NCBI GenBank assembly: GCA_025808555.1
Contig: CP075526.1
Location: 434,001 to 498,000, forward strand
DNA: 64,000 nucleotides
Origin: Anaerolineales bacterium
GTDB lineage: Bacteria; Chloroflexota; Anaerolineae; Anaerolineales; UBA11579
Reading direction: 5' to 3'
Shown: positions 1 through 64,000 of the stretch, piece after piece
Numbering within the stretch: position 1 is the first letter of the stretch
How the letters are laid out: each line of letters starts with the position of its first letter
The notes under the pieces: generated by a model
Databases searched by the model: none
What the model was told of the DNA's origin: nothing
What the model saw: only the letters and a program-made list of their open reading frames with translations
Translations under genes and position numbers: made by a program

Positions 1-2
1 AA

Positions 3-737
3 GTGGTGCTGGCTACCAAGGCCTACGGCGAAATGGGCGACTGGCCCAACCAGAAGCGCCTCTCAGCCCTTCACATCCGCCAGGCCTGCGAAGCCAGTTT
101 GAAGCGCTTGCAGACCGACTACATCGACCTGTACCAGATGCACCACATTGACCGCAACACGCCCTGGGAAGAGATATGGCAGGCGATGGAAGTGTTGGTG
201 CAGCAAGGCAAGGTGATCTATGTGGGCAGCAGCAACTTCGCCGGCTTCCATATTGCCCAGGCGCAGGCCGCGGCCAAGACGCGCAACTTTATGGGACTGG
301 TGTGCGAGCAAAGCCTATACAACCTGGCCGCCCGTCGCATCGAGCAGGAGCTGATCCCGGCCTGCCGCGAGTACGGCCTGGGCCTGATCCCGTATAGCCC
401 GCTGGCGGCGGGCACGCTGGCCGGCGCCTTCGAGAAGGTGAAGGACAGCCGCCGCACGGATGAGCGTAACCAGAAAGCCATCGAGCGCCGCGAGCAACAG
501 CACAAGGATTACGAGGCGCTGTGCAAGCAGCTGGGCGCCAGCCCGGCCACGGTGGCGATGGCCTGGCTGCTGGCGAACCCAGTGGTGACCGCGCCGATCA
601 TTGGCCCGCGCACGCTGGAGCAGTTGGAGACGGCCTTGGAGCCGCTGGATTTCACCCTGGATGCCGAGGCGATGAACAAGCTGGACGAGATCTGGCCCGG
701 CCCGGGCGGCGAGGCCCCTGAAGCGTACGCTTGGTAA
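3..737 (+). CDS. Aldo/keto reductase, 5'-truncated by window edge
   Basis: This is the C-terminal three quarters of an NAD(P)H-dependent aldo/keto reductase with a TIM-barrel fold. The frame is open at the left edge, so the GTG at 3 is probably not the true start. The catalytic Lys (ATK, residue 6 here) and catalytic His (MHHID, residues 47-48) are visible, followed by the GSSNF strand and the C-terminal cofactor region around IIGPRTLEQLE. The Asp and Tyr of the catalytic tetrad lie upstream of the window. The sequence resembles the bacterial YajO/Tas-like branch with a long helix after the barrel. The substrate cannot be told. The next gene follows after 12 nt on the same strand. Confidence 0.85.
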   Translation: MVLATKAYGEMGDWPNQKRLSALHIRQACEASLKRLQTDYIDLYQMHHIDRNTPWEEIWQAMEVLVQQGKVIYVGSSNFAGFHIAQAQAAAKTRNFMGLVCEQSLYNLAARRIEQELIPACREYGLGLIPYSPLAAGTLAGAFEKVKDSRRTDERNQKAIERREQQHKDYEALCKQLGASPATVAMAWLLANPVVTAPIIGPRTLEQLETALEPLDFTLDAEAMNKLDEIWPGPGGEAPEAYAW

Positions 738-749
738 ACGGAGAACACG

Positions 750-1931
750 ATGGCAACACTCGTACAAGAAAAAACGCAGCAAGCGGTCAGCATTCTGCAG
801 GAGAAGGGCGTGGATATGTGGCTCACCTTCGTGCGCGAGACCCGCGCGGCCGGCGACCCCATGCTGCCGATCATCTTTGGGGCCGACCTGACCTGGCAGA
901 GCGCGCTGATCATGACCCGCGCCGGCGAGCGCATCGCCATCCTCGGCAACCTGGAGGCGGATACGGCCCAGAACACCGGCGCCTACGACACCATCGTGGG
1001 CTACGACCAGTCCGTGCGCCAGGTACTGCAGGACACGATCAAGCGCCTAGATCCAAAACAGATTGCAATCAACATTTCACGCAATGACCCCTTCGCCGAT
1101 GGCCTGAGCAGCGGCCTGGGCGAACTGCTGCGTGATTACCTGGGCGAGTACGCCGAGCGCATCATCTCGGCCGAGCCGGTGATCAACGCCGTACGCGGCC
1201 GCAAGACCGCCGAGGAGCAGCGCCGCATCCGCGCTGCCATTGCCAGCACCGCCGAGATCTACGCCGCCACCTACCCCTTCGTCAAGGTGGGCCAGACCGA
1301 GCGCGAGATCGCGGCCCACATGCACGCCGAGACGCTCAAGCGTGGCCTTGGCTTCGCCTGGGAGCAGAAATTCTGCCCGGCGGTGAATGCCGGGCCAGAC
1401 AGCCCCATCGGCCACGCCGCGCCCACCGAGATCAAGGTCGAGCCCGGCCAGATCATTCACTTTGACTTTGGCGTGCTGCAGGAGGACTACACCTCCGACA
1501 TTCAACGCGTGATGTACGTGCTGCGCCCGGGTGAGAGCGCCGCGCCAGCCGAAGTGCAGCACGGCTTTGACACGGCGCGGGCCGCCATCGAGGCGGCCAT
1601 GGCGCTGATCAAGCCCGGCGCGATCGGGCTTGCGGCCGACACGGCCGCCCGCACGATCGTGACCGAGGCGGGCTTCACCGAATTCAAGCATGCCCTCGGC
1701 CACCAAATGGGCCGAAGCGTGCACGACGGCGGCGCCTTGCTCGGCCCGCTGTGGGAGAAGTACGGCGAGACGCCCAACATGCCGCTGGAGGCCGGCCAGG
1801 TGTTCACCATCGAGCCGAGCTTGATGGTGGCTGGCCACGGCTGCATCGGCATCGAAGAAGATGTGGTGGTGACCGAGAACGGCTGCGAATATCTGGGCGC
1901 GCCGCAAACCGAACTGATCTACGCGGGGTAA
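750..1931 (+). CDS. M24 family metallopeptidase (Xaa-Pro dipeptidase/creatinase-like)
   Basis: This 393-residue protein has an N-terminal creatinase-like domain (about residues 1-145) and a C-terminal pita-bread domain that binds two metal ions. Metal ligands are visible: D239 and D250 in HFDFGVLQEDYTSD, His in GHQMGRSVHDGG, Glu in TIEPSL and Glu in GIEEDV. The set is complete, so the enzyme should be active, probably as a cytoplasmic aminopeptidase or dipeptidase on X-Pro peptides. The ATG has a GGAG ribosome site. It is followed 2 nt later by methylglyoxal synthase, which suggests co-transcription. The exact substrate is not resolved. Confidence 0.88.
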   Translation: MATLVQEKTQQAVSILQEKGVDMWLTFVRETRAAGDPMLPIIFGADLTWQSALIMTRAGERIAILGNLEADTAQNTGAYDTIVGYDQSVRQVLQDTIKRLDPKQIAINISRNDPFADGLSSGLGELLRDYLGEYAERIISAEPVINAVRGRKTAEEQRRIRAAIASTAEIYAATYPFVKVGQTEREIAAHMHAETLKRGLGFAWEQKFCPAVNAGPDSPIGHAAPTEIKVEPGQIIHFDFGVLQEDYTSDIQRVMYVLRPGESAAPAEVQHGFDTARAAIEAAMALIKPGAIGLAADTAARTIVTEAGFTEFKHALGHQMGRSVHDGGALLGPLWEKYGETPNMPLEAGQVFTIEPSLMVAGHGCIGIEEDVVVTENGCEYLGAPQTELIYAG

Positions 1932-1933
1932 CT

Positions 1934-2395
1934 ATGCCAATCCACACATTGCCTGCCCAAAAACGCATCGCCCTGGTGGCCCACGATGGCCGCAAGAAGG
2001 ACTTGATCGAGTGGGCGGTCTACAACAAGGCCACCCTCTCGCAGCACGAGCTATACGGCACCGGCGGCACAGGCACGCGCATCAGCGAAGCGACAGGGCT
2101 GCCCGTGAGCCGCTTCCTCAGCGGCCCGCTGGGCGGCGACCAGCAGCTAGGCGCCGCCATCGCCGTAGCCGAGATCGACATGCTGGTGTTCTTTTGGGAC
2201 CCGCTGGAGCCGCAGCCGCACGACCCGGACGTAAAAGCGCTACTACGCCTGGCGGTGCTGCACAACATCCCCACCGCCTCCAACCGCGCCACCGCAGACT
2301 TCCTGATCACGTCCCCATTGATGGGCCAGGAGTACGGGCGCAAGGTGCCGGATCTCTCGCGGCGCATGCAGGAGATCCGCGAGGATGATGAGTAG
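1934..2395 (+). CDS. mgsA: Methylglyoxal synthase
   Basis: The protein has 153 residues, the usual size for the family. It converts dihydroxyacetone phosphate to methylglyoxal and phosphate, a bypass used when phosphorylated sugars accumulate. All five conserved active-site residues are present with constant spacing: H17, D69 (in GPLGGDQQ), D89 (FFWDP), H96 and D99 (PHDPDV). The ATG at 1934 lies 2 nt after the stop of the peptidase gene, so translation is probably coupled. The C-terminus (LSRRMQEIREDDE) is a short charged tail. Confidence 0.93.
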   Translation: MPIHTLPAQKRIALVAHDGRKKDLIEWAVYNKATLSQHELYGTGGTGTRISEATGLPVSRFLSGPLGGDQQLGAAIAVAEIDMLVFFWDPLEPQPHDPDVKALLRLAVLHNIPTASNRATADFLITSPLMGQEYGRKVPDLSRRMQEIREDDE

Positions 2396-2479
2396 TACAG
2401 GCCGCAGCTACGCTCGGCCACAGTCGCAGCCAAGCACTAAACGCACGCGCCTCGCTTCGGAGAGCATAGGTTGGCGCGG

Positions 2480-2485
2480 TATCAT
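2480..2485 (+). promoter_or_regulatory. Probable -10 box (TATCAT) upstream of prfC
   Basis: TATCAT lies 11 nt before the prfC ATG, which would give a very short leader without a clear Shine-Dalgarno sequence. No convincing -35 box is seen. Confidence 0.4.
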
Positions 2486-2496
2486 TCCTGCCGACT

Positions 2497-4119
2497 ATGG
2501 AAAACACAAGCACCGCGCCAGCACAAGACCTGGCCGATAAGATCTCGCACCGGCGCACCTTCGCCATCATCTCCCATCCGGACGCAGGCAAAACAACCCT
2601 CACCGAAAAGATGCTGCTGTATTCTGGCGCCATTGCGCTGGCCGGCAACGTGCGCGCCCGCAAAACGCAGCGCGCCACGGTTTCGGATTGGATGGATATT
2701 GAAAAAACCAGAGGCATCTCGATCGCTTCCAGCGTGCTGCAATTCGTATTCAAAGACTATGTCATCAACCTACTTGACACCCCTGGCCACGATGATTTCT
2801 CCGAGGATACCTATCGCACCCTGACGGCGGTGGATAGCGCCGTGATGATCATTGATGCGGCCAAAGGCATTGAAGAGCAGACCAAGAAGCTGTTTGAGGT
2901 TTGCCGCCAGCGCGGCATCCCTATCTTCACGTTCATCAACAAGCTGGACCGGCCGTCAAAGCCGCCGCTGGCGCTGCTGGACGAGATCGAAGAGGTGCTG
3001 GGCATGCAACCTGTGCCCCTGGCCTGGCCCATCGGCGACGGGGTGTCTTTCAAAGGCGTGTATGACCGCGTCACCAGGCAGGTCGCCCTGTTTGAGCGCT
3101 CTGTGCGCAACGAGACCACCGCGGCGATGCGCACGATCAGCCTGGACGCGTTCCTGGCTCAACTGGCGCAGGAGCAAGATGGATCCCAACTGCTGTACAC
3201 GCTCAAGGCTGATCTGGAGCTGCTCGACGGGCTGGGGATCGCCATGCAGCGCGACAAAGTGCTCTCGCAGCAGCAGACGCCGGTATTCTTTGGCAGCGCC
3301 CTTACCAATTTTGGCGTCGAGCAATTCCTGGCCAGTTTTGTGGAATTGGCGCCGCCGCCCCAGGAATACATTGACCGCCATGGCGAGAGGGTGACGCCAG
3401 CCTCGGATGATTTCTCTGCATTTATATTCAAAGTGCAGGCCAACCTGGACCCGCGCCACCGTGATAGCGTAGCCTTCATCCGCATCTGCTCAGGCCAGTT
3501 CAACCGGGGCATGTCTGTGGTGCACGCAGCCACCAGCAAGGACATTCGTCTGCCTGTAGTCTACAAAACCTTTGCACAGGAGCGCGCGGTGGTGAACGAA
3601 GCGGTGGCTGGCGACATTGTCGCCATTCCCAGCAATGGACGCTTTGCGATCGGTGACACGCTCTACTCCGGCAAGCCGATCGATTTCATGCCCTTGCCGT
3701 CCTTCGCGCCTGAGATCTTTGGCACGATCCGTATGCTGGATGTAACAAAGTCAAAGCAATTCGACAAAGGCCTCAAGCAACTGGCCGACGAAGGCGCCAT
3801 CCAGATCTTCTTTAGAGTTCACGCCTCACGGCGCGAGCCGATCCTGGCCGCGGTAGGCATGCTGCAGTTTGATGTGGTCAAGGCCCGGCTGGAGTCGGAG
3901 TACAACGTGGCCGTCGTCATTGAGCCCACAGACTACGAGACTGCCCAGTGGGTTGTTGAACCAGCTGAGCCGGATTTCGAGCGTTATTCACTGAACAAGG
4001 TGACCTGGGCCCAGGACACGAACGGGAATTTTGTTGTGCTTTTCCGCAATAAGTTCATTCGAGAGCTGTTTCTGGAGCGTTACCCCGAGGTGAACCTAAG
4101 TCCAACCTCACCGCTCTAG
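2497..4119 (+). CDS. prfC: Peptide chain release factor 3 (RF3)
   Basis: This 540-residue translational GTPase recycles RF1/RF2 from the ribosome after peptide release. The G1 loop is SHPDAGKTT (residues 26-34), G3 is DTPGHDDF and G4 is NKLD. RF3-type signatures include DWMDIEKTRGISI near the switch region and the C-terminal domains with FFGSALTNFGVEQFL. Length matches the family (about 525-540). It has its own short leader and is monocistronic. Confidence 0.95.
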   Translation: MENTSTAPAQDLADKISHRRTFAIISHPDAGKTTLTEKMLLYSGAIALAGNVRARKTQRATVSDWMDIEKTRGISIASSVLQFVFKDYVINLLDTPGHDDFSEDTYRTLTAVDSAVMIIDAAKGIEEQTKKLFEVCRQRGIPIFTFINKLDRPSKPPLALLDEIEEVLGMQPVPLAWPIGDGVSFKGVYDRVTRQVALFERSVRNETTAAMRTISLDAFLAQLAQEQDGSQLLYTLKADLELLDGLGIAMQRDKVLSQQQTPVFFGSALTNFGVEQFLASFVELAPPPQEYIDRHGERVTPASDDFSAFIFKVQANLDPRHRDSVAFIRICSGQFNRGMSVVHAATSKDIRLPVVYKTFAQERAVVNEAVAGDIVAIPSNGRFAIGDTLYSGKPIDFMPLPSFAPEIFGTIRMLDVTKSKQFDKGLKQLADEGAIQIFFRVHASRREPILAAVGMLQFDVVKARLESEYNVAVVIEPTDYETAQWVVEPAEPDFERYSLNKVTWAQDTNGNFVVLFRNKFIRELFLERYPEVNLSPTSPL

Positions 4120-4207
4120 CAAGCCTGACTGAGCAAACCATTACGGGAACCACGTGGCTTTTACCTGCCGCCCGCGCCTCTGATAGACTCCCCAACAGGA
4201 GACTTCC

Positions 4208-5197
4208 ATGCCAAACAATTCCATCACTGCCATCCCCGGCATCCGGGTTGGCCATGCGCACGATGTGGATGCTGCCACCGGCTGTACCGTCATCCTGACC
4301 GAGAAGGGCGCGGTGGCCGGTGTTGACCAGCGCGGCGGCGCCCCAGGCACGCGTGAGACCGACGCGCTGCGCCCCGCGCACCTGGTGAACAAGGTCCACG
4401 CGGTCATACTGTCCGGCGGCTCGGCCTTCGGCCTGGACGCGGCCAGCGGCGCGATGCGCTACCTCGAAGAGCGCAAGGTAGGCCTCAACGTGGGCGTGGC
4501 GCGCGTGCCCATTGTGCCGGCGGCGATCCTGTTCGACCTTGGCATCGGCTCAGCCATCCGCCGCCCCGACGCCGAGATGGGCTACCAGGCTTGCCAGAAC
4601 GCCAGCGCCGAAGAACCAGCCCAGGGCAACGCCGGGGCCGGCATGGGCGCCACGCTGGGCAAGCTGCTGGGCATGGGCCAGGCCGTCAAAGGCGGGATCG
4701 GCAACGCCCTGCTGGATGCCGGCGGCGGGGTCAAGGTGGGCGCGCTGATCGCGGTCAACACCTTTGGCGATGTGATCGGGCCGTATGGCGAGATCATGGC
4801 CGGCGTGCGCTCTGTGAAGAAAGGCCCGCTCAAACTGGGCAAGGGGCGGTTTGCCGACACGCTGCAAGTGATGCGCACCGCGGCCGGCCGCAGCGTAATG
4901 GGCCTGGCCACTGGCAGCAACACGGTCATCGGCGTGGTGGCCACCAACGCTCAGCTGGACAAAGAAGGCGCGACCAAAGTGGCCGCCATGGCCAGCAACG
5001 GCCTAGCGCGCTGTCTGCGCCCCGCCAACACCATGCTGGACGGCGATACCCTCTTCGCCCTCAGCACGGGGCGCAAGAAGGCGAATGTGAGCATCGTGGG
5101 TGCGTTTGCGGCCGAGGCGGTGGTGCAGGCAGTCTACAACGCCCTGCAGGCCGCCCGCGGCCTGGCGGGCGTGCCCAGCCTGCACGATCTACGGTAA
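4208..5197 (+). CDS. P1 family (S58) peptidase / DmpA-NylC type hydrolase
   Basis: The 329-residue protein belongs to the P1/DmpA family of N-terminal nucleophile hydrolases, which cleave themselves into two chains. Family marks are GIRVGHAHD near the N-terminus and VILSGGSAFGLDAASG (about residues 66-81). The expected self-cleavage site falls in GSNTVIGVVATN. Here the pair is N238-T239, as in NylC-type enzymes, rather than the Gly-Ser of DmpA, so Thr239 is the predicted nucleophile. The natural substrate is unknown; family members act as aminopeptidases or on cyclic amides. The ATG has an AGGAGA ribosome site. The enzyme stands alone between prfC and a Yip1 protein. Confidence 0.88.
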   Translation: MPNNSITAIPGIRVGHAHDVDAATGCTVILTEKGAVAGVDQRGGAPGTRETDALRPAHLVNKVHAVILSGGSAFGLDAASGAMRYLEERKVGLNVGVARVPIVPAAILFDLGIGSAIRRPDAEMGYQACQNASAEEPAQGNAGAGMGATLGKLLGMGQAVKGGIGNALLDAGGGVKVGALIAVNTFGDVIGPYGEIMAGVRSVKKGPLKLGKGRFADTLQVMRTAAGRSVMGLATGSNTVIGVVATNAQLDKEGATKVAAMASNGLARCLRPANTMLDGDTLFALSTGRKKANVSIVGAFAAEAVVQAVYNALQAARGLAGVPSLHDLR

Positions 5198-5257
5198 CGA
5201 ATTCACGCAAAGCGTGTTAACCCTTGTGAATTCATCATTCCAAACTGGAGGAAGCGT

Positions 5258-5878
5258 ATGTTGATGGAACGTATTATCGGCGCACTGACTTTCAAGCGCC
5301 AAGTCTATGCAGATGTTGAGAAGGACACCAGCTTCACCCCGACTGCCTGGGGCATTGCGGCCGTGGTTGGCCTGCTGAGCCAGTTGGGTTCTGCGGCCAC
5401 CTTCGCTTATACCGAGGGCGGCCAGCTGGATATGACCAGCTGGATCCTGGGCGGCGTGGTGGGCGCGGCGGTCAGCGTGGCTGGCTTCGCGCTGGGCGCA
5501 TTCATCATTTCCTGGCTGGGCAAGGCCCTCTTCAAAGCGGATGTCACGTTTGACGAGATGGTGCGCACCCTCGGCCTGGCCCAGATCTGGGGTTTGGCGG
5601 GTGTGCTGGGCGTGGTGGGCGCAGTGGTGCCCCTGCTGGGCTGCATCACCGCTCCGATCGCCTGCATTGCCGCCATTCTTGGCCTGGTCTCGTGGTTCAT
5701 TGCCGCGCAGGAAGCGCTGGATCTGGACACCGGCCAGACGGCCATCACCGTCATCGTCGGCTGGATCGCCAGCTTCTTCGTCACCGGCTTCATCGGTGGC
5801 CTGGTGCTGGCCGCGGTCGGCCTGGCAGCCGGCGGCGGTTCCATGTTGATGGAGCAGCTGCGCCAGATCGCTCCGTAA
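5258..5878 (+). CDS. Yip1-domain membrane protein
   Basis: This 206-residue integral membrane protein has about five hydrophobic segments (around residues 25-45, 55-85, 105-125, 130-150 and 160-190). The opening with RIIGALTFKRQVYADVEKD and the overall arrangement fit the bacterial Yip1 family. The molecular role of bacterial Yip1 proteins is not established. A good GGAGG site precedes the ATG. An intrinsic terminator follows 18 nt after the stop. Confidence 0.7.
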   Translation: MLMERIIGALTFKRQVYADVEKDTSFTPTAWGIAAVVGLLSQLGSAATFAYTEGGQLDMTSWILGGVVGAAVSVAGFALGAFIISWLGKALFKADVTFDEMVRTLGLAQIWGLAGVLGVVGAVVPLLGCITAPIACIAAILGLVSWFIAAQEALDLDTGQTAITVIVGWIASFFVTGFIGGLVLAAVGLAAGGGSMLMEQLRQIAP

Positions 5879-5896
5879 GCGAATCGTTTCGAAAAA

Positions 5897-5928
5897 AGGC
5901 CCGTGCCTATGTACGGGCCTTTTTTTTT
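5897..5928 (+). terminator. Intrinsic terminator after the Yip1 gene
   Basis: AGGCCCGT (5897-5904) pairs with ACGGGCCT (5913-5920) around an 8-nt loop, and a run of nine T follows. It marks the left edge of the AT-rich island. Confidence 0.9.
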
Positions 5929-6183
5929 GCTCCCGTGAACCGTTAGGGGCGTACTGAGGTACGATGGACACAAAACGTCAAATTGAATTTACTCTGGCGA
6001 TAGTGTGGGGACTGGGTTCTAAACAATAAAAAGGGACGATGCTACTCTTGCAGGATTACAATACTTGTATTAGGACCAGCTTCTTTCGTGCAAGTGGATC
6101 ACTACTGAAACCTGGCTCAGGCTTAGTAAAATACAGGAAGCTGTTCTATCCCAAGTGGGGTAATCCCAAATTGGCGGTTTATT

Positions 6184-9100
6184 TTGACATTCGCAACTCA
6201 AAATAATCCCATTCCACCACCGACTCTAACTCCAAGCCAGGAAGATCTCTGTCGACGGCTAGACCAGGTCTATGAAGAAAGATTCCAGTCCGAGCGGAGA
6301 GCTTCGGGCATGTTTCGTGGCGCAATATATTTATCGAGACCAGAGTTGAGGAGTAACCCCGATTGGATGGCTCAAGCTGCTCATTCGCTTAGGGAAATAA
6401 TAATGCCGATTTGGAGGGGAGAGGAAAGCAAAAGAACCCTGCTAAAGATGGCCGGCTCTGTTACAGCAGAGGATGACAGGATAATTCAGGAGGTTGGTCG
6501 GATATATGGATTTGTGACTAAATTGGCGCACCACGAAATAATCTGCTCTGTTCTGGAGTTTGAACAGCTTCTACTCGATTTTGAAAAAGCAATGCGCTAT
6601 GCGCTTGCGAGACAGTTAGATATCCATTCCGAGATTGATGTTGTGGTGGGGCAGGGAGTATCAGATGAAGAAGCTTCTGCCACGAAGGCCAAAGAGCTAA
6701 GTAGGCTTATAAGCCTAAATCAGGACGCTCGCCACTATTTTTATGAAAAAGCTGATGAAGCCTGGTTGGATTGGCTGCATGCGCACGGCTTTTTTGCCTT
6801 TTTGAGTGAGGCGGCAGAAGACCCATCAATATACTCATTCATCACTCCTGAGCTGCATTACTTGACAAGGATGGCACAGGTTGACCCAGACAAAGTTGTG
6901 GGGGTAATCCTAGACACTACTATTTCATCGAAGACCTTGAACCCGGAAGTAGTTGATCGGTTTACACGAATAGCCAGTGATCTTCCAGGCGATAGCCTGG
7001 TTAGGTTAGTTGAGAAAATTCAAAATGAAGATTGGCCTGGTTTGATGCGCGATTTCAACCAGTGGGGCATGGACTATGGGAAAATGCTTGGAACTCTTCA
7101 ACAGGCTGGACATTTCAAAGAACTTATTACCCTATCAAGTGCGGTGCTAAGCTTAAGAAGCAGGCCAGAAGTTGACCCTCAGGAGTATGTTCTTCGCAAT
7201 GAGAGCCCATTCTCTATCCGCAATCACTCATACACAAATGTATTTTCGCACCTCGCAAGCCTTCCGCAAGAGTTTTGGGAAGAGGGGCTCTCATTGCTCC
7301 TCTCAACCCTATCCAAAATTATCCTATCCGTTGGGTCGGAAGAAGCTCAGGATGCGACATTTGCTGTTGGAGACGCATTCAGTCTCTATGATGTGGACAT
7401 CTTCAGCCTAGAAGTGAGTGAGCAGTACCGAGATACCACTAGTCAAGATATCCAACAACTTTTAGCTGCCATTAAAGCTCTGTCTCTAAAACTTATTGCG
7501 GAGAATTGTGCAGACGCTTCTTTTGTAGGCGAATTTTTTTCTAAATACATCGAGTCTTTACCTGATAGTTTGGTCACATGGCGCTTAAGACTTTACCTTC
7601 TCACTCTTTGTCCTTTAGTTCTTCAGCGGCCACTAAAAGAAGCCCTGTTTCGAGTGTTTGAAACAGAAAGATATGGAGAACTAACTTATGGGGCTGAATA
7701 CAAGACAACCCTTCAAATGGTTTTCCCATCCCTGAGTGATGAGGATAAGAGAGCCTACATCAGTAACCTAAGGGAATACTTCGGTCGGCCCGATGAAAAT
7801 GAATACCGCAAAAGGGAGGGCTCGCAGATTGCCTCTCTAATTAGCGAACACCTCACGGATGAAGAAAAAGAAGTACTGGCGGGAGAAGATTTTAACATTG
7901 ATCTTGAAGTTGTCCCTCGGCCAACCGTGGGTCAAATGCAAGTAGGGTGGGTTAGACATAGAGGACCGGTTGACTTGGAGCAACTAAAGGAAATCCCGTT
8001 AGAAGTGATCGTTGAGAATTTAAAGGGAGAGTGGTCTCCGCAAAGGTTGAGAGAACAAGATGTTGAGCAACATTTTCTCAGCCCATTAGATGCAGAAGGG
8101 TTAGGTGATGTATTAAAAGCAGATATTTCTTTGCGGCCATCTGAGTACTTAGCCCATGCGACGGAATTTTTAGGCGATGAAATAGATTTGCACTACGCAT
8201 ACTCATTATCTGCCGGCCTTGAAAAAGCTATTGAAAATTCCACTGAGCCATTTTCTGGGGAGGCATGGGGGCAGCTGTTTGACTTTTGTTTGGTCATTAT
8301 TGGAGTAGCTCAAGCTCAGCCAATTGACCTTCATCAAGGTGAAGAGCGGGTTGGTGACGCACACCTCGTTAGATTGAGGGGAGTTCTTCATGGTATAGCA
8401 AGCCTATTACAAAAAGCGCTATCCGAGCAGGCACTTGCCTTGGGGCTCCGCTTAGAAGCTCATCGGTCGAAAGTCATTTCAATTATTGAGTACATCTTGG
8501 GTTACCCCAATCCTGTTCCCGAAGACGAACAAATTGATACTGCAATGATGACCGAGACTGTAGGAAGAGAACCACCTATGGTTAGTGACCCCCTGAATTT
8601 GGCGATCAATTCTATTAGAGGGAAAGCCTTTCGTTCCTTAGTTCAGTTCGTGGATATTGAACGGATGGGCTTTCCTGTTGAAGCAGCCTCAAAGCTATCT
8701 TCTGATATTAAAAATCTTTGTGAGGGTGTACTAGAGGAAGAGAACACTCGCGCGTTGATGTTTATGTTTGGACATTACCTGCCCACTTTCTTTTTCCTTG
8801 ATAGAGAGTGGACGCTGGAAAGGGTAGGTCGTATTTTCCCTAGCGGAAGGTCTAGGCGTCTTTTGTTTCTAGCGGGATGGGAGGGTTATTTATATAACTC
8901 CCTTTATACGGAGATATTCAATACTCCTCAATTTCAAAAACTCTACAAACGAGGCGTGTATCTTGCGGATCTTCATTATCCACATCAAAAGCATTTTCAA
9001 TCTCCCGAAGAAGGGCTGGGAGCGCATCTCGCTATCGCTTATCTCCATGAACTTCCTGAGGATGAGGCGGATATATTAGAAACCTTCTGGCGCTGTGGGT

Positions 9101-9636
9101 CCTTTGAAGCTCATCGAGCTTTCGTGAATAAGATTGGTCGTCTTTATGTGTCTGGCGGAAATTCTGAGATCGACGGTCTTATAAAAAATTCACCTGAGCT
9201 GCGGGAGAGAATAAAGAAAATTTGGAGAAGGCTTTTAGAGAACTATCCTAAGGATGAATTGTTCAAAGATTTTGGGTTTTGGACTAGTCTTGATAAAGGG
9301 ATTTTTCAAGTATCTGAACTCGCTGAGTTATTATTTTTAACCCTGCGGAGGTCTGGGGGTCTGTTGGAGTGGGACATCGGTTTAATGAGTTGTCTACCTC
9401 GTCTAGCCTCTGAGAGTCCGGAGCAAACTTTAGAGGCAGTGCAGCTATTTCTGCTAGAAGGAAGCGTAAGGGTTGAAGAAAATAGAACGCACTTCTTACT
9501 TGATGACACATGGAAAGAGGTCTTTTCTCTCCTATACAACACTCCTTCAACAAGGGCGCAGACGGTTGAGCTAGTGGATACTTTGATTCATGAAGGGGGG
9601 AAGTTCTACTGGCCTTTGAAGGAATCGATATCTTGA
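6184..9636 (+). CDS. Large helical protein of unknown function (1150 aa) on an AT-rich island
   Basis: I do not recognise a catalytic domain. The 1150-residue product is acidic, rich in Leu and Glu and probably almost all helical. It has no Walker A motif, no signal peptide and no clear membrane segment. Residues 66-72 (AHSLREI) and 186-204 (a Trp/Phe-rich stretch ending HGFF) resemble the helical repeats of large accessory proteins often encoded near defence genes; this is a recollection of pattern, not a search result. Base composition is clearly more AT-rich than the neighbours and codon use differs, so acquisition by transfer is likely. The TTG at 6184 is the longest start and has no good ribosome site; ATG at 6310 is an alternative. 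No partner gene is adjacent. Confidence 0.75.
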   Translation: MTFATQNNPIPPPTLTPSQEDLCRRLDQVYEERFQSERRASGMFRGAIYLSRPELRSNPDWMAQAAHSLREIIMPIWRGEESKRTLLKMAGSVTAEDDRIIQEVGRIYGFVTKLAHHEIICSVLEFEQLLLDFEKAMRYALARQLDIHSEIDVVVGQGVSDEEASATKAKELSRLISLNQDARHYFYEKADEAWLDWLHAHGFFAFLSEAAEDPSIYSFITPELHYLTRMAQVDPDKVVGVILDTTISSKTLNPEVVDRFTRIASDLPGDSLVRLVEKIQNEDWPGLMRDFNQWGMDYGKMLGTLQQAGHFKELITLSSAVLSLRSRPEVDPQEYVLRNESPFSIRNHSYTNVFSHLASLPQEFWEEGLSLLLSTLSKIILSVGSEEAQDATFAVGDAFSLYDVDIFSLEVSEQYRDTTSQDIQQLLAAIKALSLKLIAENCADASFVGEFFSKYIESLPDSLVTWRLRLYLLTLCPLVLQRPLKEALFRVFETERYGELTYGAEYKTTLQMVFPSLSDEDKRAYISNLREYFGRPDENEYRKREGSQIASLISEHLTDEEKEVLAGEDFNIDLEVVPRPTVGQMQVGWVRHRGPVDLEQLKEIPLEVIVENLKGEWSPQRLREQDVEQHFLSPLDAEGLGDVLKADISLRPSEYLAHATEFLGDEIDLHYAYSLSAGLEKAIENSTEPFSGEAWGQLFDFCLVIIGVAQAQPIDLHQGEERVGDAHLVRLRGVLHGIASLLQKALSEQALALGLRLEAHRSKVISIIEYILGYPNPVPEDEQIDTAMMTETVGREPPMVSDPLNLAINSIRGKAFRSLVQFVDIERMGFPVEAASKLSSDIKNLCEGVLEEENTRALMFMFGHYLPTFFFLDREWTLERVGRIFPSGRSRRLLFLAGWEGYLYNSLYTEIFNTPQFQKLYKRGVYLADLHYPHQKHFQSPEEGLGAHLAIAYLHELPEDEADILETFWRCGSFEAHRAFVNKIGRLYVSGGNSEIDGLIKNSPELRERIKKIWRRLLENYPKDELFKDFGFWTSLDKGIFQVSELAELLFLTLRRSGGLLEWDIGLMSCLPRLASESPEQTLEAVQLFLLEGSVRVEENRTHFLLDDTWKEVFSLLYNTPSTRAQTVELVDTLIHEGGKFYWPLKESIS

Positions 9637-10097
9637 AGCCGCTTGGCAATATGCTTTCAAAGCTTCGGAAGAGACGTCGCCGGCATGCAATCGTTCGGCG
9701 TTATTCCCAGAGCCGCCGCCATCTCCTGGAATCTGTCAGCAACAAAGGTAGGATTCAAAGATTCTCCATATCTGCAGGATCGTAATTCTTCAAGAGTCGG
9801 TATCCATTGGTGGCAAACAAAAGCCTGCCTCTCTCGTCTGCGCCAGAGAGAAACCCCAACTCAAGGGTATTCTTCGCAAGCCGACGGGGTTAGTCTCGTT
9901 CTTACCCAGACGGAGCAGGACAGCGTACGCTTTTCGGGGGAAGAGGGGAGTTTGGTTTCAAGCATGGGTGCAGACTGGTCAGGCCGCACGAATGGAATTC
10001 GCGCCCATTACAACCCCGACAATATACAAACCGTTCTTCAAGACCCGGGAGTGGTGCTGTAAAAAACATTAGGGCGCACTGCGGTTCGCCTTAACAA
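9637..10097. other. Gene-poor right shoulder of the AT-rich island; possible gene remnant
   Basis: No gene can be supported here. A 139-codon frame begins at a TTG at 9643 and another frame of about 106 codons is open from 9752 to 10070, but neither has a ribosome site or recognisable sequence and they overlap. Composition is intermediate between island and chromosome. A small hairpin with CTCTCT/AGAGAG arms lies near 9829-9850. The end of the stretch (10070-10090) carries TTAGGGCGCACTGCGGTTCG, similar to a sequence at the island's left edge. Confidence 0.4.
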
Positions 10098-10472
10098 TTA
10101 TGCGGACTGCGCCAGCATGGCTTGCAAAGTCTCGGCGAACTGAGACTTGGGCACCGCCTTCGTCGCGCCGGCATGGCGGGCCGCCGCCAGGCGGCGCGGC
10201 TTCAGGTGCGAGCCGAACGCCAGCCAGGGGATGGCGGCGGTGGCGGCCTGCGCCTTGGCAGCGGGTAGCCAGTGCGGCCATGGCAGACCAGTGTTCAAGT
10301 CCAGCACCACCAGCGCGGTAGGTTGGGCGGCCAGGTGGGCGGTGAACTCGGCCTCAGTGAACGGCGTCTCCAGCCATTCGAAGCGGTAGCCGGCTGCCTT
10401 GGCGGCTGCTTCCACCTGCGGCATGAAGAACATATCGTTGCTGACGGCGAGGACGCGGGTGTTTTGACTCAT
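10098..10472 (-). CDS. Receiver-like (CheY-type) domain protein
   Basis: The 124-residue protein looks like a stand-alone response-regulator receiver domain. A possible phospho-acceptor is D58 (VVLDLN), with D13 in SND in place of the usual acidic pair, S88 in FGSHL and K105 in ATKAVPK. The fold pattern is right but the acidic pocket is reduced, so phosphorylation is uncertain. No kinase is nearby. It is divergently transcribed from the SGNH hydrolase gene, sharing a 29-nt intergenic region with -10-like boxes on both strands. Confidence 0.6.
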   Translation of the reverse strand: MSQNTRVLAVSNDMFFMPQVEAAAKAAGYRFEWLETPFTEAEFTAHLAAQPTALVVLDLNTGLPWPHWLPAAKAQAATAAIPWLAFGSHLKPRRLAAARHAGATKAVPKSQFAETLQAMLAQSA

Positions 10473-10480
10473 CGTGTGAC

Positions 10481-10486
10481 TATAAT
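10481..10486 (+). promoter_or_regulatory. -10 box (TATAAT) for the SGNH hydrolase gene
   Basis: A perfect TATAAT lies 15 nt before the ATG at 10502. The overlapping reverse complement can serve the divergent receiver-like gene. Confidence 0.55.
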
Positions 10487-10501
10487 ACCGCTCTGCCGAT
10501 T

Positions 10502-11092
10502 ATGCCCACCATCGTATTCATTGGCGATTCCATCACCGAGGGCGCGGCCGACCACGAGAGCGGCGGTTGGACACGCCGTCTGGCAGCTACGCTGCCCGCC
10601 GGCTGGGAGGCCGTACACGCTGGCGTGGGCGGCGACACCATCTTTCACATCCTCAACCGCCTGGAGCAGGACGCCCTCCTCTACAAGCCAGACATCCTGA
10701 CCTTGGCGGTGGGCATCAACGATTCGCGCCGCTACAACGCCGGACGCTACGAGGTTAAGCTAGAGGACTTTGAACGCGGGCTGGCCGAATTTGCTAGCCG
10801 CATGGCCGGCCGCGATGCCCGCATCCTTATCGTTGGCCTGACGCCGGTGGACGAGCCGCGCACCCTGCCCATCGCCGAAGACCTGCACTACACCCAGATC
10901 GCCGCCAGCGACTACGACGCCGCCCTGCGCCGCTTTGCGGCGCAGCACGGCTATGGCTACGTGGCACTCCAGCCCGCCTTCGAGGCCGCCGGCGGCCCAG
11001 CCCAGCTGACCTCAGACGGGCTGCACCCCACCCCGGCCGGGCACGAGCTCATTGCCCAGGCGGTGCGCGCCCAACTGGAAGGCTGGCTGTGA
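10502..11092 (+). CDS. SGNH/GDSL-family hydrolase
   Basis: This 196-residue esterase or lipase-like hydrolase shows all four SGNH blocks: IGDSITEG with nucleophile S10, the Gly block in GVGGDT, the Asn block VGINDS, and DGLHPTPAGH carrying the catalytic Asp and His. It lacks a signal peptide, so it acts in the cytoplasm. The likely substrate is an acyl or acetyl ester but cannot be specified. Its stop codon overlaps the ATG of the next gene (TGATG), so the two are translationally coupled. Confidence 0.88.
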   Translation: MPTIVFIGDSITEGAADHESGGWTRRLAATLPAGWEAVHAGVGGDTIFHILNRLEQDALLYKPDILTLAVGINDSRRYNAGRYEVKLEDFERGLAEFASRMAGRDARILIVGLTPVDEPRTLPIAEDLHYTQIAASDYDAALRRFAAQHGYGYVALQPAFEAAGGPAQLTSDGLHPTPAGHELIAQAVRAQLEGWL

Positions 11093-12342
11093 TGGCAAAA
11101 CTGCTCCCGCCCGAGCTCATCATCAGCAAACAACAGGCGCGCCGCTACCTGGTGAGTTACCACCGCCTCGCCCCGCCGCGTTCACTGGCGGGCAAAGCCG
11201 GCGCGCTGCAGTTCGTCCGCCAGGTCAACTGCATCCAGTACGATCCCATCAACATCGTGGGCCAGAACCCGCACCTGGTACTGCAATCCCGCGTGCGCAA
11301 CTACAAGCCGCACGTGCTCGACGAGCTGCTGTATGCCGACCGAAGCCTGGTGGACGGCTTCGACAAGGTCATGTCGATCTACCCCACCGAGGACTGGCCC
11401 TTCTTCGGAGCTTACCGCGAGCGGATGGGCCAGCGCTACAAGCAGGCCAGCAGCACACAGAAGGCGGCCAAACTGCTGGACTGGGTGCGCAGCGAGGTCA
11501 AGACCCGCGGGCCGCTCTCATCGCTGGAGCTGGAAGACGACACCAAGATGGATTGGTGGCTGGCCAACTCGGCCCGGGCAGCCCGTATTGCGCTGGATAT
11601 TCTGTTCTACAGCGGCGAACTGGTGGTGCACCACCGCGTCGGCACACGCCGCTATTTCGAATACGCCCACCGCACGCTGGACAAGAAGCTGCTCGCCAAG
11701 GCTGACCCGCACGGCAGCCTGGAGGCCTACCGCGAGTGGCACGTCATGCGCCGCCTCGAGAGCATGGGCATGGCCCGCCCGATAGGCAATGACCACTGGG
11801 TGGGTGTCAACCGCCAGGGTTCGCTGCAACCCTCGTTTGCACGCCTGCTTGGCCGCGAGCAGGTGGCCCGCGTGGGCGTTGAGGGCATCAAGGGCCAGGA
11901 GTTCTACGTTCCCCGGGCGCAGCTGGCGGCCCTGCAGGCGCCGGCGCGCAAAAGCAAGGCTCAGGCCGCCTTCATCGCCCCACTGGACAATTTCCTATGG
12001 GATCGCACGATGATCGAGCACATTTTTGATTTCTTCTATCGCTGGGAAGTGTATGTGCCCGAACCGAAACGCCAATATGGCTACTACGTGCTGCCGGTGC
12101 TGTATGGTGACGAGTTGATCGCCCGCCTGGACCCCGGTTTCGTGCGTGACAGCAAGACCTTCCTGATCAAGAATTGGTGGTGGCAGCCCCGCGCGCCGCG
12201 CAAGGACGAGGCCGCCATTGATGCACTGGCTGAATGCGTGCGCCAGTTCGCCAGATATCTGGGCGCGCAGGCGGTGCAAATTGGCCCGCTCGCCAAACGC
12301 GATACAAGCCTCAAGCAAATTGTGAAACTAGCCCAAAGTTAG
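11092..12342 (+). CDS. YcaQ-like winged-helix protein (DNA crosslink glycosylase family)
   Basis: The 416-residue protein belongs to the winged-helix family that includes E. coli YcaQ, a glycosylase that unhooks interstrand DNA crosslinks. Supporting text includes the N-terminal ISKQQARRYLVSYH, the IQYDPIN segment, and the conserved core FIAPLDNFLWDRTMIEH followed by FFYRWEVYVPEPKRQYGYYV. ATG at 11092 overlaps the SGNH stop codon. The last 4 nt overlap the end of the convergent lipoprotein gene. The repair function is inferred from the family only. Confidence 0.82.
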   Translation: MAKLLPPELIISKQQARRYLVSYHRLAPPRSLAGKAGALQFVRQVNCIQYDPINIVGQNPHLVLQSRVRNYKPHVLDELLYADRSLVDGFDKVMSIYPTEDWPFFGAYRERMGQRYKQASSTQKAAKLLDWVRSEVKTRGPLSSLELEDDTKMDWWLANSARAARIALDILFYSGELVVHHRVGTRRYFEYAHRTLDKKLLAKADPHGSLEAYREWHVMRRLESMGMARPIGNDHWVGVNRQGSLQPSFARLLGREQVARVGVEGIKGQEFYVPRAQLAALQAPARKSKAQAAFIAPLDNFLWDRTMIEHIFDFFYRWEVYVPEPKRQYGYYVLPVLYGDELIARLDPGFVRDSKTFLIKNWWWQPRAPRKDEAAIDALAECVRQFARYLGAQAVQIGPLAKRDTSLKQIVKLAQS

Positions 12343-13610
12343 GGAAGGTCCGGCAGCGCGGCCGGCTCGGCGACCCGGGTCAGCTGGCCGGGCGCGGCGC
12401 CCACCTGCCACAGCGCCAGCTGGGCAGGCCAGCGCGCCCCGCCCGCAAAATCCAGCGGGCCGAAGGGCGCAGCTTGCAGCGCCTGCGCCACCGCTGCCGG
12501 CGTCAGCGCCTGCGGGCCACCGCCAGCATCCAGGGCGCGGGCCAGCGCATCCTCGGCCAGTGCCAAGGCCGCGTGCATGTGCAGTTGTTCCCAGTTCTGC
12601 GGCGTATAGTCCCAGGCCGAGACGATGTACAGCCCCTCGGCGAAAGCCGGGTCGGCCAGGTAGGTGTATAGCACCGGCTCATAGGCCGCCGCCGGCGTGG
12701 CCACCACTACGCGGCTGCGCACGCCCAGGTGGGAGAGAGCATTGAGCACTTGGGCCAGCCCATATGAATCAGCATTCACAAAGATCAGGTTGGCGTGCTC
12801 GTCCCGTAGCGCAAAGAGGGAATCGTAGACATTGAGGTCGTGGCGCGGCTCGTATTCAGCCTGGTACACCAGCTCGATGCGCTGCTCCTCTGCGTAGGCG
12901 GCCAGCTCATCGCTGACCGCGATGCCGGCGTAGGCCTCAGGCCAGTTGAGCACCGCCAGGCGCAGGGTGCTGCTGGCGCCGGTCGGCTTGACCGTGCCCC
13001 AATTCGTTTTAAGCGTGCGCAGCAGGTAAGCCAGCGCCTGGCTGGGCGGCGGTTCGATGCCGTACAACCCGCCGCGCCGCTCAGCCAGTGCCCCCAGTGC
13101 AATCGCCGGCGTGCGGCGTTGGGTCAGCAGCTCGGCCAGGGCGGCTTCGCTGGCTGCATCGCACAGCACCGCCAGCGGCGCGCCCGATGCAGCCAGCGCA
13201 TCCCCGGCCAGCTCGGCCGGGTCTTCGGCCGCGCCGATGTCAGTGACCTGCAGGGCCATCTGCGCGCCCTGGATGCCGCCGGCCGCGTTGTGTGCAGCCA
13301 CCGCCGCCTCAAAGGCGGCGGCGCGGGCCGCGGCCAGTTCGCCCAGCGGGCTGCTTTGCGTGCAGAACAAATGGATGGGGATGCTTTCGCCGCTCAGCGC
13401 TGGCGGCTGGGTGGCGGTTGGCTCTAGCTCCGCTTGCGGGGTGGGCGTATAGGTGGGCGCCAGCTGGCCGTACAAGCTGGAGAAGGCAAAGGGGGTATTA
13501 GTCGGCAGCCTCACCGGGGTTGCGAGCGAGACGGCGGGCAGCGGCTGGCAGGCGGCCAGCGCCGCGGCTAGGCAGGTGAATACAAGGACGGCGCGGCGGG
13601 CTTGGAACAT
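12339..13610 (-). CDS. Periplasmic-binding-protein-like lipoprotein (peripla_BP_6 type)
   Basis: The 423-residue product has a lipoprotein signal ending LAAC with C21 as lipidation site, then a Thr/Pro-rich linker (about residues 25-70). The rest resembles the two-lobed branched-chain amino-acid receptor fold (SIPIHLFCTQSSP, AAHNAAGGIQGAQMALQV, and the hinge-like region around VVVATPAAAYEPV). No permease or ATPase is next to it, so it may be a sensor or an orphan binding protein. It is coupled to the upstream pterin dehydratase gene by a TGATG overlap, an unexpected pairing. Confidence 0.75.
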   Translation of the reverse strand: MFQARRAVLVFTCLAAALAACQPLPAVSLATPVRLPTNTPFAFSSLYGQLAPTYTPTPQAELEPTATQPPALSGESIPIHLFCTQSSPLGELAAARAAAFEAAVAAHNAAGGIQGAQMALQVTDIGAAEDPAELAGDALAASGAPLAVLCDAASEAALAELLTQRRTPAIALGALAERRGGLYGIEPPPSQALAYLLRTLKTNWGTVKPTGASSTLRLAVLNWPEAYAGIAVSDELAAYAEEQRIELVYQAEYEPRHDLNVYDSLFALRDEHANLIFVNADSYGLAQVLNALSHLGVRSRVVVATPAAAYEPVLYTYLADPAFAEGLYIVSAWDYTPQNWEQLHMHAALALAEDALARALDAGGGPQALTPAAVAQALQAAPFGPLDFAGGARWPAQLALWQVGAAPGQLTRVAEPAALPDLP

Positions 13611-13960
13611 CAGCCGCCGAACAGCTCGTCGGTCTTGGCAGCCATCACAAAATCATTGTTGTGCAAACCATTGATCTTGTGCGTCCACCAGTCCACCCGC
13701 ACCCGGCCCCACTCGGTGCGCAGCACCGGGTGGTGGCCCTCGGCCTCGGCCAGCTCACCCACCTGTTGGGTGAAGGCCAGCGCGCCGGCAAAATCATCAA
13801 AGCGGAAGGTGCGGCGCAGGCGGGGCACATTGGCCACGGTGACGGTTTGCCACTCGGGCACCTGCGGCAGCATGCGGTCGATCTCAGGCTGGCTCAGGCT
13901 GGGCTCATCGCCACGGCAGGGAACGCAGGCTTGTTGCGTCAGAGGCGTAGTAGCGCTCAT
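13610..13960 (-). CDS. phhB: Pterin-4a-carbinolamine dehydratase
   Basis: The 116-residue enzyme dehydrates 4a-hydroxytetrahydropterin. The signature EAEGHHPVLRTEWGRVRV followed by WTHKINGLHNNDFVMA is complete, including the HHP active-site pair and the downstream Asp. The start at 13960 (MSATTPL) is chosen because TATAAT sits exactly 6 nt upstream, giving a leaderless message, and because family members begin near here. A longer frame to 14119 has no support. No phenylalanine hydroxylase is visible nearby; stand-alone copies occur in many bacteria. Confidence 0.9.
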   Translation of the reverse strand: MSATTPLTQQACVPCRGDEPSLSQPEIDRMLPQVPEWQTVTVANVPRLRRTFRFDDFAGALAFTQQVGELAEAEGHHPVLRTEWGRVRVDWWTHKINGLHNNDFVMAAKTDELFGG

Positions 13961-13966
13961 GAGATG

Positions 13967-13972
13967 ATTATA
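13967..13972 (-). promoter_or_regulatory. Leaderless -10 box (TATAAT) for phhB
   Basis: On the minus strand TATAAT is followed by 6 nt (CATCTC) and then ATG. Transcription would begin at the start codon itself. Confidence 0.65.
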
Positions 13973-14112
13973 ATGTTCAGGCAACGCGCCAAGCTTAGAC
14001 TGACCTAAGCATGGCCCGCGCGCCGGTAGCAGCGCACCCGGCTTATCAAAACTGCGGCGAGAACTGCGCGTTCTCATTTCTTTTGCACGCGCACTCGCCG
14101 CCAAGGAGCAGG

Positions 14113-14763
14113 ATGGCAAAGAAACAAACAGTGGAAACGATCTCGCGTGCCGCGGTGGTGGTGATCGCCGCCTACATCGCCGCGCAGATGCTCTCGGACG
14201 TGGCCAGCGTCAAGATCGGCGTGCTGACATTGCCGGCCCTCGGCAGCCTGGCGGTGGATATGGGCACCTTCATTTACCCCATCACCTTCACCCTGCGCGA
14301 TCTGGTGCACAAGCTGCTCGGCCGCCAGGCGGCCCGCACGCTGGTGGTGGCGGCCGGCGCCATCAACCTGGTGATGGCGGCCTACCTGGTGTGGGCGGCC
14401 AACTTCCCCAGCGACGCCAGCTGGGGGCTGGGCGCCGAGTTTGCCGCCGTGCTGGCGCCGGTGTGGCGCATCACCCTGGCCTCCATCGCCGCCGAAGTGG
14501 TGAGCGAGCTGCTGGATACGGAGCTCTATCATCTGTTCGTGACGCGCGTCACGCGCCGCTACCAGTGGGCGCGGGTGCTGGTGAGCAACAGCCTCAGCGT
14601 ACCGGTGGACAATGTCATCTTTGCCGTGGGCGCCTTTGGCGGGCTGCTGCCGTGGGCGACGGTATGGGGCATCTTTGTGGTCAATCTGCTGGTGAAGTAC
14701 GCGGTGACGCTGGTGAGCCTGCCGCTGATCTATGTGGTGCCGGAGCGGCGCATTAGAAAATAA
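14113..14763 (+). CDS. VUT family transporter, putative queuosine-precursor transporter
   Basis: The 216-residue membrane protein has about six hydrophobic helices and the VUT/YhhQ-type pattern: VDMGTFIYPITFTLRDLVHKLLG near residue 55 and the conserved VSELLDTELYHLF segment, then SNSLSVPVDNVIF. Homologues import queuine or preQ0/preQ1 for tRNA queuosine. ATG at 14113 has AAGGAG with good spacing. I see no preQ1 riboswitch in the upstream 150 nt. The stop codon abuts the 3' end of the convergent 6S-like RNA. Confidence 0.82.
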   Translation: MAKKQTVETISRAAVVVIAAYIAAQMLSDVASVKIGVLTLPALGSLAVDMGTFIYPITFTLRDLVHKLLGRQAARTLVVAAGAINLVMAAYLVWAANFPSDASWGLGAEFAAVLAPVWRITLASIAAEVVSELLDTELYHLFVTRVTRRYQWARVLVSNSLSVPVDNVIFAVGAFGGLLPWATVWGIFVVNLLVKYAVTLVSLPLIYVVPERRIRK

Positions 14764-14958
14764 AACCCGCTGTGCTACCCAGCGTAGCTGGACTTGCAGC
14801 GGGAGTTTTGAACCCAAAGGGTCAAGCTGGTCTCGCTCCGAAAGCCCGCGGAAGAACACGCGGTTTACTGCGACTGTTCTGGAAGCCGAGCCCGATCTGC
14901 TTGTGTTGGTTCAAAAGCTGAAGGCTGCAAGCCCAGCTTTACGGCAGCACAGCGGGTT
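14764..14958 (-). ncRNA. ssrS: 6S RNA-like structured RNA (about 195 nt)
   Basis: Read on the minus strand, the two ends form a perfect 13-bp closing stem (14946-14958 with 14764-14776). Inside is a 14-nt unpaired 5' bubble strand (14932-14945). On the 3' strand of the bubble there is a small hairpin, CCAGC/GCTGG (14779-14783 with 14787-14791). The long arm continues with an 8-bp helix (14924-14931 with 14793-14800), a 9-bp helix (14908-14916 with 14806-14814), CAAGC/GCTTG and CTCG/CGAG helices, and an AGAACA/TGTTCT helix near the tip. Closing stem, central bubble with a 3'-side hairpin, and interrupted arm of this length are the architecture of 6S RNA, the RNA polymerase regulator. A TATAAG box lies exactly 6 nt before the 5' end, and TTTTATTTT follows the 3' end. 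Identity is by structure only. Confidence 0.65.
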
Positions 14959-14964
14959 ACTTCT

Positions 14965-14970
14965 CTTATA
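14965..14970 (-). promoter_or_regulatory. -10 box (TATAAG) for the 6S-like RNA
   Basis: The minus-strand hexamer TATAAG, preceded by TGC, ends 6 nt before the first base of the closing stem. The same 6-nt spacing separates -10 boxes from start codons in the leaderless genes of this window. Confidence 0.55.
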
Positions 14971-15044
14971 GCACGCCAAGATTAAAGAACGACCATTCTC
15001 TAACCTTACAGGTGGGTTATTAATGGCTCCACACTAGGCAATTC

Positions 15045-15184
15045 GTGCATCCCGAGCGCAGCGAGGGATCCTTGCTTACGTATGAGTAACTCAGGCTCTA
15101 CATAAAAGATGCGCCAGCAAGGATTCTTCCCTGAGCCGAGCTTCGGCGATTCGGGTGCAGGTTTATAAAGCCGGTCAGAATGAC
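15045..15184. repeat. Dispersed intergenic repeat (GTCATTnCGAG family), copy 1
   Basis: This copy begins GTGCATCCCGAGCGCAGCGA and ends near CAGAATGAC, with internal inverted segments (AAGGATC-type arms). It occupies most of the gene-free stretch between the 6S-like RNA and the aspS terminator. It belongs to the same family as the copies at 18.9, 21.2, 23.0 and 40.5-40.75 kb. Confidence 0.6.
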
Positions 15185-15195
15185 ACATAGGTGGA

Positions 15196-15224
15196 TAAAA
15201 AAAGGCCGAGCGAACGCTCGGCCT
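15196..15224 (-). terminator. Intrinsic terminator of aspS
   Basis: GGCCGAGCG and CGCTCGGCC (15204-15212, 15215-15223) form a strong hairpin with a run of T on the minus strand (A run at 15197-15203). It begins 7 nt beyond the aspS stop codon. Confidence 0.9.
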
Positions 15225-15230
15225 TTTTTT

Positions 15231-17012
15231 TTAGTCTTTCTTCTTGGGCATATCCACCTTGATGTGCAGCTCTTTGAGCTGGCGCTCTTCGGTGGGCGAC
15301 GGGGCGTCCGCCATCACATCGCGGGCGGCCTGGTTCTTGGGGAAAGCGATGACCTCGCGGATGCTCTCTTCATCGGCCAGGATCATGGCCAGGCGGTCAA
15401 TGCCGGAGGCGATGCCGCCGTGCGGCGGCGCGCCGTACTCGAAGGCTTCCAGCATGTGGCCAAAACGCTCCTGCGCCACGTCCTCGCTCAAGCCGATCAG
15501 CTTGAAGATGCGCGATTGCAACGCGCGGTCGTGGATGCGGATCGAGCCGCCGGCCACCTCGGTGTTGTTGAGCACCATGTCGTACTGCGTGCCGCGCATG
15601 TTGGCGGGGTCCTTCTCGATCAGGTCAATGTCATCCGGCATTGGGGAAGTGAACAGATGCTGGCTGGGGTCCCAGCGCTGCTCCTCCTCGTTCCAGAAGG
15701 CGAAGGGGAAGTCGATGACCCAGCAGAACGCCAGCAGATCCGGATCGGCCAGTTTGAGCTGCTCTGCCAGGTGCACGCGCAGGCGGCCCAGGGTGTCGTA
15801 CACCACGGCCGGCTGGTCAGCCACGAACAGCAGCAGGTCGCCCGGCTCGGCGCTCATGGCCTGCTTGAGCGCGGCCAGCCCTTCGGGGCTCAGGAACTTG
15901 ACGAAAGACGAACGGTCCTCGCCCTCGGCGGCTACGGCCAGCCAGGCCAGGCCCTTGGCCTTGAACTGCTTGACGTAGTCGGTCAGCGCGTCGATCTCTT
16001 TGCGGCTGGCGCTGCCCATGCCCTTGGCGTTGATGCCGCGCACATGGCCGCCGGCAGCCACGGCGTCTTCAAAGACTTTGAAGCCGCTGCCCGCGGCCCA
16101 GGCGGTGAGGTCTTGCAGTTCCATGCCGTAGCGCATGTCTGGGTTGTCTTTGCCGAAGCGCGCCATGGCCTCTTTGTAATGCAAGCGCGGCCAGGGCTCA
16201 GACAGCAGGCGCTTGTTAGGCACCAGCTCTTTGACCATGGCGGTATACATGCGCTCCATTAGATCCATCACGTCTTCGCGCTGCACGAACGACATCTCGA
16301 TGTCCAGCTGGGTGAACTCCGGCTGACGGTCGCCGCGCAAATCTTCGTCGCGGAAGCAGCGCGCGATCTGGAAATAGCGCTCCATGCCCGCCACCATGAG
16401 CAGCTGCTTAAGCTGCTGCGGCGACTGGGGCAGCGCGTAGAACTCGCCTGCGTGCACGCGCGAGGGCACCAGGTAGTCGCGCGCGCCCTCGGGCGTGGTC
16501 TTGAACAGGATCGGCGTCTCGATCTCGAGGAAGTCTTCCTTGTCCATGTAATCGCGAATGAACTTGACGATCTTGTGGCGCAGCACAATGTTGCGCTGCA
16601 TGCGCTCGCGGCGCAGATCGAGATAGCGGTACTTCAGGCGGGCGTTCTCGTCCACTTCTTCGTCTTTGTTGATGGCGAAGGGCACCGGCTTGGCCTGGTT
16701 GAGCACCTTGAGCTCGGTCACGGCCACTTCGATCTGGCCGGTGGCCAGTTCGGCGTTCTGCATGCCCTCGGGGCGGGCGCGTACTACGCCGGTGACCTGC
16801 AGCACCCACTCGCTGCGCACGGGCTCGAAGGCGGCGTGCGCCTCGGGGGCCTTCTCGGGGTCGGTGACGATCTGGACTAAACCGAAACGGTCGCGCAGGT
16901 CAATGAAGGTAAGCCCGCCGTGGTCTCGGCGGCGGTGCACCCAGCCGGCCAGCGTGACGGTTTGTCCGCTGTGCTCGGCGCGCAGTTCACCGCAGGTATG
17001 GGTCTTGTACAT
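15231..17012 (-). CDS. aspS: Aspartyl-tRNA synthetase, probably non-discriminating
   Basis: The 593-residue class II synthetase has the N-terminal anticodon-binding domain, motif 2 ([20 protein letters not shown]), the bacterial GAD insertion, and motif 3 ([19 protein letters not shown]). H31 (RRRDHGG) and G83 (RARPEGMQ) are the residues that mark non-discriminating bacterial enzymes; E. coli, which is discriminating, has Leu and Lys at the equivalent sites. So this enzyme probably also charges tRNA-Asn with Asp, to be amidated by GatCAB. That specificity is inferred from two residues. It is preceded by a structured leader with a terminator hairpin. Confidence 0.95.
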
Positions 17013-17194
17013 AACGCTCCTAAAATCTTCCTTAAGATAAGTTCATTTAACAAAAACGCCCGGTGCGAGGGCACCGGGCGAGAGCCGAGCTGGCGGACCT
17101 AACGAACCGCCAGGCAGGAGCCTCCCGCCCGTTGGGGGTTATTGTCCAGATTATTGCTGTCCACAACAATTGGTTGGAACATGCTGAGATTTTA
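17013..17194 (-). promoter_or_regulatory. Structured leader of aspS with putative attenuator
   Basis: A minus-strand TAAAAT box (17189-17194) starts a leader of about 170 nt. It contains a CTGGCGG/CCGCCAG hairpin (17090-17096 with 17107-17113), a near-palindrome (17113-17129) and a terminator hairpin (17057-17080) with five T. The segment 17122-17131 can instead pair over 10 bp with 17075-17084, which includes one arm of the terminator, so a terminator/antiterminator switch is possible. The canonical T-box sequence GGTGGNACCGCG is absent. It may simply be a terminator of the Mrr gene upstream. Confidence 0.45.
17051..17080 (-). terminator. Intrinsic terminator between mrr-like gene and aspS
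   Basis: CGCCCGGTGC and GCACCGGGCG pair over 10 bp with a 4-nt loop, followed on the minus strand by TTTTTG. It lies only 38 nt upstream of the aspS start. Confidence 0.8.
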
Positions 17195-17203
17195 GCACAA
17201 CTG

Positions 17204-18103
17204 TCAGTCTAGAGCTAAGTAATAGACTGGCATTAGAGGCAAACGTTTCTGGGCCTCAGGGGATAAATTCTCAAAGTTCTTTACCCAAAGATCAAAGAAT
17301 TTACTTAGATTTATTAAAGTCACCAGTTTATTCTCCTGCCCACGAGCAGCTTCTTCTGCGTCCCTTGTGAACCCTGAAGACGAAACAAAGATGCCCACTC
17401 GGTCGGCTCCAATGACAGAAAGAAACTCTCGCAAATCCTTTGATGAGACGCTCTGAGAAGTCTTGTGTTTGACTTGAACAATGATCCGGGGCTTTTTCGC
17501 TCCTAGTGGGTCATTGAATGCCACAATATCAATCCCTTTGTCCGGCCCCGGAGGAGCAATCCAATCCACATGGTAGCCCATTGCCGTCAGCAAATCCCCA
17601 ACAAGGTTCTGAAAGTCATAAGGGTCCATTTCCAAGAGGAAATCACGGACTTGCTGCCAAGCTTGTTCCTGAGCTTCCTCTAAAGCAATTAAAGCCGTTG
17701 AAGCAGAAGGCTCCTCAAGTTCCCCACCGTCTTCTTCAGACAAAGTTTCTTGAGAGCTTGCCCACTTTTTATAAATGTCATACGCTGTTCGATAAAGTTT
17801 CTCGGGATCCACTATCGTTTCATTTGCTTTTCGACCTTCATCTGTCACTGTCCAGATACCCTTATCTTTATAGAGCCATCCAGCTTTGACGGTTGGAATC
17901 GTGGCAAATCGAACAATCTTTTCAAAACGTGGCCGATGACTTGGATCCGACGGATAGCTACCCCGCTCAAAATCAGTAAGCTCGATTCTCTTTCCTAATT
18001 CAGCGAGAATTGCTTTGGCGGGCATGCCTTCAGGTTTTTCAGCAAGTATTGCGAATACGATTTTTAGAAATTCGCCATTTCTCTTTGGAGTTATGTTAGC
18101 CAT
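17204..18103 (-). CDS. mrr: Mrr-type restriction endonuclease
   Basis: The 299-residue protein has an N-terminal winged-helix Mrr domain (about residues 1-100, with GWLYKDKGIWTVTDEG) and a C-terminal Mrr catalytic domain of the PD-(D/E)XK fold. Catalytic residues visible are D192 (DKGIDIVAF) and Q210-x-K212 (IIVQVKHK), preceded by the DFQNLVGDLL helix. Mrr-type enzymes cut methylated foreign DNA. No methyltransferase or specificity subunit is adjacent, as expected for a type IV enzyme. The gene is much more AT-rich than its neighbours and lies next to a tRNA gene, so it is probably acquired. Confidence 0.87.
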   Translation of the reverse strand: MANITPKRNGEFLKIVFAILAEKPEGMPAKAILAELGKRIELTDFERGSYPSDPSHRPRFEKIVRFATIPTVKAGWLYKDKGIWTVTDEGRKANETIVDPEKLYRTAYDIYKKWASSQETLSEEDGGELEEPSASTALIALEEAQEQAWQQVRDFLLEMDPYDFQNLVGDLLTAMGYHVDWIAPPGPDKGIDIVAFNDPLGAKKPRIIVQVKHKTSQSVSSKDLREFLSVIGADRVGIFVSSSGFTRDAEEAARGQENKLVTLINLSKFFDLWVKNFENLSPEAQKRLPLMPVYYLALD

Positions 18104-18128
18104 CGTTTTGTTTCCCTCATAAAAAAAG

Positions 18129-18212
18129 TAGCTCGGGTGGGAATCGAACCCACAAGAGGTTGCCCTCGGAGGATTTTAAGTCCCCTGCGTCTGCCAGTTC
18201 CGCCACCGAGCC
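18129..18212 (-). tRNA. tRNA-Leu (TAA anticodon)
   Basis: On the minus strand the cloverleaf begins GGCTCGGTGGCGGAAC and ends CCCGAGCTA, with a 7-bp acceptor stem (one G-U pair). The anticodon loop CTTAAAA gives TAA. A long variable arm (CGAGGGCAACCTCTTG region) is typical of leucine. The T-loop is GGGTTCGATTCCC. The CCA end is not encoded. Length is 84 nt. Confidence 0.95.
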
Positions 18213-18266
18213 GTGTGCGCATTCACGCAGCGGGCTATTTTAGCAGACTGCTAGCTCAAAACACTG

Positions 18267-18908
18267 CTAGCGCAGCTTGTTGAGGATAGCTGCATAGCGA
18301 GAGGCCAGGCGGATCAGCGGCCCGCTGGCGCGCTTGGTGTACTGCGCCCGCGGCATGGCCGCCCGCAGGCTGGCCGCATCCGTGAACTCTGGCACCTGCA
18401 TCGTCGCCCGCCCCACCTCGATCAGGGTATGCGCGTCCGAGCCGGCCGTGCCGCCCAGCTGAAAGCGGGCGGCAAAGCGCTCGGCGGCCTCGTTGTACGC
18501 CGGCAGGATGTTGCGCGCATTGAAGATCTCCACTGCGTCCACATACGGGGCGATCGCCTCCAGCGCCCGCAGCTCCCAGCCGCGGCGCGGGTCAAACGGG
18601 TGCGAGACGCTGATGTAGGCGGCCTGCTCACGCAGCAGGCGGATAGCCTCCATGGGCGGCAGGTCACGCGGCACCTCCTGGCTCACGAAGAAGGCCAGCA
18701 GCTCGCCCTGCTCGGTCATGATCTCCTGCCCCACAATAATGAGCTCCGGGGCCAGCTGCTGTGCCCGCACCGCTCCGCTGATGGTGTTATGGTCGGTCAC
18801 CACCAGGCGGTCGATCCCGCGCCGGCGGGCGGTCTTCACCAAGTCCTCCACACGCACGCGGCAGTCGCCGCTGGCGTCAGTATGGCAATGGGTTTCAACA
18901 GTGAGCAT
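18267..18908 (-). CDS. PHP-domain metal-dependent phosphoesterase
   Basis: The 213-residue protein has the PHP fold: HCHTDASGD near the N-terminus, VVTDHNTISGA, the Glu in IVGQEIMTEQGE, SHPFDPRRG and the final GTAGSDAHT. These are the expected metal ligands for hydrolysis of a phosphoester. The true substrate is unknown; relatives include histidinol phosphatase and 3',5'-phosphoesterases. The start at 18908 (MLTVETHCH) is chosen because TACAAT lies exactly 6 nt upstream; an ATG at 18929 would precede the promoter. Confidence 0.85.
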   Translation of the reverse strand: MLTVETHCHTDASGDCRVRVEDLVKTARRRGIDRLVVTDHNTISGAVRAQQLAPELIIVGQEIMTEQGELLAFFVSQEVPRDLPPMEAIRLLREQAAYISVSHPFDPRRGWELRALEAIAPYVDAVEIFNARNILPAYNEAAERFAARFQLGGTAGSDAHTLIEVGRATMQVPEFTDAASLRAAMPRAQYTKRASGPLIRLASRYAAILNKLR

Positions 18909-18914
18909 GCGAGC

Positions 18915-18920
18915 ATTGTA
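18915..18920 (-). promoter_or_regulatory. Leaderless -10 box (TACAAT) for the PHP gene
   Basis: Minus-strand TACAAT is followed by GCTCGC and then ATG, the 6-nt spacing seen at other genes here. Confidence 0.55.
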
Positions 18921-18934
18921 ACGGCTCATTTTCC

Positions 18935-18994
18935 GTCATTGCGAGGCGCAGGCTTGCCTGCGCACGAAGCGGCACATCGTGATGAGCAATCTGG
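18935..18994. repeat. Dispersed intergenic repeat, copy 2 (partial)
   Basis: It begins GTCATTGCGAGGCGCAGG and ends near GAGCAATCTGG, so only one half of the family is present. With the palindrome at 19045 and the 57-nt repeat at 19229 it fills the 380-nt gene-free stretch before psuG. Confidence 0.55.
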
Positions 18995-19044
18995 TTTACT
19001 TCAAGAGTGTTCCTGCCCGCTGGCAAGTACTCAGCAGTGACTCT

Positions 19045-19073
19045 GTAGGGGCGGGTCTAAGACCCGCCCCTAC
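19045..19073. repeat. Perfect 13-bp palindrome (GTAGGGGCGGGTC)
   Basis: GTAGGGGCGGGTC (19045-19057) and its reverse complement (19061-19073) flank a 3-nt loop. Hairpins of this type are common dispersed elements in GC-rich bacterial intergenic regions. No T run follows, so it is not an obvious terminator. Confidence 0.7.
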
Positions 19074-19228
19074 GCGGCCGTGAGGGCTTCCACTTAGGTG
19101 GCATGAATTCAAGCTCGTCCAGCAGCTTGACGCACCCTTGTCAGACACCCCACTCCGCGCTATAGATGCAGCATGCCCTCCGCAACCAGCATCCCGCACC
19201 CGGTCTGCAAGATCCCGAAACGCTCCCC

Positions 19229-19285
19229 AAAGTTGTTAGTAATATCTTTTAACCCCCTCCCCTATTCCAGCAACAATAACTTTTG
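19229..19285. repeat. 57-nt intergenic repeat, copy A
   Basis: The sequence starts AAAGTTGTTAGTAATATC and ends CAACAATAACTTTTG, an imperfect palindrome. It matches 31598-31654 with 54 of 57 identical positions and no gaps. Neither copy is inside a gene. Confidence 0.85.
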
Positions 19286-19310
19286 CCTTTAGAATCCCTG
19301 TGGTGAACTT

Positions 19311-20234
19311 ATGAAACTATCCGGCATGTTCAAACTCTCCCTCGAAGTCAGCCAGGCCATCCTGCACGGCCAGCCTGTGGTTGCCCTCGAATCGACCGTC
19401 ATCACCCACGGCCTACCCCGCCCGCAGAACCTGGAGCTGGCCCAGGCGCTCGAAGCCATCGTGCGCGCCGAGGGCGCCATCCCCGCCACCATCGCCGTCA
19501 TTGACGGCGAGCTGTGCGTGGGGCTGGACACCGCCCAGCTGGAGGCGCGCGCCAACGATCCTGAAGTCCGCAAGCTCAGCAGCCGAGACCTGGCCGCCGC
19601 CGTGGCCCAAAAGGCCAGCGGCGGCACCACCGTCGCGGCCACGCTGCGCATCGCCGCCAGCGCCCGCATCCGTGTCTTCGCCACCGGCGGTATCGGTGGC
19701 GTGCATCGGGGCGGGCACTGGGACATCTCGGCCGATCTGCCCGAGCTGGCCCGCCAGCCGCTGGTGCTGGTCTGCGCCGGCGCCAAAGCCATTCTCGACC
19801 TACCCGCTACGCTGGAGCAGTTCGAGACCCTCGGCGTGCCGGTGGTCGGCTATGGTACGGACGCTTACCCCGCCTTCTACTCCGTAGACAGCGGGCTCGC
19901 CACCAGCAACCGCGTGGAGGATGCCGCCGGGGCGGCCGCCCTGGCGCGGGCGCACTGGCAGCTGGGCGGCGGCGGCGTGCTGCTGGCCGCCCCGCCGCCG
20001 GCCGAGGCCGCCATCCCGCGCGACGAAGTGGAAGCCTGGATCACCCAGGCTCAAGCCGAGGCCAACGCGCAGGGCATCCGCGGCCAGGCCGTCTCGCCGT
20101 TCCTGCTGGCCCGCGTGGCCCAGCTCAGCGGCGGGCGCAGCCTGCAGGCGAACTTAGCGCTGCTCAAAAACAACGCCCGCATCGCCGCGGGCGTGGCCAA
20201 GGAGCTGGCTGAGGGCAGCCAGCAGCACGCCTGA
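19311..20234 (+). CDS. psuG: Pseudouridine-5'-phosphate glycosidase
   Basis: The 307-residue enzyme splits pseudouridine 5'-phosphate into uracil and ribose 5-phosphate. Family text includes VALESTVITHGLPRPQN, GGTTVAATLRIA, VFATGGIGGVHRG, a catalytic Lys in CAGAKAILDLPATLE, and GVPVVGYGTDAYPAFYS. No pseudouridine kinase (psuK) is adjacent. A TAGAAT box lies 15 nt before the ATG. An internal ATG at residue 6 is an alternative start. Confidence 0.93.
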   Translation: MKLSGMFKLSLEVSQAILHGQPVVALESTVITHGLPRPQNLELAQALEAIVRAEGAIPATIAVIDGELCVGLDTAQLEARANDPEVRKLSSRDLAAAVAQKASGGTTVAATLRIAASARIRVFATGGIGGVHRGGHWDISADLPELARQPLVLVCAGAKAILDLPATLEQFETLGVPVVGYGTDAYPAFYSVDSGLATSNRVEDAAGAAALARAHWQLGGGGVLLAAPPPAEAAIPRDEVEAWITQAQAEANAQGIRGQAVSPFLLARVAQLSGGRSLQANLALLKNNARIAAGVAKELAEGSQQHA

Positions 20235-21134
20235 TCAATTGGATGGCGCGGTGGCTGTGGGCTGGCGCGTATGCGTTGGGCTGGGCAGCGGCGTTGGTGT
20301 GCGCGTCGGGCTGGGCGTAAAGGTGGGCGTGGCCGAAGGCGTGGGCGTGCTTGTTGAAGGCTGGCCGGTCACATCAAAATTGCCCACCAGCTTCACATCG
20401 CTGCCCACGTACATCTCCACCTGGTAGCGGCCCGCCAGCCAGTCCTCGGCCGGGGCCAGCCACTCGGTGTAGCCATAGCCGCCCGTGCCGCCGTCCCACG
20501 GCTTGCTTTCGTAGTGCACCAGCTGGCCGTCGCGGTACCACAGCGCCGTCCACTGCACACCGGGCTGCATCTGGTCATAGCTGAACAGCGCATAGATGCC
20601 GGTGACCGGGTTCTCGAACACCAGCGCCGCGCCGATGGGCTGATAGGTGCTCAAGTTGATGTTGCGGGCGAAGACAAACGGGCTGAACACCTCGGCCCCG
20701 CTGGGTGTGACCTGGGATGTGAATTCGGCGGCGATCTCGCCCGGCAGCACCGGGATGGCCGAGGGGGACGGGGTCAGCGAGAACTGCAGCGTGGGCGTTT
20801 CACTGGGCGTCAGGGTTTCGGATGGCGTCAGCGACGGGGTGAAGGTGAGCGAAGGCGTGGGGCTCAGTGTTGGCGTGGCCGTCACCGGGAACACGGCGTA
20901 GGCGGTGCGCTCGCCGTTGAACCCGGTCCACGCCGAGGCGGCCAGCAGCACCATGCCGAAGACAATGTTGCGCCAGCCGGCAAAGACGCGTTGCTGGCGC
21001 ACACGGTAGAACGGCACATCATGGGAGGATTGGATGGAGCTGCGCCCGGACCATAAAGCATACACGCCGAAGAACAGCAAGACGAAGGTTGCCGCGCGTA
21101 TAAAACTCTGGATGTCCAGCGTGAACGAAGGCAC
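20235..21134 (-). CDS. Membrane-anchored protein with Thr/Pro/Ser-rich linkers
   Basis: The 299-residue product has an N-terminal membrane segment (LLFFGVYALW), a second hydrophobic segment around residues 50-65, then a repetitive TPTLSPTPSLTFTPSLTP-type linker. A compact domain of about 120 residues follows, with WTALWYRDGQLVHYESKPW and AGRYQVEMYVG, a beta-sandwich-like pattern seen in extracellular ligand-binding modules. It ends with another TPTP-rich tail. Function is unknown; it is likely exposed outside the membrane. The GTG at 21134 is chosen because TATAAT ends exactly 6 nt upstream. Longer frames run into an intergenic repeat. Confidence 0.7.
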   Translation of the reverse strand: MPSFTLDIQSFIRAATFVLLFFGVYALWSGRSSIQSSHDVPFYRVRQQRVFAGWRNIVFGMVLLAASAWTGFNGERTAYAVFPVTATPTLSPTPSLTFTPSLTPSETLTPSETPTLQFSLTPSPSAIPVLPGEIAAEFTSQVTPSGAEVFSPFVFARNINLSTYQPIGAALVFENPVTGIYALFSYDQMQPGVQWTALWYRDGQLVHYESKPWDGGTGGYGYTEWLAPAEDWLAGRYQVEMYVGSDVKLVGNFDVTGQPSTSTPTPSATPTFTPSPTRTPTPLPSPTHTRQPTATAPSN

Positions 21135-21140
21135 GGCGCG

Positions 21141-21146
21141 ATTATA
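21141..21146 (-). promoter_or_regulatory. Leaderless -10 box (TATAAT) before the GTG at 21134
   Basis: Minus-strand TATAAT is followed by CGCGCC and GTG. This decides the start of the membrane-anchored protein. Confidence 0.6.
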
Positions 21147-21181
21147 CGCGCCGCCATACCTAGCGGCTAGCAGCGCCATTT

Positions 21182-21275
21182 GTGCATCCCGAGCGGAGCG
21201 AGGGATCCTCGTTGGCATGGGTAACTGAAGTGCCACTCAGTCATCCCGAGCGTAGCGAGGGATCCTTTAGGGCAT
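21182..21275. repeat. Dispersed intergenic repeat, copies 3a and 3b (tandem halves)
   Basis: Two half-copies follow each other: GCATCCCGAGCGGAGCGAGG from about 21182 and GTCATCCCGAGCGTAGCGAG from 21240. They share the core TCCCGAGCGnAGCGAGGGATCC. They separate the divergent promoters of the membrane protein and the L,D-transpeptidase. Confidence 0.7.
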
Positions 21276-21340
21276 TTCAAGCACCAGCCAGTATGAACAT
21301 ACTCATACACCGTTCAGGTTCCGCCGTCGAGCCGGCTTGT

Positions 21341-21346
21341 TAGAAT
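21341..21346 (+). promoter_or_regulatory. Leaderless -10 box (TAGAAT) for the L,D-transpeptidase
   Basis: TAGAAT is followed by AGAAGC and ATG at 21353, again exactly 6 nt. Confidence 0.6.
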
Positions 21347-21352
21347 AGAAGC

Positions 21353-22408
21353 ATGCAAGACCAGCTCTCCCGCAAGGAATTCCTACAGCTCGGCGGCCTG
21401 GCCCTCGGTGGCCTGACCCTGCAGCCGCTGGCGCAGGCCAACCGCGGCCTGATGAGCGCCAGCAAGCCAAACGAAGCTACCGGCTTAGCCCGCGTGGCGG
21501 TCAAGGAGCTGCGCCTGTACAGCGAACCCTCCTACCAGAGCGATGTCGTCGCCACCCGCTCGCGTGACCAGCTCATCTACACCTTCGAAGAGTTCGAATC
21601 CGACCTGGGCCCAGATTTCAACCCGCGCTGGTACCGGGTAGACGAAGGCTACGCCCACACCGCCTACCTGCAACCCGTCGAAACCCAGCTCAACACGCCC
21701 CAAGTGCAGATCAACCCGGCCGGCGAACTGTTCGAGATCACCGTGCCACTCACCCAGTCCTACCGCTTCACCCGCGCCCGCGGCTGGGAGAAGCTCTACC
21801 GCCTCTACTACCTCTCCACCCACTGGGTCACCGCCATCACCGAGGGTCCGGATGGCGCCCTGTGGTACGAGATCACCGATGAGTTGCTCAAGATCACCTA
21901 TCACGTACTCGCCGAGCACATGCGCAAAGTGCCCGCCAGCGAACTGACCCCGATCAATGCCCACATCCCGCTGCACCAGAAACACGTCGAGGTCAGCATT
22001 CGCGAGCAGCGTCTGTGGGCCTACGAAGAAGGCGCCCTACTGATGGACACCAAGATCTCCACCGGAATCCCCTATCTGGTCAGCACCAACGGCATCCCGA
22101 CTGCCACGCCAAGAGGAACTTTTAGCGTCACTTCTAAAATGCCAGTACGCCACATGGGCGACGGCAACATCACCGCCGACGTGGAAGCCTACGAGCTGCC
22201 TGGCGTGCCGTGGGTCTCGTACTTCCACGAATGGGGTGTGGCTTTCCACGGCACCTACTGGCACGACAACTACGGCAACGAGATGAGCCACGGCTGCGTC
22301 AACATGAAGCCGCACGAGGCCAAGTGGTTGTTCCGCTGGCTCATGCCAGAGAGCCAGTATGGCGAAGTGCAATCCATTGGCCCGGGCACCCGCGTCGTGG
22401 TCAGCTAG
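21353..22408 (+). CDS. L,D-transpeptidase (YkuD domain) with Tat-like signal
   Basis: The 351-residue protein begins with SRKEFLQLGGLALGG, a Tat-type signal with RK in place of RR. A middle region (about residues 45-170) looks like an SH3-like cell-wall module (YSEPSYQSDVVATRSRDQL). The C-terminal YkuD domain carries the His in VAFHGTYWH and the catalytic C315 in SHGCVNM. It should form or remodel peptide crosslinks in the wall or attach proteins to it. It is monocistronic from a leaderless promoter. Confidence 0.88.
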   Translation: MQDQLSRKEFLQLGGLALGGLTLQPLAQANRGLMSASKPNEATGLARVAVKELRLYSEPSYQSDVVATRSRDQLIYTFEEFESDLGPDFNPRWYRVDEGYAHTAYLQPVETQLNTPQVQINPAGELFEITVPLTQSYRFTRARGWEKLYRLYYLSTHWVTAITEGPDGALWYEITDELLKITYHVLAEHMRKVPASELTPINAHIPLHQKHVEVSIREQRLWAYEEGALLMDTKISTGIPYLVSTNGIPTATPRGTFSVTSKMPVRHMGDGNITADVEAYELPGVPWVSYFHEWGVAFHGTYWHDNYGNEMSHGCVNMKPHEAKWLFRWLMPESQYGEVQSIGPGTRVVVS

Positions 22409-22454
22409 CGGGCGTATACTTAGCCGCCCATTCACCAGTACCAGAGAGGATGTC

Positions 22455-22991
22455 TTGAAGAAGCACTATGTAGCTGTTCTTGTTGTGCTTGCCGTGGCGC
22501 TGGCTGCGTGCAACAACGCCGGCGGCCGCTGGCACACCCACGAAGCCTACAGCCGCCCCACCCTGGCCGGCGGCACCGGTGCAACCTACTTCATGCTGCA
22601 CAACGCCACCGAAACCGATGACGCCCTGATCGGCGCCTCGTCTGACGTAGCCGAAACCGTCGAGATCCACCTCAGTGGCATGGTGGCGGATGGCGAAGCC
22701 GTCGAGAGCCAGCAAGCCGCCCATGACGAGCACGGCGAAGCCGGGCACGCTGAAGGCGAACATCCCATGGGCGAGACCGAAATGCACGACATGTCCAGCA
22801 TCGGCACGATGGTGAAGGTGGACCGCGTCGAGCTTGCCGCCAGCCATGAGATCGCTTTCGCGCCGGGCGGCTATCACATCATGCTCATCAACCTGCAGCG
22901 CGAGCTCAGCGCCGGCGACACCTTCGAGCTGACCCTGCATTTCGAACACGCCGAAGACCTCACCATCGAGGTCAAGGTGCTGGCTCCGTAG
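22455..22991 (+). CDS. PCuAC-type copper chaperone lipoprotein
   Basis: The 178-residue protein starts at TTG 22455, behind an AGAGGA ribosome site, and has a lipobox ending LAAC (C19). The mature part is a PCuAC (DUF461) domain that binds Cu(I) through His and Met: VEIHLSGM, then GGYHIML. Between them is a His/Met-rich insert (about residues 85-112, HDEHGEAGHAEGEHPMGETE) longer than in typical members. PCuAC proteins deliver copper to the CuA site of cytochrome oxidase, and the oxidase cluster lies directly downstream in convergent orientation. Confidence 0.87.
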   Translation: MKKHYVAVLVVLAVALAACNNAGGRWHTHEAYSRPTLAGGTGATYFMLHNATETDDALIGASSDVAETVEIHLSGMVADGEAVESQQAAHDEHGEAGHAEGEHPMGETEMHDMSSIGTMVKVDRVELAASHEIAFAPGGYHIMLINLQRELSAGDTFELTLHFEHAEDLTIEVKVLAP

Positions 22992-22998
22992 ACTGTTT

Positions 22999-23112
22999 GT
23001 CATTCCGAGCGCAGCGAAGCAATCGGGTTTCAAAAATTTTAGAGCGCAAACCCGGATTGCTTCGTCGGCTGAAGTTGCACGACATGCAACTTTCAGCATT
23101 CCTCGCAATGAC
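22999..23112. repeat. Dispersed intergenic repeat, copy 4 (full length)
   Basis: The 114-nt element begins GTCATTCCGAGCGCAGCGAA and ends CTCGCAATGAC, so its ends are inverted repeats. Internal arms GCAATCGGGTTT and AAACCCGGATTGC also pair. The element can fold as one long hairpin. Confidence 0.8.
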
Positions 23113-23126
23113 AAAACCTAAAATAA

Positions 23127-23151
23127 AACGGGCGCACGATGTGCGCCCGTT
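23127..23151 (-). terminator. Intrinsic terminator at the end of the cytochrome oxidase cluster
   Basis: AACGGGCGCAC and GTGCGCCCGTT pair over 11 bp with a 3-nt loop. On the minus strand TTTTATTTTA follows, so it serves the ctaA-ctaB gene. Two more hairpins (23176-23207 and 23214-23232) lie between it and the stop codon. Confidence 0.8.
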
Positions 23152-23234
23152 TGGCTACCACAAACGCTGCGTGGTGTTGCGTTACTCGGCGATAGCCGAG
23201 TAGCAACGCCAACGCGTGGGCGCAGCCCACGCAA

Positions 23235-25091
23235 CTATACCAACGCGTCAACCACCAAAGCCACAAACAGGAAGGCCAGGTACATGCTGGAGTAGCGGTA
23301 CATGCTCCAGGCGATCTTGTTGCTGCCCACTTTCCACACTTTCCAGGCCCAGTAAATGAGCCAGGCGCCCAACAGCACGGCGCACACCGCGTATACACCG
23401 CCTGCCATACCCAGGATCGGCATCAGCAGGGTCAGCGCCACCAGCTCCAGGGTATAGACCCAGATCTGCCAGCGGGTAGCCTTCTCGCCGCGCACCACCG
23501 GCAGCATGGGCACGCCGGCGCGGGCGTAATCGTTCTGCTTGACGAGGGCCAGCGCCCAGAAATGCGGCGGGGTCCACATGAAGACGATGGCGAACAGGAA
23601 CAGCGCCGGAATGCTGAGGTCGCCGGTGACGGCCGCCCAGCCCACCAGCGGTGGGATGGCGCCGGCGCCGCCGCCGATGACGATGTTCTGCACGGTGGCG
23701 TGCTTGAGCCACAGGCTGTACAGCACGATGTAATACAGCATACCGGTCAAGGTGAGCAGCGCGGCTAGCAGGTTGACGAAGCCCGCCATGATATAGAACG
23801 AAACGACCAGCGCACCCAGGCCGAAGGCGTAGCCTTCGGCGGGGGTTAGGCGGCCAGCGGCAATGGGCCGCCGCGCCGTGCGCGTCATATGCTGGTCGAT
23901 CTCGCGGTCAATGTATTGGTTGATGGCGCCGCTGCCGCCCGCCGCCAGCGCACCGCCCAGCATCGTCCAGAACGTGAGCGAGAGCGAAGGCAAGGCTTTG
24001 CCAGCCACCACCATGCCAGCGTAGGTGGTCACCAGCAGCAGGGCCACGATAATGGGTTTGGTGAGCAGCACAAAATCGGCCAGTCGCTGCTTGCGGTTGA
24101 CCGGCTTGGCCGCCTCGCGCTCCTCGTCTTGCGTGGTGCGGCCAGCCAGGCCGACCAGAACGACGAGCACGACCATCATCGCCCACACCGCCGCGGCCGT
24201 GGCCACGTGCAGGCCGAGCAAATAGATGGGGAATTGCATGCTGACCTTGAGCGCCCCCACCAAGACTTGGGCGAAGTAAAGCACGACGGTCAGCGTGGCG
24301 GCCGACAGGATGCCGCGCTGAGTGCGCTGGGTGCGCCAGGCGGCGCGCAGCAGCATCACAATATGCACGGTGAGCAAGGCCACGATAAGACGATGGAACA
24401 TATGCAGCCAGCCGAGCGGATGGCTAGGGATAAGCTCGCCGTTGCACAGTGGCCAGCCGGAGCAGGCATAGGTTGCGCCCTCAGCGGCGGTGAAGGCCCC
24501 ACTGACCAGCACAATGAACAGGCCGATCACGCCACCCATAGCCAGGCGCGCAAAGCGGCTGCGGAAGACCAGCTTATCGGCCTGCTGGGGTTGAGCATGC
24601 AGGCGGAAGGCGGTCACCGTAGCCAGGATGAGCAGCGCCAGCAGCAGGAAGGCGGTGCCGAGGTGGACGGCTACGATGTACGGCGGCAGCTCCTGCAAAA
24701 CGACGATGGCCCCCAAGGCGCCCTGGATGGCCAGGATCGGCAGCGACCAGAACAAGGGGGACCAGATCAGGCGCACGCTGCGGAAGCGACGCCAGGCGAA
24801 GAAGGCCGAGAGCAGAATGAGCGGTGAGGTGATGGCCGAAGCCCAAAAACGATGGCTGAACTCGATCTGCGCTTCGATCTGCGGCGGCGGCAGGATACGG
24901 CCAAAGCAGGTGGGCCAATCAGGGCAACCCAGGCCGGAGCCGGTGACGCGCACGATGCCGCCGATGACGATCAGCAGGAAGGTGGAGATGGCCGCGGCCA
25001 GCACCAGATAGCGAAAGTTGCCCACCACCAGTTTGGGGGCAGCCTTGCGCACAGCCTTTTTCTTTGCTGCTTTTTTCTTCGTTGGGCTCAT
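23235..25091 (-). CDS. ctaAB: Fused haem A synthase-protohaem IX farnesyltransferase (CtaA-CtaB)
   Basis: The 618-residue membrane protein joins two enzymes of haem A synthesis. Residues about 25-320 are a COX15/CtaA domain with EFSHRFWAS, HLGTAFLL, HMFHRLIVA and HVATAAAVW histidines and two Cys pairs (CPDWPTC, CSGWPLC). Residues about 345-618 are a COX10/CtaB prenyltransferase with NQYIDREIDQHMTRTARRP and the second Asp-rich region DYARAGVPMLPVVRG. The N-terminus is Lys-rich (KKKAAKKKAVRKAAPK). ATG at 25091 overlaps the SURF1 stop codon (ATGA); a longer frame has no support. The order haem O synthesis then oxidation is inverted in the fusion. Confidence 0.93.
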   Translation of the reverse strand: MSPTKKKAAKKKAVRKAAPKLVVGNFRYLVLAAAISTFLLIVIGGIVRVTGSGLGCPDWPTCFGRILPPPQIEAQIEFSHRFWASAITSPLILLSAFFAWRRFRSVRLIWSPLFWSLPILAIQGALGAIVVLQELPPYIVAVHLGTAFLLLALLILATVTAFRLHAQPQQADKLVFRSRFARLAMGGVIGLFIVLVSGAFTAAEGATYACSGWPLCNGELIPSHPLGWLHMFHRLIVALLTVHIVMLLRAAWRTQRTQRGILSAATLTVVLYFAQVLVGALKVSMQFPIYLLGLHVATAAAVWAMMVVLVVLVGLAGRTTQDEEREAAKPVNRKQRLADFVLLTKPIIVALLLVTTYAGMVVAGKALPSLSLTFWTMLGGALAAGGSGAINQYIDREIDQHMTRTARRPIAAGRLTPAEGYAFGLGALVVSFYIMAGFVNLLAALLTLTGMLYYIVLYSLWLKHATVQNIVIGGGAGAIPPLVGWAAVTGDLSIPALFLFAIVFMWTPPHFWALALVKQNDYARAGVPMLPVVRGEKATRWQIWVYTLELVALTLLMPILGMAGGVYAVCAVLLGAWLIYWAWKVWKVGSNKIAWSMYRYSSMYLAFLFVALVVDALV

Positions 25092-25849
25092 TTCTCGTTT
25101 CTCAGATCCTGGCGGCGGGCAAAATACGGGTAGCCCGTCAGCAAAATAGTGGCAAAGGTGAACCATTGCACCGCGTAGCCAAAGTGCGAGCCCTCGCTTA
25201 AGTCAAGCTCGGGCGGGTTGGCAAACGGCGGCTGCTCCTGCGCGCCCTGCGGCACGATCTGCACATAGCCGCCGGTGAGCAGTGGCGTCTCCATCTGGTC
25301 TGCCAGGCGTGGCAGATCCAGATAGTTCCACAGCTCCAAACGCAGCTCGCCGGGCTGCAGCGTAGGGTCGGCGTTGAAGGCCAGCTGCACGTCGATCTCG
25401 GCCCGGCGGATCTGGCCGGTGATGGCCACCGGGCCTGGTTCAGCATACTGCGCCAGGTCCAGCGGTTGCTCGGCGGGTACCCAGCCACGATCCACCAGGA
25501 TCGCCGTCTCGCTGCCCTGGATGCGCAATGGCATCAGCAGCTTGTAGCCTACCTGGTTGCCGTAGACCGTAACCCACACCTGGTTGCGCAACGCAACGGC
25601 GTCTTGTGCAAGGTACTCGCCAGTCACTTGCACCTGGCGATATTCCATTGAGTATAAATCCAAATCGGTGTCGGCCGCCCCAAGTTGCATGGGCGGCAGG
25701 TTGGCCTGCTCGATCACGCGCGCGTTGAAGGCACGACGCCATTCCAAACGGTCCAGCTGCCAGATCCCCAGGCGAACCATGACCGCGGCGGCTGCCAACA
25801 CCAGAATGGTGGTGAGCAGCCAGCGGCGGCTGAACAGGCGGGCGAGCAT
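25088..25849 (-). CDS. SURF1 family oxidase assembly protein
   Basis: The 253-residue protein has a transmembrane segment at each end and the SURF1 marks LGIWQLDRLEWRRAFNARV near the start, VLVDRGWVP (read as ILVDRGWVPAEQP), and HFGYAVQWFTFATILL before the C-terminal helix. SURF1 helps insert haem A into subunit I. It sits between the cupredoxin-like gene (3-nt gap) and ctaA-ctaB (4-nt overlap), so it is in the same transcript. Confidence 0.9.
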   Translation of the reverse strand: MLARLFSRRWLLTTILVLAAAAVMVRLGIWQLDRLEWRRAFNARVIEQANLPPMQLGAADTDLDLYSMEYRQVQVTGEYLAQDAVALRNQVWVTVYGNQVGYKLLMPLRIQGSETAILVDRGWVPAEQPLDLAQYAEPGPVAITGQIRRAEIDVQLAFNADPTLQPGELRLELWNYLDLPRLADQMETPLLTGGYVQIVPQGAQEQPPFANPPELDLSEGSHFGYAVQWFTFATILLTGYPYFARRQDLRNEK

Positions 25850-25852
25850 GGG

Positions 25853-26365
25853 TTAGGCGGCCTTGGGCTTGACCGGGAACACCGCCAGGCTGTAGACGAA
25901 CAGCATGGCGGCGGTGGGGATGGCGGCGAAGGCGATGCCCACCAAACGGGTGCGCAGGGTTGTGGGCGGTCGCACAGTCAGCCCCATGTAGCTGCTGGCG
26001 TTGAAGCTGCAGGTCATGGAGAAGTTGTCTTCTTCATTCAGCGGCAGGCTGGCGCTGGCGCCGGCGGGCACCAGCAGCGGGCCAAGGGTGTGGGTCTCGC
26101 TATCCTCGTTGCGCACCACGAGCACATCGCCGAGCACGAAGGTCATCTCATCGGGGATGCCGGGCGCCGGCTCGCCGGCCGCCACCTTGGCGGCCGTGCC
26201 CGCCGGGATGATGAGCTCGACCTGCTGCGGAGCACGCGCAGTGCTGCGATCCTGCTGCAAAAAGAGGCCGGCTTCGCTGATCAGCCAGGCGGCCAGTATG
26301 GAAACCAGCAGAACCAGCACGAAACGGTTCATGTAGAGAGGGGTCTTTACGGGGTCTAGCTTCAT
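25853..26365 (-). CDS. Cupredoxin-like membrane protein in the oxidase cluster
   Basis: The 170-residue protein has an N-terminal membrane helix (about 13-33), a periplasmic beta-rich domain and a C-terminal helix (about 142-162). The domain reads like a cupredoxin: GDVLVVRNEDSETHTLGP with H92, and FSMTCSFNASSYMGL with C119, N122 and M127. The second His ligand usual in cupredoxins is Asn here. It overlaps the SCO gene by 4 nt (ATGA), so copper handling for the oxidase is a fair inference. I know no named family for it. Confidence 0.6.
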   Translation of the reverse strand: MKLDPVKTPLYMNRFVLVLLVSILAAWLISEAGLFLQQDRSTARAPQQVELIIPAGTAAKVAAGEPAPGIPDEMTFVLGDVLVVRNEDSETHTLGPLLVPAGASASLPLNEEDNFSMTCSFNASSYMGLTVRPPTTLRTRLVGIAFAAIPTAAMLFVYSLAVFPVKPKAA

Positions 26366-26976
26366 TTCTCCGCCAACAGCAATTGCAGGTCATGGGCCAT
26401 ATCGGCAGCCTGCATCTCGAACGGGAAGGTGAGGCGCAGGTTGCCCTGCTTATCGATCACATAGGAACGGGTGGAGTGCTGCACGGTGTAGCCGAGCACG
26501 CTGTCCGGCATGGGTACGATCAGGCGGCCCACATAGTAGGCCTGCCAGGTGGGAGTCAGCTCTTCCTCGCTGCCGGAGAGGCCGATGAAGTCAGGGTTAA
26601 AGTGGCGGGCGTACTCATCGGCCACCTGAGGCGTATCGCGGTCCGGGTCAGCGGTGACGAAGACGAAGTCAACCTGGCTGGCGTTTTCGCCCATGCGGGT
26701 AACGACCTGCTGGAACTTAGCCAGGGTGCCGGGGCAATAGTCAGGGCAATGGGTGAAGCCGAAGTACAGCACCACCACACGGCCGCGCTGGGCGGCCAGG
26801 TCATAGGTCGAGCCGTCCAGGCGCTGCAGCGTGATGGGCGCGGCAATCTGGGGTGGCACGATCTCCGAGCCGCGGAAGGCCTTTTGCTTCTCCCAGATCT
26901 GGAAGGCGGTCACCCCGAGGGCGGCCAGAGCTACAAGACCCAGTGCAGTTGCAAGAATGCGTTTGTTCTTCATCAT
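26362..26976 (-). CDS. SCO1/SenC family copper chaperone
   Basis: The 204-residue protein has an N-terminal membrane anchor (about 5-25) and a thioredoxin-like domain. The copper site is complete: C77 and C81 in FTHCPDYCPG and the distal His H167 (VQHSTRSYVID). SCO proteins load or reduce the CuA site of subunit II. It lies about 100 nt downstream of ctaE, and that gap holds a 10-bp hairpin (27009-27033), so it may have separate control. Confidence 0.92.
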   Translation of the reverse strand: MMKNKRILATALGLVALAALGVTAFQIWEKQKAFRGSEIVPPQIAAPITLQRLDGSTYDLAAQRGRVVVLYFGFTHCPDYCPGTLAKFQQVVTRMGENASQVDFVFVTADPDRDTPQVADEYARHFNPDFIGLSGSEEELTPTWQAYYVGRLIVPMPDSVLGYTVQHSTRSYVIDKQGNLRLTFPFEMQAADMAHDLQLLLAEK

Positions 26977-27079
26977 CTCTTTTCAAACACAAAAGCGGGT
27001 GGCTGACTGCTGAAGCCAACAGCTTCAGCAGGGCCAGCACAGCCCGCTTCTGTTATACCCGATAGCTTTTCGAGAAAGT

Positions 27080-27643
27080 TTAGACGATCGGCGTTCCCAG
27101 TAGGTAAAGACCTACATAGAAGAACATCCACACCACGTCTACAAAGTGCCAGTAGATGGCGCACGCTTCCACGGCCCAGTGCTTCTCGGCGCTGTAGTGG
27201 CCGCGGCGGCCGTTGTTCCACACAATGAACAGGAAGATCACGCCGGTCAGGACGTGGAAGGCGTGGAAGCCGGTCATGGCGTAGAACACAGCACCCTGCT
27301 GGCCATCCGCGGGGCCGAAGTGGGCGATCTGCCACTCAACGCCGACCACACCCAGCAGGAAGATGGCGCCCAGCACCATGGTGATGAAGGTGTTGCGCAA
27401 AAAGGCCGGGCGGTTCCCATGGGCCATCTCGACTTCGGCGCGGTTCATGAAGAAGCTGCTGACCAGCAGCATGATCGTGACGCCGAGGCCCAGGCCCTGG
27501 TCAAGGTGCGGGCGGGTGTCGCCCAGCAGCACCATGCGGGCAATGAACAGGCCCACGAAGACAAAGGCGTCTGAGATGACAAACAGCCACAACCCCATGC
27601 GGTTGCGGACGAGTTTGGTTGCGTAGCTTTCTACAGCAGACAT
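27080..27643 (-). CDS. ctaE: Cytochrome c oxidase subunit III
   Basis: The 187-residue protein has five transmembrane helices, the short bacterial form of subunit III. Family text includes NRMGLWLFVISDAFVFVGLF, the Glu/His segment MTGFHAFHVLTGVIFL, and the C-terminal EACAIYWHFVDVVWMFFY. Its ATG follows directly on the stop of the small subunit IV gene. Confidence 0.94.
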   Translation of the reverse strand: MSAVESYATKLVRNRMGLWLFVISDAFVFVGLFIARMVLLGDTRPHLDQGLGLGVTIMLLVSSFFMNRAEVEMAHGNRPAFLRNTFITMVLGAIFLLGVVGVEWQIAHFGPADGQQGAVFYAMTGFHAFHVLTGVIFLFIVWNNGRRGHYSAEKHWAVEACAIYWHFVDVVWMFFYVGLYLLGTPIV

Positions 27644-27859
27644 TTAGTGCTCCTCATCCGAGGAGAACAGGCGCCCAATGTGCATGTACTCCGTGATCAC
27701 GAAAAAAGCCTTGAAGCCGGCCACCACCAGCAGCAGCGTGCCCCAGGGGGGTGCAATGACGCCCACCAGGAACTCACCAAAGGTGAGCACGGCGAGCATG
27801 AAGGCCACCCACATTCCCCGGTTCAGCGCCGCTCGGCGGCTTTCGTTGTTATCAGCCAT
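27644..27859 (-). CDS. Small cytochrome c oxidase subunit IV-like protein
   Basis: The 71-residue protein has two membrane helices (about 12-30 and 37-55) with VAFMLAVLTFGEFLVG and AGFKAFFVITEYMHIGRL, as in prokaryotic subunit IV (CtaF/CoxD type). It lies between subunits I and III, whereas the commoner order puts it after III. Confidence 0.82.
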   Translation of the reverse strand: MADNNESRRAALNRGMWVAFMLAVLTFGEFLVGVIAPPWGTLLLVVAGFKAFFVITEYMHIGRLFSSDEEH

Positions 27860-27879
27860 ACCAGTCCACTCCTAAACCG

Positions 27880-29799
27880 TTAGTGCGCAGACGGGCTGCT
27901 GCCCGCCGGGTTCATGTTGACGTATTGTGAGTTGGGCAGGCCGTAGTCATACGGCTCACCCACCACTTCAAAGGGTTGCTCGTAGTTGTGCAGCGGCATC
28001 GGGTTGGGCTTCTGCCACTCGGGGGAGCGGGAGTCCCACACGTTGCCCTCGGCAACCTCACCCTTGGTCCAGCTACGGATGATGTTGTAGGCGAAGAGCA
28101 GCATGCCGAAGAAGACCATGAAGCCGCCGATGGTGACGAACAACTGCATCGTGTCGAAGCCCAGCGCAGCGTCAAAATCAACCACGCGGCGGCGCATGCC
28201 CAGCAAGCCGAGCACGAGCTGCAGGTTGCTCATCAGCATGAAGCCGATGAACATCAGCCAGAACTGGATCTTGCCCTGCTTCTCGTTATACATGCGGCCG
28301 GTCATCTTGGGGAACCAGTAGAAGATGGCCGCCACGAACGGGAAGATGAAACCGCCGAACATGGTGTCATGGAAGTGGCCGACCACAAACCAGGTGTCGT
28401 GCAAATGCAGGTCCGTGGCGATGGTGGCCAGCGGGGGCCCCGTCACGCCACCCAGCAGGAATATGACCACCGCCCCCAGGGCGAACAGCATGGGCGTCTT
28501 GAAGATGGTCTTGCCCTGCCATACGGTGGCGGCCCAACTGAAGAACTTGACGCCGGTGGGCACTGCCACCAACAGGGTCGAATACATGAAAGGAATGCGC
28601 AGGAAGGGGCTCATGCCGGAGACGAACATGTGGTGAGCCCACACGAAGAAGCTGACCACGGCGATGCCGAAGGAGGACAACGCCACCCAGCGGTAACCGT
28701 AGAGCGGCTTGCGGCCGAAGACCGGCAGCAGCTCGCTGATGACGCCCAGGCCGGGCAGAATGAATACGTACACGGCCGGGTGCGAGTAGAACCAGAACAG
28801 GTGCTGGTACAGCACCGGGTCACCGCCCTGCAGCGAGTCGAAGAAACTCATGCCCATCAAGCGCTCCAGCATCACCAGCTGGAAGGACAGACCGATCAAC
28901 TGGGTGGCGCTGAACTGCAGCAGCGCGGTGGCCAGGGCGGCCCAGCAGAAGATGGGCATGCGGAACAGGCTCATGCCCTTGGCGCGCATGGTGAGCGTGG
29001 TGACGATGACGTTGATCGAACCGGCGATGGACGACAGGCCGACGAGGTAGACGCCGATGAGGAACATCTGCATGCCCAACGGGGCGCGCAGACTCAGCGG
29101 TGGGTAACCCACCCAGCCAGTGTCAAAGCCGCCGAAGAACAAGCTGCTGAGCAGGATGGCCGCGCCGGGCACGTTGATCCAGAAGGCGAATGCGTTGAGG
29201 CGCGGGAAGGCCATATCGTTGGCGCCGATGAGCATCGGCACCAGGTAGTTGGACATGGCACCAACGCCCAGCAGGATGCCGGCGATCATGACGATGCCGT
29301 GCAGCGACATGAGGGTGTTGTAAAGGTGCGGGCCGTCATAACCCAGCAGCACCTTGAAGATCTCACTGTTGAGGAAAGTAATGCCGGAGCCGGAGAGCTC
29401 GATGCGGAAGAGCATGGCAAACGTGCCGCCGAACAGCAGGAGTAGCAGCGAGGTGACGCCATACTGCACGCCGATGACCTTGTGGTCAAAGTCCACGCTG
29501 AAGTAGCGCATCCAGTTGGGCTTGCTGGGGTCAGGCGTGTGATCGTCTGAGGTTTCCTCGCCGCGGGCCCACTTGAACCAGTCGGTGAAGACGCCGGCGC
29601 CGATGAGGAAGGCGATGGCGCCCACCAGCACGCCGCCCACCACGATGATCTCGCGGATGTGGGCGTCTTCAGCTTCAACGGCGCTGGAGAGCGGCAGGCC
29701 CAAGATGACGCGCAGCGCCATCACCAAGCCCATACCGAGCACGGTGCCGGCGATCTGAGCGATCAGGCCGCGGAAAAAACTAGTGGAAAAGAAACGCAT
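27880..29799 (-). CDS. ctaD: Cytochrome c oxidase subunit I (A2-type haem-copper oxidase)
   Basis: The 639-residue catalytic subunit reduces oxygen to water and pumps protons. The low-spin haem ligand is in NTLMSLHGIVMI. The CuB histidines are in FYSHPAVYVF and WAHHMF. The haem a3 and haem a ligands lie in WFVVGHFHDTMFGG. The motif YSHPAVY, with no Glu at the D-channel end, marks the A2 subfamily. The K-channel Lys is in VPTGVKFFSW. The first 100 residues add two extra helices before the usual start (DHKVIGVQYG). Confidence 0.96.
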   Translation of the reverse strand: MRFFSTSFFRGLIAQIAGTVLGMGLVMALRVILGLPLSSAVEAEDAHIREIIVVGGVLVGAIAFLIGAGVFTDWFKWARGEETSDDHTPDPSKPNWMRYFSVDFDHKVIGVQYGVTSLLLLLFGGTFAMLFRIELSGSGITFLNSEIFKVLLGYDGPHLYNTLMSLHGIVMIAGILLGVGAMSNYLVPMLIGANDMAFPRLNAFAFWINVPGAAILLSSLFFGGFDTGWVGYPPLSLRAPLGMQMFLIGVYLVGLSSIAGSINVIVTTLTMRAKGMSLFRMPIFCWAALATALLQFSATQLIGLSFQLVMLERLMGMSFFDSLQGGDPVLYQHLFWFYSHPAVYVFILPGLGVISELLPVFGRKPLYGYRWVALSSFGIAVVSFFVWAHHMFVSGMSPFLRIPFMYSTLLVAVPTGVKFFSWAATVWQGKTIFKTPMLFALGAVVIFLLGGVTGPPLATIATDLHLHDTWFVVGHFHDTMFGGFIFPFVAAIFYWFPKMTGRMYNEKQGKIQFWLMFIGFMLMSNLQLVLGLLGMRRRVVDFDAALGFDTMQLFVTIGGFMVFFGMLLFAYNIIRSWTKGEVAEGNVWDSRSPEWQKPNPMPLHNYEQPFEVVGEPYDYGLPNSQYVNMNPAGSSPSAH

Positions 29800-29827
29800 C
29801 CTCTAACTCCTCAACTTTGTCGGCAAG

Positions 29828-30865
29828 TTAGTTGCCCAGGCTCTCAATGAAAGCCACGATCTGGTTGATCTGCTCCTCGCTGAGAAGCTCATCAAAGTTT
29901 TGCGGCATGACATTGGGTTGGAAACCGGCCACGATCTGGGCATTCGGGTCCACGATAGCGGTCAGCAGGTAATTGGTATCGGCAATGACGGTGCTGCCGT
30001 CGGTTAGCTCCACATTGTGGCCGGCCAGGCCGAGCCAGGTGGGGCCGATCTTGGCAGTGCCGTCGGTGGTGTGGCAGCCCAGGCAGCCGAAGGTCTCGGC
30101 CCAGCGCTGGCCGCACTCTACATCGGTCAGGTTGCAGTCAGCCGCCTGCTCGGTGAGCCAGCCGGTGAACTCAGAGCCATCCACCACCTGCACCTGGGCC
30201 AGCATACTGTAGTGGCCCTGGCCGCAGATCTCGGCACACTGCACTTGATAGGTGCCGTTGGTGTTGGGGGTAATGCGCAGTTCGCGCACGTATTCTTCAC
30301 CGCCAGGCAAGATGTCTTGCTTGACGCGGAATTCAGGCACAAAGAAGGAATGGATCACATCCTGCGAGTGCAGGCGCAACAGAGCTTGCTGGTTGCGCGG
30401 CAACACGAGCACATCGGAGGCCACCGCGGTGCGCACGCCCTCTTCGGTGGTCACTTCATATTGGAAGCGCCAACTCCATTGCGAGGCAAACACATCTACC
30501 GTAATGGCCTGCGGGTCACGGCGCTCCACGTCGGAGAGCGTCTGGCCGCCGATCACCGCCATCCACAACACGATGCCGATCGGCACCACCGTCCAGAAGA
30601 TCTCGAGGCGCTGGTTGCCGTGCATGTACACGCCATCGCCCTTTTCGCCCGCCTTGCGGCGGAAGACGACCAGGCTGTAGACGATGACGACACAGATCAG
30701 CGCAACAAAGAAAGCAATGAACCAGAAGTGAATGTTGAAGAGCCAGTCAATGGTGATGGCTTGTTGGCTTGCCTGGAGCGGCAAGATGTTTGTTTGCGTT
30801 AGCAACAAGCCCAAACCAAGGGTTGCCACGATCACAAGCACACCAACAATGAGGAGATGAATCAT
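29828..30865 (-). CDS. ctaC: Cytochrome c oxidase subunit II with C-terminal cytochrome c domain
   Basis: The 345-residue subunit has two N-terminal membrane helices, the cupredoxin CuA domain and a fused haem c domain, so the enzyme is caa3-type. CuA ligands are the His in DVIHSFFVPE and CAEICGQGHYSM. The haem c site is CLGCH (about residue 262), with the distal Met in NVMPQNF. An aromatic patch (QWSWRFQY) for electron entry is present. It is the first gene of the oxidase block on the minus strand. Confidence 0.95.
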   Translation of the reverse strand: MIHLLIVGVLVIVATLGLGLLLTQTNILPLQASQQAITIDWLFNIHFWFIAFFVALICVVIVYSLVVFRRKAGEKGDGVYMHGNQRLEIFWTVVPIGIVLWMAVIGGQTLSDVERRDPQAITVDVFASQWSWRFQYEVTTEEGVRTAVASDVLVLPRNQQALLRLHSQDVIHSFFVPEFRVKQDILPGGEEYVRELRITPNTNGTYQVQCAEICGQGHYSMLAQVQVVDGSEFTGWLTEQAADCNLTDVECGQRWAETFGCLGCHTTDGTAKIGPTWLGLAGHNVELTDGSTVIADTNYLLTAIVDPNAQIVAGFQPNVMPQNFDELLSEEQINQIVAFIESLGN

Positions 30866-30950
30866 CCGTTGTCCTCCGAAAAAAGCCTTTCGTGTTGTTA
30901 TTGTGCCGAAAGGTACGAAGTCAGTATATCACTAATTCAACTTTGAACCC

Positions 30951-31421
30951 TCAGGCTTGCAGCTCTTCAACCGCTTTGAGCACTTTTTCGCTGTGCTTGG
31001 GGACGCTGACCTTGCTGTAAATCTCGGCGATCTTGCCGTCCGGCCCGATCAGGAACGTGGAGCGGATGACGCCCATGTACTTCTTGCCGAACATGGTCTT
31101 CTCGCCCCAAACGCCGTATTGCTCGCAGACCTTATGGCCCACATCCGCCAGCAGCGGGAACGGCAGGCTGAACTTCGCCTTGAACTTCTCGTGGGATTGC
31201 TCGTCATCCGGGCTGACGCCCAGGATCACCGCGCCAGCCGCCTTGTACTTGAGGTAGTCGTCACGGAAGTTGCAGGCTTCCAGCGTGCAGCCCGGGGTGT
31301 CATCTGCCGGGTAGAAGTACAGCACCACCGTCTTGCCCTTATAGTCTGAGAGCTTGTGCAGCTTGCCGTTCTCGTCGGGCAGTTTGAAATCAGGGGCCTT
31401 CTGGCCAATGTTCAGGGTCAT
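30951..31421 (-). CDS. bcp: Thioredoxin-dependent peroxiredoxin (Bcp/PrxQ)
   Basis: The 156-residue protein is a Bcp-type peroxiredoxin that reduces peroxides. The peroxidatic C45 and resolving C50 lie in DDTPGCTLEACNFRD, the 5-residue spacing typical of PrxQ. The catalytic Arg is in VIRSTFLIGPDG. A TATAAT box and a GGAGAC ribosome site lie upstream. It precedes the oxidase genes and fits protection of an aerobic chain. Confidence 0.95.
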   Translation of the reverse strand: MTLNIGQKAPDFKLPDENGKLHKLSDYKGKTVVLYFYPADDTPGCTLEACNFRDDYLKYKAAGAVILGVSPDDEQSHEKFKAKFSLPFPLLADVGHKVCEQYGVWGEKTMFGKKYMGVIRSTFLIGPDGKIAEIYSKVSVPKHSEKVLKAVEELQA

Positions 31422-31597
31422 ATAAGTCTCCGTTTTTTGAAATTATAGTCAGTGGGATGGGGATTTGTTGGGAGATTAAGCCTTGCCGGCACAAGCTCTG
31501 CCCTACTCTTGATCAGCCCATTGCTTTGACAACCAACCCCAATACACCCCTAAACAAACGATCTGCGCTATAAGATCAGCATGAGCTGGGGAAGCCG

Positions 31598-31654
31598 AAA
31601 GTTGTTAGTAATATCTTTTGACCCCCACCCCTATTCCAACAACAATAACTTTTG
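31598..31654. repeat. 57-nt intergenic repeat, copy B
   Basis: This is the second copy of the 19229-19285 element, with three substitutions. It lies in the 269-nt gap between bcp and the prenyltransferase gene; I see no gene in the rest of that gap. Confidence 0.85.
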
Positions 31655-31690
31655 GCAAGCATTTAGGCTACGTAAGGAGAATTGCAGCCC

Positions 31691-32608
31691 TTATCTAACC
31701 CAAAACGCCTGGGCCAGCAAATAAGCGCTGAGGAAAGTAAAGGCCATGCCGTTGAAAGTGACCGCCAGCCAATTGGGCTTGAGGCCCTGAGCGATCCGCT
31801 GCATGTACCAGACCTGCAGCCCGGCCAGCGGCAGGCTGAGCAGCGGCATAAGGCCAATGGCGGTTGGCAAGCCAGCGGCCAGCGCACCGAGCATTAGGGC
31901 GTAGCCCGCGGCCACCAGAATATGGTGCAGGCGCAGCGCCTGTTCCCAGCCGATGCGCACGAACAGGGTCAGCTTGCCGGTTCGCAGATCCTGGGCGTAA
32001 TCAGAAAATTCAAGGGCCAGGGTGGAGGCCAGGGTCAGCACCACCAGTGGGAAAGTGCTCATGGCCAGCAGGCGGTGCATGGCCCCGCTCTGCAGGCTGA
32101 AGCCGAGGGCCGGCACCAGTGCGGCCAGGATGATAGCGGTGCTGAGCTCGCCGTAGCCGCTGGTGGCCAGGCGCACGGGCGGCACGGAGTAAAAGAAGGC
32201 GCCGAAGAAGATGAGGCCCATGATCAGCAAAACGGTCGCATTCAGGCTGCCAGCCCGCGCGACCACATTGGTGGCGGCCGCCACCAATGCTAGGGCAGTG
32301 CCGGCGGCGATCAGGGCCACCTGCGGGCGCAGTTGGCCCTCGCCCTGCCCCAGCGCGCCGCTGCCGCCACTGAACGGCGTGCGGTTGGCGTGATCGGCGT
32401 CGTTGGGGTGATCAAAATATTCGTTGAGGTAATGCACGCTGAGCTGCATGGCGCTGACCCAGATCTGGCCGCTGAGCACAAGGTTCCAATCCAGCGGATG
32501 GCCCAGGTAGCGGGCAATGCCCACGCCGAGGAAATAAAACAGCGCCCCACCGCCAAGGAACCAGGGGCGGGAGAGGCGCAGGAACAAGATGAGCGGGTTG
32601 GTTTTCAC
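31691..32608 (-). CDS. UbiA family prenyltransferase (MenA-like)
   Basis: The 305-residue membrane protein has about eight helices and two Asp-rich motifs: NEYFDHPNDAD (residues 62-72) and EFSDYAQDLRTGK. These bind the Mg-prenyl diphosphate. The pattern is close to 1,4-dihydroxy-2-naphthoate prenyltransferase (MenA), which makes demethylmenaquinone, but other UbiA members cannot be excluded. It is followed by the start of a four-gene minus-strand set read in the same direction (33-34.5 kb upstream). Confidence 0.8.
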   Translation of the reverse strand: MKTNPLILFLRLSRPWFLGGGALFYFLGVGIARYLGHPLDWNLVLSGQIWVSAMQLSVHYLNEYFDHPNDADHANRTPFSGGSGALGQGEGQLRPQVALIAAGTALALVAAATNVVARAGSLNATVLLIMGLIFFGAFFYSVPPVRLATSGYGELSTAIILAALVPALGFSLQSGAMHRLLAMSTFPLVVLTLASTLALEFSDYAQDLRTGKLTLFVRIGWEQALRLHHILVAAGYALMLGALAAGLPTAIGLMPLLSLPLAGLQVWYMQRIAQGLKPNWLAVTFNGMAFTFLSAYLLAQAFWVR

Positions 32609-32611
32609 AGC

Positions 32612-33043
32612 TTAGGTGGCCGCGCCAAACTGCTTGAGTTCGTCTGGGGTGGCGTGACGATCGCTGGCGTGCGGCTGGCTATGCGTGCTAAGCCACAGCA
32701 CGCGGGCGTCAGCCGCGGCCGCCAGGCTGCAGGCCACGCCGAACGGCACCAGCATGGCTTGCGCATTGGCTTGCAGGCTGATACTGGTGTGTACGCCGTA
32801 ACTGGGCGACTGGGTGCGCAGGTCCAGCAGGCGCGCATCCACCGCACCGTCTAAGACGAAGAGCACCCGGTCGGCCTCGACGCGCAGCGCATAAGCGCCC
32901 ATGCTGCCGGCCGCCAGGTTGTGCAGGGCCAGCTCGCCGAAGCGGCGCAGGATGTGATCGGTCTCGCGCAGCAGCACCACGCCGTCGGGTGCGGGCTGCT
33001 GGGGCAGCAGGTGCATGTCCGAGATGGGCGGCTGGCTGCTCAT
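32612..33043 (-). CDS. Small cupin-like protein of unknown function
   Basis: I do not recognise a named family. The 143-residue protein has a beta-rich core (DRVLFVLDGAVDARLLDLR, ANAQAMLVPFGVACSLAAAADARVLWLSTH) that resembles a cupin or RmlC-type fold without clear metal histidines. It overlaps the start of the DinB-like gene (4 nt) and ends 3 nt before the prenyltransferase gene, so all belong to one transcript. Confidence 0.55.
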   Translation of the reverse strand: MSSQPPISDMHLLPQQPAPDGVVLLRETDHILRRFGELALHNLAAGSMGAYALRVEADRVLFVLDGAVDARLLDLRTQSPSYGVHTSISLQANAQAMLVPFGVACSLAAAADARVLWLSTHSQPHASDRHATPDELKQFGAAT

Positions 33044-33522
33044 GCGAGTTTGAGGGTGCGCTTAATGTCGCGCTGGTGGCCGAGGAGATGGATATACAGC
33101 AGCTTGAGCATATGCTTGATCTCGGTTTCGCCGAGCGCCGGGTGGCGGCCGCGGCGTTCGAGGTCGGCATCGGTCAGGCTGCGAGCCCAGTGCGCATTCT
33201 CGCCGCGGCGGCGGGCGAACTCTTCGATGAGCCAGGCATCATCGTGTTGCTCGCTCATCTCAGTGGTGTGGCGGGCGTTCCAGCGGTTGATGTTGAAATC
33301 AGCCGGCACGCCCTCGCCCGTTTCGGCAATGCGCCGGATGATGCGGCCCAGCGAGCCTTCGACCTCTACAAAGTGGGCCAGCAGGTCATGCGTGCTCCAG
33401 GCTAGGCCATCTTCATAGATGCGGGTCTGCATCTGCTCTGGGGTAAGGCCGCGGAAGAAGGCGGCGGTCTTCTCCCCTTCGCTGTGCAGCGCATCGGCCA
33501 GTTCGTGGGCGAGTTCAGACAT
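33040..33522 (-). CDS. DinB-like four-helix protein
   Basis: The 160-residue protein is a DinB/YfiT-type helical bundle. The three metal-binding His positions fit H in WSTHDLLAHFVEVEGS and H in LLYIHLLGHQRDIKR. Members are thiol-dependent enzymes or of unknown activity. The start at 33522 overlaps the proline dehydrogenase stop (TGATG); the longer frame to 33603 is inside that gene and unsupported. Confidence 0.75.
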   Translation of the reverse strand: MSELAHELADALHSEGEKTAAFFRGLTPEQMQTRIYEDGLAWSTHDLLAHFVEVEGSLGRIIRRIAETGEGVPADFNINRWNARHTTEMSEQHDDAWLIEEFARRRGENAHWARSLTDADLERRGRHPALGETEIKHMLKLLYIHLLGHQRDIKRTLKLA

Positions 33523-34478
33523 CAGCGCCTCACCAGATTGGTCAGGAAAAACCACAGGTTGGCCGGGCGCTCGGCCAGGCGGCGCATGAAGTAGGGATAC
33601 CACTCGCGGCCGTAGGGCACATAGATGCGCACAGGGTAGCCTTCGGCGGCCAAGGCCTGCTGCAGGTCACGGCGGATGCCAAACAGCATCTGGAACTCGA
33701 CCTGGGTTTTGGGAATGCCCAGCTCGGCGGCGTGCTGCTTGGCGAACTGAATGCGGGCCAGGTCCTGGCTGGCAACGGCCAGCATGGGCGGCCAGGGGCC
33801 GGCCACGCCCTCGGCGGCGAGCACGCTGTGGCCGGCATGCAAGAGCAGATCGGCCAGGCGGTCGTAGGCGGCATCCACATCAGCCTTGTCCGGGAAGGCG
33901 CGGTCGGCCGGCTCCATGTAAGCACCCTTGACGACGCGGATACGGGCACCTTCGGCGATCAGAGCGAGTACGTCAGCCTCGCTTCTATATAAGTACGACT
34001 GGATGACCACGCCGACATTATGCAAACCTTCGGCGCGCATTTTGCGGTACAGGGTCAGGGTGGTATCCACCCAGGGGGAGTCTTCCATATCAATGCGCAC
34101 GAAGACCTGGCGCTCGCTGGCCGCCTGCAGAATCTGGCGCAGATTACTTTCAACCAGCGCCAGGTCGAGCTTGAGGCCCAGCTGGGTCAGCTTGATGGAC
34201 ACGCCGGAGCGCACGCCGCTTTCGGCGATCTGTTGCACCGCCTCGATAATGCGGGCAGTGGAGGCGTTAGCAGCCGCCGCATCGGCTGTGTGCTCGCCCA
34301 GCAGGTCGAGCGTGGCAAGCATGCCGTCATTGTTGAGCCTGCGCACGGCGTGCAGGGCGTCTGACAGCTCGTCGCCGGCGACGAAGCGGCGCGCCATGCG
34401 CCGCGAGACGCCCAGGCTCATGATGAGGCGACGAGCCCAGTCAGCTTGTGAGAGATATATAAGAAAGCTACGTAGCAT
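33522..34478 (-). CDS. Proline dehydrogenase (monofunctional)
   Basis: The 318-residue flavoenzyme oxidises proline to pyrroline-5-carboxylate. Visible marks are VFVRIDMEDSPWVDTT, RVVKGAYMEP, and the C-terminal YVPYGREWYPYFMRRLAERPAN, which binds substrate and FAD. The start at 34478 (MLRSFLIYLSQADWARR) fits family N-termini better than the upstream ATG at 34517. No pyrroline-5-carboxylate dehydrogenase is next to it. Confidence 0.92.
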   Translation of the reverse strand: MLRSFLIYLSQADWARRLIMSLGVSRRMARRFVAGDELSDALHAVRRLNNDGMLATLDLLGEHTADAAAANASTARIIEAVQQIAESGVRSGVSIKLTQLGLKLDLALVESNLRQILQAASERQVFVRIDMEDSPWVDTTLTLYRKMRAEGLHNVGVVIQSYLYRSEADVLALIAEGARIRVVKGAYMEPADRAFPDKADVDAAYDRLADLLLHAGHSVLAAEGVAGPWPPMLAVASQDLARIQFAKQHAAELGIPKTQVEFQMLFGIRRDLQQALAAEGYPVRIYVPYGREWYPYFMRRLAERPANLWFFLTNLVRR

Positions 34479-34565
34479 GAGCGTTATGGGTTGCAGTTTT
34501 TGGAGGAAGGGTTGCATTCATACAACCCTAATACGCGGGATTCTAACACGCACAAGTGGATGCGA

Positions 34566-34571
34566 TATACT
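34566..34571 (+). promoter_or_regulatory. -10 box (TATACT) for the serine hydrolase gene
   Basis: TATACT lies 11 nt before the ATG at 34583, leaving a leader of about 4-5 nt. Confidence 0.45.
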
Positions 34572-34582
34572 CGCAACGTCTT

Positions 34583-36088
34583 ATGAGTTTCTACGTCCGC
34601 CCGCGCTCTTCATTCATGCGCCTGGCTGCCAGCTTCTTGCTGATCAGCACCCTCGTTCTTCTGATCATTCAGCTCATTCTATACAGCCGTGACCGCGCCA
34701 ACTTTCCCGCTGGCCTGGTGGTGGCAGGCATCCCCATGGGCGGCATCAGCCGCCAGCAAGCCGCCGAGCGCCTGTTGCGCATCTATAACCTGCCGGTGGA
34801 GCTGCGCTACGGCGACAGCATCATTCACATGGACCCGGCCATGGCCGAGTTCCGCCTGAACCTTGAAGGCATGATCGCCGCGGCAGACCAGCAGCGCACC
34901 AGCTCGCCCTTCTGGGGCGGCTTCTGGGATTATTTGTGGGGCAACGTATCCAACCCGGTGGAAGTGCCGCTGGATGCTACCTACTCTGAGGGCCTGTTGC
35001 TGCGCTATTTACAAGACGAAGTCTCGGCGCGCTACGACAAGGCACCCAGCCCGGCGCAGCCCATCGCCGGCACCACTCAGTTCCGCCTGGGCGAGCCTGG
35101 CACCACCATCAACATGGAAAATGCAGTAAGCCAGATCGAGAATGCGCTGTTCTCGCCTTCCCAGCGCACGGTCACACTGAGCATCCAACAGTCCGCCACG
35201 GCCCGCCCCAACCTGCAGAACCTGCAAGTGCAAATGCAGCAGATCCTTGAAGTGGCGGGCTATGACGGCATTGCTGACATTTACTTTCAAGACCTGGCCA
35301 CCGGGCAGGATCTGCACTTCATTTACCGCCTGGGCAGCAACCTGCCCAACCAGCCGGATATCTCTTTCACCGCCGCCAGCCTGATGAAGATCCCCGTGCT
35401 GGTGTCCTCCTTCAAGAACCTGGACACCGAGCCGGATGCGCGCATCCAGGAGCTGTTCCGCGAGATGATCGCCCAATCGCTCAACGAGGCCACAGACGCC
35501 CTCATGAGCGAAGTGATCGGCGGGCCACGCGCCCCGATCAGCGTAACCGAGGATATGCGCCAGCTGGGGCTGAACAACACCTTCCTGGCCGGCTACTTCT
35601 ACCTGGGGGCGCCGCTGCTGGAGCGCTACAGCACACCTGCCAGCCAGCGCACGGATGTGAACACCGACCCTGACCCCTACAACCAGACCACGCCTACGGA
35701 CATGGGCATGCTGCTCTCAGACATCTACCAGTGCGCCCAGGACGGCGGCGGCACGCTGCGGGCCGTGTTCCCTGACCAGATCAGCCAGGGTGAATGCCAA
35801 GACATGCTGGAGATCCTGAGCCAGAACCGCATCGGCATCCTGATCCAGGCCGGCGTGCCCGAGGGCACCCGGGTTGCCAACAAACACGGCTGGGTGACCA
35901 ACCCGAATACGCAGGTCATCAATGTAATGAGCGATGCCGGCATCGTGTTCACCCCCAACGGGGACTATGTGCTGGCGATCACGTTCTACCAGCCGGTGCA
36001 GCTGGTGTTCGACCCGATTTCAGTGATCTTCTCTGACCTCAGCGAGACGGTATACAACTACTACACCCTGCCCTCGCGGGACGAGTAG
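34583..36088 (+). CDS. Class A beta-lactamase-like serine hydrolase with VanW-type N-terminal domain
   Basis: The 501-residue protein has an N-terminal membrane helix (about 16-34) and a peptidoglycan-binding-like domain (GLVVAGIPMGGISRQQAAERL). A beta-lactamase/transpeptidase fold follows, with the nucleophile S266 and K269 (AASLMKIPVL) and a KHG triad box in VANKHGWVTNP. It is probably outside the membrane and acts on the cell wall or on beta-lactams. The first segment resembles YoaR/VanW proteins. Start 34583 is set by the promoter; a frame start at 34556 would precede it. Confidence 0.82.
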   Translation: MSFYVRPRSSFMRLAASFLLISTLVLLIIQLILYSRDRANFPAGLVVAGIPMGGISRQQAAERLLRIYNLPVELRYGDSIIHMDPAMAEFRLNLEGMIAAADQQRTSSPFWGGFWDYLWGNVSNPVEVPLDATYSEGLLLRYLQDEVSARYDKAPSPAQPIAGTTQFRLGEPGTTINMENAVSQIENALFSPSQRTVTLSIQQSATARPNLQNLQVQMQQILEVAGYDGIADIYFQDLATGQDLHFIYRLGSNLPNQPDISFTAASLMKIPVLVSSFKNLDTEPDARIQELFREMIAQSLNEATDALMSEVIGGPRAPISVTEDMRQLGLNNTFLAGYFYLGAPLLERYSTPASQRTDVNTDPDPYNQTTPTDMGMLLSDIYQCAQDGGGTLRAVFPDQISQGECQDMLEILSQNRIGILIQAGVPEGTRVANKHGWVTNPNTQVINVMSDAGIVFTPNGDYVLAITFYQPVQLVFDPISVIFSDLSETVYNYYTLPSRDE

Positions 36089-37081
36089 CTATTCGCCCGG
36101 GTAGCGCATGCCCCAATGCGCCCGTAGCGTATCCAGCGTGCGCATGATCGCCAGTGACTCATCCAGCGGCATGGCCTCGCTTTCCAGCTGGCCGGCTGCC
36201 AGGCAACTGGCCACCTCGGCGGCCTGGTAGCCGTAGCCCTGCCCTTTGTAGGGCGCGGTGAGAGTGCGGGTGCCGCCCCCTTGCTGCAGGTGCAGGCGGC
36301 GCATTTTCCAACCGCCGCGGTCCATCTCGATGCGAATATTGCCCTCGCTGCCGAGCAGCATGATGTCGTGGCGCATGCGGCCGTCGAAGCCAGCCGCCAG
36401 CTGCGCCGTGGCGCCGCTGGCGTATTGGAACGTGGCGGCGAAGCGGATATCTACTCCAGTGGGCGCCAGCAGAGCCTTGGACATGATCTCCTGCGGCTGG
36501 CCGAAGACCAGGCTGGCGAAGGAGACGGGGTAAATGCCAAGGTCGAGCAGCGCACCGCCGCCCAATGCCGGGTTATAGAAGCGATTGTCGTCTACGATGG
36601 GCGGCTGGGAGAAGAACGCGGCGCTGAGGTGCAGCGGCTGGCCGATTGCGCCGCGCTGCAGGAGTTCTCGCAGCCTGGCGACCAGCGGGAGCCACCGCAC
36701 CCACATCGCTTCCATCAGAAATAGTTTGCGAGAACGGGCCAACTCGATGAGTTCGGCCAGCTGGGGCGCGTTGAGAGTGAAGGTCTTCTCGCACAGCACC
36801 GGCTTACCTGCGAGCAAGGCGGCTTTCGTTTGCTCATAGTGCAGGTTATTGGGCGAAGAGACGTAGACCACGTCGATGGCCGGGTCAGCCAGCATGGCGT
36901 CCAGCGAGCCGTACGCCTGCCCGCCGAAGCGGCGGGCAAAGGCCGCCGCCGACTCAGGCGTACGGGAGAACACGCCGCCAACGCGGCTACCCTGCGCAAA
37001 GCGCAGGTCGGCCGCCATGGCGGCGGCCATCTTGCCGGCGGCGACGAAGCCCCAGGTGGTTGGTTGGCGGGATGCGGGCAT
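36089..37081 (-). CDS. Gfo/Idh/MocA family oxidoreductase
   Basis: The 330-residue NAD(P)-dependent oxidoreductase has an N-terminal Rossmann fold (GFVAAGKMAAAMA, VVYVSSPNNLHYEQTKAALLAGKPVLCEKTFTL) with the catalytic Lys in CEKTF, and the C-terminal family domain (GGGALLDLGIYPVSFA). Substrates in this family are sugars or diols; I cannot specify. The start at 37081 (MPASRQPTTWG) is supported by TATACT 11 nt upstream. It ends one base after the serine hydrolase stop, convergently. Confidence 0.88.
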   Translation of the reverse strand: MPASRQPTTWGFVAAGKMAAAMAADLRFAQGSRVGGVFSRTPESAAAFARRFGGQAYGSLDAMLADPAIDVVYVSSPNNLHYEQTKAALLAGKPVLCEKTFTLNAPQLAELIELARSRKLFLMEAMWVRWLPLVARLRELLQRGAIGQPLHLSAAFFSQPPIVDDNRFYNPALGGGALLDLGIYPVSFASLVFGQPQEIMSKALLAPTGVDIRFAATFQYASGATAQLAAGFDGRMRHDIMLLGSEGNIRIEMDRGGWKMRRLHLQQGGGTRTLTAPYKGQGYGYQAAEVASCLAAGQLESEAMPLDESLAIMRTLDTLRAHWGMRYPGE

Positions 37082-37130
37082 GTATTTGAGGGAGTATACA
37101 GGAGAGGAAGTTATAGCTGAGTGCAGACTG

Positions 37131-37136
37131 TATAAT
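37131..37136 (+). promoter_or_regulatory. -10 box (TATAAT) for tRNA-Arg
   Basis: TATAAT lies 8 nt before the first base of the mature tRNA. Confidence 0.6.
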
Positions 37137-37144
37137 TGAAATAT

Positions 37145-37218
37145 GCGCCCATAGCTCAACTGGACAGAGCGACTGACTTCGGATCAGTAGGTTGTGGGTT
37201 CGACTCCTGCTGGGCGCG
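37145..37218 (+). tRNA. tRNA-Arg (TCG anticodon)
   Basis: The acceptor stem GCGCCCA/TGGGCGC is complete. The anticodon arm ACTGA-CTTCGGA-TCAGT gives TCG, which reads CGA/CGN arginine codons. The T-loop is TTCGACT. The discriminator base is G and CCA is not encoded. Length is 74 nt. Confidence 0.95.
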
Positions 37219-37250
37219 CTAGGCAAATGGCTTTGCCATTTACCTTTTAG

Positions 37251-37304
37251 GGAGTTTCTACTCGGCTTCGCCGAGTTACCGAGCTTTGCTCGGGACGAAA
37301 CTCC
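37251..37304. repeat. Three-way-junction palindrome downstream of tRNA-Arg
   Basis: GGAGTTTC (37251-37258) pairs with GAAACTCC (37297-37304) and encloses two perfect hairpins, ACTCGGC/GCCGAGT (37260-37276) and CCGAGC/GCTCGG (37279-37293). A further hairpin, AAATGGC/GCCATTT, lies at about 37225-37241. No T run follows directly. Confidence 0.75.
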
Positions 37305-37322
37305 TTACACTTTTAAGTAACC

Positions 37323-38717
37323 CTAAAGTCCCATAACCGTCTTCGCAATGTACAAGTAAATAGCCAAACCCGTCGCGTCCACCAGGGTCGTGATGAGCGG
37401 GGCGCTGACCGCGGCCGGGTCGATCTTGAGGCGCTGGGCCAGCAACGGGATCAGCGAGCCGATGGTGTTGGCCCAGGTGCAGATGACCAGCACTGAGAGC
37501 GCCACAGTGAGGGCCAGCGCATCGCTGGAACCCCAGAACTTGGCGCGCATGTAGGAGACCGAGCCGAGCAATAGGCCGATGAGCAGGCCGCTGAATAGCT
37601 CGCGGCCGATGACTTTGAAGCTGTCGCGCGGGGTCACCTCGCCCAGGGCCAGGCCGCGGATCAGGGTCGAGACGGTTTGGGCGCCGGTGTTGCCGCCGGT
37701 GCCGATGAGCAGCGGGATGAAGAACGAAAGCGCCACCACGGCGGCCAGCTCGCTCTCAAAATGGCGCAGCACCATGCCGGTCAGCGTTTCGGCCACGAAC
37801 AGCAGCAGCAGCCAGCCGATGCGGCGGGAGATGGCGGTGCGGATGGGGATGGTGAAATAGGGCTGGTCCACCGGGCCGCTTTCCACACCACCGAAGCGCA
37901 GAATGTCCTCGGTGCTTTCGGCAGCCAGCACGTCGATCACATCGTCGACCGGGATGATGCCGAGCATGCGCCCGCTCACATCCAGCACGGGCATAGCCAG
38001 ATAATCGTAGTGCGAGAGCAGGCGGGCCACCTCTTCACGGTCGGTCTCGGGCGTGACGCTGACCAGTTGGGTGTTCATCAGCTCGCCCAGTTTCTTGCGG
38101 GCCGGGGCCACTACCACCTCGCGCAGCGAGACCACGCCTTCCAGGCGGTCTTCGTCATCCACGACATACAGATTGGTCAGGGTCTCGGCGGCGGCGTTCA
38201 TGCGGCGCAGGCGCACCAGAGTTTCGGCGGCGCGCCAATCTTTGTGCACGCGCACGAACTTCTCGGTCATCATGCGACCGGCGCTGTGGATGGAGTACTG
38301 CAGCAGGCGCTGGATGTCGAGAGCGTGCTGCGCATCCATCGCCTCGAGGATCACCGAGCGGCGGCGCGGGAACAGCGGCACGATCTGGGCCGCCTCGTCC
38401 ATGGGCATCTGGTCCACAATGGCGGCGATCTGGCCCACCTTCAGCGGGCCAGCCACCTGGCGCACCAGGTTGGGCGGCAGCTCGCCGAGCACGGCGGCCT
38501 GGCGCTCCAGCTCCAGGGCGGCGAAGACGCGGCGGCGCTGGCCGGTATTGAGGCGCTCCATCACATCGGCAATGTTTGCCGGGTGCTGGTGCTCCAGAGC
38601 GGCTTTCAGCGCTGTGTTCTGGCGGCGGGTCAGCGCCTCACGGATATTGCGCTCCAACTGCTCAGTGTTCACCAGTGCGCTCTTGGTACGCTTCTTCTCA
38701 TTCATCTGACTTTTCAT
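37323..38717 (-). CDS. mgtE: Magnesium transporter MgtE
   Basis: The 464-residue protein has the MgtE layout. A helical N domain (about 30-140) contains the Mg-sensing repeats, two CBS domains follow (about 150-275, with VVDDEDRLEGVVSLREVV and LDVSGRMLGIIPVDDVIDV), and a five-helix channel completes it (about 300-464, ending with the Asp-bearing TTLVDATGLAIYLYIAKTVMG). Residues in the N and CBS domains sense cytoplasmic Mg and close the pore. It is divergent from pckA. Confidence 0.93.
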   Translation of the reverse strand: MKSQMNEKKRTKSALVNTEQLERNIREALTRRQNTALKAALEHQHPANIADVMERLNTGQRRRVFAALELERQAAVLGELPPNLVRQVAGPLKVGQIAAIVDQMPMDEAAQIVPLFPRRRSVILEAMDAQHALDIQRLLQYSIHSAGRMMTEKFVRVHKDWRAAETLVRLRRMNAAAETLTNLYVVDDEDRLEGVVSLREVVVAPARKKLGELMNTQLVSVTPETDREEVARLLSHYDYLAMPVLDVSGRMLGIIPVDDVIDVLAAESTEDILRFGGVESGPVDQPYFTIPIRTAISRRIGWLLLLFVAETLTGMVLRHFESELAAVVALSFFIPLLIGTGGNTGAQTVSTLIRGLALGEVTPRDSFKVIGRELFSGLLIGLLLGSVSYMRAKFWGSSDALALTVALSVLVICTWANTIGSLIPLLAQRLKIDPAAVSAPLITTLVDATGLAIYLYIAKTVMGL

Positions 38718-38805
38718 AAGGCCCTCGCAGCGGCGATTTTAACCGCCAACCGATTGCTGATACAATTTTTAGAGCTATCAACGACCCCGATCCCGAGGAG
38801 ATTGA

Positions 38806-40449
38806 ATGCCGGTCAAAAAGAAGTTGCAGCGCAAAGCCACCAGCAAAAAGACGACCAAGACAACAACGAAACGCAAACCTGTAGCCAACAAACCGGCTGC
38901 CTTGAGCCTGAAGAAGGCCATTTACAACCTGACCACAGCCGAAAGCTATGAGCACGCCGTGCGCAATGGCGAGATCCAGCTCACCGCGGCCGGCCCGCTG
39001 AACGCGGTCACCACCCCGCACACCGGGCGCTCACCCAAGGACCGCTTCGTGGTGCGCGAAGCCTACAGTGAGAACGATGTGCACTGGGGCAAGGTCAACA
39101 CCGAGATCAGCGAGAAATACTTTGACCGTCTGCACCAGAAGATGGTCGCCCATCTCAACAAGCAAGACAAACTCTATGTGCGCGAGGTGTATGCCTGCGC
39201 CGACCCGGCCTACGAGATGCCGGTACGTTTTGTATCCACCTCGGCCTGGCACATGCTGTTCGTCAAGAACATGTTCCGCCACAAGGCCGATCTGAGCAAT
39301 TTTGAAGCCGAGTTCACCGTGCTGCACGCGCCCGAGCTGCAGGCCAACCCGAAGACGGACGGCGTGCGCTCTGGCACGTTCATCGTGCTCAACCTGGCCA
39401 AGAAGATGGTGCTGATCGGCGGCACGCGCTACGCCGGCGAGCTCAAGAAGTCGATCTTCTCATCGCTCAACTATCTGCTGCCCAAGCAGGGCGTGCTCTC
39501 GATGCACTGCTCGGCCAACGTGGGCAGCGACCGGCGCACGGCGCTTTTCTTCGGCCTGTCGGGTACGGGCAAGACCACCCTCTCGGCCGACCCCTCGCGA
39601 GCCCTGATCGGCGACGACGAGCACGGCTGGAGTGATAACGGCGTCTTCAACCTGGAGGGCGGCTGCTACGCCAAGGTCATCAAGCTCTCCCAGAAAGCCG
39701 AGCCGGATATCTGGGCGGCTTCGCATCGTTATGGCACCGTACTGGAGAATGTGGTGCTCAATCCAGACCGCACTCTGAATCTGGACAGTGACGAGATCAC
39801 CGAGAACACTCGCTCCGCATACCCCCTCAACTTCAACTCAAATACAGACCCTGATGGCATGGCCGGCCACCCCAACCACATTGTGTTCCTGACCGCGGAT
39901 GCCTGGGGCGTGTTGCCGCCGATCTCCAAGCTGACGCCCGAGCAGGCGATGTACTACTTCCTCTCCGGCTACACGGCCAAGCTGGCCGGCACCGAGCGCG
40001 GCGTCACCGAGCCGCAGGCCACCTTCTCGGCCTGCTTCGGCGAGGTGTTCATGGTGTGGGACCCGACGGTCTACGCTGAGATGCTGGCCGAGAAGATGCG
40101 CAAGCACAACACACAGGCCTGGCTGGTCAACACCGGCTGGACCGGCGGCCCCTACGGCGTGGGCAGCCGCATGAAGATCGACTATACGCGTGCCATGGTG
40201 CACGCCGCGGTGGAAGGCAAGCTGGACGGCGTGGCCACGCAGACGGACCCGGTGTTCGGCCTGGCGATCCCCACCAGCGCGCCGGACGTGCCCAGCGAGG
40301 TGCTGAACCCGCGTGACACCTGGGCCGACAAGGCCGCCTACGACGCGCAGGCGGCCAAGCTGGCCGCCGAGTTCCACAAGAACTTCAAACGCTTCGAGGG
40401 CAGCGCCAGCGCGGCGATCAAGGGCGCCGGTCCGGTGGCTGGGCGGTAG
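38806..40449 (+). CDS. pckA: Phosphoenolpyruvate carboxykinase (ATP)
   Basis: The 547-residue enzyme converts oxaloacetate and ATP to phosphoenolpyruvate, the entry to gluconeogenesis. The kinase loop GLSGTGKTTLS (250-260) and the metal site IGDDEHGWSDNGVFNLEGGCYAK are present, as are HTGRSPKDRF and NTGWTGGPYGVGSRM. The N-terminus carries an unusual Lys/Thr-rich tail (about residues 4-24) not needed for the fold. A TACAAT-type -10 and a GAG ribosome site precede the ATG. Confidence 0.96.
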   Translation: MPVKKKLQRKATSKKTTKTTTKRKPVANKPAALSLKKAIYNLTTAESYEHAVRNGEIQLTAAGPLNAVTTPHTGRSPKDRFVVREAYSENDVHWGKVNTEISEKYFDRLHQKMVAHLNKQDKLYVREVYACADPAYEMPVRFVSTSAWHMLFVKNMFRHKADLSNFEAEFTVLHAPELQANPKTDGVRSGTFIVLNLAKKMVLIGGTRYAGELKKSIFSSLNYLLPKQGVLSMHCSANVGSDRRTALFFGLSGTGKTTLSADPSRALIGDDEHGWSDNGVFNLEGGCYAKVIKLSQKAEPDIWAASHRYGTVLENVVLNPDRTLNLDSDEITENTRSAYPLNFNSNTDPDGMAGHPNHIVFLTADAWGVLPPISKLTPEQAMYYFLSGYTAKLAGTERGVTEPQATFSACFGEVFMVWDPTVYAEMLAEKMRKHNTQAWLVNTGWTGGPYGVGSRMKIDYTRAMVHAAVEGKLDGVATQTDPVFGLAIPTSAPDVPSEVLNPRDTWADKAAYDAQAAKLAAEFHKNFKRFEGSASAAIKGAGPVAGR

Positions 40450-40472
40450 CTAAAAACAATCTCAAAAAAAAA

Positions 40473-40505
40473 AGAGCGCAGCCTTAGCTGCGCTCTATTT
40501 TTTGT
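40473..40505 (+). terminator. Intrinsic terminator of pckA
   Basis: AGAGCGCAGC and GCTGCGCTCT (40473-40482, 40487-40496) pair over 10 bp with a CTTA loop. ATTTTTTG follows. The A run before the hairpin could make it bidirectional. Confidence 0.88.
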
Positions 40506-40513
40506 TGTTTAAC

Positions 40514-40640
40514 GTCATTGCGAGGACGTGAGGCGGCGGAGCCGCTGAACAACGAAGCAATCTCCACTTGTGCTTGCGTAAAGCCTGGGGATTGCTTCGA
40601 CGGTTGCCGCTGCTACGCAGCGCCTACTCCTCGCAATGAC
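40514..40640. repeat. Dispersed intergenic repeat, copy 5 (full length)
   Basis: The 127-nt element starts GTCATTGCGAGGACGTGAGG and ends CTCCTCGCAATGAC. Internal arms CGAAGCAATC and GATTGCTTCG also pair, so the whole unit is a long hairpin. Confidence 0.85.
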
Positions 40641-40655
40641 AATGATGGCGATCCT

Positions 40656-40751
40656 GTCATTCCGAGCGAAGCGAGGAATCCTTTAGGGCATAAAAGATCT
40701 GGCCTGGATATTGAAATAGCCAAAGGATCATTAGCGCTGCTTCGGAATGAC
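40656..40751. repeat. Dispersed intergenic repeat, copy 6 (full length)
   Basis: The 96-nt element starts GTCATTCCGAGCGAAGCGAG and ends GCTTCGGAATGAC, with internal arms ATCCTTT and AAAGGAT. It follows copy 5 after 15 nt. Together they fill the 315-nt gap between pckA and the D-amino-acid oxidase gene. Confidence 0.85.
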
Positions 40752-40764
40752 AAGCACTAAGGAG

Positions 40765-41712
40765 TCAGGTTCCCAGCGACACTACTTCTTCTGCACATCC
40801 CCAGCTTAAAGTAAAACCAGCGCCACCATGTCCGTAATTATGGATTACGCGAGTCTTCCCAAGAGTTTCAGCCTCCAGGCGCACTTCGTGGCGCACCGGG
40901 CGCAGGCCTACGCCTGCGCCAACCACCTGCACCTCGCCGAAGGCGGGGTGCAGGTTGGCCGCCTTGGCCAGGATCTCGGCCTGGTCTGCGGCGCGCACGG
41001 TGGTATCCCAGTCGTCGGCTTGCGCCGTACCGCCCAGCACGATATCCGCGCTGCGCGGGATGATGTAACCCAGCCCGTTCGGCCCTTCGTCATCCAGGAT
41101 GCTGTGTACCACTCCATTCGGGCGCACTTTCACAGTTTGGCCGCGCACCGGATACAGGCTGGTATCACCGGCCAACTGGCGTGAGCCCAGCCCGGTGCAA
41201 TTGACCACCAACTTGCTCTCGGCCAGCGCCTGGTCCAAGCTTGCTACCTCGCGTTGAGTAATATTCCCACCCAGGCGCAAGAACCACGCCACCAAGTAGT
41301 CCATGTACGCGCTGGTATCGATCACGACCGACTCGGTTTCAAAGCCGTCCACATAGCCGGCGGGCAGCTCGGCGGCTGCCAGGCGGCGGTAGCCGGCCAC
41401 CGCCCCCGCCCACCAGGGCGTCTCGACCGGGTGGGCGTACAGGTCCTGCACCAGGGTCGGGCGGCAGCCGCTGGCCGGGTCAGGCAGCAGGTGTTGCTTG
41501 AAATACGCAAGCGTGGCGCTGGCCCAGGGGCCAACCCGCTCAATAGGATGCGCCAGGTACGGGAACCACAGCGCGGCGGCCTGGTTGGAGGTGGTGTGCG
41601 GCGGCAGTTCACGGGCCCAGATGGTGACGGCGTACCCGGCCTGCAGGAGCAGGATGCCGCTGCTCAGGCCGGACACGCCGCAGCCGAGCACGAGGGCGGA
41701 TCGTTGCGTCAT
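40765..41712 (-). CDS. D-amino-acid oxidase family flavoprotein
   Basis: The 315-residue protein has the N-terminal FAD-binding motif LGCGVSGLSSGILL, the middle NCTGLGSRQLAGD segment and the C-terminal NYGHGGAGFTLSWGCAEEV characteristic of eukaryote-like D-amino-acid oxidases. It would deaminate D-amino acids with hydrogen peroxide as product. The start at 41712 (MTQRSALVLGCG) is supported by TAGAAT 7 nt upstream. No signal peptide is seen. Confidence 0.9.
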   Translation of the reverse strand: MTQRSALVLGCGVSGLSSGILLLQAGYAVTIWARELPPHTTSNQAAALWFPYLAHPIERVGPWASATLAYFKQHLLPDPASGCRPTLVQDLYAHPVETPWWAGAVAGYRRLAAAELPAGYVDGFETESVVIDTSAYMDYLVAWFLRLGGNITQREVASLDQALAESKLVVNCTGLGSRQLAGDTSLYPVRGQTVKVRPNGVVHSILDDEGPNGLGYIIPRSADIVLGGTAQADDWDTTVRAADQAEILAKAANLHPAFGEVQVVGAGVGLRPVRHEVRLEAETLGKTRVIHNYGHGGAGFTLSWGCAEEVVSLGT

Positions 41713-41719
41713 GCCTATC

Positions 41720-41725
41720 ATTCTA
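41720..41725 (-). promoter_or_regulatory. -10 box (TAGAAT) for the D-amino-acid oxidase gene
   Basis: Minus-strand TAGAAT ends 7 nt before the ATG, so the message would be leaderless or nearly so. Confidence 0.5.
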
Positions 41726-41756
41726 GACCCACTTTGTACCAATCCTCGCAAAAAGC

Positions 41757-41785
41757 TTGACTCAGGCTTAAAATGCCTGTATATT
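41757..41785 (+). promoter_or_regulatory. Promoter of the bmp transport operon
   Basis: TTGACT (41757-41762) and TATATT (41780-41785) are separated by exactly 17 nt. It is the best -35/-10 pair I see in the window. Predicted start of transcription is near 41791-41792, where the leader's first stem begins. Confidence 0.75.
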
Positions 41786-41790
41786 GTGGC

Positions 41791-41936
41791 CTTACCCTCA
41801 CCAACCGCCATGTATACGCCTACTCCATAAGGACGCATGCACGGCTTCTACCTCCCCCCGGTATCGAAGCCACACGGGGAGGAGTGTAAGACCCAGCCGA
41901 AATCACGTCCCATCATCTTGATGGGACGTTTGTTTT
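41791..41936 (+). promoter_or_regulatory. Riboswitch-like leader with pseudoknot and terminator, upstream of bmp
   Basis: CTTACCCTC (41791-41799) can pair with GAGTGTAAG (41882-41890), one mismatch, closing a domain. Inside, GGCTTC/GAAGCC (41843-41848, 41866-41871) with TACC/GGTA forms a hairpin whose C-rich loop can pair with GGGGAGG (41876-41882): CCTCCCC at 41851-41857 makes a 7-bp pseudoknot. A terminator hairpin follows at 41905-41929 with TTTGTTTT. The fold fits no riboswitch class I can name with confidence. The downstream operon suggests a nucleoside, purine or related ligand. Confidence 0.55.
41905..41936 (+). terminator. First terminator in the bmp leader
   Basis: ACGTCCCATCA (41905-41915) pairs with TGATGGGACGT (41919-41929); TTTGTTTT follows. 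It lies about 115 nt after the predicted transcription start and 120 nt before the bmp start. Confidence 0.82.
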
Positions 41937-41969
41937 CCCGCATTGCACAACCAAGTCAAAGCGAACATC

Positions 41970-42020
41970 AAAGCTGAGGAGGTGACCCGAGAGCGAGCTC
42001 ACCTACCTCAGCTTTTTATT
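41970..42020 (+). terminator. Second, tandem terminator in the bmp leader
   Basis: AAAGCTGAGG (41970-41979) pairs with CCTCAGCTTT (42006-42015) and AGGTGA (41980-41985) with TCACCT (41999-42004), then TTTTTATT. The 5' arm includes AGGAGGTGA, a perfect ribosome-binding sequence that would be hidden in the hairpin. Confidence 0.75.
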
Positions 42021-42055
42021 TCTCGGCTTCATTAACTAGAACTTGGAGGAGTGGA

Positions 42056-43234
42056 ATGTCTCGAAAACCGATTTTTGCTTTTCTCACCCTGGCCGCCCTG
42101 CTGCTGGCCGCCTGTGGCGGCAGCAGCGCCAGCGGTGAAGGCTTCACTTTTGGCATGATCCTGGTCGGCCCGCAGAACGACCATGGCTGGAGCCAGGCGC
42201 ACTATGAGGGCGGCCAGTATGTCGTCGAGCACCTGCCCGGCGCGGAAATGATCGTATTCGATCTGCTCAACCCGGCCGACAAGCCGGAGGCCACGCTGGA
42301 AGGCGTGGTGGACGAAATGGTGGCGCAAGGCGCCACGCTCATCTTCACCACTTCGGATGAGTTCGAAGAGGACACCACCACGGTGGCAGCCAAGTACCCG
42401 GATGTGGTCTTCGTCAATGTCTCCGGTGATGACGCCCTCACCGGAGAAGCACCCGCCAACCTGAGCAATGTGATGGGCCGCATGGAAGAGATGAAGGCGG
42501 TTGCGGGCTGCGCCGCGGCGCTGACCACGCAGACCGGCCAGCTGGGCTACGTTGGCCCGCTGATCAACCATGAGACTTTGCGCCTGACGGCTTCGGCCTA
42601 CCTGGGCGCCCGCCACTGCTACGAGACCTACCGCGGCGAGAACCCGGATGACCTGGAATTCACCGTGAGCTGGATCGGCTTCTGGTTCAACATCCCCGGC
42701 GTCACCAGCGACCCCACCGAGGTGACTACCAACTTCCTCGACACCGGTGTTGACGTTGTGCTGAGCGGAATCGACACCACCGAAGCCATCAACGTGGCCG
42801 GCCAGCGCGCAGCGGCCGGTGACACCGTATGGGCGATACCCTACGACTATCTCGGCGCCTGCGACAATGCGCCCGACATCTGCCTGGGTGTACCCTTCTT
42901 CAACTGGGGGCCGGACTATCTGGCCGTCGCCACCGCCGTCATCGAAGGTGAGTGGAGCCAGAGCTGGTTGTGGAACGGCCCGAACTGGGATGACCTCAGC
43001 GATCTGGACAGCAGCTCGGTGGGTTGGCTGAACGGGCCTGGCCTGAGCGAAGAAGCGGCCGCCAACCTGGCCGACTACATCAGCAAGCTGGCCAGCGGTG
43101 AAGTGGCCGTGTGGTCCGGTCCCATCAACCTGCAAGACGGCACAGCGTACATCGCGGCGGGGGCAGTAGGCACCGATGAAGAGATCTGGTATCTACCCCA
43201 GCTGCTGGAAGGGATGAACGGCCCCAGCCAGTAG
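42056..43234 (+). CDS. BMP family ABC transporter substrate-binding lipoprotein
   Basis: The 392-residue protein has a lipobox ending LLAAC (C20) and the BMP fold: FGMILVGPQNDHGWSQAHYEGG, DEMVAQGATLIFTTSDEFEEDT, NVSGDD, and DVVLSGIDTTEAI. BMP (PnrA/TmpC-type) proteins bind purine nucleosides, and the partner ATPase and permeases follow, so nucleoside uptake is the best guess. An ACTTGGAGGAG ribosome site precedes the ATG. The leader is riboswitch-like. Confidence 0.9.
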   Translation: MSRKPIFAFLTLAALLLAACGGSSASGEGFTFGMILVGPQNDHGWSQAHYEGGQYVVEHLPGAEMIVFDLLNPADKPEATLEGVVDEMVAQGATLIFTTSDEFEEDTTTVAAKYPDVVFVNVSGDDALTGEAPANLSNVMGRMEEMKAVAGCAAALTTQTGQLGYVGPLINHETLRLTASAYLGARHCYETYRGENPDDLEFTVSWIGFWFNIPGVTSDPTEVTTNFLDTGVDVVLSGIDTTEAINVAGQRAAAGDTVWAIPYDYLGACDNAPDICLGVPFFNWGPDYLAVATAVIEGEWSQSWLWNGPNWDDLSDLDSSSVGWLNGPGLSEEAAANLADYISKLASGEVAVWSGPINLQDGTAYIAAGAVGTDEEIWYLPQLLEGMNGPSQ

Positions 43235-43250
43235 CAGCAACGAGGACCAA

Positions 43251-43292
43251 CGTGCTGGCTGCCGCAAAATTGCGGCAGCCAGCACGGATTTT
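43251..43292 (+). terminator. Strong hairpin between bmp and the ATPase gene
   Basis: A perfect 16-bp stem (43251-43266 with 43271-43286, arms CGTGCTGGCTGCCGCA) has a 4-nt loop and is followed by GATTTTTC. It would end most transcripts after bmp and protect the bmp message, so the binding protein is made in excess. Confidence 0.8.
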
Positions 43293-43317
43293 TCTGGTCT
43301 ACTCAGCTGACATCATC

Positions 43318-44775
43318 ATGCAAGTACACCTCAACGCGATCCACAAACAATTTGGAACGCTGGTTGCCAACGACGAGATCTCGATCCAGTTCGAGCCGGG
43401 CCGCATTTACGGCCTGCTGGGCGAGAACGGTGCCGGCAAGAGCACGCTGATGAAGATCCTGTCGGGCTACCAGCAGCCAGACCGCGGCGAAATTGTGCTA
43501 AGGGGTACGCCCCAGCAGTTCGCCTCGCCGCGCCAGGCGCTGGCAGCTGGCGTCGGCATGCTGTACCAGGAGCCGCTGGACGTGCCGGTCTTCACCGTAC
43601 TGGAGAATTACTTGCTGGGCCGGGCCGCCGGGGGCGAAAGCCCGCGGCAAGCCGCCCGAACGCTGGCAGCGCTGGCGCAGCGCTACGGCTTCGATATTGA
43701 CCCCCACGAACATACGAGTGAATTGAGCATGGGTGAGCGCCAACAGCTGGATCTGCTGCGTTTGCTGGCGGGCGGCGCGCAAGTGCTGATATTGGACGAG
43801 CCGACCACTGGCATCAGCGCAGAACAGAAGGACATCCTGTTCGCCTCCATGCGCACCCTGGCGCGCGAAGAAGGTAAGACCCTGATATTGGTGTCGCACA
43901 AACTGGATGAAGTGCAAGAGCTGTGCGACTATGCCTATGTGCTACGCAAGGGACGCCTGGTGGGCGGCCTGCCGCTACCCTGCCCCAACGAGGAACTGGT
44001 GAGCCTCATGTTTGACGAGTTGGCGCCGCGGCCCGCTCGCCAGACTGCGCACGGAGACATGCTGTTGCAGCTTCAACATATCTCCGTGCGCAGTACGCGC
44101 CTGGAGTTGGAGCCGGTGAGCCTGCAATTGCAGGCCGGGCAGGTGCTCGGCCTGGCCGGGCTGGAGGGCAGTGGGCAGGAGCTGCTACTGCGCGCTTGCG
44201 CCGGGCTGCTGCCGCTGAGCGGCGGCAGCCTGCAGCTGGGTGGCGAAAGCCAAACTGAATGGAACTACCCACAAGCCCGCCAGCACGGCGTGGCCTATTT
44301 ACCGGCCGGCCGCCTGGAAGAGGGCCTGATCGCCGGCCTGACCCTGACCGAGCACATGGCGCTGGTGAGCCAGGCCCACGGAGTGCTAGTGGACTGGCCG
44401 TCCAACCGCCAACTGGCGGCGCAGCACATCGGCACCTACCAGGTGGTGGGACAGCCTGAGTCGTATATTGAGAACTTATCCGGCGGCAACCAGCAGCGCT
44501 TTTTGTTCGCCATGCTGCCGCAGAATTTGAAACTGATCCTGATGGAACACCCCACCCGCGGGCTGGATATTCGCTCAACGGACTGGATCTGGGAACAGCT
44601 CGACCGGCGCCGCGCCCAGGGTACGGCGATCATGTTCATCTCGGCCGACCTGGACGAGATCGCGGCGCGCAGCGACGTGATCGCGGTGTTCTCGGGCGGG
44701 CGGCTGCTGCGCAGCCTGCTCGCCGCGGAAACCACCGCGGATGAGCTGGGCCATTTGATTGGCGGCGCGCTGTGA
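43318..44775 (+). CDS. BMP-type ABC transporter ATPase (two nucleotide-binding domains)
   Basis: The 485-residue protein has two fused ABC domains. The first is complete: Walker A GENGAGKST, signature LSMGERQQ, Walker B VLILDEPT. The second lacks a Walker A (GLEGSGQELL), keeps a signature (LSGGNQQRF) and has MEHPTRGLD, with the catalytic Glu replaced by His. This asymmetry is usual for sugar and nucleoside ABC ATPases of this type. ATG at 43318 is preferred over an upstream start inside the terminator hairpin. It overlaps the first permease gene by 4 nt (GTGA). Confidence 0.9.
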   Translation: MQVHLNAIHKQFGTLVANDEISIQFEPGRIYGLLGENGAGKSTLMKILSGYQQPDRGEIVLRGTPQQFASPRQALAAGVGMLYQEPLDVPVFTVLENYLLGRAAGGESPRQAARTLAALAQRYGFDIDPHEHTSELSMGERQQLDLLRLLAGGAQVLILDEPTTGISAEQKDILFASMRTLAREEGKTLILVSHKLDEVQELCDYAYVLRKGRLVGGLPLPCPNEELVSLMFDELAPRPARQTAHGDMLLQLQHISVRSTRLELEPVSLQLQAGQVLGLAGLEGSGQELLLRACAGLLPLSGGSLQLGGESQTEWNYPQARQHGVAYLPAGRLEEGLIAGLTLTEHMALVSQAHGVLVDWPSNRQLAAQHIGTYQVVGQPESYIENLSGGNQQRFLFAMLPQNLKLILMEHPTRGLDIRSTDWIWEQLDRRRAQGTAIMFISADLDEIAARSDVIAVFSGGRLLRSLLAAETTADELGHLIGGAL

Positions 44776-45815
44776 GCCGGCTGGAGCGCATCTGGCCGCT
44801 GTTGCCCGGGTTGGCCGCATTCCTGGTGACCACGCTGCTTTTGCTGGCGATGGGCACATCGCCCATTGATGCGTATGCCGCCATGTGGCAGGGCGCCTTT
44901 GGCACCAGCGCACGTGTATACAGCGTGCTGGCCTTTCTGGTGCCGCTGCTGCTGGCAGCCAGCGGGCTGCTGCTCACCTTCAAAGCCGGTCTGTGGAACA
45001 TTGGTATCGAAGGCCAGATCATCATGGGCGCCATCGCTGCCAGCTGGGTGGCGCTGCGGGTCGAGCTGCCCGCCGGCCTGCAGATCCCGCTGGAGCTACT
45101 GGCCGCGATGGCGGGCGGCGCCTTGTGGGCGGCGCTGGCTGGCTTATTGAAGACACGCGGCGGCGTGCACGAGATCTTTGGCGGGCTGGCCTTGAACAAT
45201 CTTGCCATCCTGCTCACCAATTACCTGATCGCTGGCCCCTGGCAGCCACCAGAGGGCGGCAGCTTCCGCGGCACGCAGCCGTTTGGCGCCCACGCCCTGC
45301 TGCCCCTATTCGAGAATTCGCGCCTGAGCCTGCTCTCGCTGGCTCTGGCGTTGCTGGCCTTCGCGGCGGTGGCGCTGGCACTGACCAATGGCCATTGGGG
45401 GCTGCGCCTCAAGGCGCTGGGCCAAAACGCCCGCTCGGCGTTCCTGCTGGGCGTTTCCAGCCGCCGCGAGATGCTGCTGGCGATGGCGCTGTGTGGCGCG
45501 CTGGCCGGGCTGGGCGGCGGCGTGCGCGTGCTCAGTTGGTTCGACAGCCTGCGCCAAAGCATCTCAGGCGGCATTGGCTACCTGGCGCTGATGGTGGTGC
45601 TGCTGGCAGGCTTCCGCCTGGTGCTGACGCCGCTAGTGGCCTTCTTCTTCTCCGCCGTGCTCAACGGCAGTATTACGTTACAACTCCGCACACAGCTGCA
45701 CTCGGCTCTGGGCGATATCCTGACTGGCGTGCTGGTGCTGCTGGTGCTGCTGTTCGGCAATTACGAACGCGTGCGCCGCGCCCTCAGGCGTGGCGGGAGT
45801 GCAAAGAATGGATAG
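44772..45815 (+). CDS. BMP-type ABC transporter permease 1
   Basis: The 347-residue membrane protein has about eight to nine helices and the family segments LTFKAGLWNIGIEGQIIMGA, KTRGGVHEIFGGLALNNLAI and LGQNARSAFLLGVSSRREML. It forms half of the membrane channel for the nucleoside-type transporter. The GTG start overlaps the ATPase stop codon; its own stop overlaps the next ATG by 8 nt. Confidence 0.9.
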   Translation: MSRLERIWPLLPGLAAFLVTTLLLLAMGTSPIDAYAAMWQGAFGTSARVYSVLAFLVPLLLAASGLLLTFKAGLWNIGIEGQIIMGAIAASWVALRVELPAGLQIPLELLAAMAGGALWAALAGLLKTRGGVHEIFGGLALNNLAILLTNYLIAGPWQPPEGGSFRGTQPFGAHALLPLFENSRLSLLSLALALLAFAAVALALTNGHWGLRLKALGQNARSAFLLGVSSRREMLLAMALCGALAGLGGGVRVLSWFDSLRQSISGGIGYLALMVVLLAGFRLVLTPLVAFFFSAVLNGSITLQLRTQLHSALGDILTGVLVLLVLLFGNYERVRRALRRGGSAKNG

Positions 45816-46782
45816 CACCCAACTCATCGCCATTTTCGGCAGCATCCTGCTGCAGTCGGCCCCGCTGATCATTGCCGTATGCGGCGAAACGATCAGCGAG
45901 CGGGCCGGCGTCATCAATCTTTCCATGGATGGCAGCCTGCTGCTCTCGGCGCTGGCCGGTTTCGTGGCTGCTCTGCTGAGCGGCAGCCTGCTGCTGGGCT
46001 TCGCCTCGGCCGCCGCGGTGGGCGCGCTGATGGCGCTCATCGTGGCCTTTGGTAGCCTGCACCTGCGCCAGAATCAGGTGGCGATCGGTTTTGTGCTCGC
46101 CATGCTGGGCGACAGCCTGAGCGCGTTTCTCGGCCAGAGCTTCACCCGCCTGCCCGGCCCCAGCGTGCCAGCCATGCACATCCCCATCCTCAAAGACATT
46201 CCAGTACTCGGCCCGATCTTCTTCCGTCAGGACGCGGTGGTGTACTTCGCCCTGCTCTTGGTGGCGGTGACGTGGTGGTTCTTGTTCCGCACCCGCGCCG
46301 GGCTGGAGCTGCGCAGCGCCGGCGAGCGGCCTGAGGCGGCCTTCGCCCGCGGCGTGGCCGTGCGCAAGCTACGCTACCTCTATGCGGTGCTGGGCGGTGC
46401 GCTGGTGGGCATTGCCGGGGCGGCCTATTCACTGGACGTCAAGATCGGCTGGGCCGAGGGACACACCCGCGGCATGGGCTGGATCGCCCTGGCGATTGTG
46501 ATCTTTGGCGGCTGGTCACCCGTGCGCGGGGCGCTGGGCGCGGTGCTGTTCGGCGCCACCAAGGCGCTGGCCACGGTGCTGCAGCGCAGCTTTCCGCAAG
46601 TGGCGCTGGTGGCGTTCAACGCTGTGCCTTGGCTGCTGATGATCGCCGTGTTGCTGCTGGTGAGCGGCAAGCTGGCCGCACCGCTGTTGGCGCGGCCGCC
46701 GGCCGCCTGGCGGCGGACCTTGCGCGGGCTGCTGCAGGCCGCCCCACCCGCCGCGCTGGGCGACCTGCTGGACGATAATTAG
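45808..46782 (+). CDS. BMP-type ABC transporter permease 2
   Basis: The 324-residue membrane protein has about nine helices and the family text GETISERAGVINLSMDGSLLLSA, RSAGERPEAAFARGVAVRKLRY and GMGWIALAIVIFGGWSPVRGALGA. It pairs with permease 1. ATG at 45808 has a GGGAG site; the start at 45790 is unlikely. The next gene begins 3 nt after its stop. Confidence 0.9.
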   Translation: MDSTQLIAIFGSILLQSAPLIIAVCGETISERAGVINLSMDGSLLLSALAGFVAALLSGSLLLGFASAAAVGALMALIVAFGSLHLRQNQVAIGFVLAMLGDSLSAFLGQSFTRLPGPSVPAMHIPILKDIPVLGPIFFRQDAVVYFALLLVAVTWWFLFRTRAGLELRSAGERPEAAFARGVAVRKLRYLYAVLGGALVGIAGAAYSLDVKIGWAEGHTRGMGWIALAIVIFGGWSPVRGALGAVLFGATKALATVLQRSFPQVALVAFNAVPWLLMIAVLLLVSGKLAAPLLARPPAAWRRTLRGLLQAAPPAALGDLLDDN

Positions 46783-46785
46783 CCG

Positions 46786-47259
46786 ATGCTGCGCCATATG
46801 CTGGCAGTCTTGCTGCTGCCCTTTGTAGTCACTGTGATCGTGCCCACGTATCTGCTGGGCCAGTTTGGCGCCGGGGAGCCGGCGCTTTGGCAGCGGGCGG
46901 CCGGCGTGCTGTTGTTCGCGGCTGGGTTCAGCCTGTTTGCCTGGTGTGTAAGCCTATTCGTGCGCGTGGGCCGCGGCACCCTGGCGCCGTGGGACCCAAC
47001 CCAGGCGCTGGTGGCGGTGGGGCCGTATCGCTATGTGCGCAATCCGATGATCAGCGGCGTGGCCGGCATTTTGCTGGGCGAAGCCTTGTATTTTGGTTCA
47101 GTTGCCTTGCTGGCCTGGGGTGTGGCCTTTGTTTCCATCAACCACATCTACTTTGTACTCTCCGAGGAGCCGGGGCTGGAACGCCGCTTTGGTGAAAGCT
47201 ACCGCCAATACAAGGCCAGCGTGCCGCGCTGGATGCCGCGCATCAAGCCGAAGCTTTGA
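46786..47259 (+). CDS. Isoprenylcysteine carboxyl methyltransferase-like membrane protein
   Basis: The 157-residue protein has about four helices and the methyltransferase signature GPYRYVRNPMISG, then EEPGLERRFGESYRQYKASVPRWMPR, as in bacterial ICMT/PEMT-like enzymes that use S-adenosylmethionine. The substrate in bacteria is usually unknown. It lies 3 nt after the permease gene, so it is in the transporter transcript. Its end overlaps the convergent EamA gene by 17 nt. Confidence 0.8.
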   Translation: MLRHMLAVLLLPFVVTVIVPTYLLGQFGAGEPALWQRAAGVLLFAAGFSLFAWCVSLFVRVGRGTLAPWDPTQALVAVGPYRYVRNPMISGVAGILLGEALYFGSVALLAWGVAFVSINHIYFVLSEEPGLERRFGESYRQYKASVPRWMPRIKPKL

Positions 47260-48130
47260 GCCGCTTCGAACCCACCACGATCGCATTGCCCAGCAGCACC
47301 AGAGCCACACCCGTGAACTCGAACCAGCCCAGATGAAGCCCCTCAAATATGGCGGATAGCGCCAGAGCGATCACAGGCACGAACACGTTCACATACGCCA
47401 CACGGTCTGCACCGATGCGGCCCAGCAGGGTCAGGTAGCTGCCGAAGGCGATCACCGAGCCGAACAGCGCCAGATACAGCAACGAGCCAAGATAGCCCGC
47501 CGAGAGCTCAAAGGTGAACTGCGTGCCGCGCAGTACGGCAAACGCCAGCGTGGCCAGCGAGCCATAGAGCATGCCATACGCGTTGGTCTGGATGACGGGC
47601 AGATTGGCGCGCTGGTTGCGCGCCGACACAATGTTGCCCAGCGAGGCCGATACCGCCGCGCACAACCCCAGCCCGATCCCCAGCGCCCTCAGGCTATCCA
47701 CCTGCAAACCTCTCAGTTCAGGCCAGAAGATGAGCGCCACGCCCACCACGCCAACCAGCGCACCGGCAACCACGCGCCCCTGCACGGCATTGCGCAGGAA
47801 GATGGCGCCGAACATGACATTGAGAATGATGACAGCCGAGAACAACACTGCCACCAAGCCGCTGGTGACATAGGTCTCTGAGAAATACACCATGACATAG
47901 TTGAGCGAGAAGAGCATCAGCCCTTGCAGCGCCATGAAGGCGTGCTGGCTGCGGCTGAAGCGCAAGTTGAGCCCGCGCCACTTGCTGTATACGAACAATA
48001 TCAATGCTGCCAGAAGAAAACGATACGCCACCGAAAGCTCTGGCGCCACCGTGCCCAGCTGGAGCTTGATCGCCAGCCATGTGGAACCCCAAATCAGCAC
48101 GGTGATGACGTACAGAAACGCATTGCTCAT
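47243..48130 (-). CDS. EamA/DMT family transporter
   Basis: The 295-residue protein has ten membrane helices in two EamA repeats, with VLIWGSTWLAIKLQLGTVAPELSVAYRFLLAA in the first, a typical opening, and a second repeat from about residue 150. Members export metabolites such as amino acids; the substrate is unknown. A GGAGT ribosome site precedes the ATG. Confidence 0.88.
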   Translation of the reverse strand: MSNAFLYVITVLIWGSTWLAIKLQLGTVAPELSVAYRFLLAALILFVYSKWRGLNLRFSRSQHAFMALQGLMLFSLNYVMVYFSETYVTSGLVAVLFSAVIILNVMFGAIFLRNAVQGRVVAGALVGVVGVALIFWPELRGLQVDSLRALGIGLGLCAAVSASLGNIVSARNQRANLPVIQTNAYGMLYGSLATLAFAVLRGTQFTFELSAGYLGSLLYLALFGSVIAFGSYLTLLGRIGADRVAYVNVFVPVIALALSAIFEGLHLGWFEFTGVALVLLGNAIVVGSKRLKASA

Positions 48131-48163
48131 GGATAGACTCCTAAAAGAAGAAGGGAAAGCAGA

Positions 48164-48412
48164 CTAAGCGGGCTTGGCCGCGCAGCCTTCGGGCTTGTAG
48201 ACCCGCTCGGTCGACGCGGGATACTTCAGCAGCTTCGCTGCCGGGCGCACGGGTCGGCGCACCAGCCCGCCGCCGCAGTTGGGGCACACGAAGTTCAGCT
48301 TGTCCCGCGCGCAGTCTGCGCAAAAGGTGCACTCGAACGAGCAGATGTAGGCCTGCGCCTCGGGCGGCAGATCCACATTGCAGCATTCACAGTTGGGTCG
48401 CAGTTGCAGCAT
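48164..48412 (-). CDS. DUF1272-type zinc-ribbon protein
   Basis: The 82-residue protein has eight or more Cys in a zinc-binding layout: RPNCECCNVDLPPEA, ICSFECTFCADCARDKL, and CPNCGGGLVRRPVRP. This matches the small DUF1272 family of unknown function. It may bind one or two zinc ions. It lies 33 nt upstream of the EamA gene on the same strand. Confidence 0.85.
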   Translation of the reverse strand: MLQLRPNCECCNVDLPPEAQAYICSFECTFCADCARDKLNFVCPNCGGGLVRRPVRPAAKLLKYPASTERVYKPEGCAAKPA

Positions 48413-48417
48413 GCAGC

Positions 48418-49098
48418 TTAGGCCTCAGGCGAGAATTCCATCGTGCCGCCGTCACCGCCCAGGTGCAGCTCCAGCACACCGTCGGCCGTGAGGCTGTAGC
48501 TTTCCACCAGGCCAAGCTGGGCGTAGAAGTCGCCTTCGTTGGAGCCTTCGCAGAACATGCGCGTGGTGGCGATCAGCGGCATGCTGAGCTGCCGCCCGGC
48601 GCCAACCAGGAAGGCACCCTGCCCTGAGTTGCAATCGGTCTCCATGCTGGCATAGCCCATGTCATTGAACGTGAGCACGAACGCATCCCGCGTGCTGGGC
48701 TGGGTGGGTTGGCCGTTGGCCACGGTCTGCAGCCAGACCCAGCGCGTGTCCATCAGCGCCATGGTGGGCTGCAGCGCCAGCCCGGCCGGGGCAATGCCGT
48801 TGAGATCATCCACCAATACGAGCGAATCATCATCCTCGCGGCCGAAGGTCAGCACGGCAGCGTCAAAATTGAGGTCCAATGAATCCTGGCTGCCAATCCA
48901 GTCGCCCACATCCACGCGAGGCGCCTGGCCATCACCGGGGTCTTGTGACAGCGTGGCGTCGCCATTGGCATTCAGCCAAAGGATCACCGTTTCACGTTCA
49001 AGGTTGGCCTGGTAGCGACCGGGATAGCCGCCGCCTGCAACAGGAGTGCATGCAACCAAAGCCAACAGTAGGGGAAGAAGCAAATAGTGAGTTCTCAA
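48418..49098 (-). CDS. META-domain lipoprotein
   Basis: The 226-residue lipoprotein begins at TTG 49098, which has a GGGAGG ribosome site 6 nt upstream, and has a lipobox ending ALVAC (C17). The C-terminal half is a META (HslJ-like) domain: TRWVWLQTVANGQ, FVLTFNDMGYASMETDCNSGQGAF, and IATTRMFCEGSNEGDF. Such proteins are envelope stress or heat-linked but of unknown biochemical role. It ends 5 nt before the DUF1272 gene. Confidence 0.8.
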   Translation of the reverse strand: MRTHYLLLPLLLALVACTPVAGGGYPGRYQANLERETVILWLNANGDATLSQDPGDGQAPRVDVGDWIGSQDSLDLNFDAAVLTFGREDDDSLVLVDDLNGIAPAGLALQPTMALMDTRWVWLQTVANGQPTQPSTRDAFVLTFNDMGYASMETDCNSGQGAFLVGAGRQLSMPLIATTRMFCEGSNEGDFYAQLGLVESYSLTADGVLELHLGGDGGTMEFSPEA

Positions 49099-49138
49099 AC
49101 AGGGCCTCCCACAAGCGTTCGGCCATTGTATCGCTAAC

Positions 49139-49951
49139 TCAGAACATCTTTCGTTTGCGGCGCACCCACCAGGCCATAGCCCAGTCCACCAGCCACGGCG
49201 CATAACGGTTAATGAAGGCGGGCACATCGTATAAACGGCCCAGCATCAGCTCGCGCCGCGGGTGCAGGATGAGGCGATGAATGGCGCGCGCCACGGACTC
49301 GCGGCTGAGGTTGCCCACCCCGGGCGACTGAAAGCCAACGCCGCCGCGCCGAGCGGCCAGGTCATTGAACTCCGTGCCGCTGACGCCGCCCGGATGGACG
49401 CGTGAAACATGGATACCCCAGGGCCGCAGCTCGCGGCGCAGCCCATCCGTAAGTCCTTCAAGGGCGTACTTGGTGCCCGCGTAAATGGTCTGCGGGGGTA
49501 CTGCCACCCGGCTGGCATACGAGACCATGTTGATGATATGGCCGGAGCGGCGGCGCTGCATATCAGGCAGCAGCAAGCGGGTCAGATGCAAAGGCGCCAG
49601 CACGTTGACGGCAAACTGGGTCTCGAGGTGCTTGGCCTTGGCGGTATCCATCCAACTGTACGATCCCCAACCCGCAATATTGACCAGCACATCTATGCGG
49701 CCAAAGACGGCCAAGGTGCGGCGCACCAGGCGGCGGATCTGCGTATAGTCGCTCAGGTCGGTCTTGACCACCAGGATCTGCCCGCCCTGCCCGGCGATCT
49801 CAACCGCCAGGCGGCGCAGGCGGGTCTGGCGGCGGGCTGCCAGCGCCAGGTGGGCACCAGCTGCCGCCAGCTGGCGCGCCGTGGCGGCGCCAATGCCGGC
49901 TGAGGCACCCGTAAGCAGAACAACTTTTTCTAAAAGATCTTTGTTTCCCAT
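49139..49951 (-). CDS. Short-chain dehydrogenase/reductase
   Basis: The 270-residue enzyme has the classical SDR marks: the cofactor motif TGASAGIGAATA, the NIAGWGS segment, catalytic Ser in NMVSYAS, and YAGTKYALE with Tyr and Lys. A basic residue after the second strand (AARRQTRL) suggests NADP(H). The C-terminal hydrophobic tail (YAPWLVDWAMAWWVRRKRKMF) may touch the membrane. The substrate is unknown. Confidence 0.9.
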   Translation of the reverse strand: MGNKDLLEKVVLLTGASAGIGAATARQLAAAGAHLALAARRQTRLRRLAVEIAGQGGQILVVKTDLSDYTQIRRLVRRTLAVFGRIDVLVNIAGWGSYSWMDTAKAKHLETQFAVNVLAPLHLTRLLLPDMQRRRSGHIINMVSYASRVAVPPQTIYAGTKYALEGLTDGLRRELRPWGIHVSRVHPGGVSGTEFNDLAARRGGVGFQSPGVGNLSRESVARAIHRLILHPRRELMLGRLYDVPAFINRYAPWLVDWAMAWWVRRKRKMF

Positions 49952-50021
49952 AGTTGCACTAACGCCCGGCGGCCCCTAAACAGCATATGCTCTCTATTTC
50001 ACAATAGCAAAACTGGAGCAA

Positions 50022-50039
50022 CCTGCACACCTGTGCAGG
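50022..50039. promoter_or_regulatory. 18-bp palindrome near a promoter, operator-like
   Basis: CCTGCACA and TGTGCAGG are perfect inverted repeats with a 2-nt spacer. They lie just before a TATATC box and about 55 nt before the ATG at 50093. A repressor or activator site is possible, but a small hairpin is equally likely. Confidence 0.35.
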
Positions 50040-50092
50040 GGTTATATCTAGTGAGCGGCGGTTGTCGCACATCTATCTCAAGGAGAGAACAG

Positions 50093-50440
50093 ATGGATAC
50101 TGGAAACATCGGTAAGTGGCTTTGGATCGTTGGCCTTGCGCTTGGCCTCATTTGGGGCTTGGCTTCTGGCCTGGGGATGGCTCTGCCTGAAATTCTGGCG
50201 ACCATTTCCGCTGTCGCCGCCTTCCTGGGCGGCGTGCTGTACATTGGCACGATGAAGGATCGCACTGGCTTCTTTGTGGCCGCTCTGGCCCTGGTTGCGT
50301 TCTCCTCGGCCGGTGGCGACATGTTCGTCCCCATGCTGGGCGGCCTGGTGGCTGGCGTGCTGGGTGGTGCGGCCTGGGCTGCTGGTGCAGCTGCGGCTGG
50401 CGCCCTGCTCCGCGTAGTGTACGAATGGGTCATGCCGTAA
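50093..50440 (+). CDS. Small glycine-rich membrane protein
   Basis: The 115-residue protein has about four hydrophobic segments rich in Gly and Ala (LGLIWGLASGLGMALPEILA, GGLVAGVLGGAAWAAGAAAA). I do not recognise a family. AAGGAGAG precedes the ATG. A terminator at 50467-50495 follows. The codon use is that of the chromosome. Confidence 0.65.
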   Translation: MDTGNIGKWLWIVGLALGLIWGLASGLGMALPEILATISAVAAFLGGVLYIGTMKDRTGFFVAALALVAFSSAGGDMFVPMLGGLVAGVLGGAAWAAGAAAAGALLRVVYEWVMP

Positions 50441-50466
50441 GCGTTTGATTGGCTTCGCATTTATAC

Positions 50467-50495
50467 AAAAGAGCGAGGCCATGCCTCGCTCTTTT
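50467..50495. terminator. Bidirectional intrinsic terminator
   Basis: AAAAGAGCGAGGC (50467-50479) and its reverse complement (50483-50495) form a 13-bp hairpin with a CAT loop. It separates the membrane protein gene from the small minus-strand gene at 50519. Confidence 0.88.
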
Positions 50496-50518
50496 GCTTA
50501 AGCACTCAGACGCCCACT

Positions 50519-50695
50519 TTAGTTGGGCGTCTCTTGATTCTCGCGGTCAGGCTCTTCGGTGCGGCGCTGGGCACCCTGGCGCGGGTCGCGCTCGGGCGTG
50601 CGGTGAATGGCGCCATCCGGCAGATGTTCCTCCCCTTCCTGGGGCGGGCGCACGGACTGCTTCTCGTCCTTTCGGTCTTTATCGTGCTCGTTCAT
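50519..50695 (-). CDS. Small hydrophilic protein (58 aa)
   Basis: A short minus-strand gene encodes 58 residues, starting MNEHDKDRKDEKQSVR and ending EEPDRENQETPN. It is almost wholly charged or polar (many Glu, Asp, Arg, Pro) and likely disordered. AGGAGG lies 5 nt before the ATG, an unusually perfect ribosome site, and stops flank it. I know no family. It is opposite in strand to its neighbours in a group of small stress-type genes. Confidence 0.7.
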   Translation of the reverse strand: MNEHDKDRKDEKQSVRPPQEGEEHLPDGAIHRTPERDPRQGAQRRTEEPDRENQETPN

Positions 50696-50848
50696 CACAA
50701 CCTCCTGTACTGGATAGTGGATGTACTTCGGCCAACGCTCTCGTATTTGGCTCTGTTACCTGCTGCACTCAAAATGAGAGTGCACTCATTCTTGGCGATC
50801 CTGTAATACACGCAAAGCCCCCTCGTTTGCCGCAGTACGAGACAAATG

Positions 50849-51063
50849 ATGGCTAAGTACGGAAAAGCAGCTCAAAAAAGTGTGGAACGCGCCATGCGCA
50901 AACGCAAGCAGGGCACGCTGCGCTCCAGCTCGGCCAGAAGGTGACGAGCCAGAAACAGGCGATAGCCATTGGCCTGTCTGAGGCGCGCGAGAAGGGCGCC
51001 AAGGTGCCTGCGCAGCCCAAGAAGAAGACGGCCAAGAAAAAGACAACCAGAAAAACTAGCTAG
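50849..51063 (+). pseudogene. DUF6496-type small basic protein, frameshifted
   Basis: From ATG 50849 the text MAKYGKAAQKSVERAMRKRKQGTLRS matches small DUF6496-type proteins but stops at TGA 50942. The family text resumes in another frame (QKVTSQKQAIAIGLSEAREKGAKVP) and continues to a Lys-rich tail and TAG at 51061. One missing base in the run tcggcc (about 50930-50935) would restore one frame of about 71 codons. It could be a real loss of function or a sequencing error. The next gene follows with a good ribosome site overlapping the TAG. Confidence 0.7.
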
Positions 51064-51072
51064 GAGGACGAT

Positions 51073-51243
51073 ATGTTGAGTTGGGCTTTGTGGTTTCTGA
51101 TCATTGCAGTGATTGCAGCATTGTTCGGTTTTCGAGGGGTGGCTGGCACAGCCACAAGTATTGCCAAGGGCTTGTTCTTTATCTTCATCATCCTGTTCAT
51201 TATCTCGCTCATCTTTGGACAGCCAGTCATCAACGGAGCCTAG
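51073..51243 (+). CDS. DUF1328-type small membrane protein (56 aa)
   Basis: The 56-residue protein has two hydrophobic helices: [19 protein letters not shown] and [18 protein letters not shown], joined by [11 protein letters not shown]. This is the DUF1328 pattern (YtjA-like). TAGGAGG precedes the ATG by 5 nt. The DUF2231 gene begins one base after its stop. Function is unknown; relatives are stress-induced. Confidence 0.85.
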
Positions 51244-51244
51244 C

Positions 51245-51712
51245 ATGAAGCTCTTTGGCCACCCTGTGCATCCGATGCTGGTGGGGTTTCCACTGGGGTT
51301 GCTGTTGACGGGTGTGGGCTTTGACCTGGCCTATCTGGCGACCGGTTCGGCCAGCATGGCCGCCACGGCTTATTACATGATGCTGGTAGGCGTTATCACC
51401 GGCGTCGTGGCCGAGATCTTTGGCCTGTGGGATTGGCTGTATATCGAAAAGGGCACGCGTGCCAAGCGCGTGGGTGCCTGGCACGGCATTGGCAATTTCT
51501 TCGCCGTGCTGCTGTTCGCCATCAGCGTGTACATGCGCTACGCCGCGCCCGGCTTCATCGCCAGCGGCAACGCCATGTGGCTCTCCCTGGCGGGTGCGCT
51601 GCTGCTGGCGGTCACTGGCTGGCTAGGCGGCGAGCTGGTCTTCACCCTCGGCGAGGGTGTGGACAAGAATGCCCACGCCAACGCCCCGAGCTCGCTCTCG
51701 CAAGAGAAATAG
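51245..51712 (+). CDS. DUF2231 membrane protein
   Basis: The 155-residue protein has four membrane helices and the DUF2231 start MKLFGHPVHPMLVGFPLGLL, with the conserved HPxHP motif, then WDWLYIEKGTRAKRVGAWHG. Histidines at these places may bind haem or metal, but no function is established. It begins 1 nt after the DUF1328 stop, forming one operon. A strong terminator follows at 51727. Confidence 0.85.
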   Translation: MKLFGHPVHPMLVGFPLGLLLTGVGFDLAYLATGSASMAATAYYMMLVGVITGVVAEIFGLWDWLYIEKGTRAKRVGAWHGIGNFFAVLLFAISVYMRYAAPGFIASGNAMWLSLAGALLLAVTGWLGGELVFTLGEGVDKNAHANAPSSLSQEK

Positions 51713-51726
51713 ACTTCGCAGCAAAC

Positions 51727-51759
51727 AAAAAGCGGCCCCGAAAATCGGGGCCGCTTTTT
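51727..51759. terminator. Bidirectional terminator between DUF2231 and rpsU
   Basis: AAAAAGCGGCCCCGA and TCGGGGCCGCTTTTT (51727-51741, 51745-51759) form a 15-bp hairpin with an AAA loop. It has T runs on both strands and serves the convergent genes. Confidence 0.92.
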
Positions 51760-51764
51760 AGTGA

Positions 51765-51998
51765 TTACGACTGGGCAGAGCCAGAAGACGTGGGCCTGGG
51801 CTTGGGCTTCCAGCCGGAAAGCTTGCGCTGCGCCTTGCGGATGGCTTTTTGCTTCTCCATGCGGCGCTGCTCGTTGGTGGAAATGAACCAGCGCTTGCGG
51901 CGCACCGTGCTCAGCACTTTGCTGCGCGCAACTTTCTTGCGGAAGCGCTTGAGCAAAGAGCCTTGCGACTCTCCAGGCCTTAGAACAACCTTGGGCAA
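51765..51998 (-). CDS. rpsU: Ribosomal protein S21 (bS21)
   Basis: The 77-residue protein reads MPKVVLRPGESQGSLLKRFR, then KKVARSKVLSTVRRKRWFIS and a basic tail, the bS21 pattern in its long form. The start is TTG at 51998, chosen because AGGTGG lies 7 nt upstream and the N-terminus fits the family. Longer starts up to 52181 cross the divergent promoter and are rejected. A minus-strand TATAAT at 52096-52101 would give a leader of about 90 nt. Confidence 0.82.
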   Translation of the reverse strand: MPKVVLRPGESQGSLLKRFRKKVARSKVLSTVRRKRWFISTNEQRRMEKQKAIRKAQRKLSGWKPKPRPTSSGSAQS

Positions 51999-52095
51999 AC
52001 CTAACACCACCTTTCCATCGTGGACTGCCGCCTGCCTTACATAAAATAAAGCGTCCATAATGAACGCCATACCCAATACTGCCGGAAGCGCAGAG

Positions 52096-52101
52096 ATTAT
52101 A
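52096..52101 (-). promoter_or_regulatory. Probable -10 box (TATAAT) for rpsU
   Basis: The minus-strand TATAAT lies 97 nt upstream of the TTG start, 10 nt from the -10 box of the divergent polX promoter. Confidence 0.45.
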
Positions 52102-52110
52102 ACACGGGCG

Positions 52111-52116
52111 TATAAT
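52111..52116 (+). promoter_or_regulatory. Leaderless -10 box (TATAAT) for polX
   Basis: TATAAT is followed by GCGCCA and ATG at 52123, exactly 6 nt. No -35 match is evident. Confidence 0.65.
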
Positions 52117-52122
52117 GCGCCA

Positions 52123-53844
52123 ATGACCAATAAAGAGCTGGCCGATACCTTCCTCCTCATCGCCAATTTGCTGGAGATCAAGGGTGAAGTGGTCTACAAA
52201 ACCCTGGCCTATCGCAAAGCCTCGGAAAATCTGACCAATTTAGGCCGGGATGCGACCACCATTTGGAAGGAAGGCGGGCAAAAAGCCCTGCTGGAGATCC
52301 CCGGCGTCGGCAAAGCCATCGCCGAGAAGATCGACGAGCTGCTCAACACCGGCCAGATGAGCTTCCTGGAGAAGCTCAAAAAAGAGGTGCCTGAGGAGCT
52401 GGCTACCCTGCTGCGCATCCCAGACCTCGGCCCCAAGAAGATCGCCATGTTCTATAAAGAGCTGGGCATCACCAGCATAGACCAGCTGAAGGCCGCGGCC
52501 CAGGAGGGCAAACTGCAAAACCTCCCGGGTATGGGTGCCAAGTCAGAGGCCAAGATCCTGACCGGCATCGAGGCGCTGGGCCGCCGCAGCGGCCGCCTGC
52601 CGCTGGGCAACGTGTGGCCCTTTGCCCAGGAGCTGCTGGAGAACCTGCGCAAGGTCAAAGGTGTCAAGCGCGCCGAAGTGGCCGGCAGCCTGCGCCGCAT
52701 GCGCGCCAGCATTGGCGATATTGACATTCTGGTCTCCTCCACCGACCCGGAAAAGGTCATCAAAGCTTTCACCGAGGCGCCGAACGTAGCCCGTATCACC
52801 GGCAGCGGCACGGTCAAATCCGGGGTCGAATTCCACAACGGGATGCGCGGCCAGATCTGGGTGCACGAGCCGGCCCGCTTTGGCACCGCGCTGCAGTACG
52901 CCACCGGCTCCAAGGAGCACAATGTGCGCCTGCGCGAGATGGCGTTGGATATTGGCCTCTCGCTGTCTGACCAATCCTTCGAAAAAGAAGACGGAAGCGA
53001 GATCCTGTGCGCCACCGAAGAAGAGGTCTACAAGATCCTCGGCATGGACTGGGTTCCGCCCGAGATCCGCGAGGACCGCGGCGAGATCCAGCTGGCGCTG
53101 GAGAACAAGCTGCCCAAGCTGATCGAAGTCAAGCACATCAAGGCCGAGCTGCACAGCCACAGCACCTGGAGCGATGGCCAGCAAAGCATTCAGGAAATGG
53201 CCGAGGCGGCCGTGGCGCACGGCTACAAGATCCTGGCCGTCACCGACCACTCGGCGGCCATCGGTATCCTGAACGGGCTGACGCCGGAGAAAGTGATCGA
53301 ACAGCGCAAAGAAATAGAGAAGGTGCGCAAGAAAATGGGCGATGCCCTCACCATCCTGCATGGCGTAGAAGTAGAAGTGCGCGCCGACGGCACGCTGGAC
53401 CTGCCCGATGATGTGCTGGCCTCGCTGGATATTGTGGTGGCCTCGATCCACCAGAGTATGCGCCAGCCGCGCGCCCAGATCACCGAGCGCATGTTGGCCG
53501 CCATCCACCACCCGCACGTGGACATCATCGGTCACCCCACCAACCGCAAACTGCCCGACCGCGAAGGCGCGGATCTGGATATGGATGCGATCCTGAAAGC
53601 CGCTGCCGACACCGACACCGCGCTGGAGATTAACGCCAACCCCGCCCGCCTGGACCTGGACGACGTGCAGGCGCGCCGCGCCGTGGAAATGGGCATCAAG
53701 CTGTCCATCAATACCGATTCGCACCACGCCGACCATATGGACTTCCTGTTCTTTGGCGTAGCCACGGCCCGCCGCGGCTGGGTGACGCCGGGCGATGTCA
53801 TTAATACCTGGACGATGAAGCAGCTGCAAAAGTGGTTAGAATGA
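52123..53844 (+). CDS. polX: DNA polymerase/3'-5' exonuclease PolX
   Basis: The 573-residue family-X repair polymerase has helix-hairpin-helix segments (about 45-140; LLEIPGVGKAIAEKIDELL), the nucleotidyltransferase core with GSLRR (178-182) and GDIDIL (188-193), and a C-terminal PHP exonuclease domain from about 330. That domain has HSHSTWSDGQ (334-343), AVTDHS, VEVEVRADG, GHPTNRKL and NTDSHHADHMDF. It fills gaps and trims 3' ends in base excision repair. ATG 52123 is chosen from the leaderless promoter; the frame start at 52060 would precede it. Confidence 0.94.
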   Translation: MTNKELADTFLLIANLLEIKGEVVYKTLAYRKASENLTNLGRDATTIWKEGGQKALLEIPGVGKAIAEKIDELLNTGQMSFLEKLKKEVPEELATLLRIPDLGPKKIAMFYKELGITSIDQLKAAAQEGKLQNLPGMGAKSEAKILTGIEALGRRSGRLPLGNVWPFAQELLENLRKVKGVKRAEVAGSLRRMRASIGDIDILVSSTDPEKVIKAFTEAPNVARITGSGTVKSGVEFHNGMRGQIWVHEPARFGTALQYATGSKEHNVRLREMALDIGLSLSDQSFEKEDGSEILCATEEEVYKILGMDWVPPEIREDRGEIQLALENKLPKLIEVKHIKAELHSHSTWSDGQQSIQEMAEAAVAHGYKILAVTDHSAAIGILNGLTPEKVIEQRKEIEKVRKKMGDALTILHGVEVEVRADGTLDLPDDVLASLDIVVASIHQSMRQPRAQITERMLAAIHHPHVDIIGHPTNRKLPDREGADLDMDAILKAAADTDTALEINANPARLDLDDVQARRAVEMGIKLSINTDSHHADHMDFLFFGVATARRGWVTPGDVINTWTMKQLQKWLE

Positions 53845-53858
53845 GTACCTAGGGTTGT

Positions 53859-55463
53859 ATGGACAACAAACAAAGTGACTTTGTTACACAGCTTGTCTCT
53901 TTGCTTGTTTCAACAGCGTCTTACATAGCCTTGGTTTTTTACGGTTACCCATATCTCGGAAATATTGCAGGTACGGCAGCAGCCATCCCGGTTTTCGTTA
54001 TTGCCTGGTATTTTGGGCTGAGTGGAGGGCTGGTTGCGGCGCTAGTATCCATCTCCACCAATATGGTTTTACTGCTTCTGGCAGGCGCCAGCTCGCTTCA
54101 AGCTCCCCTTGAATTGATCTTCAACACTTTTATCATCCTGTTTTATGGATCGAGCGCCGGGTACATCAGCGAAACTCGCAGAGAGTTGATCAAAGAAATT
54201 CAACTGCGCGAAACCGCAGAGCGAGCTCTGCATTATCTGAATGCCCAACTCGAAGGCCGCGTCAAAAGCCGCACGCGGCAGCTATCTGACCTCAATTCGC
54301 AATTGAACGCAGAGCTGCAGGCGCGCAAGCGTGCCCAGGCCGGGTTGCAGTACCGCGGCTCGATCCTGGAAACCATCGCAGGCATTGCCGAAGATACGCT
54401 CAGGGCGGACAACTACGTCGAGCCGATCCCGGACATGCTGCGCAGCCTGGGCCAAGCCACACGGGTTGAGCGCGTGCGCCTGTTCCAGAACATTCCTAGC
54501 CACCGCGGGCGCGGCCAAGCGCTGTCGCTGCGCAAGGAATGGGTTTCTGAACCTCGTTTTAAGAATCGTTTAGGCGAACGCAAAGTCAGCTACCGCGATG
54601 CAGGGTTGTTGCGATGGCAACGCAAATTGGCAGCTGGTGAAATGGTGAGTGACACGCTTGACAACATTGACCCTGATGTGCGCGACATGATGAACCAGGA
54701 GGAGATACGCTCGATACTGATAATGCCCATTTTTTCAGGAAAAGAATGGTGGGGGAGCATCAGTCTGGCTTCAACGACCAGCAAGCGCAAATGGGGCCGC
54801 GCCGAAACAAGTGCCCTTCACGCTGTCGCCGATATCCTTGGTGCGCACATCCAGCGTGAAGCCGAGTATGAACGAACCTTGCTAGGCTGGGCTCGTGCAC
54901 TTGAGTTGCGCGACCAGGAGACCGAGGGCCACACGCAGCGAGTGACCCGCCTGGCGGTTGAATTGGCCGTGCGTCTAGGTTACAACGACGCCGAGGTGAC
55001 TGACATCCGCCGCGGGGCGCTGCTGCACGACATTGGCAAGCTGGGGGTGCCCGACGCGATTTTAAACAAGCCCGGCAAGTTGAGCGATAGTGAGTGGCGT
55101 ATCATGCGCAAGCACCCGGAGTACGCGCGCGACATGTTGCGCCCCATCGTCTTCCTGCATTCAGCGCTGCCGATTCCCTACGCTCACCACGAACGCTGGG
55201 ACGGCAGCGGCTACCCGCGCAAACTAAAAGGCGCCCGCATCCCCGCCCCCGCCCGCCTGTTTGCGGTGGTGGATGTGTGGGACGCGCTGACCTCCGACCG
55301 GCCGTACCGCAAAGCCTGGTCACCCTCGCGCACAGCCGAATTCATGCTGAAGCAGGCCGGCAGCCAATTTGACCCCGAAATTCTGCCGGAGTTCCTGAAG
55401 CTTATGGTGGACCTGGGCGAGCTGCCGCCACGGGCACTACAATCGTTACCTGTCGCCGCTTAG
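53859..55463 (+). CDS. Membrane HD-GYP phosphodiesterase with GAF-like domain
   Basis: The 534-residue protein has about four membrane helices at the N-terminus (residues 15-105), a coiled coil (about 108-165), a GAF-like sensor (about 165-330) and a complete HD-GYP domain. The HD pair is H390-D391 (LLHDIGKLGVPD). The second signature is HHERWDGSGYPRKLKG, followed by DVWDALTSDRPYR. Such enzymes hydrolyse cyclic di-GMP or related dinucleotides. Membrane input through an MASE-like sensor is likely. It follows polX after 14 nt. Confidence 0.9.
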   Translation: MDNKQSDFVTQLVSLLVSTASYIALVFYGYPYLGNIAGTAAAIPVFVIAWYFGLSGGLVAALVSISTNMVLLLLAGASSLQAPLELIFNTFIILFYGSSAGYISETRRELIKEIQLRETAERALHYLNAQLEGRVKSRTRQLSDLNSQLNAELQARKRAQAGLQYRGSILETIAGIAEDTLRADNYVEPIPDMLRSLGQATRVERVRLFQNIPSHRGRGQALSLRKEWVSEPRFKNRLGERKVSYRDAGLLRWQRKLAAGEMVSDTLDNIDPDVRDMMNQEEIRSILIMPIFSGKEWWGSISLASTTSKRKWGRAETSALHAVADILGAHIQREAEYERTLLGWARALELRDQETEGHTQRVTRLAVELAVRLGYNDAEVTDIRRGALLHDIGKLGVPDAILNKPGKLSDSEWRIMRKHPEYARDMLRPIVFLHSALPIPYAHHERWDGSGYPRKLKGARIPAPARLFAVVDVWDALTSDRPYRKAWSPSRTAEFMLKQAGSQFDPEILPEFLKLMVDLGELPPRALQSLPVAA

Positions 55464-55882
55464 TCAGCCAGTAGCCACCGATCCAGCTGGCGCAGGAACG
55501 GGTTCACTTCCGGCGGCGGCAGCCAAACCGGCTGCGGCCGGCCGAGCAGCAGCAGGCCTATCCCCACGTCTTCAAAGACCACCGACTTCGAATACTTCTT
55601 GAGCGCGGCGCGGTACGAGACCACTTCGTGCGCCAGGGCAGGCTGCATATCCACCACCAGCGCCAGCTGCAAGCTGGGCTGCTGCTGGCGGGCGGCCAAC
55701 AGCGCCTGCATACCGTCTTCGAAGGCTTGCAGGTAGGCCATGCCGTCTGGCTGGCGGGTGAGCAAGGTCAGCCCAATGGGCTGGCCTTGGTGCTGCAGGG
55801 TGGTGAGGCCAGCCAGACTTTGCGGTGCGCCCGGGTCTGCGAAGTGACGCTGGGCGACAGCCAGCAGCGCAGCAGCGTCCAT
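55460..55882 (-). CDS. Uncharacterised 140-aa protein
   Basis: I do not recognise a family. The 140-residue product is soluble, Leu/Gln-rich, with an alternating alpha/beta pattern (LALVVDMQPALAHEVVSYRAALKKYSKS, VVFEDVGIGLLLLGR). It is coupled to the acetyltransferase gene by a TGATG overlap, so the two are made together. The C-terminus overlaps the convergent HD-GYP gene by 4 nt. Confidence 0.6.
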   Translation of the reverse strand: MDAAALLAVAQRHFADPGAPQSLAGLTTLQHQGQPIGLTLLTRQPDGMAYLQAFEDGMQALLAARQQQPSLQLALVVDMQPALAHEVVSYRAALKKYSKSVVFEDVGIGLLLLGRPQPVWLPPPEVNPFLRQLDRWLLAD

Positions 55883-56439
55883 CAGCGGATGCGCTTGCCC
55901 ATCAGGATGTCTGGTTTGCCCGGGCCATTCGCATCGGGCACGACGCCGATGAGCGCATAGCCCATCTTTTGATAGAAGACAAAAGGATGCGGCTTGATGG
56001 CCTGGATGCTGGCCAGCTTTTGCAGCGGGTCAGGAAACAGATCCATGCCGGCCAGCGTGGTCATGCCATGCTCGTCATCCGAGCCGAGCGTGATGAGACC
56101 GCCGCCGCGGGTGCGCACTTGCGCTTCAAAATCCTGTATCAAGGCGCGGCCAATGCCCTGCCCCTGCATGGGCGGGTCAACTGCCAGCGGGTGGAGCTCC
56201 CACACATTGCCGTCGTATTCAGGGATGCCGCCGATCCAACCCAGCACACGGCCAGTGCCATCCAGCGCTACACGGCAAATGCGCTGTGGGTCGTCGAAAT
56301 CCTGCAACTCCTCCAGGGCTTCAGCCAGAGTGGGCCAGGCGCTGGGCCAATGCTCCGCAAAGGCATCCACCAGAATTTGGGCCAAGCGCTGGCGGTCTTC
56401 GGCCGGCAGTGTAGCGGCGTCAACAATGTTTAAAGACAT
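55882..56439 (-). CDS. GNAT family N-acetyltransferase
   Basis: The 185-residue protein has the GNAT acetyl-CoA loop in LAVDPPMQGQGIGRALIQDFEAQVR and the C-terminal FYQKMGYALIGVVPDANG. It would transfer an acetyl group to an unknown amine. The start at 56439 (MSLNIVDAATLP) is fixed by AATAAT exactly 6 nt upstream. Neighbours give no hint of substrate. Confidence 0.88.
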   Translation of the reverse strand: MSLNIVDAATLPAEDRQRLAQILVDAFAEHWPSAWPTLAEALEELQDFDDPQRICRVALDGTGRVLGWIGGIPEYDGNVWELHPLAVDPPMQGQGIGRALIQDFEAQVRTRGGGLITLGSDDEHGMTTLAGMDLFPDPLQKLASIQAIKPHPFVFYQKMGYALIGVVPDANGPGKPDILMGKRIR

Positions 56440-56445
56440 ATTGCG

Positions 56446-56451
56446 ATTATT
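56446..56451 (-). promoter_or_regulatory. Leaderless -10 box (AATAAT) for the acetyltransferase gene
   Basis: Minus-strand AATAAT is followed by CGCAAT and ATG, 6 nt. Confidence 0.5.
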
Positions 56452-56470
56452 GCACAAGACAATGAAAGAC

Positions 56471-56494
56471 GGGGCTGGCGCAAGCGCCAGCCCC
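56471..56494. terminator. Strong hairpin at the end of the phage-like block
   Basis: GGGGCTGGCGC and GCGCCAGCCCC (56471-56481, 56484-56494) form an 11-bp hairpin, closing at a tight loop. It lies 8 nt beyond the stop of the holin-like gene. T runs are poor, so termination is probable but not certain. Confidence 0.6.
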
Positions 56495-56501
56495 GTTGAC
56501 G

Positions 56502-56753
56502 TTACTCCGTCAGCAGCTTGTAGGCCAGCGTGGCTGCGGCCAGCACCTGCCCAAAGGCAGCCAGCAGCCCTTCTGGCTGCAGGCTGGCGGGCGCAAGCTC
56601 ACGGCTGAGCAATGCAGCCGCCAGGCCCAGCACCGCCGCCACAGCGGTGGTGAGCCACATGGCGGCTCGGCCTTGCAGGCCGAAGTAAGCCTTGAGCCAA
56701 TTCACCAGCGGCACACCCAGTGCGCCGGTAAGCCAATACAGTGCTTGTTCCAT
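56502..56753 (-). CDS. Small membrane protein, holin-like
   Basis: The 83-residue protein has two membrane helices (about 31-48 and 62-80) and opens MEQALYWLTGALGVPLVNWLK. Size and layout suit a phage holin, and it ends a block of phage-like structural genes, but the sequence alone does not prove this. An AGGGGG site precedes the ATG. Confidence 0.55.
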   Translation of the reverse strand: MEQALYWLTGALGVPLVNWLKAYFGLQGRAAMWLTTAVAAVLGLAAALLSRELAPASLQPEGLLAAFGQVLAAATLAYKLLTE

Positions 56754-56845
56754 TTGTCCCCCTAGCGAAAGTGATCCATATCTCCAAGAAAAAGGCGGGC
56801 GAAGCATGCTTCGCCCGTACGAATAGCGGCGGATATCTTGCTCTT

Positions 56846-57055
56846 CTATCTCTCCTCTTTCATCACCTCCTCCAGCCTGGCAAGAATGCGCTGGCTTAGC
56901 TCGCCGATCTGCTCCTCATACAGGCTCAGGATACGGTCAAGCAAACTGCGCGCGATCAGATCGCCGCGGTAGAAGGCCACCACCATGAAAGCGAGCAGGC
57001 CAACCACGCCGAGCGCGTTGATGGCTTCGAACAACACCTGCATATCTGCACTCAT
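56846..57055 (-). CDS. Small membrane protein with amphipathic tail (69 aa)
   Basis: The 69-residue protein has one membrane helix (about 10-30, LGVVGLLAFMVVAFY) and a charged helical tail (RILSLYEEQIGELSQRILARLEEVMK) of coiled-coil type. It resembles small phage holin or spanin-associated proteins in layout only. It is read in the same direction as the holin-like gene. Confidence 0.55.
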   Translation of the reverse strand: MSADMQVLFEAINALGVVGLLAFMVVAFYRGDLIARSLLDRILSLYEEQIGELSQRILARLEEVMKEER

Positions 57056-57105
57056 AACTCCCCCTCAAGAAATGCACTACAATCCCGATCAAGGAGATCG
57101 AGAAA

Positions 57106-57369
57106 ATGGCTACTGCGAAAAAGAAGACCACTGCAAAGAAAACTGCCAAACCGAAAACCCCAGCGAAGAGCAAGGCTGCCACCAAGAGCAAGGCTCCTGC
57201 AAAGGGTAAGCAGCGCGCTGGCGCCAATACCTTTCCGATGTCATTGGGTATTGGCATCGCCCTGGGCGTCGCCTTTGGTGTTGCGCTGGACAACATTGGC
57301 CTGGGCATCGCTTTGGGCGTGGCCCTGGGCGCGGCCTTCGGCGCGGCTGGCTCTGCCAGCAGCAAGTAG
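57106..57369 (+). CDS. Lys/Ala-rich protein with glycine-zipper membrane segment (87 aa)
   Basis: The first 40 residues are a histone H1-like tail (TAKKKTTAKKTAKPKTPAKS and similar). The rest is a membrane segment of repeated GxxxG-type steps (GIGIALGVAFGVALDNIGLG, then GVALGAAFGAA). AAGGAG precedes the ATG. A second gene with the same zipper follows at 57378. I know no family. The tail could bind DNA or RNA or acidic polymer while the zipper sits in the membrane. Confidence 0.65.
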   Translation: MATAKKKTTAKKTAKPKTPAKSKAATKSKAPAKGKQRAGANTFPMSLGIGIALGVAFGVALDNIGLGIALGVALGAAFGAAGSASSK

Positions 57370-57377
57370 TGCAAGCG

Positions 57378-57530
57378 ATGACAAACCCGGGCAACCGCCC
57401 GATTTGGCTGGGACTGGGCGTTGGCTTGGGCGTAGGGCTGGCACGAGACAACCTGATGCTGGGCGCCATCGCGGGGCTCATCGCATGGGCAGTGGCCACG
57501 GCCTATTTGCGTTACAAGCAAGTGTCGTAA
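57378..57530 (+). CDS. Small glycine-zipper membrane protein (50 aa)
   Basis: The 50-residue protein reads MTNPGNRPIWLGLGVGLGVG and continues LARDNLMLGAIAGLIAWAV before a short basic end. Its pattern (LGLGVGLGVGLARDNLMLG) matches the upstream gene's IALGVAFGVALDNIGLG, so the two are probably tandem paralogues, the second without the Lys-rich tail. It starts 8 nt after the upstream stop and ends 2 nt before the convergent structural gene. Confidence 0.6.
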   Translation: MTNPGNRPIWLGLGVGLGVGLARDNLMLGAIAGLIAWAVATAYLRYKQVS

Positions 57531-57532
57531 CA

Positions 57533-57862
57533 CTAGCTTTCTGCGTTGGCGGAGACGACCTGCACCAGCAGCTTACGCCGCTCCTGGTTGCCATCCACCT
57601 GTGCACCGATCAGCACCACATAGCGCGCGCCCCCATCTGCATCGAGGGCGCGCAGCTTTTTGAGCGTCAGCACGCTGCCGGTGATCACATGGGCATCGCC
57701 GGCGTCCATCACCTCGGCGGTGATGTCGACCCCATTGCGATACACGCTGGCGTGCGGCGCGCTGACGCTGGTAGCGCCTTGCCAATCCACACTGTAGGCG
57801 ATCTGCTCACCCGTCAGCATGCTGACCGGGCTGTCGATCAGCCAGACTGCACTGTCTGTCAT
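57533..57862 (-). CDS. Phage-like beta-rich protein (109 aa)
   Basis: The 109-residue protein (MTDSAVWLIDSPVSMLTGEQ and on) is rich in beta-strand-like text and ends with GARYVVLIGAQVDGNQERRKLLVQVVSAN. I know no named family. GGAGGA lies 4 nt before the ATG at 57862. It overlaps the stop of the 451-residue gene, so it is co-translated with it in a phage-like block. Confidence 0.6.
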   Translation of the reverse strand: MTDSAVWLIDSPVSMLTGEQIAYSVDWQGATSVSAPHASVYRNGVDITAEVMDAGDAHVITGSVLTLKKLRALDADGGARYVVLIGAQVDGNQERRKLLVQVVSANAES

Positions 57863-59217
57863 CATTCCTCCCTGTTCTGCGCGCTTAGCAAGGTCCGGCG
57901 GCGGCGAGCGCGCAGTTTGATGCGCGTTTCCTGTATGCGCACGCGCGGGCTGGGCTGCACCAGTTTGCCGGTGGCACTGGGCACCGCGAAGTAATCTAAC
58001 ACCAGGGCCGGCCGCAGCGCCGGCGTGCCATGGCCGGCCGCAGCCAGGCGCACGTACTCGTTGCCGTTGCTTGGCGGAGCAGTACCCGCCGCATCGCGGC
58101 TGCTGCGCAGGCCATAGTAGGCTGTGCCTCCCGGCACCAGCCAGGCCAGATCCAGCGGAGCGCTGGCCAGCAGGGTATCCTTGGCCAGGCCGCTGGTGTT
58201 GCGCCACACTGCGTCCAGACTGGCAGACAGGATGCCGTCATACACCGCTTCTCGATTTCCAGTGGTTATGGGGTCTTGTGCGGCCCAGCTGTACGTGACG
58301 ATCTGCACGTTGAAATCTGCCAGGGTAGATGCATCTACAACGCAAGCCAGGTGCAGGTTAGCGGCATAAATGACCGCTAACGGATTCAACGAAGCCAGCG
58401 AGAACTTGAGCGCGGCGCGGTGATTGTGATAGCGCGGGATCGGCGCCTGGTAGGCCTGGCCTACGAAAAGGTCGGTCGTGCCAAGGTCGTGCCCGGCCGA
58501 GGTGAGGCGCGTGGCGGAGTAGGTGCTGGCAAACGACCACACCACCGCATCTGACAGCACGCCGAAAGTGACTGTGGGATCGATCACTACGGGAAACTCT
58601 GCCTGGGCCAGGTCCTCAGCCGCCAGGCCTGTGTACATCGCTCTGCCTTCGTTGAAGCGATGCAGCGGCAGTGGGTAACCGCCAGCGTCCACCGCGCTGC
58701 CGGGCGAGAACGCCAGGCCTTGCGTGGAGCCATGGGCGAGCGTCTCGTAGACAAGGTAGCCATCCTGCAAGTCAGGTGGCTGCAGGATGTGCAGCTCTTC
58801 TTTTACGCCGTTTTCGGTCAGCATCAGCTCATGGCGAAACGGCCCGTTCTCGCGCAGCAGGCGCGGGCCGGCCACGCGCCCGCGGGGCAGTTGGGCCAGC
58901 GGGGTATATGCATCCCGCGCCAGCACGCCCACGCTGCGCGTGTGCTGCTGATAATGGCCCAGCACAACGCTGCCATCTGGCGCCAGGCGCACGGGTGCGC
59001 CGGGCGCGCCCCACTGCGCGGCGGCATCGGCGCGCAGTTGCAGGTCATAGGCCTGCCAACCCTGCGGGCCGCGGAAGTATTGCGGCGCGGCGGTGATGAC
59101 CGCCCGCCTAACGCCCGCGCCAAGCTCAAAGTGGGTGGCGTGGGCGCTGCGGGCGGCAACCGGCAGACGGGCCAGGTCTGGGTTTTTCTCCAAGAATCCG
59201 TTGATCCAGGTTTGCAT
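57862..59217 (-). CDS. Large beta-rich structural protein, tail-fibre-like (451 aa)
   Basis: The 451-residue protein is mostly beta-strand in character. The middle (FPVVIDPTVTFGVLSDAVVWSFASTYSATRLTSA) and the C-terminal repeat-like segment (AALKFSLASLNPLAVIYAANLHLACVVD) resemble jelly-roll domains of the DNRLRE type found in surface and tail proteins. No catalytic site is seen. TAGGAGGG precedes the ATG. It is read in one block with the other phage-like genes. Fibre or surface function is inferred. Confidence 0.6.
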   Translation of the reverse strand: MQTWINGFLEKNPDLARLPVAARSAHATHFELGAGVRRAVITAAPQYFRGPQGWQAYDLQLRADAAAQWGAPGAPVRLAPDGSVVLGHYQQHTRSVGVLARDAYTPLAQLPRGRVAGPRLLRENGPFRHELMLTENGVKEELHILQPPDLQDGYLVYETLAHGSTQGLAFSPGSAVDAGGYPLPLHRFNEGRAMYTGLAAEDLAQAEFPVVIDPTVTFGVLSDAVVWSFASTYSATRLTSAGHDLGTTDLFVGQAYQAPIPRYHNHRAALKFSLASLNPLAVIYAANLHLACVVDASTLADFNVQIVTYSWAAQDPITTGNREAVYDGILSASLDAVWRNTSGLAKDTLLASAPLDLAWLVPGGTAYYGLRSSRDAAGTAPPSNGNEYVRLAAAGHGTPALRPALVLDYFAVPSATGKLVQPSPRVRIQETRIKLRARRRRTLLSAQNREE

Positions 59218-59254
59218 ATCCCTCCTAAGTGACAGGCCAGCCTAAGCCATACTC

Positions 59255-59305
59255 TGTCAAGTTGTAGTTGTAGTGCGGCGGGTGTGCCCTCGATACAACT
59301 TGACA
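59255..59305. repeat. 12-bp inverted repeat between phage-like genes
   Basis: TGTCAAGTTGTA (59255-59266) and TACAACTTGACA (59294-59305) are perfect inverted repeats separated by 27 nt. They lie between the 141-residue and 451-residue genes. On the plus strand a T-rich run (GCTTTTTTA) follows, so it might end plus-strand transcripts. Confidence 0.65.
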
Positions 59306-59317
59306 AGCTTTGCTTTT

Positions 59318-59743
59318 TTACTCGCCCAAGTAGATAACTCCTTCGGGGCTCCATTCCAGATTGAAGTCCTCACCGCTGACGGTGTGGTCACCGCCAAAGT
59401 TCATGTAGGCCAGCAGCGGGCTGGTGGCCGGGTTGCCGCTGTCTTTGTAGAGCACGGCGGCGCGGGCCGTGAAGGCACCGACCGGCCAGACCACATTGTC
59501 CGCCAGCAGGGCGGCGCGATCGTTGGCATTGTCCTGCGACAGGGCCACGCTGGTGATCGCTTTGCCGCCGGCGGTGTAGCCAGTGCCGCTGACCTCGTGG
59601 GTGATGTCTGCAAAAAATGCATGCGCATCCTTATCCGCCACATACGCGTCGGTCACCAAGGCGGCGCGCAATGTATCCGCCAGCGGTTGCACCTGCCCTT
59701 TCAGCAAAGCCAACTTTCCTGCGTTGTAGATAAAGCTATACAT
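59318..59743 (-). CDS. Phage virion-associated protein (141 aa)
   Basis: The 141-residue protein matches a common phage pattern: RAALVTDAYVADKDAHAFFADITHEVSGTGYTAGGKAI, then NVVWPVGAFTARAAVLYKDSG. Relatives sit among tail and virion genes in many phages; exact role unknown. It is the strongest single evidence that the 56.5-63.2 kb block is phage-derived. Confidence 0.8.
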   Translation of the reverse strand: MYSFIYNAGKLALLKGQVQPLADTLRAALVTDAYVADKDAHAFFADITHEVSGTGYTAGGKAITSVALSQDNANDRAALLADNVVWPVGAFTARAAVLYKDSGNPATSPLLAYMNFGGDHTVSGEDFNLEWSPEGVIYLGE

Positions 59744-59787
59744 GTCCCCTCACTTGAAAAGTTTTAATCATCATCATGCTGGCAGGG

Positions 59788-62337
59788 CTACCCTTCACGG
59801 ACGCGCACGATGGCTACGCCGCCTTCGCCGGAGAGCTGGCGTTGCAGGCTAGGCGCCTCGACGATGACGTAGCTGTCGTCCAGCGCGCTCCAGATGGAGC
59901 GCAGGCGGATGCGGGCGGCGCTGCGCGCCACCCGACGCAGCCAGGCCAGGAAGGCGGCCGGCGCCGGGTCCAGCCCGCCGCCGCCGTCGAGCTGCAGCTC
60001 ACCCAGGCGCACACGCAGCTCCCACTGGTACTTCTGCGGCGTGCGCGCAAAGCCCTCCAACAAAGTGGCCTCCACTGTGGCAGGCTGATCGGCGCGCTGG
60101 CTAAGCAAGCGCAGGCGCGGGCGGAAGGCGTAGATCTGGCCGGTGTTCAACGCCAGCGTATCCACCGGCGAAGAGTAAAAGCCGCCCGCCTGCCGCCAGT
60201 GCGACCCGCCGATCTCGCCATCCACCTGATAGTCCAGCGCAACCTGGGCGCCCTCGCCCAGGTTGCGGCTCACCAGGCTGAGCTGGGTGAGGAACTTGGG
60301 CAGCAGGGTCGCCTCCATGTCGATGGTGCTGCCCACCAGCACGCCCTCGTGCTGGAACTGCATATTGGCATCCTCCAGCGGATTGTCGCCATGCACAGGC
60401 ATCTGCACGTAGGCCAGGTCGCCGCCCATCTCGACCCACAGGCGCGGCGCGGTGCCCGGGCAGTGTTGCCAATGCAGGCCGCGGATGCGCGTGCCGCTTT
60501 GCGGGGCGCGCAACAGCTCATGCCAGGCCTCATCGTCAAGCACCATCACACTGGAGACGCCCGCGCCGGCATCCAGCGCGGCAGCCAGGCGGCCGGCGCC
60601 GAGCGGCGCCAGGGCAGCCACGCGGCCGCCGCGCCCTGCGGGCAAGCCCTCGCCACGGCCCGGGCCAAGATCAGCCAGGCCGCTGGCGCCAGTGGCCAGC
60701 AGGCTGCTGCCCCAGCCGAACCACAGCTTGTCCTGCCAGACCAGCGCCGGCGGCGGGCTGAGGTGCGGCTGGGCTTCGAGGCCCAGGTTGTGGCGAGCCA
60801 CATGCTCACTACGCTCGACCAGCCAAACGCTGTTGGCCTTTAGTGCCCACAGCTGGCTGTTGTAATCCAGCAGCTTGTGCAACGGTTGGCCGTCTGCACC
60901 CAGTTTGATCGGCGTGCCAAAGTTGAGCGCGGTGAGCCAGGCGGTGGGCGCAGCGCGCGAGATCTCGCCGCTGGCAGTAAAGCCGCGCCACACTTGTGGA
61001 CCCAGCTCGCTGTGCTGGAATACATGCACAAGGTCAGCCGTGTTGCTGCCGTCATCATCAAACTCATGCTTGGGCGGCGAAGCCGCCGGGTTGAAGCGCA
61101 CGCGCAGGATCGGCACCCCGCCGCCCTGAGCCAGCAAAGCCTGCCCGTTCAGCACGCTGACATCCTGCACAGTGCCGTCGATCAGATCGCCCGTGCTGGG
61201 TGAGATATCCTGCCAGTGCGGCGTGGCGTAGATGGCGTATTCAGACGTGGCATCCGGCGCCAGATGCCAAGCTTCCACCTCCAGCGTACTGACCGTGTTG
61301 GAGAGGATGCGCTGCGTCTGCCCCGCGCCCTTGCCAGCGATGATGCGCAGCCAGGCGCCAGCCCACTGGTCGACCGGCCAGTTCTTGTTGGTATCGGTGA
61401 GCGCGGCGGCCGCGCCGCTGGTGGCCACGCCGCGCTCGCCGTTGAGATGCAGCCGCGAAGGGCTGCCATCGGCGCGCTGGTCTGCGGCATACAGCACACC
61501 CTGCAATTCGAAGAAGACAAACGTGCGGGCGATGTCAGCATCCTCCACGCGGTAGTACGTGCAAAATTTGCTGGCGCTCCATACGCTGCCGTCCGGCGAG
61601 GTGTGTCCACCGCCAGCGCGGCGATGCACGCCGATCTCCCAGTGGTTGCTGGCATTGTCAGCCGCGGCCCCACGCAGCGAGAGGTGGTAGGTGCCCGCGC
61701 TAAGCGGGGTGCTGTAACCGGAGACATCAAAGCTGTACAGCTGGCTGACCACATCGCTCACATCCGCCTGGGTGATGGCATGCGTGGAGCCGGGCAGCAC
61801 CGCACCCGGCGCCCCGGCGGCATCGGCATGCAGTTGCAGCGCCAGCTCGCCTGGCGAGCCCACGCGGCGCAGCCATACCCGCGCCCGCTTGGCTTCCAGG
61901 CCGCCAGCGCCCACGGTAAAGCGAGCGGCCAGGCTGCGCTGAGAACCAATGAGCGCCTGCCAATGCACGTCGCCCGGCAGGCGCTGGGCGACGGTGCGCA
62001 GGCCGCTGGCATAGCGCCACTGCGGCGCGGCATGGATACGGCCCGGCGTCAGGGTCCAGGCGTCCTGGCTGTCGTAGAAACGGCGCGCCGATTGCGTGCT
62101 GAAGCGCGGCGCACCGCGGCCGCCGCTCCAATCGCGTTGCTCGATCTGCGCCAGGCCTGGCTCCCAGGCGCCAAAGCCACTGACCCAATTGAGACGCAAG
62201 CCGGAAGGCGTAAGCACGCTCTCCTTGATGCCCTCGGCGCCACCCTCCAGTCGCAGCCCCCAGGTAAGCACGCCATCGCTCAGGCTGAGCTCGTGACTTG
62301 GATTGCTGGCACCGGGGTACACACGGACCCGGCTCAC
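59788..62337 (-). CDS. Large structural protein of phage-like block (849 aa)
   Basis: The 849-residue protein begins at GTG 62337, overlapping the previous stop (GTGA), and is beta-rich throughout. A stretch near residue 360-410 (GAGQTQRILSNTVSTLEVEAW) is of a kind common in phage tail and baseplate proteins. The middle contains LWVEMGGDLAYVQMP-type text resembling propeller blades. No enzyme motif is seen. Tail or host-contact protein is the best inference. A longer frame above 62337 is inside the upstream gene. Confidence 0.65.
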   Translation of the reverse strand: MSRVRVYPGASNPSHELSLSDGVLTWGLRLEGGAEGIKESVLTPSGLRLNWVSGFGAWEPGLAQIEQRDWSGGRGAPRFSTQSARRFYDSQDAWTLTPGRIHAAPQWRYASGLRTVAQRLPGDVHWQALIGSQRSLAARFTVGAGGLEAKRARVWLRRVGSPGELALQLHADAAGAPGAVLPGSTHAITQADVSDVVSQLYSFDVSGYSTPLSAGTYHLSLRGAAADNASNHWEIGVHRRAGGGHTSPDGSVWSASKFCTYYRVEDADIARTFVFFELQGVLYAADQRADGSPSRLHLNGERGVATSGAAAALTDTNKNWPVDQWAGAWLRIIAGKGAGQTQRILSNTVSTLEVEAWHLAPDATSEYAIYATPHWQDISPSTGDLIDGTVQDVSVLNGQALLAQGGGVPILRVRFNPAASPPKHEFDDDGSNTADLVHVFQHSELGPQVWRGFTASGEISRAAPTAWLTALNFGTPIKLGADGQPLHKLLDYNSQLWALKANSVWLVERSEHVARHNLGLEAQPHLSPPPALVWQDKLWFGWGSSLLATGASGLADLGPGRGEGLPAGRGGRVAALAPLGAGRLAAALDAGAGVSSVMVLDDEAWHELLRAPQSGTRIRGLHWQHCPGTAPRLWVEMGGDLAYVQMPVHGDNPLEDANMQFQHEGVLVGSTIDMEATLLPKFLTQLSLVSRNLGEGAQVALDYQVDGEIGGSHWRQAGGFYSSPVDTLALNTGQIYAFRPRLRLLSQRADQPATVEATLLEGFARTPQKYQWELRVRLGELQLDGGGGLDPAPAAFLAWLRRVARSAARIRLRSIWSALDDSYVIVEAPSLQRQLSGEGGVAIVRVREG

Positions 62338-63170
62338 GCCTGCCCCCGCAGGCGCAGCAGGCGGGCCGGGCGCTGCGGCCGCCAGATGGGGAAGTGGCGG
62401 CGAGCCGCCTGCAGCTCCTCGGCCGCTTCCTGCCACAGCGCGGCCAGCTGGCCGTCGCCGCCCTTGCGGGCGCACTGCCAGCGCAGGGCGCGCTCGGCCA
62501 CGGCCGCCACCGCCAGCTCGGGCGCGATGGCTTCGGCCAGCACATCATCATAGGCCGCCAGGCGCGGGTGGGCGGCCAGATACCAGACGCGCAGCGGGCG
62601 CCCGGCAGGCAGCGGATCGGCGAACAGCACCAGGCCAGGCGCGGCGGGAGTGCCCGGCTTGGCGGGCACGTAGTCCCAATCGTGCAGGGTGCGCCACGGG
62701 TCGCCGGCGCTGACGCCCGGGATAGCAAGATGGTCAATGCGCAGCGGGCGGCGGCGCGGCCAGTGCAGCACATGGGCATTGGCGGCCAGCACATCATCGT
62801 CCACCTGGGGCACATCGCCCAGACCGCGTAGGGCGCTGTTGGCCAGCTCGATCATGGTGGGCAGCGGATACTGCGCCGAGGCGAGTGCATAGGCCATGCC
62901 CGCCTCCACCGGCTCGCTGAAGCTTGCCGCCAGGGCCAGCGTGCCGCTGCTGGCCACGAAGCCAGCCACGCGGGCGAATTCGCCCGCCGGCGGCCCGCCA
63001 CCCGCCGCCAGGAAGACGGCCCCGCCCTTCCAGTCATCCTCGCGGTGCTGGCCGGCCAGTTCGGCGGCATCCACCAGCGTGCTGGCGCTGCCGCCGGTGG
63101 CTTGGCCGCGGCGCAGCTGGCCCAACTCCATATAGGCGTCTTGAAGCAACTCACTCAACGTGTACGACAT
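62334..63170 (-). CDS. Phage head-tail adaptor-like protein (278 aa)
   Basis: The 278-residue protein opens MSYTLSELLQDAYMELGQLR with GQATGGSASTLVDAAEL next, and contains NSALRGLGDVPQVDDDVLAANAHVL. The helix-plus-GATGGS layout is seen in structural proteins near head-tail joining genes of tailed phages. I cannot assign it to a named family. It is the first gene of the block and overlaps the 849-residue gene by 4 nt. Confidence 0.6.
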   Translation of the reverse strand: MSYTLSELLQDAYMELGQLRRGQATGGSASTLVDAAELAGQHREDDWKGGAVFLAAGGGPPAGEFARVAGFVASSGTLALAASFSEPVEAGMAYALASAQYPLPTMIELANSALRGLGDVPQVDDDVLAANAHVLHWPRRRPLRIDHLAIPGVSAGDPWRTLHDWDYVPAKPGTPAAPGLVLFADPLPAGRPLRVWYLAAHPRLAAYDDVLAEAIAPELAVAAVAERALRWQCARKGGDGQLAALWQEAAEELQAARRHFPIWRPQRPARLLRLRGQA

Positions 63171-63205
63171 ACATCCCCCTTGTGATTGCTGCGCGGTTTA
63201 AACAG

Positions 63206-63239
63206 CGCAGCCTGCGGCATTCATAGCACGCAGGCTGCG
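63206..63239. repeat. 11-bp hairpin upstream of the phage-like block
   Basis: CGCAGCCTGCG (63206-63216) and CGCAGGCTGCG (63229-63239) are inverted repeats with a 12-nt loop; GTTTGT follows. A second short IR (GCTGCGC/GCGCAGC) lies just before it. They mark the boundary between block and AT-rich patch. Confidence 0.6.
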
Positions 63240-63285
63240 GTTTGTACGGATTTGGGGGCGTGTGTCAAGGGAGACGCCGGGTTGA

Positions 63286-63630
63286 CTAGGTCCTCAGCTT
63301 GGGGGTAGTAACTAAACCCAGAAATAGCACGAGAGTAATGCAAACTGGGGTAGCGACAGAGAATGTAAATGCCTCAGCAATCGCTTCCAGAACTGTAATT
63401 TCACCAGCTTCTAACGGAGGAAAAAAGAACCAAGCTGCGATATTAAAGCCCAAGGGAACAAAAAGTGCTAGAAAAATAGGGCTAAGTTGTTTAAATTTCC
63501 GTATGTATTCCTCAACCTCAGTTGTTGCTAAAAAGTAGAAGTAAAAAGCGAAAGGCAGAATTGAGGAAATGAAAAGTCCGCCAAGAAGATTATTGTAAAA
63601 CCATTCAAAAATTGCTAAGAAATAACTCAT
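63286..63630 (-). CDS. AT-rich small membrane protein (114 aa)
   Basis: The 114-residue protein (MSYFLAIFEWFYNNLLGGLF) has three to four membrane helices. The gene is clearly more AT-rich than everything around it. AAGGAC lies 4 nt before the ATG at 63630; an earlier start at 63651 is possible. I know no family. It sits directly after a truncated surface protein gene and may have arrived with the same insertion. Confidence 0.6.
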   Translation of the reverse strand: MSYFLAIFEWFYNNLLGGLFISSILPFAFYFYFLATTEVEEYIRKFKQLSPIFLALFVPLGFNIAAWFFFPPLEAGEITVLEAIAEAFTFSVATPVCITLVLFLGLVTTPKLRT

Positions 63631-63656
63631 CATGTCCTTCTTTATTCTCAATTAGT

Positions 63657-63995
63657 TCAGGGGTAGAGAAAAAAATAAAAAGTACCTAAAAGAGACTGAG
63701 GTATGCCCACATTGGTGTAATTTGTATTATTGCCCTGCATATTTATCAACACTACTTCGTCGCCAACGGCCAGACAGCCCGCGCCGGGGGCCTGGCTCAG
63801 CGTGGCCGTGGTTTCAGTTAGTGCCGTCACTGAATACACAACCGCATCGCTACCCTGGCCACACACCCGCTCACCGCTGTTCTGTGTATGAATATTAAAG
63901 GTGGCATCAACTATTAGATTGCCGTCGGCGCCATTGCCCCACCGCCCTATCGGCCCAGGGGTGGCGGTGGGCTCGGGCGTTCCCTGGCTGCCCAC
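63657..63995 (-). CDS. Truncated surface protein, 5' part beyond window
   Basis: The reading frame is open at the right edge. A Thr/Pro-rich segment (GTPEPTATPGPIGR) is followed by a repeat-like unit with GDEVVLINMQGNNTNYTNVG, typical of large secreted Chloroflexota proteins, in which the text would continue NYE. Here it changes at once to IPQSLLGTFYFFLYP and stops, where AT-rich sequence begins. The gene therefore seems to have lost its 3' part at the insertion junction near 63700. Confidence 0.65.
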   Translation of the reverse strand: MGSQGTPEPTATPGPIGRWGNGADGNLIVDATFNIHTQNSGERVCGQGSDAVVYSVTALTETTATLSQAPGAGCLAVGDEVVLINMQGNNTNYTNVGIPQSLLGTFYFFLYP

Positions 63996-64000
63996 ATACG

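What the first reader, a model, noticed from the sequence alone, without database searches (positions are those of the whole stretch)
14764..14970. Candidate 6S RNA with promoter, hand-folded
Pairings of 13, 8 and 9 bp, all perfect, define a closed rod with a central bubble and a small hairpin on the 3' side of the bubble. Size (195 nt), 3' T run and a -10 box 6 nt upstream all agree on the minus strand. 6S RNA sequence is poorly conserved, so sequence-only annotation can miss it.
Basis: partly seen in the sequence, partly recalled or inferred. Interest (0 to 1): 0.72.

Follow-up and report, generated by a model that had tools for sequence, protein, structure and literature searches.

The report
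Divergent 6S RNA missed by Rfam
A 195-base stretch next to the aspartyl-tRNA synthetase gene of an uncultured Chloroflexota bacterium encodes a 6S RNA, the common bacterial RNA that parks RNA polymerase, in a form divergent enough that the standard Rfam model does not find it; it is a real new member of a well-known family rather than a new kind of thing.

Summary
The minus strand of 14764-14958 folds into a 195-nt rod (-96.4 kcal/mol for 14764-14970, z = -6.4). All three hand-drawn helices exist. The gene is nonetheless 6S. (1) A covariance model built from 23 RF00013-confirmed 6S RNAs of other genera in the class, with no member of this genus, has its best hit in the whole genome here, on the minus strand (E = 6.7e-5). 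(2) Seven other genomes of the genus carry the RNA, and the syntenic orthologue in a sister genus reaches the RF00013 gathering score. (3) The order aspS then 6S, same strand, recurs across the class, and B. subtilis 6S-1 also lies beside aspS. (4) The closing stem and template helix covary. (5) An extended -10 box and a 3' U tract are conserved. The predicted product-RNA template, GCUUUUGAACCAAC, resembles that of B. subtilis 6S-1. RF00013 probably misses it because the closing arm gained about 15-20 nt per side in this subclade and bubble sequences diverged. One nearly complete genome of the genus appears to have no 6S. Ordinary biology, useful annotation, no new kind.

The parts
14764..14958 (-). 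6S RNA gene, about 195 nt (predicted +1 at 14958; 3' end in the U tract near 14757-14765)
   Evidence: fold z -6.4; clade 6S covariance model hit; homologues in seven other genomes of the genus
14965..14973 (-). extended -10 promoter element TGCTATAAG, 6 nt upstream of the predicted start
   Evidence: TG-N-TATAA conserved at similar spacing in the genus members and several family members aligned
14943..14958 (-). closing stem P1, 5' strand
   Evidence: inverted repeat 94% complementary; paired in all nine sequences tested
14764..14779 (-). closing stem P1, 3' strand; the following U run may make this end of the rod act as an intrinsic terminator
14780..14792 (-). 3' half of the closing-arm expansion found in G000, G001, G006, G007, G008; approximate limits
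   Evidence: absent from G003, G009, G010, G012 in the alignments
14932..14942 (-). 5' half of the closing-arm expansion; approximate limits
   Evidence: alignment
14905..14918 (-). predicted product-RNA template GCUUUUGAACCAAC; start opposite C at 14905 gives pRNA 5'-GUUGGUUCAAAAGC
   Evidence: motif conserved in the class; compared with B. subtilis 6S-1 pRNA 5'-GUUCGGUCAAAACUA (PMC12005410); inference
14806..14814 (-). 3' strand of the template helix (GGUUCAAAA), pairs with 14908-14916
   Evidence: covariation; pair probability 0.96 in the free RNA
14811..14823 (-). alternative 3'-bubble hairpin GACCC-UUU-GGGUU, mutually exclusive with the template helix
   Evidence: probability 0.00 free, 0.50-0.56 with the template masked
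14757..14765 (-). U tract at the 6S 3' end; overlaps the stop codon of the convergent queT-like gene
   Evidence: sequence; T-rich 3' end kept in relatives
15231..17012 (-). aspS, aspartyl-tRNA synthetase, upstream neighbour on the same strand
   Evidence: NCBIfam TIGR00459/PRK00476
15197..15230 (.). perfect inverted repeat with T run, terminator after aspS
14011..14763 (+). queuosine precursor transporter gene (TIGR00697), convergent neighbour

Best explanation
This is the 6S RNA gene (ssrS/bsrA orthologue) of this Anaerolineales lineage, transcribed on the minus strand from its own extended -10 promoter downstream of aspS. Shown here: homology to 6S by model and by position, a conserved rod, and covarying closing stem and template helix. 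Inferred from the family: the folded rod mimics an open promoter and sequesters the housekeeping sigma-RNA polymerase holoenzyme when nutrients are scarce. When NTPs return, the polymerase starts on the bubble at the C at 14905 and copies GCUUUUGAACCAAC into a short pRNA (5'-GUUGGUUCAAAAGC). This opens the template helix, frees the GGGUU strand for a small hairpin, and the RNA is released. It resembles the Bacillus 6S-1 type more than the E. coli type.
For: Strong fold, z -6.4. Model R1, built from 23 RF00013-confirmed 6S RNAs of other genera, hits window 14782-14941 minus at E 2.7e-6 and 25.7 bits, against 9.3 bits on the plus strand. In the whole-genome search it is the best hit (E 6.7e-5); the next hit is 14.1 bits and lies in what looks like coding sequence. 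R1 also finds the same RNA in G010, G009 and G003 with E 4e-16 to 6e-10. Sister-genus orthologue G012, also between aspS and queT, scores 46.4 bits, equal to the RF00013 gathering score. DNA homologues 84-86% identical. Of 80 aspS loci of the class, 41 carry an R1 hit, all 41 on the aspS strand and downstream. Covariation in A3: 96.2% of cells paired against 91.7% in shuffles, 21 double changes against 5.2, and sliding the partner destroys it. Within the genus the template helix has U-A to A-U in G007/G008. The pRNA template resembles that of B. subtilis 6S-1 (PMC12005410).
Against: RF00013 itself gives no match even at E <= 10. The five genus sequences with the expanded arm score low on R1 (12.7-27.8 bits), and the R1 alignment of the window misplaces the closing stem. 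No expression, RNAP-binding or pRNA data exist here. The 3'-bubble hairpin is not in the minimum-energy fold of the free RNA.
Confidence: 0.96

Rival explanations
1. A structured intergenic element, a long bidirectional terminator between the convergent aspS and queT genes, with no separate RNA product.
For: It lies between convergent genes; part of the 3' arm followed by the U tract scores as a terminator on the minus strand; the + strand also folds well.
Against: aspS already has its own perfect terminator-like repeat at 15197-15230. The conserved sequence lies in the interior (GAACCAACAC, GGUUC) and not only in the arms. A -10 box is conserved upstream, and an independent 6S model recognises the minus strand.
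Confidence: 0.02
2. A cis-regulatory RNA (riboswitch or leader) of the neighbouring queuosine transporter gene.
For: The neighbour belongs to a gene class often controlled by preQ1 riboswitches (own knowledge).
Against: The RNA lies at the 3' end of that gene and on the opposite strand. No preQ1 or other riboswitch family matches. In many relatives the RNA stays with aspS without a detectable queT neighbour.
Confidence: 0.005
3. An RNA of the Ms1 type or another RNAP-binding RNA that looks like 6S but binds core enzyme.
For: Such rods exist in Actinobacteria (PMC9130861 abstract).
Against: The template motif and aspS linkage are those of 6S, and RF00013-positive orthologues sit at the same locus in the same family.
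Confidence: 0.015

Closest known systems
Bacillus subtilis 6S-1 RNA (BsrA)
   Same: Lies beside aspS (aspS-yrvM intergenic region, title of Suzuma 2002 as cited in PMC12005410; that this is bsrA is own knowledge); template giving 5'-GUUCGGUCAAAACUA against predicted 5'-GUUGGUUCAAAAGC here and 5'-GUUGGCUCAAAAC in the class; template helix opened by pRNA synthesis and small 3'-bubble hairpin (PMC8876501)
   Different: Closing arm is expanded here; the 3'-bubble hairpin is not predicted in the free RNA here; no experimental data
Anaerolineae 6S RNAs recognised by RF00013
   Same: Orthologous position, motif GUUUUGAGCCAACAC...GGUUCAAAAC, closing stem, promoter
   Different: The window's subclade lost the U-G pair of CCCUGC/GCGGGG, and the CACACGGCA motif and CCUGC-GCAGG hairpin sequence of the class consensus are not kept; it gained two insertions in the closing arm
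Weissella 6S RNA (lactic acid bacteria)
   Same: Precedent: a genus whose 6S was barely picked up by the model and was located by synteny and a clade model (PMC8414754)
   Different: Different phylum and neighbour genes (rarA, uspA); there RNA-seq was available
Escherichia coli 6S RNA (SsrS)
   Same: Rod with closing stem, central bubble, apical arm, similar size
   Different: E. coli forms a 9-bp 3'-bubble hairpin on pRNA synthesis (PMC8876501); different neighbours (own knowledge)

Membership tests
6S RNA (SsrS/BsrA) as a homologous RNA family | Homology to accepted 6S RNAs | tested here: met
   R1 trained on RF00013-confirmed members outside the genus: best hit in genome, E 6.7e-5; syntenic orthologue at the RF00013 gathering score
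6S RNA (SsrS/BsrA) as a homologous RNA family | Rod of about 160-240 nt closed by a long terminal stem, with central bubble and apical arm | tested here: met
   covariation of P1 and template helix in the clade
6S RNA (SsrS/BsrA) as a homologous RNA family | Product-RNA template in the 5' side of the bubble | tested here: inconclusive
   Template-like motif conserved and similar to B. subtilis 6S-1; synthesis not testable here
6S RNA (SsrS/BsrA) as a homologous RNA family | Own promoter and discrete abundant transcript | tested here: inconclusive
   Conserved extended -10 and U tract; no transcript data
6S RNA (SsrS/BsrA) as a homologous RNA family | Binds sigma-RNA polymerase holoenzyme and blocks promoters | not testable with these tools
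   needs biochemistry
Rfam model RF00013 (as a scored model) | Score at or above 46.4 bits | tested here: not met
   No match in window or genome at E <= 10. This is a detection threshold and not a defining trait of 6S RNA; the model finds nothing in ten of eleven genomes of this genus and scores the eleventh below cut-off
preQ1 or other riboswitch | 5' leader of the controlled gene and match to a riboswitch model | tested here: not met
   3' of queT on the opposite strand; no model match

The most novel reading that the evidence does not exclude
The closing arm of this subclade's 6S has been rebuilt by paired insertions that can fold either as an extended rod or as two side hairpins (compare the G000 and G006 folds), adding a structural switch or processing site. 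In the close relative G002 the gene has been lost outright from between aspS and queT and replaced by repeats, so 6S function in this genus may be changing.
Probability: 0.15. Interest if true: 0.45.

Novelty: new member of a known kind. Interest (0 to 1): 0.3.

Why it matters
It fills a 6S annotation gap in a genus of uncultured Anaerolineales and suggests why the general model fails there. It also suggests that the aspS-6S linkage and the template sequence are shared between Bacillus and Chloroflexota, which would make position plus a clade model a practical way to find missed 6S genes. It predicts a specific pRNA that can be tested.

Tried and rejected
RF00013 and all of Rfam at permissive thresholds on the locus: the listed matches all overlap the neighbouring aspS terminator, lie below their families' gathering scores and are taken as chance matches. 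Second 6S copy: none; the next R1 hit in the genome (14.1 bits) and the G002 hit (17.4 bits) look like coding sequence, apparently hisS, which I did not confirm by a protein search. Search for the motif GAACCAACAC in G002, G004 and G005: hits present but none in a 6S-like context. The first alignment used the wrong strand for the window's own locus and was redone. Riboswitch and bidirectional-terminator readings were considered and rejected.

Full report
What was checked. The minus strand of 14764-14970 was read and folded. The fold is far better than shuffles (z -6.4, 0 of 200). The -10 box lies 6 nt upstream and is preceded by TG, and a U tract follows the closing stem. The small 3'-bubble hairpin is possible but competes with the 9-bp helix.

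Rfam. A scan of the window at gathering thresholds finds only two tRNAs. A permissive scan of 14700-15240 returns no RF00013 match, and RF00013 has no match in the 2.24-Mb genome at E <= 10.

Relatives. The DNA has homologues 84-86% identical in four other genomes of the genus, and the same gene order aspS - RNA - queT is kept in most. In genome G006 the RNA and queT stay together but aspS is about 7 kb away. The orthologue in a sister genus (G012), also between aspS and queT, scores 46.4 bits with RF00013, exactly the gathering score, on the same strand as aspS. In the family, RF00013 finds 6S in nine of the thirteen genomes of other genera, but in only one of the eleven genomes of this genus, below cut-off (37.7 bits in G010). 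In the class, 239 of 298 genomes have a match. So 6S is normal in the class, and this genus is where the model fails.

Independent test. I aligned 23 RF00013-confirmed 6S RNAs of the class, none from this genus, and built a covariance model R1. R1 hits the window at 14782-14941 on the minus strand with E 2.7e-6; the plus-strand score is 9.3 bits. In the whole genome it is the best hit (E 6.7e-5; next hit 14.1 bits). The same model finds the RNA in G010, G009 and G003 with strong scores and in G006, G007, G008 and G001 with weak ones. A core model of the genus plus G012 (R2) finds a single locus in each of eight genus genomes; those sequences trained it, so this shows uniqueness, not independent detection.

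Structure in evolution. In the 23 class sequences the closing stem and the template helix GUUUUGAGCC/GGUUCAAAAC are paired in 96.2% of cells (shuffles 91.7%). There are 21 double-changed cells (shuffles 5.2), and sliding the partner by 1-3 columns drops pairing to 35-49%. Within 31 sequences including the genus, the template helix shows U-A to C-G, U-A to G-C and, in G007/G008, U-A to A-U; 3 of 2000 shuffles reach the observed pairing. Relatedness inflates such counts, so they are supporting evidence only.

Why Rfam misses it (inference). Compared with G003, G009, G010 and G012, the subclade of the window carries insertions of about 15-20 nt in both strands of the closing arm, longer in G001. 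Sequence features of the class consensus are also lost (the U-G pair in CCCUGC/GCGGGG in the window's subclade, CACACGGCA, and the CCUGC-GCAGG hairpin sequence). G010, without the insertions, scores 37.7 bits with RF00013; the genomes with insertions have no match. Divergence matters too, because G009 and G003 lack the insertions and are also missed.

Genomic position. Of 80 aspS loci of the class fetched from genome contigs, 41 carry an R1 hit, all on the aspS strand and downstream of it. Some loci are cut short by contig ends, so 41 is a lower bound. B. [quoted passage not shown] the identification of that region with bsrA, the 6S-1 gene, is my own knowledge).

Mechanism. The B. subtilis 6S-1 pRNA is 5'-GUUCGGUCAAAACUA (PMC12005410) and its start is nt 40 in the 5' bubble (PMC8876501). 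The class consensus here would give 5'-GUUGGCUCAAAAC and the window 5'-GUUGGUUCAAAAGC from 14905. In the free fold the template helix has pair probability 0.96 and the alternative hairpin 0.00; with the template masked, as by a pRNA, the hairpin rises to 0.50-0.56. This fits pRNA-induced refolding of the Bacillus type. RNAP binding, pRNA synthesis and growth-phase control are inferred from the family and not shown.

A possible loss. Genome G002 (96% complete, two contigs; aspS 95% identical) keeps aspS and queT less than 700 bases apart, but the interval holds repeats and no 6S, and neither model finds a believable 6S elsewhere. It is one assembly of probably uncultured origin, so this stays a lead.

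Verdict. A real 6S RNA that the standard model misses, a new member of a known kind with a lineage-specific closing arm. Interest is modest.

Noticed in passing
L076 850-1510 (genome G002, between aspS and queT): A close relative lacks the 6S RNA at the ancestral site, which is filled with direct and inverted repeats; no 6S found elsewhere in that nearly complete genome.
   Followed up: partly
15056-15185; 22998-23011; 40655-40683: Pieces of an intergenic repeat element (TGTCATTCYGASCG and AAGGATTCYTC, with an inverted repeat at 15056-15136) recur in the window and lie beside the 6S gene in relatives; TGTCATTCNGANCG occurs 3 times against 0.19 expected.
   Followed up: partly
genomes of family f47 (G092, G124, G150, G170, G189): Each carries two RF00013 matches, i.e. 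possibly two 6S RNA genes.
   Followed up: no
17204-18103 (-): ORF of 299 aa upstream of aspS that reads like an Mrr-type restriction endonuclease from its motifs (own reading); no NCBIfam match.
   Followed up: no
L002 (genome G006): The 6S-queT pair has been separated from aspS by about 7 kb.
   Followed up: no

Follow-up and report, generated by a model that had tools for sequence, protein, structure and literature searches.

Judged from its sequence, the leader of the bmp operon in the 64,000-nucleotide stretch of Anaerolineales DNA analysed here (the window) is a real, conserved and undescribed cis-regulatory leader of an ABC transporter operon, and we lean slightly towards reading it as a translation-coupled transcription attenuator in which a ribosome travelling close behind the RNA polymerase would turn the operon on. 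Two short open reading frames, missed by the earlier note on this DNA, tile the leader, and the second of them crosses a first terminator and runs into a second hairpin. With two ORFs whose frames are preserved, the second of them containing a terminator, the leader points to translation-coupled attenuation instead of an aptamer. The evidence consists of the ORFs and the preservation of their frames, of terminators that have been exchanged between lineages, and of an invariant G-rich block. An open frame, a peptide free to change and an internal terminator are what a coupled attenuator would require, with the ribosome itself as the switch.

The promoter, TTGACT-17-TATATT (41757-41785, + strand), is sigma-70-like and is the sole site of its kind between 41400 and 42500 (score 10/12, with 0.2 expected); it is kept in the homologues, all of which retain TTGAC and the TATATT -10 box. 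Transcription would start near 41792. The sequence ACC(G/C)CCAT(G/A/C)TAT, at a constant spacing from the -10 box, is common to all three lineages of the leader described below. Downstream lie bmp (42056-43234, +), which encodes a substrate-binding lipoprotein (Pfam Bmp, PnrA-like), and the operon's genes for an ABC ATPase and two permeases (43252-46782, +); the probable function of the operon is purine uptake. The nearest solved relatives of the bmp protein are 3s99 and AtzT, the latter of which carried guanine when purified (PMC6834077). Lineage A strongly conserves a stretch at 41715-41760, which separates the bmp promoter from a divergent gene for a DAO-type oxidoreductase; it includes TTGGTACCAA, a palindrome in some species and a possible operator. 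Separately, nine 'viral' contigs of IMG/VR (L138-L146) encode BMP-type substrate-binding proteins with 46-55% identity, which may be cargo or host contamination.

Of 11 genomes in the genus, 10 have a homologous leader in front of bmp, one per genome; a blastn search yielded five further same-genus genomes and bmp-based retrieval four more, and the named relatives are unclassified Anaerolineales MAGs. The ten leaders form three lineages: A, that of the window, with six genomes (G000, G001, G002, G006, G007 and G008), B (G003, G009 and G010) and C (G005). Ten of the 11 genomes have an exact match to GGGGAGGAGTGT with MAR directly after it, at a single site in each, and in the inspected leaders it lies 5' of bmp. 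A search of 400 genomes of the order for an exact pattern from the -10 box to the block, with the box 84-114 nt upstream, returned this genus and one match elsewhere, and the block was absent from the examined bmp leaders of other genera; judged by these searches, the element is restricted to a single genus. The single match in another genus (L157, in G170) may be due to chance.

The first ORF (ORF1; 41810-41830, +) reads MYTPTP followed by a stop, and its equivalents in the relatives read MYTPNP, MTFTPIYDTFFVRPPAE, MSTPIYGVHWLRPPAD and MTPIYGVTPRTAKK, each likewise ending at a stop. Among the ten leaders it varies from 6 to 17 codons, with six in lineage A, and its start codons, which share one phase, are offset by 15, 18, 21 and 30 relative to the -10 box. 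Its variable columns, counted by codon position, are 0/2/3 in lineage A and 4/4/8 in lineage B, a third-position bias, and its stop codon exchanges TAA for TGA within lineage A; as ORF1 is short, this coding signal rests on few substitutions. T-P-I-Y is shared by the peptides of lineages B and C, and R-P-P-A within B. In all ten leaders ORF1 is followed after 3-9 nt by the second frame, ORF2. Before its start, where ORF1 stops, there is a purine-rich, Shine-Dalgarno-like stretch that is weak in G003; in the window this is AAGGA (41829-41833, +), the probable Shine-Dalgarno sequence of ORF2, which overlaps the ORF1 stop codon.

In the window ORF2 (41837-41977, +) encodes 46 amino acids and has TGA as its stop codon. 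In the three lineages it is 40-46 codons long, spans the invariant block and terminator 1 and stops within the 5' arm of hairpin 2. Terminator 1 lies inside ORF2 in 10/10 leaders, which is the arrangement looked for in a pyrBI-type leader. The ORF2 frame is open in every one of the ten, and the other forward frames over that span nearly always contain stops. In MAFFT alignments all six indels within ORF2 are multiples of three (3, 18, 15, 18, 3 and 3), as against none of the nine outside it (1, 1, 1, 5 and 2, and 1, 1, 2 and 1). The three long ORF2 indels overlap and may represent two events, and the figure of 6/6 holds for the MAFFT alignment, since a simple pairwise aligner placed indels within ORF2 that were not multiples of three. 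A comparable ORF is found in a dinucleotide-shuffled leader with a probability of 0.03-0.05 per lineage, and neutral drift would retain ORF2 with a probability of 0.12-0.35 per compared pair; each separate frame test is moderately significant, and the ORFs of the three lineages are not independent because the lineages are related. With tests of this strength, and with the pairwise aligner giving a less clear result, we regard selection on the ORF2 frame as likely rather than proven. A functional, conserved ORF2 peptide was considered and rejected: the variable columns are spread evenly over codon positions (13/18/18 and 14/12/17), and the G-rich motif changes frame relative to ORF2. A search of the peptide against Pfam gave no match.

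Terminator 1 (41905-41936, +), with an 11-bp stem and a U-rich tail, folds far better than shuffled sequence (hairpin 41905-41929, followed by TTTGTTTT; z -5.2) and is strong in all three lineages (z -4.7 to -6.5), with a U-rich tract after the hairpin in each. Its stems are nevertheless unrelated, the sequence having been fully replaced: lineage A has CGTCCCATCA.., lineage B GCACCCTGG.. and lineage C TGCCTTGTC... Hairpin 2 (41970-42018, +), the 5' arm of which holds both the ORF2 stop and the heptamer GGAGGTG, is also strong in the window (41970-42015, followed by U-rich sequence; z -5.4), and the two serial terminators that had been described earlier are borne out for lineage A. They do not extend to lineages B and C, where hairpin 2 is weak (z +0.4, -1.2 and -2.3) and is not convincingly a terminator; the two ORFs are present in all lineages, the second strong terminator in lineage A only.

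The GGAGGTG of hairpin 2 lies 78 nt upstream of bmp. Of 53 Anaerolineae bmp leaders outside the genus, 20 have the same heptamer at 25-160 nt from the gene, mostly 71-94 nt upstream (L064-L105), versus 16 of 619 control windows, and hairpin 2 therefore probably formed over an older leader element of the Anaerolineae. GGAGGTG is itself Shine-Dalgarno-like, often without an ATG, GTG or TTG at normal spacing and with ATT, ATC or ATG a few nucleotides downstream; it could belong to a conserved leader ORF whose start is unusual, or be a ribosome-binding element. Two leaders, L084 and L087, carry behind it, in the same frame, IKTTIDCLL and VKKTIDCLL, each ending at a stop and separated by several synonymous differences, which suggest a translated short peptide starting at ATT or GTC.

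The G-rich block is GGGGAGGAGTGT (41876-41887, +), 12 nt that are invariant in lineages A, B and C just upstream of terminator 1, that sit in three different ORF2 reading frames in the three lineages, and that stay the same whatever the frame or the pairing partner. We regard it as a candidate RNA polymerase pause or NTP-sensing block: lying behind a small hairpin, it could be the site at which polymerase slows when GTP is low, and its likeness to a pause consensus is weak evidence for such a role.

These elements can be assembled into a mechanism, of which we infer the pausing, the coupling, the signal and the sense in which the operon is controlled. A ribosome translating ORF1 would free the start of ORF2, whose Shine-Dalgarno sequence overlaps the ORF1 stop. 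The G-rich block, behind its small hairpin, would slow RNA polymerase and so allow the ribosome on ORF2 to catch up; translation of ORF2 would then keep terminator 1 from forming. As it ends within the 5' arm of hairpin 2, it would block hairpin 2 as well, so that the bmp importer operon is transcribed. Were polymerase instead to run ahead, the terminators would form and the operon would be off. The signal would most plausibly be a low level of purine nucleotide, GTP; sensing of purine or GTP is plausible because the solved relative AtzT held guanine, and making more importer when purine is low would make physiological sense. It is tempting to take this one step further, to a purine counterpart of pyrBI in which low GTP slows polymerase at GGGGAGGAGTGT and the ORF2 ribosome overrides two serial terminators so that a guanine or purine importer is made, although in this specific form we hold the proposal to be unlikely. 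We know of no GTP-sensing coupled attenuator of this kind.

The earlier note had read the leader as a candidate riboswitch. On the rival explanation that we weigh here, the leader RNA, with the core GGGGAGGAGUGU, would bind a purine-type ligand and decide terminator 1, the ORFs being incidental. The whole leader is far more stable than shuffled sequence (z -6.9). The 104-nt 'aptamer' part alone reaches z -3.5, with 2 of 200 shuffles folding equally well, which speaks for a riboswitch, as do the attachment of the leader to one transporter gene and the invariance of the 12-nt block. The promoter, closing stem, hairpin with a C-rich loop and two terminators that the note listed are all found in the sequence. 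The closing stem, P1 (41791-41890, +), pairs 41791-41795 with 41886-41890 and extends to 41799/41882 (CTTACCCTC/GAGTGTAAG), with eight of nine pairs formed; P2 (41807-41845, +), in lineage A only, pairs the ORF1 start region with the Shine-Dalgarno and start region of ORF2; and in the GGCTTC/GAAGCC hairpin (41843-41871, +; arms 41843-41848/41866-41871) the C-rich loop CCTCCCC (41851-41857) could form 7 base pairs with GGGGAGG (41876-41882), a possible pseudoknot. Within lineage A these elements favour an aptamer: P1 and P2 are kept, and the hairpin, as GGYTTC/GAARYC, pairs in six of six leaders, with one compensatory double change (CG to UA) and a single GC pair turned into GU; that covariation did not exceed a column-shuffle control (87/500).

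Beyond lineage A the fold does not carry over. In lineages B and C the 5' end and the motif pair differently and more weakly; per leader, P1 pairing was no better than that of shuffled 5' ends (P 0.05-0.46), and pairing was better within matched than between swapped lineages in two of the three cases, the third not fitting, so that a lineage-specific pairing of the 5' end with the motif is at most suggestive. Unrelated hairpins take the place of the GGCTTC/GAAGCC hairpin in B and C, which have local folds unlike that of A; P2 and the pseudoknot are not conserved across the three lineages, and an alignment of all three gave no common fold, its consensus pairs being mostly spurious and long-range. 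The proposed aptamer (P1, P2 and pseudoknot) is in effect restricted to lineage A, with a single compensatory change, and the absence of the stem and pseudoknot as a shared fold from the homologous leaders weakens the riboswitch reading. That the fold matched no class that could be named does hold up: searching the window with Rfam 15 at the gathering score returned two tRNAs and nothing else, the leader alone at E values up to 10 gave only chance matches and none to the purine riboswitch models, and 20 related loci gave nothing relevant. Like the purine (guanine/adenine) riboswitch RF00167, the leader precedes a purine or nucleoside transporter and contains the string TTCTACC, in which an echo of the purine aptamer junction had been heard; unlike RF00167, which it does not match at E up to 10, it is without the purine-riboswitch three-way junction, and TTCTACC varies even inside lineage A (TTCTCTCC in two species). 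A riboswitch would also occur as a single copy per genome in one genus and would leave the open ORF2 frame and its in-frame indels unexplained. We consider it improbable, with some likelihood left to it since the 12-nt block is invariant, the lineage A fold is plausible and only three lineages exist.

Rather poor odds also attach, in our judgement, to the idea that the sensor is a ribosome stalling on ORF1, as in a nascent-peptide or codon-sensing attenuator, with ORF2 as the relay. The mgtP, TnaC and erm leaders are attenuators of these types, and Pro codons are used in mgtP. ORF1 is rich in Pro and Thr, ending in TP-stop or RPPA(E/D)-stop, is the better conserved of the two peptides, shows the third-position bias and stop-codon exchange noted above, and overlaps the ORF2 Shine-Dalgarno sequence with its stop; against this, the length and C-terminus of the peptide differ between lineages, lineage A offers six codons only, and the invariant G-rich block goes unexplained. 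Finally, that the block is a binding site for a regulator or an RNA-binding protein, with the ORFs due to chance or secondary, would agree with 12 nt that are invariant regardless of frame and pairing partner, yet it is very unlikely given that no candidate regulator is linked and that the preservation of the ORF frame is left without an explanation.

Should the coupled attenuator with its purine signal prove true, nucleotide sensing by ribosome-polymerase coupling, described in enterobacteria, would extend to the Chloroflexota, with a sensing block that is G-rich, not U- or A-rich, before a purine importer. It would also mean that a small ORF that is not conserved can stay open merely for the ribosome to pass through a terminator, and that searches for structured RNA can mistake such coupled leaders for an orphan riboswitch.

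Two known systems invite comparison. In pyrBI, polymerase pauses at U-rich tracts and UTP is sensed. In E. coli the gene for the pyrBI leader peptide, 135 bp long, contains the terminator (PMC4824070), and tight coupling of ribosome and polymerase stops it from forming (PMC4824070, PMC5021804). The bmp leader resembles pyrBI (pyrL) in having an intrinsic terminator in a leader ORF of about 135 bp and genes of nucleotide metabolism downstream; it differs in its G-rich block, two ORFs and two hairpins, in leading to an importer where pyrBI leads to a biosynthetic enzyme, and in its unrelated sequence. The Salmonella mgtCBR leader, of 296 nt, combines tandem attenuators with two short ORFs, of which mgtM conserves an adenine stretch that senses ATP, and not its peptide (PMC3641672). 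The likeness here (to mgtM and mgtP) lies in two short leader ORFs and in the conservation of nucleotides rather than of the ORF2 peptide. Unlike mgtCBR, with its alternative stem-loops and proline-rich ORF, the bmp leader stands before other genes in another phylum, and its ORF2 crosses the terminator itself.
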